A stretch of DNA of 21,786 nucleotides. Source: a virus. The notes under the pieces are model-generated. The model ran no database searches, had not been told where the DNA came from, and saw nothing but the letters and a program-made list of their open reading frames with translations. How positions within the stretch are numbered: position 1 is the stretch's first letter; each line of letters opens with the position of its first letter. Position numbers and translations under genes: made by a program. Shown one piece after another: positions 1 to 21,786 of this stretch. The stretch spans positions 1 to 21,786 of the IMG/VR virus record IMGVR_UViG_3300033149_003895; one strand, written 5' to 3'.

Positions 1-90
1 GCCCATGCCCGCCACGAGCCCAACATACAAAGGCCGGCGCCAATCGCCGGCCAGCCAGCGCTCCAGCAGCCTGTTTAGCAGACGCCACAT
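1..90 (-). CDS. Partial small protein with amphipathic N-terminus and probable membrane segment (cut by window edge)
   Basis: An ATG at 90-88 opens a frame that runs off the left edge, giving 30 codons. It starts two bases after the TGA of the upstream gene, so it continues the same operon. The visible N-terminus is MWRLLNRLLERWL, an amphipathic Arg/Leu helix, followed by GDWRRPLYVGLVAGMG, which could be the start of a membrane segment. Its place behind the holin-like gene suggests a late or lysis accessory role, but that is inference from position only. The family is not recognisable from 30 residues. Confidence 0.55.
   Translation of the reverse strand, partial: MWRLLNRLLERWLAGDWRRPLYVGLVAGMG
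32..52 (-). repeat. Perfect GC hairpin inside the partial left-edge gene
   Basis: An 8-bp perfect stem, GGCCGGCG with CGCCGGCC, closes a 5-base loop (ATTGG on the minus strand). It lies inside the coding frame of the left-edge gene and has no T-run, so it is not a canonical terminator. It may be only a consequence of codons in a GC-rich sequence. Confidence 0.5.
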
Positions 91-91
91 C

Positions 92-610
92 TCATGCCTC
101 TGTTCGCCAACGACTTGCTCGCTCCAGCATGCTCCGCGTTGGTCTGTCGGGGAGCTCGCCCGTGTCGCCCCGCGCCGCGAACACTCGCTCCGCCAGTTCC
201 TGCCATCGTGACGTCCATCGCCCGCGCATCAGTGGCACCGGGCCGGCCGCTCGCTCCCCCGCCAGGAGCTCCTGCAGTTCCCGGATCTCCTCTCGCCGCA
301 GCCACTCGGCTGACCCACTGTCTGCTTGGCGCGACGCCTGCTCGTTCACGGTGCTCTTCTTCTGCGCCGCAGCAAACGGGTCCCGCACGAACCGCAGCGT
401 CGCCTCGACCTCCGCCTGCCCTTCCTCGATGTCCGTCGCCAACAGCCCCAACAGTCCCTTGCGCTCCACGACGACCACACCCACGCGCTGCCTGATCTCC
501 AGGCTCTCCGGCCGGAAATGCCGTAGCCGCTCCTCAGCCAGTTCCGCCACTTCAGCCGTCGCCAGGACTGCCTCGCTCAGTCGCTCTCCCAGAGGTAACG
601 CGACGCTCAT
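92..610 (-). CDS. Hypothetical late phage protein, helical, 172 aa
   Basis: The family is not recognised. The protein is mostly charged and helix-prone: an N-terminal amphipathic segment (residues 1-30), a short beta-like stretch VGVVVVERKG near residue 45, a long Glu/Gln helix, then an Arg-rich tail. It has no signal peptide or membrane segment. The ATG at 610 directly follows the TAG (613-611) of the preceding gene, so the junction reads TAG-ATG in the same frame, which suggests termination-reinitiation coupling. It ends in TGA just before the left-edge gene. Position in a tight cluster after the holin-like gene supports a phage late function; nothing more specific is visible. Confidence 0.7.
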   Translation of the reverse strand: MSVALPLGERLSEAVLATAEVAELAEERLRHFRPESLEIRQRVGVVVVERKGLLGLLATDIEEGQAEVEATLRFVRDPFAAAQKKSTVNEQASRQADSGSAEWLRREEIRELQELLAGERAAGPVPLMRGRWTSRWQELAERVFAARGDTGELPDRPTRSMLERASRWRTEA

Positions 611-850
611 CTATCTCTCCCCGACCCGTGGCAGTCGAAACTCCAGCTCGTGCTCCAGCTCCGGAGCGCTGGCATCCTCCACGACCCGCAGCGTGCCCTT
701 ACGCTCTCGCACGCGACAGCGCACGCGGTACTTACCGCCCACCACCCTCAGCGGCGCCGGCGCGCTCTGTGCCACGCGCGCCACCTCTCGTGCCACCAGC
801 CTCTCGAGCTGCGCTAGCTCCGGCTCTGCCCGTCGGCCAAAGAACCTCAT
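611..850 (-). CDS. Hypothetical small basic protein, 79 aa
   Basis: The family is not recognised. The start ATG overlaps the TGA of the upstream gene as ATGA (850-847), a classical coupling arrangement. The sequence begins MRFFGRRAEPELAQLERLV, a helical segment, followed by alternating basic/hydrophobic stretches (VGGKYRVRCRVRERKGTLRVVED) that look like a small beta sheet. Its stop is TAG and the next gene's ATG follows with no spacing. The tight packing and purine-rich coding strand support a genuine gene; no function is assigned. Confidence 0.65.
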   Translation of the reverse strand: MRFFGRRAEPELAQLERLVAREVARVAQSAPAPLRVVGGKYRVRCRVRERKGTLRVVEDASAPELEHELEFRLPRVGER

Positions 851-1347
851 CGCGCGTCCTCCGCCTGGGACTGTCCGTCAGCCAGCTTCCGCAGCAGCTC
901 CAACAGCGCGTTCGCATCAGCGCCGTCATGCACCAGCAACTCCGCCAGGCGCTCACGCACGTTGCCCACAGCCCACTCGAAGCTCAACCTGCTGCTTGCA
1001 GCCTCTTGAGTGCGTTCGCTCCAGCGATATCCCAGTCCGCCGGTCAGATCCACCACCGTCACGCGCAGGCCCGCCCCCACATGCGCCTCCGTCGTGCTCT
1101 CGCGCGTTACTTGTGTCGCCAGTGCCAGCTCCCGCTGGCCTCGCAGCACATACGCCGCTCGATCCAACAGCAGCAAAACCAGCTCTTGCGTCACCGGCAC
1201 GCCGCACTCCTGTGCCGCCTCCACGCCATGCACCACGAACTCCAACGTGCTCGCCAGCCGCCGATCAAACGACGCATCCAGCGCCTCCAGTTCCGCCGTC
1301 AGACGATCCGACAAGGTCATTGCCTGCGCGGCCAATCCGCTAGCCAT
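847..1347 (-). CDS. Hypothetical late phage protein, 166 aa
   Basis: The family is not recognised. The open frame extends further upstream, but the ATG at 1347 is preferred: GGAGG lies 9 bases before it, and it overlaps the holin-like gene's stop codon (1342-1340). The protein is largely helical (residues 1-75, then 125-160) around a central beta-like stretch with VGAGLRVTVVDLTGG near residue 95. There is no signal peptide or membrane segment. It is coupled at both ends, to the holin-like gene upstream and by ATGA to the 79-aa gene downstream, so it belongs to the same transcriptional unit as the lysis genes. Confidence 0.68.
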   Translation of the reverse strand: MASGLAAQAMTLSDRLTAELEALDASFDRRLASTLEFVVHGVEAAQECGVPVTQELVLLLLDRAAYVLRGQRELALATQVTRESTTEAHVGAGLRVTVVDLTGGLGYRWSERTQEAASSRLSFEWAVGNVRERLAELLVHDGADANALLELLRKLADGQSQAEDAR

Positions 1348-1654
1348 TCCTCTCAGCCTCCGGTCTCTTACGCGGGACCTGCTCATGCACCCCGTGAGCA
1401 CTCAGCCACGACACCAACGCCGCGCCCGCGGCCGTCAACGCCGTTCGCCACTCCTGGAAGTCGCTCCGCGCCCAGGCCTCCAGACCCGCTATTAGCGTCA
1501 CCGCGATCGCCATTGCCATCATCTTAATCGTCCGTGGCGGTAGCTTCTCGCCGATCAGCGCCTTCAGCACTGAGACAGCCAGAGACGTGATCAGCCCGCT
1601 ACCCGCCAGAACACCCACCGTTGCCGGGTCTAGTTGCAGCTCCGCTCCGCTCAT
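1340..1654 (-). CDS. Holin-like small membrane protein (candidate)
   Basis: A 104-aa protein with three hydrophobic segments, at about residues 12-33 (VGVLAGSGLITSLAVSVLKAL), 43-61 (MMAMAIAVTLIAGLEAW) and 71-88 (ALTAAGAALVSWLSAHGV), ending in a short charged tail rich in Arg, Lys and Glu. Size, three-segment topology, charged C-terminus and position at the end of the tail module fit a phage holin, which permeabilises the inner membrane at lysis. The frame also offers a GTG at 1672; the ATG at 1654 is preferred, with GGGAGG about 10 bases upstream. No endolysin gene is visible next to it. It could instead be another small phage membrane protein. Confidence 0.62.
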   Translation of the reverse strand: MSGAELQLDPATVGVLAGSGLITSLAVSVLKALIGEKLPPRTIKMMAMAIAVTLIAGLEAWARSDFQEWRTALTAAGAALVSWLSAHGVHEQVPRKRPEAERNG

Positions 1655-1678
1655 CCTCCGCTGGCCTCCCACTCATCA

Positions 1679-2059
1679 CTAACGCTGCCGGTCTTGCTCC
1701 GCCAGCCCCCGCAAATACGACACGTCCTCTGCCACCTTCGTCAACTGCTGCGACATCTCCCTGATACTCCGTTCCAGCTCCTCCAGCCGCGCCTCCGTGC
1801 AGGCGTGCGGCTGTCGCTGGTGCTTCTCCAGTTCCATGGCCACTGCGTCCACGCGCTCACTCAGCTTCTCCGTTCGCCGCACCGAGTACGTCACCGGCCC
1901 CAGCAGCGCGCCCACCACTCCCGTAATGGCCGCGGCCACTGCCAGCGCCCGCTGCGGCGATAACCCCTCACTCCTGTCTCGCACCTGATCATCCCGTCCT
2001 TCGCCTGGTTGCCTTGTCACACGCGACGGTGCCGGCCACCTGCGAACAGCGTCCGCCAC
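1679..2059 (-). CDS. Single-pass membrane protein with C-terminal coiled coil (spanin-, XhlA- or holin-associated-like)
   Basis: The polar N-terminus (about 36 residues, rich in Arg and Asp) is followed by one hydrophobic segment, ALAVAAAITGVVGALLGPV, and then a long heptad-patterned helix (about residues 65-125, including LEELERSIREMSQQLTKVAED). Membrane anchor plus coiled coil, directly before a holin-like gene, resembles i-spanins, XhlA-type proteins or the coiled-coil membrane proteins beside actinophage lysins. Which of these is correct cannot be decided from sequence alone. The given start is GTG at 2059; a downstream GTG, giving VRDRSEG as N-terminus, is also possible. The stop is TAG. 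Confidence 0.6.
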   Translation of the reverse strand: MADAVRRWPAPSRVTRQPGEGRDDQVRDRSEGLSPQRALAVAAAITGVVGALLGPVTYSVRRTEKLSERVDAVAMELEKHQRQPHACTEARLEELERSIREMSQQLTKVAEDVSYLRGLAEQDRQR

Positions 2060-2086
2060 GACTTCCGGCGTCGCACTAGCCCGTCC

Positions 2087-2791
2087 TCAGACCCGCAGCC
2101 CTTCCCGCGTCCACGTGTAACTCAGGTCCTGGCAATCGCCCGACGTATTCACAAACCTCAGCCGGAACTGGCTCGCCTCGTGGTTCTCCAGTACCTCCCA
2201 CTCGAACTCCTCCGACGCCTCCACCACAATTGGCCCCAGCAACCGAAACGCTCCCTGATCCGAGTGATCAATCGTTACCTCGACTTCTCCGCCGCCCGGT
2301 ACCCCCGCCACGCTGCCGCTGCCTGAGAACGTCTGAATCTCCAGCCGGTAGCAGTTCCGATCCACTCTCGGTGCATTCTCATCCAGCGCAACCACGTTGC
2401 CGTCCCCGTCCAGTTCCATCGTCCCTAGATACACGGCTCCCGCCGGCTTCGTCTCCGTCGTCTGCGCAAAGAACGCTACCGTCCCGCTCGGCGCGGAGGT
2501 CGCGTCCGTTCCCGCAAACACGTAGTTGACCGACCCGTTGCTGAGGTTCGTAATCGCTTCCGGACTTGTCGTCTTGCACCAGCAGCCCGCCACGAGGCCC
2601 TCTCCTGCCTCCACCTGCTTGTTCTGATTGAGCCCCCAGCCGCTGTACGCCCCGTCAGCCATCATCTGCCGCAGGAAGAACCCCAGAGCCTGGTCCAGGG
2701 TCTCGGCCACCCGGTTCTGGTGCTCCGGCTGCACTACGTCGTCGGTCACGATGCCCGTTGTCAGTCCGTAATTCTCAGTAGTCGTAGGCAT
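2087..2791 (-). CDS. Tail appendage / tail-tip protein, 234 aa
   Basis: The frame is open from 2839, but the ATG at 2791 is chosen because GAGG stands four bases before it, and because the earlier part overlaps the leader behind the inverted-repeat element. The N-terminus (MPTTTENYGLTTGIVTDD) and the helix around VAETLDQALGFFLRQMM are typical of phage appendage proteins that attach to a baseplate. A central Gly/Ala/Thr-rich beta region and a C-terminal beta sandwich (about residues 150-234) follow. It could be a receptor-binding or fibre-base protein. It is the last structural gene before the membrane/lysis cluster. The exact family is not recognised. Confidence 0.6.
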   Translation of the reverse strand: MPTTTENYGLTTGIVTDDVVQPEHQNRVAETLDQALGFFLRQMMADGAYSGWGLNQNKQVEAGEGLVAGCWCKTTSPEAITNLSNGSVNYVFAGTDATSAPSGTVAFFAQTTETKPAGAVYLGTMELDGDGNVVALDENAPRVDRNCYRLEIQTFSGSGSVAGVPGGGEVEVTIDHSDQGAFRLLGPIVVEASEEFEWEVLENHEASQFRLRFVNTSGDCQDLSYTWTREGLRV

Positions 2792-2848
2792 GGGTCCTCG
2801 TCTTCTCTCACTGCCCGTGTCGCTGGGCTGAATCCGCACCTTGACACC

Positions 2849-2957
2849 AGAAGCGGTTTCATAACCCCTGTACGACCGCCTTCAGACGCGACCGTCGTTC
2901 GTCACTCGCGGTTTACGCCCGATTGCCGTTCGTCGTCGAGGTTATGAAACCACTTCT
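2849..2957 (-). repeat. Inverted-repeat element copy A (MITE-like or structured RNA)
   Basis: On the minus strand the 109-base element opens with AGAAGTGGTTTCATAACC and closes with GGTTATGAAACCGCTTCT. These are 18-base inverted repeats whose single mismatch would be a G-U pair in RNA. The first base of the left arm is the A of the TAG stop of the 79-aa gene (2958-2956). A second copy lies at 5544-5621, and 31 of 37 plus-strand bases match between 2861-2897 and 5556-5592. Copy A carries about 30 extra central bases containing a repeated GACGAACG. It has no room for a transposase, so it is either a non-autonomous element or a folded RNA between tail genes. Confidence 0.7.
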
Positions 2958-3195
2958 AGCCGTTGACCACGCGATATCGCCCGCTGCCATATCGCGACCT
3001 GCCGTAACACGCGTATGACAGGTCGCTCTCCGCCTGCCAATCCTGCCGCCGCAGCGCAGTGCCCGCCGCTTCGCCCAGCAGACCCGCGTCCGGCAACCGA
3101 TCCTCCACCAACGCGCCGACAGCCTGCCCTGGACGAGCCCGTTCGTCAGCCGTCCGCCGCATCTCGAGCACCAGATCCGGAGCTTGGCTCACCAT
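2956..3195 (-). CDS. Hypothetical small protein after the baseplate-hub gene, 79 aa
   Basis: The family is not recognised. The ATG (3195-3193) immediately follows the TAG (3198-3196) of the hub gene, so the two frames are the same and only one amber codon separates them. The first 55 residues are helical and charged (EMRRTADERARPGQAVGALVED); the end is Tyr/Arg/Gly-rich (GRSRYGSGRYRVV). The C-terminal codon and stop abut the inverted-repeat element, whose first arm begins within the TAG. It may be a separate tail-tip subunit, a readthrough extension of the hub, or a gene whose 3' end was reset by the element. Confidence 0.55.
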   Translation of the reverse strand: MVSQAPDLVLEMRRTADERARPGQAVGALVEDRLPDAGLLGEAAGTALRRQDWQAESDLSYACYGRSRYGSGRYRVVNG

Positions 3196-5484
3196 CTATG
3201 ACACCTCCCCGAGGTAGCGTGCCGCCGCGTGAGTCGTCGCCACTACCCTCGGCCGTCGCACTGCCTCATGCCGAACCGCCGTGATCCGATACAGCCGATC
3301 CTTCGTTCCCGCTGCCTCGCCGCCCCGAAGCAGCACGACTTGGCCGATCCTCATCGCTGGCTCCAACGGCACCACCACTGCCAGACGCTCCGGTCGCACC
3401 GACAGGTCCGCTAAAGCCGACGACACCAGCCGATTCACCTCAGCTTGCGTCAACAGCGCATTCAGCGCCCACACCCGCATCTTGCGCCAGCCCACAAACC
3501 GATCAGACTCCGCATCGTACAGCGACGCCGCGTCGTAAATCGCCCCCCGGATCGGTCTCCCGTCGGCACTCCGGCCGCTCACCGCCACGTAGTTGCAGAA
3601 GTCGTCTGACCCCAGCGTCAGTCGCGGCCGGCGCACCTCCAGAATCGGCGCTCCCTTCTCCGCCGGCGCCAGTTCTGAACGCGTGTACAGTTCCCAGTCA
3701 ACATCTGTCGGACACGCGCCCTCCAGGCCGCCGTCGTGTTGCACCACGTCCTCCGACGTTCGCTTGCCCCGGCAATGGCGGCACGCTTTTCGGAACTTCA
3801 TGTCTTGCGTGAAATAGATCCCCGCCCGGTAGTCGTACTCCGCGAGCTCCTGGAGGAACGCCCACCAGGGCCGCCCCTGCTCCACCCGCCACGAGGGCCG
3901 CTCCGGCGGGCCCTCGCTCAACACTGTCCCCGTATCCTCCAGATCCTGGCGCGTACGCGGTATCCCGCAGCGGTCCAGCACCCACTCGATTACCTCTCGC
4001 ACCGGCCAGCCGTCGAACACCGGTGCTCGACCGTCACACCGCTCATCTCTCAGCCGGATCATCGGATCCAGCAGCCGCGCGCATATCGCCCCTCGTCCGC
4101 CCGCCTCCACGCTGGGCGTCGGTTCCACCACGTACCCGCTGAACACGGTATCCGTCTCCGTGACGCCTTCCTCGTGCTCCCATCCCAGCGCGATTCGCGC
4201 CTTCCGGTAATCCCTCAGTTCTGCCCGCTGTCCAAGCTGGTTGTCCAGCCGCACCTCATACTGTGCCGCCCGGTCGCCCTCGGGGTGCTCGCCGACCAGC
4301 GAAACGACCTCCGACTGAATCTCCGTCGAGCTCAGCGGCGCCAGCGCCTCGACCTCCGCATACTGGCCCATCTGCACGCTATACAGCACCGGCGAGACCG
4401 CCGTCTCGAACTCTAGTTCACCGCCCTCGCCCTCGAACGTCTGCTGGTGCACGTAGGGCGTCAGCGTCGCCCGCCAGGCCCGTTCCGTTGCCTCCAGATC
4501 GCCACGGCTTTCTGTGACATCGCTCAGTGTGACTGCGCTTGCCACCTGCCCACCATCCAGCAGCACTGCCGTCTGCCGACAGCTTAGAATCAGCTCACCC
4601 TGGCAATCCAGCGTCGCGTATCCCGTGTCAATCCCCGCTCTGTCTATCACCGCCTCCGCCATCTTCACCCCGAAGACCGAGACCATCCACTGCCCCGCGT
4701 TGTGCCACAGCGTCACCGGCGCCGACGGTACCTCCACCGGCCCCTCCGGGTCCTTGTAAACCCACACATCCTCCGCGAACCCGTCGGTCGAGACCACAAT
4801 CCGACCGCGCAGTACAGCCACCCACAGAAACAGTCTCTGCCCCTTGGCGAAGCCCTCCAGCGTCGGCACGCGGACCGTCCGTTCCGTGTGCGGAACCTTG
4901 CGCCACGCGCCCCCTTGCCGCCGCATCAGCATCATTGGGCCGCCGTACGGGAATACCAGCGCCCACTCGCTCGCCTCCGTGCCTCCAAAGTGGATCGCCG
5001 TTCGCGGTGGCGCTGCCGTCCAGTCGTGATCCTCCGCCGGCTCCGCCCGGTACAGCGACAGGCAAAACACCGGGTTGCGCGGCAGCAAGAACCTACTCGT
5101 CAGCGCCGTCGTCCGGTTTGGTCGGCCGTCGTACTGATACAGCTTCGCCTCCTTCGGCAAGCCCAGCCCTGGCAGCTCCCGCCAATAGCCCCCCGACTGC
5201 TCAAAATGCTCCAGTCCGATCGTTTGGCTCGTGTTCAGGAAGGGGCGGCACATCACCGCGTTCAGGCCTCCGGTCCGCACCACCATCGCCGCCGGCACCG
5301 CCGCCTCCGGATGACCCGCCTGGACAACCCCCAGCGCCTCCTTGTCCACCGCATTGACCGTCGCCTGGCCTCCCGCCAATAGCTCCGCCACCAGGTCGTG
5401 CTGTCCGAATCCGTCGTACTTCAGCCGGTATTCCCTGCCTGCCTCAAACAGCTCCACTACCGATATCGGTCGCTGCCGTGCCAT
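3196..5484 (-). CDS. Baseplate hub / tail-tip protein, 762 aa
   Basis: A large structural protein of the distal tail. The middle and C-terminal parts carry features of hub proteins of the gp27/gpD/VgrG type: beta-rich segments around ELRDYRKARIALGWEHE and TVFSGYVVEPTP (about residues 420-460), a helical stretch with VREVIEWVLDRCGI and WWAFLQELAEYDYRAGIYF (about residues 495-560), and a final small beta domain with MRIGQVVLLRGGEAAG and RLYRITAVRHE. The N-terminal 400 residues are beta-rich with no recognisable motif. A CRHC pair near residue 567 with a further Cys 19 residues later hints at a metal site. The ATG at 5484 has GAGG upstream. It is followed at once by TAG-ATG and the 79-aa gene. 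No catalytic motif is seen. Confidence 0.68.
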   Translation of the reverse strand: MARQRPISVVELFEAGREYRLKYDGFGQHDLVAELLAGGQATVNAVDKEALGVVQAGHPEAAVPAAMVVRTGGLNAVMCRPFLNTSQTIGLEHFEQSGGYWRELPGLGLPKEAKLYQYDGRPNRTTALTSRFLLPRNPVFCLSLYRAEPAEDHDWTAAPPRTAIHFGGTEASEWALVFPYGGPMMLMRRQGGAWRKVPHTERTVRVPTLEGFAKGQRLFLWVAVLRGRIVVSTDGFAEDVWVYKDPEGPVEVPSAPVTLWHNAGQWMVSVFGVKMAEAVIDRAGIDTGYATLDCQGELILSCRQTAVLLDGGQVASAVTLSDVTESRGDLEATERAWRATLTPYVHQQTFEGEGGELEFETAVSPVLYSVQMGQYAEVEALAPLSSTEIQSEVVSLVGEHPEGDRAAQYEVRLDNQLGQRAELRDYRKARIALGWEHEEGVTETDTVFSGYVVEPTPSVEAGGRGAICARLLDPMIRLRDERCDGRAPVFDGWPVREVIEWVLDRCGIPRTRQDLEDTGTVLSEGPPERPSWRVEQGRPWWAFLQELAEYDYRAGIYFTQDMKFRKACRHCRGKRTSEDVVQHDGGLEGACPTDVDWELYTRSELAPAEKGAPILEVRRPRLTLGSDDFCNYVAVSGRSADGRPIRGAIYDAASLYDAESDRFVGWRKMRVWALNALLTQAEVNRLVSSALADLSVRPERLAVVVPLEPAMRIGQVVLLRGGEAAGTKDRLYRITAVRHEAVRRPRVVATTHAAARYLGEVS

Positions 5485-5543
5485 GCCCCTCGTCCTCTAT
5501 CTCGCCGCTCGCATCATGCCACTCCGTCTCTGCCGCTCCCCCA

Positions 5544-5621
5544 AGAACCTGTCTCATAACCCCTGTAGGAACACCTTCAGGCGCGATTGTCGCTGGTCGT
5601 TGAGGTTATGAAACCTCCTCT
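5544..5621 (-). repeat. Inverted-repeat element copy B (MITE-like or structured RNA)
   Basis: A 78-base relative of the element at 2849-2957. On the minus strand it runs from AGAGGAGGTTTCATAACC to GGTTATGAGACAGGTTCT. The inner 10 bases of the arms pair with one mismatch (TTTCATAACC against TCTCATAACC); the outer bases have diverged. As in copy A, the left arm begins at the A of a TAG stop (5622-5620, the stop of the 100-aa Asp-box gene) and the element fills most of the gap before the next gene. It lacks the roughly 30 extra central bases of copy A. Confidence 0.68.
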
Positions 5622-5922
5622 AACCCTCCGCTCGCTCCCATGTCTCCCCGTCATCCTCCGATACATACGTCCTCAGTTCCGGGTACACGGGCACCACTGC
5701 GATCAACCGCCGTCCCGCCGACTCCATCTTCACCAACGCCGCTCGTTGAGCGTCCGAGGGACTAGCTACCAAGCGCTCCGTACTCCCGTCCTCGAACGCC
5801 AGCCATGTCCGCCCATTGTCCGCACTTCGCCTAAGGTACTGAGCCCCGTCTCGGTAGCCGATCAAATACGTGATCCCGTTCTGGTGAACTGCGTTCGGAT
5901 GCTCCAGGCTGAACTCCGCCAT
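5620..5922 (-). CDS. Asp-box (BNR) repeat protein, 100 aa; probable continuation of the preceding 298-aa protein
   Basis: Two Asp-box motifs are visible, SADNGRTW near residue 33 and SEDDGETW near residue 88, matching the S-x-D-x-G-x-x-W pattern of sialidase-type beta-propellers. One hundred residues is far too short for a propeller (five to eight blades), so it probably acts with the preceding 298-aa protein, which ends in the same motif. The ATG (5922-5920) directly follows that gene's TAG (5925-5923) in the same frame. Likely role: carbohydrate binding or a propeller part of a tail tip or fibre. No sialidase Arg triad or catalytic Tyr can be assigned. The stop codon lies in the left arm of the inverted-repeat element. 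Confidence 0.65.
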   Translation of the reverse strand: MAEFSLEHPNAVHQNGITYLIGYRDGAQYLRRSADNGRTWLAFEDGSTERLVASPSDAQRAALVKMESAGRRLIAVVPVYPELRTYVSEDDGETWERAEG

Positions 5923-6819
5923 CTAGGCTCTCCTCCACTGACGCCCATCATCCGGCGACCACAGTACCTCTACCTCCGTCCCACCTCGCTGCCGCGCCAG
6001 TACCGTCAGCCCCCGGTCGTCCTTCTCCGCCCACGGTTCAGTGCTGTCTCCATCGCCCGTCACTTGCCGTGGCGGGCCCCACGCCGACCCGGCCCCGGTC
6101 CTCCGTCGAAACCACACGTCGCCCTCCTCCACGTAATGCAGGAACACTTGTCCCACTGCATCGTCGAACAGATGCGGCTCCCCCCACGACCGATCTAGCT
6201 GCACCGCGAACTGCGTTCGTTCCAGGCTCCTAACCGCCACGCCGCTCTCTCCGTGCAGAAAAGGCACGTCCGCTGCGACCTCAAAGCTCAGATCCCCTGG
6301 ATCGCCCCCAGTGATCCGCTGTACCGCTGGCACATCGCGATACTGCCCCGTCCCCCGGTACGGCCACTGCTTCTGCTCCGCCGACAGACGATTCACGCGC
6401 ACCAGCGGCACAATGTCCTCTGGCTCCAGCTCCGGGCCCAGCACCACCGTTCGCTGCTCCGTCGTCCCGTCGCCCAGTTCGCACGTGAACACCAGTTCCT
6501 GCGCCTCGCTCACCTGGTCAAACGAGACCAGCTTCATCTGCGCCAACCCCAGCGTCCGCCCCAGGCGCGCCTCGGCCTCCGCCAGCGACTCCAGATGCTG
6601 ATAGGCTCCTCCAGTCCACGTGCCGATCACCAGGTGCGTGCTCGATTGCGTCGCGCCCCGGTTACACCACCGTGGCGCATTCGTCGGCTGATAGATCCCG
6701 TCTTGCCGCAGGTGATCCTCGTCTTCCGCATAGTCCTCCGGCCGCCAGTGGTATCGCAGCCTCCGCCGCCACACCCCTCCTCGCCGCAGCACTTGCACGA
6801 TTGCCGTCGTGTAGCCCAT
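5923..6819 (-). CDS. Tail-tip protein with C-terminal Asp-box propeller-like region, 298 aa
   Basis: The N-terminal two thirds (residues 1-190) look like a tail-tip domain, with LRYHWRPEDYAEDEDHLRQ, a helix near residues 80-100 and VNRLSAEQKQWPY. The last 100 residues carry repeating beta-blade patterns (HLFDDAVGQVFLHYVEEGDVWFRRR, then STEPWAEKDDRGLTVLARQ) and end with an Asp box, SPDDGRQW, four residues before the stop. A protein ending directly after an Asp box, followed without a base by another Asp-box ORF in the same frame, suggests one propeller interrupted by an amber codon. The ribosome-binding site upstream of 6819 is weak (GGTG). Confidence 0.66.
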   Translation of the reverse strand: MGYTTAIVQVLRRGGVWRRRLRYHWRPEDYAEDEDHLRQDGIYQPTNAPRWCNRGATQSSTHLVIGTWTGGAYQHLESLAEAEARLGRTLGLAQMKLVSFDQVSEAQELVFTCELGDGTTEQRTVVLGPELEPEDIVPLVRVNRLSAEQKQWPYRGTGQYRDVPAVQRITGGDPGDLSFEVAADVPFLHGESGVAVRSLERTQFAVQLDRSWGEPHLFDDAVGQVFLHYVEEGDVWFRRRTGAGSAWGPPRQVTGDGDSTEPWAEKDDRGLTVLARQRGGTEVEVLWSPDDGRQWRRA

Positions 6820-6872
6820 CGGTCACCACTCTTCTGAGCACGCCTTGGAGCTGGCTTCCTCTCTCCTGCCCT

Positions 6873-9233
6873 CTACTCCGTCTCCGGCAGCGCAATACTC
6901 TCGAAGTACCCCCGGCAATCCATCGCCTGCGCTTGGCCGAACTCCGCCGCACACTGCGTGCAATAGCCTCGCTTCAGCAGCGGCGCCTCAGTGCGATCCG
7001 GGTCGAGCCATGCCGGTCCTCCGCAGTACGGACACACTATGTCCGCAAAGCACGTCCATACTCCCTCGCTGGATTGGTGCCTCACCTCCAGGAACCACTC
7101 GTGCCTCCCGAACTCCAGGCCAACTCGCGCCGACTCCGGCAGGTCCGCCCTCACCACGTGCTCGTCCCGCCGCAACACATTGCCCACGATCTTGCCGCCC
7201 GTTGCCGTTTTCGGAAACGCTACGCCCACCGATCTCCTCGAGTAGAAAGGCAGCCCCGGCTCGCACACGTTCTGATCGTCGCCGATTTGGAATGTCTCCA
7301 CCACCGACCCATCAGGCCGCACTGCCTCCCAGTTCAGCTTCGCCAGGGTCCCGTCATCTCCCGTCAGCCCCGTGTATGGCGTCTTCGGCAGCGGCGCCGA
7401 CACGAACCCCATCCCGTCCGGGAGTTCCTCACTGCTGAAGCTGCCGCCCACCTTCCCGTCTCGCTCCCGGAACGTGATGCCGCCCTCTACCGTCGCGAAG
7501 TTCTCGTGCCGATAGGCCCCCTTCCGCCACGGCGCCAATCCCAGCTCCGGCAAGGTCGTCTGCCGAACGCTCACAACCCGTCCGCCCAGAACCACGTCGT
7601 GATAGGTCCCCGTCGGGAACAGGAAGTACCCCCAGGTCGGGTCATCAATCGCCCAGCCATCCAGCGGATCAGGGTCATTCGGGTCCGCCGTCAAATCAAA
7701 AAACCCGTCCGCTCCCGTTGTCCCGGCTGCCTTCCATCGCGTCCCCGGCGGCTCAAGCTGCTGCCTCAGCTCATAGATCGTCACACCCGCCGCCGGCTCG
7801 GCCCCCCACCGATACACACGCCCCACCAGCCGCTCCCAGCTACTTCCGCTGTAGTCCGTCAGACTGCCCAGGCTCAGTTCCGTCGTCTCACCCGCTCTGA
7901 CCGTGGCCTTCACTCTTGGCCCGCCGTAGTTCGTGTCCACATACGAGCCGATCTTCCGGAAGTGAAACACGTGCCACTCGCCCGGCCGTAGATCGCTCAA
8001 TTCCAGTTGCCCCGTCAGCCAGTCCAGTTCATACGTTCCACCACCCAGCAGCGATCCTTCTCCGTAGTACATCACCTGCACACTGCTGCCTGGAGGCCCG
8101 GTTATCCTGAGCGTCCCCCCGGCCAGGTCAATGGTCGCCGGCGAGCCTTCCGACACCTCTTTCGCCCGCCCCTGACACAGCGCCACAATCCTCTGCACGC
8201 CTCTGGCTTGCGTCTCGGCCGCCGTCTCCGGGCTGTCGTCTCGCCGGTCGCCCACACGTTGATATGGTGCGCCATGGCCCTTCGGCAGAATCAGACGCGA
8301 CCAGCCCAGTCCGGGCGTGAATAGCCCCGCGCGACCCTCGGCGTCCGTCATGATCCGTCCGAACACTTCTCCGCTCTCCACATAGGTCTCAAGTTCCGCG
8401 GAGTATGTCAGACCGTTGAATTCGTCCGGCTGCAGCCACCCCTTCACCACACCGTCATCGTCCGTCAGCCACTCCAGCGCCAGCGAGACCGTGGCATTCT
8501 CTACTGGAGCTGCACCCTTCACCACCTGAATCGTCAACTCATACCCCATCACGAACGTCTCGCTGAACGGTGCCTCCGTGAACGCCGCCGGTTGTATCCT
8601 GCGCCCCCAGTACGGGTCATCCACCATCACCGCGTACCGACCCGTCAACTCTCCGCCCTCGCTCGGATCGCTCTCGATGTCCTCTGCCTCGTCCGTCACT
8701 TCCTCCACTAAATACACGTCTACGTTGTCCAGGTACTCGTCCGGCGTCTCCGCCTTCAGCACTCTCGCCGACACCGTCCCCTCTGGCGTCTCGAACACCA
8801 CCGTCGCTCCCGACTTCTGGTGCGCCACAGTCAGACCGTGCTTGCCGCCCAGCGCCACGACCTCCCGCCTCCACTCCTCCTCGCCGGTTCCTCCCAGCAG
8901 ATCCGCTATCGTCCGAAGCTCCGCTACCTCCGGCCACGTGCGCACTGGGCTCTGCGACAGCAGATCCAGCAAGTATGCCAAGACCGACACCACGCGGCTC
9001 TTGAACAGATTCTCCTCGTCCGTTCGCTGCTCGTCGTCGTAGTCCAGCGCATTGTCTAGCCCCGCCGGCCGCTCCAGTGCCTCGACCAGCAGCACCAGCA
9101 CATAGCTCGCCACCGCCTTCGGCACCAGCAACGTCACCGGCTGGTCCGTGCATGCCTGACCTTGCTCGTGGGCTCTCAGCTCCTGAAGCGCCGTGCTCAG
9201 CCGCTCGCCGAGCCCTGGGTTAATCCGCGACAT
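6873..9233 (-). CDS. Large beta-rich tail protein with C-terminal zinc ribbon, 786 aa
   Basis: The ATG at 9233 has AGGAG seven bases upstream. After a helical start (residues 1-110, including LVPKAVASYVLVLLVEALE), the protein is built of beta-sandwich-like segments. At least two resemble Ig-like or carboxypeptidase-regulatory-like domains, for example LVGRVYRWGAEPAAGVTIYE followed by GTTGADGFFDLTAD (about residues 470-520), and TLRITGPPGSSVQVMYYGEG (about residues 380-400). The C-terminus holds a clear zinc ribbon: CPYC near residue 733, then 20 residues, then CTQC. It lies just after the chaperone/tape-measure region, so it is probably a distal-tail or side-fibre component. No enzymatic motif is visible. 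Confidence 0.66.
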   Translation of the reverse strand: MSRINPGLGERLSTALQELRAHEQGQACTDQPVTLLVPKAVASYVLVLLVEALERPAGLDNALDYDDEQRTDEENLFKSRVVSVLAYLLDLLSQSPVRTWPEVAELRTIADLLGGTGEEEWRREVVALGGKHGLTVAHQKSGATVVFETPEGTVSARVLKAETPDEYLDNVDVYLVEEVTDEAEDIESDPSEGGELTGRYAVMVDDPYWGRRIQPAAFTEAPFSETFVMGYELTIQVVKGAAPVENATVSLALEWLTDDDGVVKGWLQPDEFNGLTYSAELETYVESGEVFGRIMTDAEGRAGLFTPGLGWSRLILPKGHGAPYQRVGDRRDDSPETAAETQARGVQRIVALCQGRAKEVSEGSPATIDLAGGTLRITGPPGSSVQVMYYGEGSLLGGGTYELDWLTGQLELSDLRPGEWHVFHFRKIGSYVDTNYGGPRVKATVRAGETTELSLGSLTDYSGSSWERLVGRVYRWGAEPAAGVTIYELRQQLEPPGTRWKAAGTTGADGFFDLTADPNDPDPLDGWAIDDPTWGYFLFPTGTYHDVVLGGRVVSVRQTTLPELGLAPWRKGAYRHENFATVEGGITFRERDGKVGGSFSSEELPDGMGFVSAPLPKTPYTGLTGDDGTLAKLNWEAVRPDGSVVETFQIGDDQNVCEPGLPFYSRRSVGVAFPKTATGGKIVGNVLRRDEHVVRADLPESARVGLEFGRHEWFLEVRHQSSEGVWTCFADIVCPYCGGPAWLDPDRTEAPLLKRGYCTQCAAEFGQAQAMDCRGYFESIALPETE

Positions 9234-9257
9234 TCTTCAGCTCCTGCCGTACCGTCC

Positions 9258-10229
9258 TTACCGTGCGCCCCCGACCCGTTGTTCGTACGCCAGCCGTTGC
9301 CCGAACCTGCTCAATGCGGCCTCGATCTCGCTGCGCACGTCACGCTGCGTCATGCTCCGGACCCCGGGCCGGTCAAGCCCGCCATCCGACCTCCCGCTCA
9401 CCGACAACGCCCCCTGCACCACCGGCCCTGTCCCGACAACAGGGCCGCTCCATGCTCTTGTCAGTCCGGCAATCCGTCCTCGCCTCAATGCTCTTGCGCC
9501 CGGCACGCCTACCGGACGGTCACTGGGCGCAATTCCCGGGGCACCAGGTACCGCGTCCGCAGCCCCCGTCAACCGCTCGACAGCCCAGACCGGCTCCCCT
9601 GTATCCCCCCTCGATTCCAGCCGCCCCGCCTCCGCCTTCGGCTCCCAGCCTCGCCCCCGGACCGCCATGAGCCTGCGGCCGATGACGTCTCGCCGCAGCG
9701 CCCCTCCACTGCGCCTCTGCTGCTCGGCCGGCAACCACTGTCGTCTCTTGCGCTCCTGCACTGCCCGGAAGATCGCGCTCCGTCGTCGCCTTGCTCCACC
9801 CCTGTCGTCACGCACTGCCGGACCAGCATCACTCCTGGCGCCTTGAACCTGGCTTCTCCGGCTTCCGCCCAGTCGACTCCGCCTGGCGCCGGCCTCCAAC
9901 TGCCCCACTCGCCTTGGCCTTCTTGCCCCGCGCTCTGCCCGCAACGCCGTCGTGCGCGTTCGCCCGGCAAGCTCCCGTCGTCCGCCCGCTCTGCGCCCAC
10001 GCCGACCTACAGCCCAGCCCCAGCTTGCCGTTCCAGCTCCCTGTGCTCGCGCCAAGGGCCCTTCCCGGCGGCCCCTCTGTGGGCTGTAGCTCGCTCCGGG
10101 CTCTATCCGCGGATCAGGCCACCAGCCGCCCAGCACCCGCGTCCCGACGCTCACGCTCACGTTCCGTAGGCCCAGCAGTCTCGACCAGCGCGTCAGGGCT
10201 TGCACCCTCTGCTCCATACTCAGTCGCAC
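9258..10229 (-). CDS. Arg-rich ORF at the tape-measure position, 323 aa (uncertain)
   Basis: This open frame fills nearly the whole space between chaperone GT and the 786-aa tail protein. It starts with GTG at 10229, with AGGAG nine bases upstream and overlapping the end of GT, and stops at TAA 24 bases before the next ATG. The N-terminus (MEQRVQALTRWSRLLGLRNVS) and C-terminus (MTQRDVRSEIEAALSRFGQR) look protein-like. The middle is extremely Arg/Gly-rich, without the long hydrophobic helices of tape-measure proteins. Two other minus-strand frames are also partly open, so frameshifts or a wrong frame cannot be excluded. If real and a tape measure, it is very short. Confidence 0.45.
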   Translation of the reverse strand: MRLSMEQRVQALTRWSRLLGLRNVSVSVGTRVLGGWWPDPRIEPGASYSPQRGRREGPLARAQGAGTASWGWAVGRRGRRAGGRRELAGRTRTTALRAERGARRPRRVGQLEAGARRSRLGGSRRSQVQGARSDAGPAVRDDRGGARRRRSAIFRAVQERKRRQWLPAEQQRRSGGALRRDVIGRRLMAVRGRGWEPKAEAGRLESRGDTGEPVWAVERLTGAADAVPGAPGIAPSDRPVGVPGARALRRGRIAGLTRAWSGPVVGTGPVVQGALSVSGRSDGGLDRPGVRSMTQRDVRSEIEAALSRFGQRLAYEQRVGGAR

Positions 10230-10233
10230 ACGA

Positions 10234-11084
10234 TCACGCTCCTGGTAGTCTCAGCCTCTGGCCCTCAGTCCGCGCTTGCCAAAACACCATCCACAGGGCT
10301 GTTCGCCACCACGTCTGACGCGACAGCGGCTCCCCCTCCGGCCACTCACCGCTCAACTCGTACCGTCCCAGGTCTCGCCACAGCCGCTTCAGCAGTCCGC
10401 CGAGTCTCAGTTCCTCTGCCGTCGCCCTCCTGCTCTCACTCGTCGGCACCGTCAGCCTACCCAGTTCAGCCTGTGTCTTGAAGTCAACACCCTCGCGCAG
10501 CCGCTTGCCCCTCGGCGACAAGCCCTCCGCTTCATCCCACGGCGACAACTGCGCATATCCGTCTCGGCCCAACCTGCGCCCAAACTGCGTCAGTTTTTTT
10601 TCGCCTTCAAGAGTAGTCGCGTCGCCTCTGGGGTCCGGAGATTCACGGCCGCAATCATCTCTCCCAGCCATTCCGCCAGCCGCGGCGGCAGCCGCCGCAG
10701 AAAAGCCAGGTTGTCGTCCCAGTTGCGCGACAATCGCACTTCACGGAACGAGCCCTCCTCGGTCCGCTCGGGCAGACGGAAATCCACCAAACAATGCCGG
10801 TAGTCGAATTCGGCCATCGCCCACAGATCGTACCGCCGCCGAATCACCGGCCCCTCCTCCACCACTGCCCCGTACAGATCCTCGTCCACCGTCGGCGCAC
10901 AATACTCCTCGTACACGCCCACCGACTCGCGCCGCAGCGCCTCCTCGTCCGTCAGCGGCCGCAGCTTCACCCACGGCCTCTCCTCCCAGCCCGGCACATC
11001 CACCGGCACGGCTAGCTCCACCACGTCCCGCGCCGTCGCCGCTGGCACCGTCCATTCCTCCAGACCAATCCCCGAATCAGCCAT
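10234..11084 (-). CDS. Tail assembly chaperone GT, made by -1 ribosomal frameshifting
   Basis: The long form is 283 residues: 164 codons of G, then a -1 shift on A AAA AAC (10599-10593), then 119 codons in the new frame down to TGA at 10236-10234. The shifted part begins LTQFGRRLGRDGYAQLSPW and continues with helical, Trp-rich sequence (LKRLWRDLGRYELSGEW, TWWRTALWMVFWQAR). In lambda-like phages G and GT bind the tape measure and recruit tube protein; the T part is the tube-contacting extension. The location between tail tube and tape-measure position, the overlapping -1 frame and the slippery site together make the call strong although sequence similarity is not obvious. Confidence 0.85.
10590..11084 (-). 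CDS. Tail assembly chaperone G, 164 aa
   Basis: Short form of the chaperone pair. The frame is open upstream to 11477, but that part overlaps the tail tube gene and is low-complexity Arg/Ala. The ATG at 11084 (MADSGIGLEEWTVPAA) is the proper start, with GGAG eight bases before it. The C-terminal segment (about residues 110-160) is helical, including LAFLRRLPPRLAEWLGEMIAA, and ends LLLKAKKN at the TGA inside the slippery region. G-type proteins coat the tape measure during tail assembly and are absent from mature virions. Confidence 0.82.
   Translation of the reverse strand: MADSGIGLEEWTVPAATARDVVELAVPVDVPGWEERPWVKLRPLTDEEALRRESVGVYEEYCAPTVDEDLYGAVVEEGPVIRRRYDLWAMAEFDYRHCLVDFRLPERTEEGSFREVRLSRNWDDNLAFLRRLPPRLAEWLGEMIAAVNLRTPEATRLLLKAKKN
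10593..10599 (-). promoter_or_regulatory. Programmed -1 frameshift heptamer A AAA AAC
   Basis: The minus strand has eight consecutive A residues followed by CTGA (plus strand 10594-10601 is all T). In frame this reads GCG AAA AAA AAC TGA, so the heptamer A AAA AAC fits X XXY YYZ exactly and the zero-frame stop is the next codon. Slipping one base back continues with CTG ACG CAG, the start of the T frame. Eight A residues could also permit transcriptional slippage. No downstream pseudoknot was worked out. Confidence 0.88.
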
Positions 11085-11147
11085 CGCTTCAACTCCGGTC
11101 GCACTTATCCGGTCCTGCGTTCCGCCGCCTGCCCTACGTATGTCGCA

Positions 11148-11193
11148 GCCCCTCTCCCGCCGTGCGTTGGCCGTCGGTGGCGGGGAGAGGGGC
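11148..11193 (-). terminator. GC-rich imperfect hairpin between tail tube and chaperone genes
   Basis: Plus-strand arms GCCCCTCTCCCGCC (11148-11161) and GGCGGGGAGAGGGGC (11179-11193) pair over 14 bp with a single bulged base and a 17-base loop. It lies 32 bases after the tail tube stop. There is no T-run on the minus strand, so it is not a canonical intrinsic terminator; it may cause partial termination, protect the 3' end of the tail tube mRNA, or be a dispersed chromosomal-type palindrome. Confidence 0.6.
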
Positions 11194-11224
11194 CGTGGCA
11201 AAGCCGACCGTCCCGCCGGTCCGC

Positions 11225-12130
11225 CTATGCCAGCGTGATCGGCGGCGTCAGACCGTCCTCGCTCCCCAGTGCCACGAACTCGACGCGTTGCGTAATTCGC
11301 GCATCGTTCCGCCCCGGCAGGTGCACATCGCCCTGCGTGTACAGCAGCCGCGGCAGCGTGAACGTCGCCACGTTCACTCCCCGGGTCAGCGTCAGCGTCA
11401 GAGCTGCCTCCGTCCCGCTTACGAAGTCGTCGTACACCGCGCTGTCCACAAAATCGCGGTCGAAATACCCGCTGCACCGAATCCCGCTCAGGTTGTACAG
11501 CTCAGTCGGCCCCGGCCCGGGCTCCAACCGCAGACCTTCCTCTGGGTCCTCCAGCACATTGTCCACCACAATCTGCAGCCTCTCGCAGTTGACCTCCGCC
11601 GACAGCCCGCTGCCGCCTGTCTCGAGCTGAACCTCGGCCTCCCGGTACACATACGGCGGCCCCACCGGCATCGTCGGACTGGGCGTCGTTCCTGTCTCTT
11701 GATCTAGCGCCACCACATCCAGCGTGCACACCACTGGCTGACCCTTGACGAACTCGAAGGTCGCCTGTCCCACCTTGCTGTCCGTCAACTTCTTCACCGC
11801 GTTCACGCAGTCAATGAGCACCGACGCCCACTTCCCCTGGTTGTCGCCGTCTCGCGTCTGAATCCATGTCAGCAGCTCCGTCAGGCTACCCGGCATCAAC
11901 GGCACTCGCACCCGGCCCTCGGCCCATTCCCCTGCCGAGTAATACGATGTTTGGTAGTCCCGTTGATCTGCCATGTTCACGATCTGGTAGTTCAGCCGTT
12001 TGCTCACCGTATCTGCCGCTGTCGTCCCTCCCTCTATCAACGGCAGCCATGTCGTCGGACTCACGAACGTCCCCTTCTCCGTCTGCAACCCAAAGCCAAA
12101 CGCGCCTTCCTTCGCCAGTGCGGCTGGCAT
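11225..12130 (-). CDS. Major tail tube protein, 301 aa
   Basis: The tail tube subunit polymerises into the hollow tail through which DNA passes. The N-terminus, MPAALAKEGAFGFGLQTEKGT, is typical of siphovirus tube proteins (a conserved Phe-Gly-x-Gly-x-Gln/Glu start followed by TFVSPTTWLPL). A beta-rich core follows, with strands such as YREAEVQLETGGSGL and AALTLTLTRGVNVATFTL, ending VEFVALGSEDGLTPPITLA. It stands between the tail terminator and chaperone genes, the standard order, and no sheath gene follows, supporting a non-contractile tail. GGAGGTG lies seven bases before the ATG, a strong ribosome-binding site fitting a highly expressed protein. The stop is TAG. Hairpins flank it on both sides. 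Confidence 0.8.
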   Translation of the reverse strand: MPAALAKEGAFGFGLQTEKGTFVSPTTWLPLIEGGTTAADTVSKRLNYQIVNMADQRDYQTSYYSAGEWAEGRVRVPLMPGSLTELLTWIQTRDGDNQGKWASVLIDCVNAVKKLTDSKVGQATFEFVKGQPVVCTLDVVALDQETGTTPSPTMPVGPPYVYREAEVQLETGGSGLSAEVNCERLQIVVDNVLEDPEEGLRLEPGPGPTELYNLSGIRCSGYFDRDFVDSAVYDDFVSGTEAALTLTLTRGVNVATFTLPRLLYTQGDVHLPGRNDARITQRVEFVALGSEDGLTPPITLA

Positions 12131-12156
12131 CCGCTCGCACCTCCTACCTCACACGA

Positions 12157-12181
12157 AGCCGGCGCCTCTCTTGCGCCGGCT
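12157..12181 (-). terminator. 9-bp GC hairpin just upstream of the tail tube gene
   Basis: Plus-strand arms AGCCGGCGC (12157-12165) and GCGCCGGCT (12173-12181) pair perfectly around a 7-base loop. The hairpin is about 26 bases before the tail tube ATG and ends before its ribosome-binding site, so it leaves that site free. No T-run follows. It could create a stable 5' end for a processed tail tube mRNA. Confidence 0.55.
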
Positions 12182-12206
12182 CCCTCGATTCTATGCCCGC
12201 CCTCCA

Positions 12207-12241
12207 TTGCCCCCTCTCCCAGCGTCGCTCACCTGGGGCAA
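12207..12241 (-). terminator. Second inverted repeat in the terminator-tube spacer
   Basis: Plus-strand arms TTGCCCC (12207-12213) and GGGGCAA (12235-12241) pair perfectly over 7 bp. An alternative inner pairing CCCAG with CTGGG uses part of the same bases, so two folds compete. It begins seven bases after the tail terminator stop codon, the usual place for a transcription or processing signal, but lacks a T-run. Confidence 0.4.
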
Positions 12242-12248
12242 CTCTCGC

Positions 12249-12938
12249 CTACGGCTCCCAGGCCTCCAGTCTCTTTGCCACCAGGTCAATCTGGGCGATG
12301 TCCACGCGCTCCGCTGCCTGCTCCCGCCAGCGCGCCAGCCGATCGCTCTCCAGCGTGACCCCGATTACCTGTGAGCACCATGCACTGCCTCCCAGGTAGC
12401 TGTCCGCCATCAACAGATTGAACAGCCTCTCCACTTCCTCGATCAGAGCCTCGCTCCCCTGCTCTCCAGCATGCTGCGGACGCACGTAGAACACCGACAA
12501 CCGGTGCTCCTGCTCGAAAGACCGATTCGTTCCCTCGCCTGGCTGCTGATCCACGCTGACCGGTTGAACAATCACACAAGGCAGCTTTGAGCCCCAGGGC
12601 GTCGCCAGAAAGTCCAGGCCTCCCTGAGCCACTAACCGCACGTCGCCCAGCGGTGGATCCGCCAGCCGCACCCGTCCCTTCCGCGACACCAGCAGCGGCC
12701 CCGCAATCACATCCTCCAGTTCCAGCCTCTCCAAACCGTTCCGCCCTGCCACCGCCGTCGCGACCGGCCCGGTTTCATCGTCCAGCAGCTCCACGCTGTC
12801 CCCGCTGGCGAATAACTGATTGCTGCCCATCATCGCCGTGCTCGAGTTCTCCAGGTCCGCTGTTAGCAGCACCGCTCCCTGGCACAACAACCGCACCGCC
12901 TCAGCCACCTCGTTCACGTGCAGCATCTCGCTCCGCAT
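12249..12938 (-). CDS. Tail terminator protein (gpU/gp17-like) with beta insertion, 229 aa
   Basis: The frame is open to 12977, but the ATG at 12938 has AGGAG seven bases upstream. The second half fits a tail terminator: LPCVIVQPVSVDQQ, then FEQEHRLSVFYVRPQ, a helix (ALIEEVERLFNLLMAD) and a closing strand/helix DIAQIDLVAKRLEA. These small alpha/beta proteins cap the tail tube and dock to the head. The first half carries an extra beta module at residues 40-95 (ASGDSVELLDDETG, then ERLELEDVIAGPLLV) not needed for the fold and resembling the insertion in the head-closure protein encoded just upstream. Gene order supports the assignment; sequence alone is moderate evidence. Confidence 0.66.
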   Translation of the reverse strand: MRSEMLHVNEVAEAVRLLCQGAVLLTADLENSSTAMMGSNQLFASGDSVELLDDETGPVATAVAGRNGLERLELEDVIAGPLLVSRKGRVRLADPPLGDVRLVAQGGLDFLATPWGSKLPCVIVQPVSVDQQPGEGTNRSFEQEHRLSVFYVRPQHAGEQGSEALIEEVERLFNLLMADSYLGGSAWCSQVIGVTLESDRLARWREQAAERVDIAQIDLVAKRLEAWEP

Positions 12939-13047
12939 TTCCTGGCTCCTAACGCGCTCGCAACATCTTGCCGACAACCCACACCGCTCGCTGACACCCT
13001 TTGCCCCTCTGCTCTGATGGCGTGGAATCTGTGGCCGGGAGAGGGAC

Positions 13048-13064
13048 CGGGAGTGAGACTCCCG
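13048..13064 (-). terminator. Short perfect hairpin between head-closure and tail-terminator genes
   Basis: Plus-strand CGGGAGT and ACTCCCG pair over 7 bp around a 3-base loop (GAG). It begins 16 bases after the head-closure stop codon and about 110 bases before the next ATG. No T-run follows on the minus strand. It is the weakest of the intergenic hairpins but lies in the same relative place as the others. Confidence 0.45.
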
Positions 13065-13079
13065 TCTCTGCAGCCGCCC

Positions 13080-13628
13080 TTACTCCGGCAGCTCCTCCAG
13101 CAGCGCCCGCATGTGGTGTCCCGCTCCTGCCTCGTCCTCCACCGTCAGCACTCGGTATGCCCGAAGCTGTGTAACGTCACTCCCTGCCCCTAGCGCTGCC
13201 GCCAGCGCCGGCTCGATGGTCAACTCCTCCGCCTTGACCTCAACCACCACTCGCTGCTGCGCTTCGCCGCTGTCCTGCAGCTCGATCAAATCCCCTGGCC
13301 TGAGCTCCCCCGCGTCGCTCACTCTCACCACCGTCGCTCCCGCCTCGGCCGCACTCGCCAGTTCCGTCTTCAGCCCCACCTGCTCGACCCGGTAGTTTGG
13401 ACCCAGTTCCGTCGGCGCCACATACATGAAGTGCGTCGCCTGGGCCGCTTGTCCCAGCACACCTCGCTCGGCCTGTGCGGTCGCCGGCGACACTCGAGCC
13501 TCCAACTCGCCGGCCGTCGTCGCAACATACTCCGCATCCGCCGGACTCAGCACCCCATCCAACGCCACAGTCGGTCGCTTGATCCGCACCCGATGGCATA
13601 GTAGCGTCTCAAATGCCGCCTCAGTCAT
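13080..13628 (-). CDS. Head closure / head-tail adaptor protein with beta insertion, 182 aa
   Basis: The start (LLCHRVRIKRP) and the end (YRVLTVEDEAGAGHHMRALLEEL) match the plan of SPP1 gp16-like stoppers: a small beta barrel that seals the connector after DNA packaging. The family is usually near 110 residues; this one is 182 because of an extra module at about residues 88-157 (RPGDLIELQDSG, VVVEVKAEELTIEP), inserted before the last core strand. GGAG stands five bases before the ATG. It follows the gene ending in the connector domain and precedes the tail terminator gene, the standard neck order. It is one of only two genes here ending in TAA. Confidence 0.74.
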   Translation of the reverse strand: MTEAAFETLLCHRVRIKRPTVALDGVLSPADAEYVATTAGELEARVSPATAQAERGVLGQAAQATHFMYVAPTELGPNYRVEQVGLKTELASAAEAGATVVRVSDAGELRPGDLIELQDSGEAQQRVVVEVKAEELTIEPALAAALGAGSDVTQLRAYRVLTVEDEAGAGHHMRALLEELPE

Positions 13629-13667
13629 CGCAGCTCCCTGCTCTCCGGCACGATCCTTGTCTCAAAG

Positions 13668-13698
13668 CCCGAGGGCGGGATCACCTCCCGCCCTCGGG
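13668..13698 (-). terminator. 13-bp perfect GC hairpin before the head-closure gene
   Basis: Arms CCCGAGGGCGGGA (13668-13680) and TCCCGCCCTCGGG (13686-13698) pair perfectly around a 5-base loop. It lies 35 bases after the stop of the adhesin-connector fusion and about 40 bases before the head-closure ATG. It is the most stable hairpin in the window. The T-rich tract of an intrinsic terminator is missing, so partial termination or mRNA 3'-end protection is more likely. Confidence 0.68.
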
Positions 13699-13733
13699 GT
13701 CCTCCAGGCCACTGGCGCAGCTCTCCACCCCTG

Positions 13734-16700
13734 CTAAACCGCGCTCGCCCTCATCGCTCGATACCGCGCCGCTGCCGCCTCCACATCCGCCAACCAGCTC
13801 TCGATCGCCGCTGCCTGTGGCCCTCCGGCCGCGTACGTCACCGCGTAGTCCCCGATCCGTTTGCTCGCAGCCCCGCCGCTGTCCGCCGCGCTTGCCCGCG
13901 CCAGCAGTTGGCTCGCCGCCAGCTTCGCCTGAGCCGCCGAGACCTCCGCCGGCGGCGTCGTGTACCCCCACGTCGCCGTTACCCGTACGTTCCGCACGCC
14001 CGCCGGGAACTTCGTTCCCCACGTCGCGCTCGGCCTCAGCCGCACATAGCCCGCTCGGCCATATACTGCGTAGTCCTCCGCCGGCACCTCCTCGCCGTCA
14101 ACTGCCAGGCTGCTCACGCCCTCCAGCGGCCAGGCACCCTCGCGGAACAAGAACAAACAGTCATGCCCCGTCCCGTCTACCTCCAGCTCCGCCTCTCGGT
14201 GCTCCTCGAAGTCTCGGCCCGCCAGCGAGTCCATCTGCGCCTTCGTCACCGGCAGCAGCAGCTCCACGCGCTCCTCAATCTCGTCCGCGTCACCCAGCGA
14301 GCTCAAGTCAAACCCCTGCAGTAGCTCCATCACCTCGTCCGCAGTGCAATACGACTTACTCCCCACCAGATCGCTCATCCCAAACGCTGTCTCGACTGCC
14401 TCCGACGCGACACCCGACTCGTTCCGCACCGCCACTGCTACGTAGTAGATCTCGCTGGCCTCCAGCGCCTCGCCCGCATACACTCCGCTCTGCTCGCTCG
14501 ACGACACCCAGCCGCTGTCCCACAGGTCGTACTGCCCCGCCGCCAGATTCCCCGCCGTCGAGGCCACCATGATCCGGTACGCCGACTGCGCCTGCCCCTG
14601 GGGATCATCGAATGTCCACGTCATCACTGGAGCCGCCGCCCTCACGTTCGACGGCTCTGGCTCGCCCTCCACTAACAGATCTGTGATCGCCGGTGCCGAG
14701 TATCCCACAACCTCCCACGCATACAGCCTTGGTGTCTCATCCGCTGAACCGCTGCGCGACAGCTCGAACTGGAATACCAGCTCCTCCTGATCGGCTAGCC
14801 CGCTCAGATCCTGCCCCTGCCACGTCACCTCCACGGCCGTGCCGTCCTCGGTCACAAGATCACACTGCCCCAGCCCGTACCCTTCCAGCTCTTCGTGGCT
14901 GGCCGCGTCGAGCACTGCCACCCGCAGCGTTCCCCCGCTGGCGCCGGGTCCGAAGTTCACCCTCAACGCCCGCCACCCGTCTGCCGGCCGGCCTATCGCG
15001 CATGTCTGGCTATAGCCGCTAACCTCGCCCTCCGCCAGCTCTAACGCTGTCTCGCGGTCCACCCCTATCGTACCCACTACGTACCCGTCATAGGTGCCGC
15101 CCTGGACGGATACGAAGTAGTACCGCGTATCCGCGTAATCAACTGAGGTCAAGATCGCGCACGAGTACGACCCCTCAAAGTCGCTATACGGAAGCCAATC
15201 CGCCTCCACCCGGCTCGAGACCACGCCCTCGCTCGTCCAGTACAGGTCGTTGTCGCCGTAAAACTCCCCCGTGAGCTGAACGTTATCCCGAGCGCGCAAC
15301 ATGAACGTCGGAGCATGGCATGAGGCATGAACCGGGAAGAAACCGTGCGGATGACCTCGGGCCCCTCGGCACTCCGTCAGATTGGAGCTGAACCCCAGGG
15401 CCCCCTGGCGCAGAATTTGATACCCGGGCGCGGGCGTCCGCGTCTTCATCCGTCCGTAGCCGATGTACCGCTCCGCCTCGCTACGCGCATACGGGTTCCG
15501 CTGGAACATCATCGCTGTGTCCAGATTTCCCAGCTCTCCGTCGACACCCCAGCTCGGGTGTGTCAGAATATGCGGCCCCTCAGCCCGCTCCGTCCCGAAG
15601 CTCGCCGATAACCCCGTCACCGAGAACGCGTGATGACCGTCCAGGTCGTACTGCTTGTACCCGTCGCATACCAGCGCGTACGTTCCGTCGTGACACCAGA
15701 CCGGCGTGGGCTTGATCGCGTAGCTGTCTGCGTCCGAAACGTATCCCATCGCGTCCACGCCCAGCGAGCGCAGTAGCTCCGTCACGTTCAACGGCAACCC
15801 ACTCAAGCTCGTGTCCTCGGCCCAGGTCAATCCCAGATCGTCCGAGTAGTACCTCGCAATCCAGTTCGCTCCGTTGCTGTCTTGCGCCCGGGCCCACGCC
15901 CACATCCGCCCTGCACTATCCACCTCGTACGGCTGCAACGCCGCATTCGATACCATCCACTCCGGCGCGCTCGCTGGCGGCCATGTGCACTGCTGCCAGC
16001 CCCCCGGCTTGAACGTCGCCAGCTCGGTACCCCCAAACTCCCACTCCGTGCTGTCCCGCGACACGTAACCGGCGCTGTTGTCCCGGTGCACCCATCCCCG
16101 GTGCTGCCTCGTCACCGGCACAAACAGACCCTTCGTCCGCGATGTCCGCCGCAAGCAGTCCTCCCGATACACGTCGAACTGCTCGATCCTCAGCGTTACG
16201 TCGCTCTCAAACCCACCCGGCGTCGAGATCGCGAACGTCCAGTTCCCCGCACCCGCATACTTGATCGCCGAGCTGTCCACCGACAGGAACCCGCCGCCGT
16301 TGTACTCCGCATCGTAGCACCCGAACTCCAGCGTCAGGAACCGATACATCCGCTCCGGATCGTTCCCAAACGTCTGGCCCGTTGCGTTACCGGCTCCGGT
16401 GTTCCGATCCGAAGCGGTCAAGGCAAACGTGTACGCTCCGCTACCGTCCGTCACTTTGTTGGCGTAAATCCGGAAGGGCCCGATCCGTACGTACTTGTCC
16501 GTGTCGTTCAGACCGCCCGTCGCCCACACCTTCGCCCGGCACACCCAGCCCTTACCCCCGCCGTGGCTGTAGTACCCCCGGTCATTCGGCATGTCAAACG
16601 CCACCGTCCCGTGCGTCTGACCTGCCTCGAACGTGATCACGGCGTGCTTCGCCTCGTGATCCAGCGTCTGGTGCGAGGCGTCCTTGTCCCACGTGCTAAC

Positions 16701-17480
16701 CTGGTTCAGCTCATACCGGCCCTCCTCGGTGCCGAATAGGAACCTCACCTCGCCCCCGGCGGTCTCTTCACCACCCACCTGAACCAGAGCGTTTCCGGCG
16801 CCGCTGCACGTTGCCGTCGCTGTCCCCACTGCGTAGTCCGCGTCGAAGCTCCCGCTGTCGAACCCCGCCCGGAACAGCAGCGATCCTTCGATATCGCCCG
16901 ACCTCGGCAGGTGTCGCTCCATCCGGTCGCGCAGCGCCGTGATCTGCTCGCTCGTGGCCACCTCATCCCAGATGCCCAGGCCGTCCAGCCAGCCGAGCAT
17001 GTACTTCGTCGCCAGCGAGCTACCCGGCGCGCCACATCCCAGCGCCAGGTGCGCCGGTTCGGCGTCCCACGCCGTCAGCCCGCTCAGCGTCGCATCCTTC
17101 CGGCCGTCCTTCCACAGCTCGATCACACCAGTCCCGGCTCCGCCCGTGAAATCCCACGTCAGCACTAGGTGATGCCATTCCACCGCCGCCCAGTAGTTCG
17201 TCTCGCTCGTGGACCAGTACTCAACCGTCTGCGCTGTTGACGATGCCCCATTGCGCCTGTACTCCACGTACAGCCTGCGGTTCATCGTGTATACGCTCAG
17301 GTGGTTGCTGTCCGTGCCGTCACCGAACGACACAATCGGGTTCTTCCAGTTCACACCCGTGAAACAATCGTGCATCAGGCTGACCCAAACGCTCAAGCTG
17401 CCCTGCTGCGTCAGAGCAACGTTCCCGTCGTTGGCCACATACCTCAGGTCGCTGCCGACCCCTGCAAACAGATGATGCAT
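13734..17480 (-). CDS. Fusion: LamG / Asp-box / Fn3-like adhesin joined to gp6-like head-tail connector, 1248 aa
   Basis: Domains in order: a LamG/concanavalin-like domain (about residues 25-185; EWHHLVLTWDF, GVIELWKDG, GWLDGLGIWDEVATSEQI); beta-sandwich regions to about 460; a propeller-like region (about 465-740) with an Asp box, YSDDLGLTW, near 545; further beta regions; a fibronectin-III-like domain (about 930-1033; PVMTWTFDDPQGQAQSAYRI); and from residue 1035 a typical gp6/YqbG-like connector: SYCTADEVMELLQGFD, then VTATWGYTTPPAEVSAAQAKLAASQLLA and KRIGDYAVTYA. Connectors of this kind form a ring below the portal and normally stand alone at 100-200 residues. The junction is at a Met (14378) with no ribosome-binding site close enough, so a single polypeptide is favoured. 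The ATG at 17480 has GGAG nine bases upstream. Confidence 0.82.
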   Translation of the reverse strand: MHHLFAGVGSDLRYVANDGNVALTQQGSLSVWVSLMHDCFTGVNWKNPIVSFGDGTDSNHLSVYTMNRRLYVEYRRNGASSTAQTVEYWSTSETNYWAAVEWHHLVLTWDFTGGAGTGVIELWKDGRKDATLSGLTAWDAEPAHLALGCGAPGSSLATKYMLGWLDGLGIWDEVATSEQITALRDRMERHLPRSGDIEGSLLFRAGFDSGSFDADYAVGTATATCSGAGNALVQVGGEETAGGEVRFLFGTEEGRYELNQVSTWDKDASHQTLDHEAKHAVITFEAGQTHGTVAFDMPNDRGYYSHGGGKGWVCRAKVWATGGLNDTDKYVRIGPFRIYANKVTDGSGAYTFALTASDRNTGAGNATGQTFGNDPERMYRFLTLEFGCYDAEYNGGGFLSVDSSAIKYAGAGNWTFAISTPGGFESDVTLRIEQFDVYREDCLRRTSRTKGLFVPVTRQHRGWVHRDNSAGYVSRDSTEWEFGGTELATFKPGGWQQCTWPPASAPEWMVSNAALQPYEVDSAGRMWAWARAQDSNGANWIARYYSDDLGLTWAEDTSLSGLPLNVTELLRSLGVDAMGYVSDADSYAIKPTPVWCHDGTYALVCDGYKQYDLDGHHAFSVTGLSASFGTERAEGPHILTHPSWGVDGELGNLDTAMMFQRNPYARSEAERYIGYGRMKTRTPAPGYQILRQGALGFSSNLTECRGARGHPHGFFPVHASCHAPTFMLRARDNVQLTGEFYGDNDLYWTSEGVVSSRVEADWLPYSDFEGSYSCAILTSVDYADTRYYFVSVQGGTYDGYVVGTIGVDRETALELAEGEVSGYSQTCAIGRPADGWRALRVNFGPGASGGTLRVAVLDAASHEELEGYGLGQCDLVTEDGTAVEVTWQGQDLSGLADQEELVFQFELSRSGSADETPRLYAWEVVGYSAPAITDLLVEGEPEPSNVRAAAPVMTWTFDDPQGQAQSAYRIMVASTAGNLAAGQYDLWDSGWVSSSEQSGVYAGEALEASEIYYVAVAVRNESGVASEAVETAFGMSDLVGSKSYCTADEVMELLQGFDLSSLGDADEIEERVELLLPVTKAQMDSLAGRDFEEHREAELEVDGTGHDCLFLFREGAWPLEGVSSLAVDGEEVPAEDYAVYGRAGYVRLRPSATWGTKFPAGVRNVRVTATWGYTTPPAEVSAAQAKLAASQLLARASAADSGGAASKRIGDYAVTYAAGGPQAAAIESWLADVEAAAARYRAMRASAV

Positions 17481-17546
17481 CGCACAACGCTCCAGCCCTC
17501 AGGGTTGCCCACAGTACTGCCTTGCCGCCGGTCCGTCCGCCTCACG

Positions 17547-17573
17547 CAGGGGCGGGCTTGATGCCCGCCCCTG
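17547..17573 (-). terminator. 11-bp GC hairpin after the major capsid gene
   Basis: Arms CAGGGGCGGGC (17547-17557) and GCCCGCCCCTG (17563-17573) pair perfectly around a 5-base loop. It stands about 85 bases after the capsid stop and 67 bases before the adhesin-connector ATG. No T-run follows. Position between the most abundant and a much larger, presumably less abundant product suggests a role in lowering downstream expression or stabilising the capsid mRNA. Confidence 0.62.
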
Positions 17574-17656
17574 GTCTTCTCTCTCCTCTCAGCAACAGCC
17601 CTCAACCACGCAAGGAGAGCGCTCGCGCGTGAGGCCCGTCACTTCACCCTCATCCG

Positions 17657-18592
17657 CTACTGTGCCACGTTGATCGCCAACACCACTGCGTCGTCTTCCT
17701 CGAACTCGCACGCCACCCGCGTCGTGATCGCATACTGATTCACGCCGCGCATGATGTCCCGGTCCTTGTCAATCCGTACCTCGCGATGAATCCCCCACAC
17801 CAGGTTCGACTTCGGGGTCAGCAGACCGAAGCTCAGATCCGTACCCCCGGTCCCCTCGATTCCGTCCAAATCCGTCGGAATCAGCGGCACACTCACCACC
17901 GGAATCCCGAATACCGTCAGCGGCGCATTCTCCAGCAGGAACTTCGCACCCACCACGGTATCGCTCTCCGCGATCGCCGCGCGGTAGCTCTCCACCACCG
18001 CCGGCGCTAGGTAGAACCGCAAGTCCGAGTAGTTCCGCTTATACTTGTTCGGTAGCGCCTTCACCATGTCCACGAACAGCGCCTTGTCTACGCTGTTGCC
18101 CTGCTTGTCCACCTTGTGCCCGTCCTCGGCCAGCACCCGCCAGCCATTCATCAGCGCCAGATACGAGTCCCCGCTGCTCTCGTCTCCCAGCAGCGCCAAC
18201 TCCTCCAGATCCGTCGCTGTCTGCTTCGACATCGCCCGAATCAGCGTCTCCTCCGCGCGGCTCCCCTCAATGTTGTCCTCCAACATCTCGTACGTGACCT
18301 CGAACGGCGTGATCACTCCCGCCGCCGACAGGGACACCTTGCTGAAGGTCGGCTCGCTGAACGTCCCCGGAGCCACGCCCTCCGTCTTCGGCTGACTCAC
18401 CCGGCCGCTCGTCGAGATCTTGTCAATCTGCACCGTTGGCGACTTCATCCGCACCACACGCGCGTCCCGCAGCATCACGCTCTGGTCCACCACATAGTCA
18501 ATGAACCGATCCGCCTGGCCCGGGTTCAGAAGACCGCCGCTCGCCAGATCACCTGTGTCAATCGCCTTCGCCAACAGCTCATCAACGTTCAA
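17657..18592 (-). CDS. Major capsid protein, HK97 fold (PBSX XkdG-like), 311 aa
   Basis: The shell-forming protein. Helix-rich opening (ELLAKAIDTGDLASGGLLNPGQADRF as a loop and helix), an extended E-loop-like region (RMKSPTVQIDKISTSGRV), a long spine-helix region (EETLIRAMSKQTATDLEELALLGD, about residues 112-140) and a C-terminal P-domain ending ITTRVACEFEEDDAVVLAINVAQ fit HK97-fold capsid proteins. No long N-terminal delta region is present, so scaffolding may come from the coiled-coil tail of the preceding protease. An in-frame TGA two codons upstream forces the start to TTG at 18592; GGGGG lies about nine bases before. The gene overlaps the protease end by 11 bases. The stop is TAG. Confidence 0.84.
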   Translation of the reverse strand: MNVDELLAKAIDTGDLASGGLLNPGQADRFIDYVVDQSVMLRDARVVRMKSPTVQIDKISTSGRVSQPKTEGVAPGTFSEPTFSKVSLSAAGVITPFEVTYEMLEDNIEGSRAEETLIRAMSKQTATDLEELALLGDESSGDSYLALMNGWRVLAEDGHKVDKQGNSVDKALFVDMVKALPNKYKRNYSDLRFYLAPAVVESYRAAIAESDTVVGAKFLLENAPLTVFGIPVVSVPLIPTDLDGIEGTGGTDLSFGLLTPKSNLVWGIHREVRIDKDRDIMRGVNQYAITTRVACEFEEDDAVVLAINVAQ

Positions 18593-19397
18593 CCCTCAGT
18601 ACCCCCTTCCAAAACTCATCCTCGCGAGACCTCGGCATCTCTTGACCCGGCAGCGACTCCGGCGCGCCCTGCTTCTGCGCCCGCGCCTCCAGCCTCGTCA
18701 CCGCGGCCCCCACGACCTTCGCCAGTGCCTCCGCATCTCGCCTCAGCTCCGCCAGACTTCCCTGCAGCGCCTCCATCTCGGCCGGCGCCTCCTCCGTCCG
18801 ACCGCTGCCCGCCTGCTCCTCCTTTCCGAACGGCCACCGTGCCCGCAGCGCCCTCAGCGCCGCCTCCATCAGACCGCTCGGCTCTTCCTTCTCCACGCTC
18901 TTGGCCATCGCCCGCAGATACGTGTCCGCATTCGCCGCCTTCCCCGGCCGGCACAGCGCCACGTGATCCAGCTCCACTTCATCAATGAACCGCGTCTGTT
19001 CCCCGTCCTCGTCGGTGCCCCAGTACGCCTTCAGCACCCGGCCTCCCACGCTGAGCTGATACTGCCTCCCGGCCAGCAACCGGTCGAACAGTCTCCGTGC
19101 CTGCGGATTGCTCTCGTCCAGACGACCCGCAACGTAGAAAGCCTCGTTGTCTGCCCGCGTTTCCTCGACAGTCCCCAGCTCTTCCAGTGGCCCCGCATTG
19201 TGCGATGGCAACAGGTCTATCCCTGCATGCCTTGCCATGGACTCGATTGCCCTCGGCGTCATCTTCTCGTGCTGCTTGTCCACGCTCGTCGAGCTCGCAA
19301 TACCCTCAAACCTCATCTCTCCCCCGTCGTCCTTCCACACCCGGGTGATCGGTACCCCGAACTCGAACCCCGCGTCCTTGCCACGCCACTCAGACAC
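18582..19397 (-). CDS. Prohead protease, XkdF-like (S78 type), with C-terminal coiled-coil scaffold-like region, 271 aa
   Basis: The protease part spans residues 15-165: GIASSTSVDKQHEKMTPRAIESM, the His box LLPSHNAGPLEELG (His66), the Ser segment YQLSVGGRV (Ser116) and ELDHVALCRPGKAANADTY, which match the PBSX XkdF / HK97-type prohead protease plan. The last 100 residues are Glu/Ala/Arg-rich with a heptad helix (EMEALQGSLAELRRDAEALAKVV), as expected of a scaffold. One protein may therefore both shape and mature the prohead. The start is GTG with GGAGGTG six bases upstream. It sits between portal and capsid genes, and its last codons carry the capsid start. Confidence 0.82.
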   Translation of the reverse strand: MSEWRGKDAGFEFGVPITRVWKDDGGEMRFEGIASSTSVDKQHEKMTPRAIESMARHAGIDLLPSHNAGPLEELGTVEETRADNEAFYVAGRLDESNPQARRLFDRLLAGRQYQLSVGGRVLKAYWGTDEDGEQTRFIDEVELDHVALCRPGKAANADTYLRAMAKSVEKEEPSGLMEAALRALRARWPFGKEEQAGSGRTEEAPAEMEALQGSLAELRRDAEALAKVVGAAVTRLEARAQKQGAPESLPGQEMPRSREDEFWKGVLRVER

Positions 19398-19427
19398 CAG
19401 CCCACCTCCCTTCTGCGCAACCTCGTC

Positions 19428-19757
19428 TCATCTGCTTCTCCTCCTGAAACCTACACCCACCCTCACCGACCCCGGTTCAATCCTGCTCGCACACGGTCTT
19501 ACAATCTCAGCACTGTCGTAAACCCGCCGCCCGGACAACCTCGCAACGGTCCTTCGCCTGCCCTGACCCCCGCCGCTGCCGGTGACCGTTCCGTGGAGGG
19601 GCCGCATACGCCACGCGACCGCCTGGCGGTCGCCCAGTACAGTATCCGGCTCGGACACGTCAAGGTAGAACGCGGTCGTGGGCCTCGTGTGTGCACATCT
19701 CTGCAGTCCGTGTCCGCCACACGCGCAGCCTGGCCTGGCGTTACTCTGCTTCACCAA
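19428..19757 (-). CDS. Doubtful Arg-rich ORF with N-terminal Cys/His cluster, 109 aa
   Basis: It starts with GTG at 19757 without a recognisable ribosome-binding site and ends in TGA 30 bases before the protease GTG. The N-terminus has closely spaced Cys/His residues (CACGGHGLQRCAH), which could bind metal; the middle (TTAFYLDVSEPDTVLGDRQAVAW) looks protein-like; the rest is Arg/Gly-rich. It has no recognised family. It overlaps the promoter-like pair and the 19615-19633 hairpin, so the same bases may instead be regulatory. Listed because it is the only minus-strand frame of size in this gap. Confidence 0.25.
   Translation of the reverse strand: MVKQSNARPGCACGGHGLQRCAHTRPTTAFYLDVSEPDTVLGDRQAVAWRMRPLHGTVTGSGGGQGRRRTVARLSGRRVYDSAEIVRPCASRIEPGSVRVGVGFRRRSR
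19615..19633. repeat. 8-bp perfect hairpin in the portal-protease gap
   Basis: Plus-strand GCGACCGC (19615-19622) and GCGGTCGC (19626-19633) pair perfectly around a 3-base loop. It begins three bases after a TGTACT box that could serve as a -10 element on the minus strand, so it would form at the very 5' end of such a transcript. An operator or an mRNA-stabilising stem are both possible; neither is proven. Confidence 0.45.
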
Positions 19758-19978
19758 GGGCTTACGGGCCGCCAGAGCCTTCGCAACTCCCTACGAACCT
19801 CTTGGGTCTCCGGTGTGACTTTGGGTGCCCCGGGTCCGCTGTGGTTGGCGGGGTGGTGGCTCGGCCTGGTTAGGGTGGGTCTTTCCTACAAGTCCGTGGT
19901 CCTCTCCTGAGCGCGTGGGTCACTGAAGTGCCTTCGCACTCAGCCCTTTTGCCGTGCGGTCCTGGCTGCCTCTCCTGC

Positions 19979-19998
19979 GCTGGCCGTTTGCGGCCAGC
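19979..19998. repeat. 7-bp perfect hairpin after the portal gene
   Basis: Plus-strand GCTGGCC and GGCCAGC pair perfectly around a 6-base loop (GTTTGC). It stands 43 bases after the portal stop codon, the same relative place as the hairpins behind the capsid and tail tube genes. No T-run follows on the minus strand. Confidence 0.45.
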
Positions 19999-20040
19999 AG
20001 AGGGCGGGGCGGGCAGGCGACGCCGTTCCCTGCGCTACCC

Positions 20041-21246
20041 TCACGGCTCTTGCATCGGTGGCAGCCCCTGCTTTGCCCGGATCTCGTTGACGGTCCACGC
20101 ACCGAGCCGCGCATAAATCCTCGCGATCTCTGCCTCCTCGCGCGCCTCACCGAGGTCCATCTCGCGGAACTTGAACTGCCAGTCCCTTACGCCCATCTGC
20201 TCGGCGATCATCCGGTTAATCCGGAACTCGATCCGCCTCTGTTCCGGCCTCACCACCTGCTCCCGGAAGGTCTTGTCCTGGTCCTTCGAGTTCGCCAAAT
20301 TGGCATTCTCCACGATGGTGATCTTGCTTGGCGGCACCCGGTGCACCATCAAGATCTCGTCCCGGTTCGCTCGGCGATACGCCAGAAATGCGGCATCATC
20401 GGTCCGCTGCATCCCCAGGGGCTCCAGCCGCACTTTGACCTCCGACCCCGGCACGTCCAATACTAGCGTCTTGTGGGCCTGGCCCTTGATCTCAGTCTCC
20501 ATGTACTGCCGTATCGCCGCCAGCAGATCATCATCCACGCGCCCGCCCTCGACAATGATTGCCATGCGCGGCACGGCATTGTGCTCGAAGAAATCAATGT
20601 TGTACTCCCGCGCCGCTCGATCACCCGCCGTCGCCGCGATCGCCGGCACCACATCCGGGATTCCGTAGAAGCTCGACTGCGGCGTGTACTTCCGGAAGTG
20701 CAGCACCTCCGTCTGGCGCCGCTTCGTCTCCGGGTCCCGCAGCGGCGTCGGGTCACCCAGTCGCTTGAAATGCCTCTTCCGCTGCTCCCGAATCTGCACG
20801 AATCCGTTCCCGTCGCTGTTCACGCGCACCGTCGTCCCCGGCATGTGATAGAACCCGTCAATCTCCTGGGCTCCGTTGCGCGTCACCTCCATGTAACCGT
20901 TCCCCAGCACCTCCACATCGGTCCACACCGACCGCATCACTTCCGTGAACGTCATCGCCGGGTTGCACCGTTCGAACAGCCGCTGCAGTCTTTGCAAGCT
21001 CTCCGGTGACGCCTCCTCCTTGCTCGGTACGAACCGGTAGCCAAGCCCCACGATGTTCGTGACCTTCGCGTCCACGCAAGCCTTGTGCGTTGAATTCGTC
21101 TCGTACAGCTCAGCCAGCGCGTCGAGGTCGTACGGCGGCTCTTTTACTGCGCCGCTGGCGTACTCGCTCTGCCAGATCGTCTCCGGCAACTGCTCGCTCC
21201 TGCTCAGTCCCCCACTGCCCACGATATGCGCCTTGATCGCTTCCAT
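20041..21246 (-). CDS. Portal protein, PBSX/P2 gpQ family, 401 aa
   Basis: The portal forms the dodecameric ring at one capsid vertex through which DNA is packaged and ejected. Typical features: the opening WQSEYASGAVKEPPYDLDAL, helix ALAELYETNSTHKACVDAKV, wing strand segment VEVLGNGYMEVTRNG with LHFRKYTPQSSFYGIPDVVPA, the AAREYNIDFFEHNAVPRMAIIVEGG segment, and the stem/crown part IMVHRVPPSKITIVENANLANSKDQDKTFREQVVRPEQRRIE that is characteristic of this family. The length fits. The ATG at 21246 has GAGGTG about four bases upstream. It ends in TGA. A 640-base gap separates it from the protease gene. Confidence 0.9.
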   Translation of the reverse strand: MEAIKAHIVGSGGLSRSEQLPETIWQSEYASGAVKEPPYDLDALAELYETNSTHKACVDAKVTNIVGLGYRFVPSKEEASPESLQRLQRLFERCNPAMTFTEVMRSVWTDVEVLGNGYMEVTRNGAQEIDGFYHMPGTTVRVNSDGNGFVQIREQRKRHFKRLGDPTPLRDPETKRRQTEVLHFRKYTPQSSFYGIPDVVPAIAATAGDRAAREYNIDFFEHNAVPRMAIIVEGGRVDDDLLAAIRQYMETEIKGQAHKTLVLDVPGSEVKVRLEPLGMQRTDDAAFLAYRRANRDEILMVHRVPPSKITIVENANLANSKDQDKTFREQVVRPEQRRIEFRINRMIAEQMGVRDWQFKFREMDLGEAREEAEIARIYARLGAWTVNEIRAKQGLPPMQEP

Positions 21247-21252
21247 TGCACC

Positions 21253-21681
21253 TCATCCAACCTGCTGCCCTTGCGGCACGATCCCGTCTCGCGTCTGCCG
21301 CGAGTCGTCGGGCTCCTCCTTCGCTGGCGCGCGAGGAGGAGTCCGCCCGTACGCTCTGTTCTGCACGCCGCCTCCGGTCCGCAGCGCACGTCTCGGACCA
21401 TACGCTGTCTGACAACCTTGCCACTGCTCCGAGGGGCCACCGGTGTCTGGCCTCATAGAACCGTGTTCACTCCGCTTGGAGCTATGGGTGCGGACTTTGT
21501 CGCTGCTATGGCGCCCCCGGTCCGCCTTTCCTGGCACGCTGCAGATCTTTCCATTGCTCCACTGCCGCACTTGGCGCCTCGAGGCACAGGCCTCCACACG
21601 GGCCCGGAGACCTGCTGCTCGGATCTCACCCTCAAACAGGGTCTTGCGAGGTCTGCGCTGCCTATAGGCTCCAGGCGGCAT
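21253..21681 (-). CDS. Doubtful Arg/Gln-rich ORF upstream of portal, 142 aa
   Basis: The ATG at 21681 has GAGGGG five bases upstream and overlaps the end of the preceding gene by 20 bases. The TGA (21255-21253) lies seven bases before the portal ATG, next to its ribosome-binding site. This is an ideal operon arrangement. The composition argues against a folded protein: it is hydrophilic, Arg/Gln/Gly/Ser-rich, with no hydrophobic core (QWQGCQTAYGPRRALR). An 8-bp inverted repeat (CTCCTCCT 21313-21320 with AGGAGGAG 21334-21341) lies inside. It is either a small basic disordered protein or a non-coding spacer. No family is recognised. Confidence 0.35.
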   Translation of the reverse strand: MPPGAYRQRRPRKTLFEGEIRAAGLRARVEACASRRQVRQWSNGKICSVPGKADRGRHSSDKVRTHSSKRSEHGSMRPDTGGPSEQWQGCQTAYGPRRALRTGGGVQNRAYGRTPPRAPAKEEPDDSRQTRDGIVPQGQQVG

Positions 21682-21786
21682 GATTCCCCTCTGTCCCGTC
21701 AACGAGCGCTTTTAAGCCCTGGTCATCTTGCGTCTCTCGGACTGCGTCTGCCTTCAAATCCACGCCGTTGGCGCTGTCGTTGCCGC
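21662..21786 (-). CDS. C-terminal end of an upstream gene (terminase large subunit by position only)
   Basis: A frame enters from the right edge and ends in TAG at 21664-21662. The 40 visible residues are acidic and protein-like, including NDSANGVDLKADAVRETQDD and ending LVDGTEGNHAAWSL. The gene before a portal in this type of module is normally the large terminase, the packaging ATPase/nuclease, but none of its motifs fall in the visible piece. The function is therefore inferred from gene order only. Confidence 0.5.
   Translation of the reverse strand, partial: GNDSANGVDLKADAVRETQDDQGLKALVDGTEGNHAAWSL

Follow-up and report, generated by a model that had tools for sequence, protein, structure and literature searches.

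An adhesin-like arm fused in frame to a phage head-tail adaptor, and a candidate strand-exchange joint in its two-gene relatives from Candidatus Zipacnadia

The 21,786-nucleotide stretch of DNA analysed here (the window) encodes a head-tail adaptor whose N-terminus continues, in one open reading frame, into an adhesin-like protein of about 1030 residues. It is likely, in our judgement, that this is a real fusion which places an arm, running from a LamG domain to an Ig domain, on the adaptor N-terminus for display at the neck, with one arm per subunit; that strand complementation does the same work in relatives, where adhesin and adaptor are separate genes; and that the covalent form is probably ancestral.

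Results

The fused frame lies in a phage structural gene cluster

The window is the entire contig C410 of a 5.5 Mb metagenome-assembled genome, and the host class is Candidatus Zipacnadia (alias candidate division WS1), Armatimonadota. Its minus strand carries the portal, prohead protease and capsid genes, the fused ORF and then the tail genes:

20041..21246 (-), portal protein (PF04860 6e-46, phrog_12 1e-71)
18582..19397 (-), prohead protease (PF04586, phrog_80)
17657..18592 (-), major capsid protein, upstream of the fused ORF (PF05065 2.5e-11, phrog_1623 1e-88)
13734..17480 (-), fused adhesin-adaptor ORF, 1248 aa (full-length homology to two adjoining genes of relatives)
13737..14354 (-), head-tail adaptor core, residues 1043-1248 (phrog_442; the model of an orthologue matches known adaptors)
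13080..13628 (-), gene after the adaptor, in the head-closure (stopper) position and kept in relatives (position and homology to G257 ORF 14; no clear family)
11225..12130 (-), tail protein, probably the tail tube by position (phrog_290 2e-11)

The uninterrupted 1248-codon frame described in a sequence-only reading of this DNA is present (17480-13734, minus strand, no internal stop), and its adaptor half falls where it should in the order portal-protease-capsid-adaptor-tail. Elsewhere on the contig, 9233-6873 and 6819-5923 correspond to a single gene of about 940-1070 aa in relatives of the class; the two halves, both retained, are separated by a 54-nt spacer and the second has its own ATG.

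The C-terminal half is a head-tail adaptor

Residues 1044-1244 match phrog_442 with an E-value of 2e-23 when the whole protein is searched and 1e-24 for the C-terminal part. The connector previously placed at the C-terminus, a proposal that was to be dropped if these residues matched no connector profile, is thus found there. The AlphaFold model of the window's own adaptor half, built without relatives, is of low confidence. A model of the orthologous adaptor from L085 (pLDDT 87) matches the adaptors of Mycofy1 (Z 13.2), phage 812 (Z 12.3), RcGTA (Z 11.2) and T5 (Z 10.1); HK97 gp6 is not among the fold matches listed for this model, an absence that does not amount to exclusion. The first 11 residues of the modelled orthologue are disordered. 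Residue 1 of T5 p144 aligns at about residue 13 of the model, and therefore an N-terminal strand precedes the common adaptor core. At 1248 aa the window frame is not a stand-alone adaptor of ~200 aa, and the open frames of related adaptors in the class do not exceed about 300 aa.

The arm ends in a complete Ig domain that contains Met1035

The following features were located in the arm:

16911..17393 (-), LamG / concanavalin-type lectin domain, about residues 30-190 (Laminin_G_3 in homologues; pentraxin and arabinanase chains of the PDB by sequence)
15822..15845 (-), Asp-box-like motif SDDLGLTW, residues 546-553 (sequence)
14691..15059 (-), beta-sandwich-like domain before the Ig domain, about residues 808-930 (AlphaFold strands, pLDDT 71-96 in ten-residue blocks)
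14364..14699 (-), Ig_Rha78A_N-type domain, residues 928-1039 (Pfam and structural match)
14376..14396 (-), last strand of the Ig domain, V1029-M1035, VETAFGM (AlphaFold; in relatives the adaptor gene opens with its counterpart)

The domains first proposed for this region held up to different degrees. Laminin_G_3 is matched in 12 of 18 homologues but stays below threshold in the window protein itself. The suggested Asp-box propeller comes down to the one Asp-box-like motif, evidence that stops short of a propeller; homologues carry SEDGxHF at other places. The LamG domain, as the sole hint, suggests by analogy that the arm may bind glycans. The last adhesin domain, which had been called Fn3-like, proved to be of the Ig_Rha78A_N type: residues 932-1032 match PF25788 (Ig_Rha78A_N; Pfam, 2e-18), and residues 928-1039 superpose on the solved rhamnosidase Ig domain 6i60 with a Z-score of 18.5 and an rmsd of 1.2 Å over 111 aligned residues. 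Profile and fold agree, with the last strand in the same chain.

This placement bears on Met1035, which had been taken for the ancestral start of the connector. In the AlphaFold model of residues 739-1248, V1029-M1035 forms the final Ig strand with good local confidence and, since the alignment with 6i60 also runs through residue 1039, Met1035 lies inside the Ig domain. Together with the alignment to relatives, these results led us to reject Met1035 as an ancestral start. The nearest GGAGG was rightly judged too distant from the ATG at 14378 to drive a separate start; we measure a spacing of 20 nt, against ~19 before, and there is no ribosome site within 13 nt of this ATG in the window.

Adhesin and adaptor are two genes in the relatives

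Of 291 genomes of the phylum, 56 gave hits to the adaptor family in a family search, and among all 291 the window alone has a strong adaptor match within a frame of >1000 aa; large frames with weak phrog_442 matches elsewhere (858-1461 aa, E above 1e-5) were counted as chance. With a profile of close adaptors, 31 of the 46 class genomes gave a match, mostly as one strong copy. About two dozen Zipacnadia clusters encode a homologous adhesin after the capsid gene and directly upstream of the adaptor, and every one of these has adhesin and adaptor as two genes. A set of 18 pair junctions comprises 16 overlaps of 7 nt (ATGGTAG), one overlap of 4 nt (ATGA, in L072) and one gap of about 250 nt. An adhesin encoded by the connector gene itself, as originally described, is true of the window frame but peculiar to its lineage, because the relatives found are all two-gene.

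Finding these relatives took an alignment query, as single-protein searches gave none for the fusion. Peptide patterns and single-protein tblastn found no close relatives of the fusion in viral, phage and genome collections, with one weak Ig-only match, and a further 37 adaptors of viral contigs, more distantly related, included no long fusion.

The surrounding clusters showed several features of their own. Most of the Zipacnadia genomes searched contain a phage-like cluster running from terminase to endolysin (e.g. L184-L203), usually in one copy; its trees follow host family, and its neighbours in three genomes (G253, G255 and G264) are yidC-jag-type genes. It is possibly a domesticated, gene-transfer-agent-like element. 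L061 and L062, from MAGs of two different genera (G266 and G267), are almost identical in their cluster DNA, which may reflect recent transfer or binning contamination. The adhesin gene of L188-L189 (G264) is fragmented into several frames, with an undamaged adaptor junction. L018 holds a 540-aa ORF (12519-14141) with an adaptor-like start (NYITEDDVDNW) and seemingly a large insert, so that here an adaptor would have gained a domain by another route.

The Ig domain of the relatives is divided over the gene border

The relatives' adhesins end after ...VRNSEGVWSEEW, with the Ig domain still without its last strand, and their adaptors begin MVAxGVFxTGxL, ahead of the conserved YC where the core starts; VFSTGLL and IFGMGLW are examples of the strand at this position. 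A motif of this kind also closes the Ig domain of cellular rhamnosidase-like proteins of the class (e.g. WSEPAMWSMGLL, WSMGLL), and the spacing from the conserved Trp to the strand is ~4 residues longer in the relatives than in a cellular domain.

Adhesin C-termini were joined to adaptor N-termini as probes, not as proteins. In each of the five pairs tested, joining the adhesin to its own adaptor moved the end of the Ig profile match from position 92 to 102-105 of 105. The accompanying gain was 2.5-10.6 bits in all five, modest (2.5-4.4) in four of them, and these relatives are not independent. Control joins to other adaptor N-termini gained 0-0.8 bits, with matches ending at 92-94 (4/4). Adaptor residues 3-12 have a mean identity of 0.59 in the relatives, against 0.47 in the core; being disordered alone yet conserved, the modelled N-terminus fits the behaviour of a segment that folds on a partner.

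The same truncated adhesin occurs in G250 (L213), where it ends ...GVWSG and is followed by a non-adaptor gene. The product of this gene, a 141-aa protein with a weak BppU_N match, starts MKMPVFATGLL and so carries the strand VFATGLL; joining it to the adhesin moved the end of the Ig profile match from 91 to 104. This second partner is the best sign, from sequence comparison, and suggests that the strand is a plug and not an accident of adaptors. We put at about even the chance of a modular plug, in which an adhesin with an Ig domain short of its last strand and a ring protein that donates it are encoded by overlapping genes, the ring protein being the neck adaptor across Zipacnadia and another structural protein in G250, with the covalent one-gene form in the window.

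A proposed arrangement at the neck

The relatives strengthen the link between adaptor and adhesin, through both the overlap of the gene pair and the division of the Ig domain over the gene border. Of the earlier interpretation, then, the in-frame fusion of an adaptor to an adhesin-like protein stands, whereas the start at M1035 and the encoding by the connector gene outside the window lineage do not. From the fusion and the split domain we infer display of the arms at the neck. In the window, every adaptor subunit would carry an arm covalently at the head-tail neck, one adhesin to each because the adaptor is fused in frame to it, and the joint would be the Ig domain, its last strand running straight into the adaptor. 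Adaptors are dodecameric under the portal in the solved cases examined (PMC7296036, PMC11313276, PMC12886913). By analogy with these rings of 12 the window adaptor would have the same ring size, and if every N-terminus bore an arm the neck would have as many as twelve appendages. In the relatives, the N-terminal strand of the adaptor would complete the Ig domain of the adhesin by donor-strand complementation, and such strand exchange probably holds the arm on the neck ring.

Because the missing Ig strand lies in the adaptor frame of the relatives, which implies an earlier in-frame fusion, the covalent form seen in the window is, on the gene comparison, probably the ancestral one. In trees the window is an unresolved deep lineage among families that each form one clade; as a separate deep lineage, it leaves an older form in the window neither supported nor excluded.

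One gene or two: weighing other explanations

The relatives carry signals that separate the two genes. All 15 ATGGTAG pairs use GGA for the glycine that lies upstream of the adaptor start, a count drawn from related sequences that overstates independence, and GGA makes up 12% of glycine codons in these genes. This codon yields AGGAG or GGGAG-like sites upstream of the adaptor start, and the base preceding TGG is always A in these pairs, creating the ATG. In L074, where an insertion parts the genes, the glycine codon is GGC and both the GGA and the A before TGG are lost. Given this site and the fixed A, and the loss of both in L074, the relatives' adaptors most likely start at the overlap ATG. 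The same features speak against the idea that in the relatives, too, a fusion is produced, with ribosomes slipping to the -1 frame within the 7-nt overlap. In favour of this, the -1 frame is that of the adaptor and a sequence resembling a ribosome site is found upstream, but a slippery heptamer is absent from the overlap, the adaptor frame of several relatives contains a TGA shortly ahead of the ATG, and both the preserved A and the loss of the two features where the genes are separated fit a start instead; we rejected frameshifting, which seems to us very improbable. At the homologous place the window has GGT and no ribosome site, start codon or stop. A sequencing or assembly slip at the junction would work by a single base: with one G fewer in TTTGGG, the adhesin would end TTT GGA TGA and the adaptor would start at the overlapping ATG at 14378, a tidy ATGA overlap like that of L072, in keeping with relatives that are all two-gene and with a window junction of which no second copy was found in viral contigs. 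Yet a single base cannot explain why the site, start and stop (the GGA, ATG and TAG of the relatives) are all missing from the homologous position. The start so restored would have no useful ribosome site ahead of it and would fall several residues downstream of the homologous start, leaving an adaptor without the strand common to all relatives; the remaining window genes that were compared keep collinearity with the relatives in a single frame, except for the one split with a spacer. A slip is therefore distinctly unlikely.

A real fusion might still be accompanied by free adaptor, from an internal start at M1035 or from cleavage, giving a mosaic ring with few arms. The ATG at 14378 and the encoded prohead protease (19397-18582) offer the means, and twelve arms of 1030 residues would be bulky. 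However, the lack of a ribosome site close to this ATG and the position of M1035 in a folded strand count against it, as does the overlap of arm and adaptor genes in the relatives, which favours coupled amounts; on balance a mosaic ring is possible but somewhat doubtful. The adhesin could also decorate the head, its gene merely adjoining that of the adaptor and the window fusion being an accident of no structural meaning. IMG/VR relatives of this capsid do have other genes, some of them decoration-like, in the interval from capsid to adaptor, but such neighbours would not account for an Ig domain that is split with its missing strand on the adaptor, conserved over the class, or for the same strand motif on another partner in G250, and we regard head decoration as unlikely. 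A true fusion with arms displayed at the neck remains our preferred reading.

Discussion

One fused version and about two dozen split versions of the same pair indicate which proteins touch, and where. To our knowledge, no phage adaptor has been described that itself carries an adhesin, though neck appendages are known in several phages, and a limited literature search found none.

The RcGTA adaptor, T5 p144, phage 812 gp96 and the Mycofy1 adaptor resemble that of the window in gene order after the capsid and, through its modelled orthologue, in fold (Z 10-13). Siphophage and GTA adaptors share a helix bundle, an attachment domain and an adaptor loop (PMC7296036, PMC11313276, PMC12886913) and are small, stand-alone proteins, whereas the window adaptor is preceded by a 1030-residue arm and those of its relatives by an extra N-terminal strand. 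The neck passage structure of lactococcal 936 phages places carbohydrate-binding modules around the head-tail connector (PMC6669499), as proposed here. It consists, however, of separate proteins forming their own collar, with neither an adaptor fusion nor an Ig-domain joint; the window adhesin is no separate collar-forming product, being fused to the adaptor, while that of the relatives is separate. T4 wac, phi29 gp12 and XM1 gp40 are neck appendages like the proposed arm, but separate gene products (PMC10491603), and in phage 812 an unidentified whisker density surrounds the adaptor ring, again from separate gene products (PMC12886913). The head spikes of RcGTA are capsule-binding fibres on a phage-like particle, borne by capsid pentamers and not by the adaptor (PMC7296036).

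For donor-strand complementation in phage virions we found nothing relevant in the open-licence literature. In chaperone-usher pili, an Ig-like domain short of one strand receives it from the N-terminus of a partner subunit. Here, in contrast, the partners would be a phage adhesin and an adaptor, with no chaperone seen, and strand exchange is proposed from the genes alone. The comparison nevertheless suggests strand-exchange coupling as a way to clip adhesins onto the neck of a phage.
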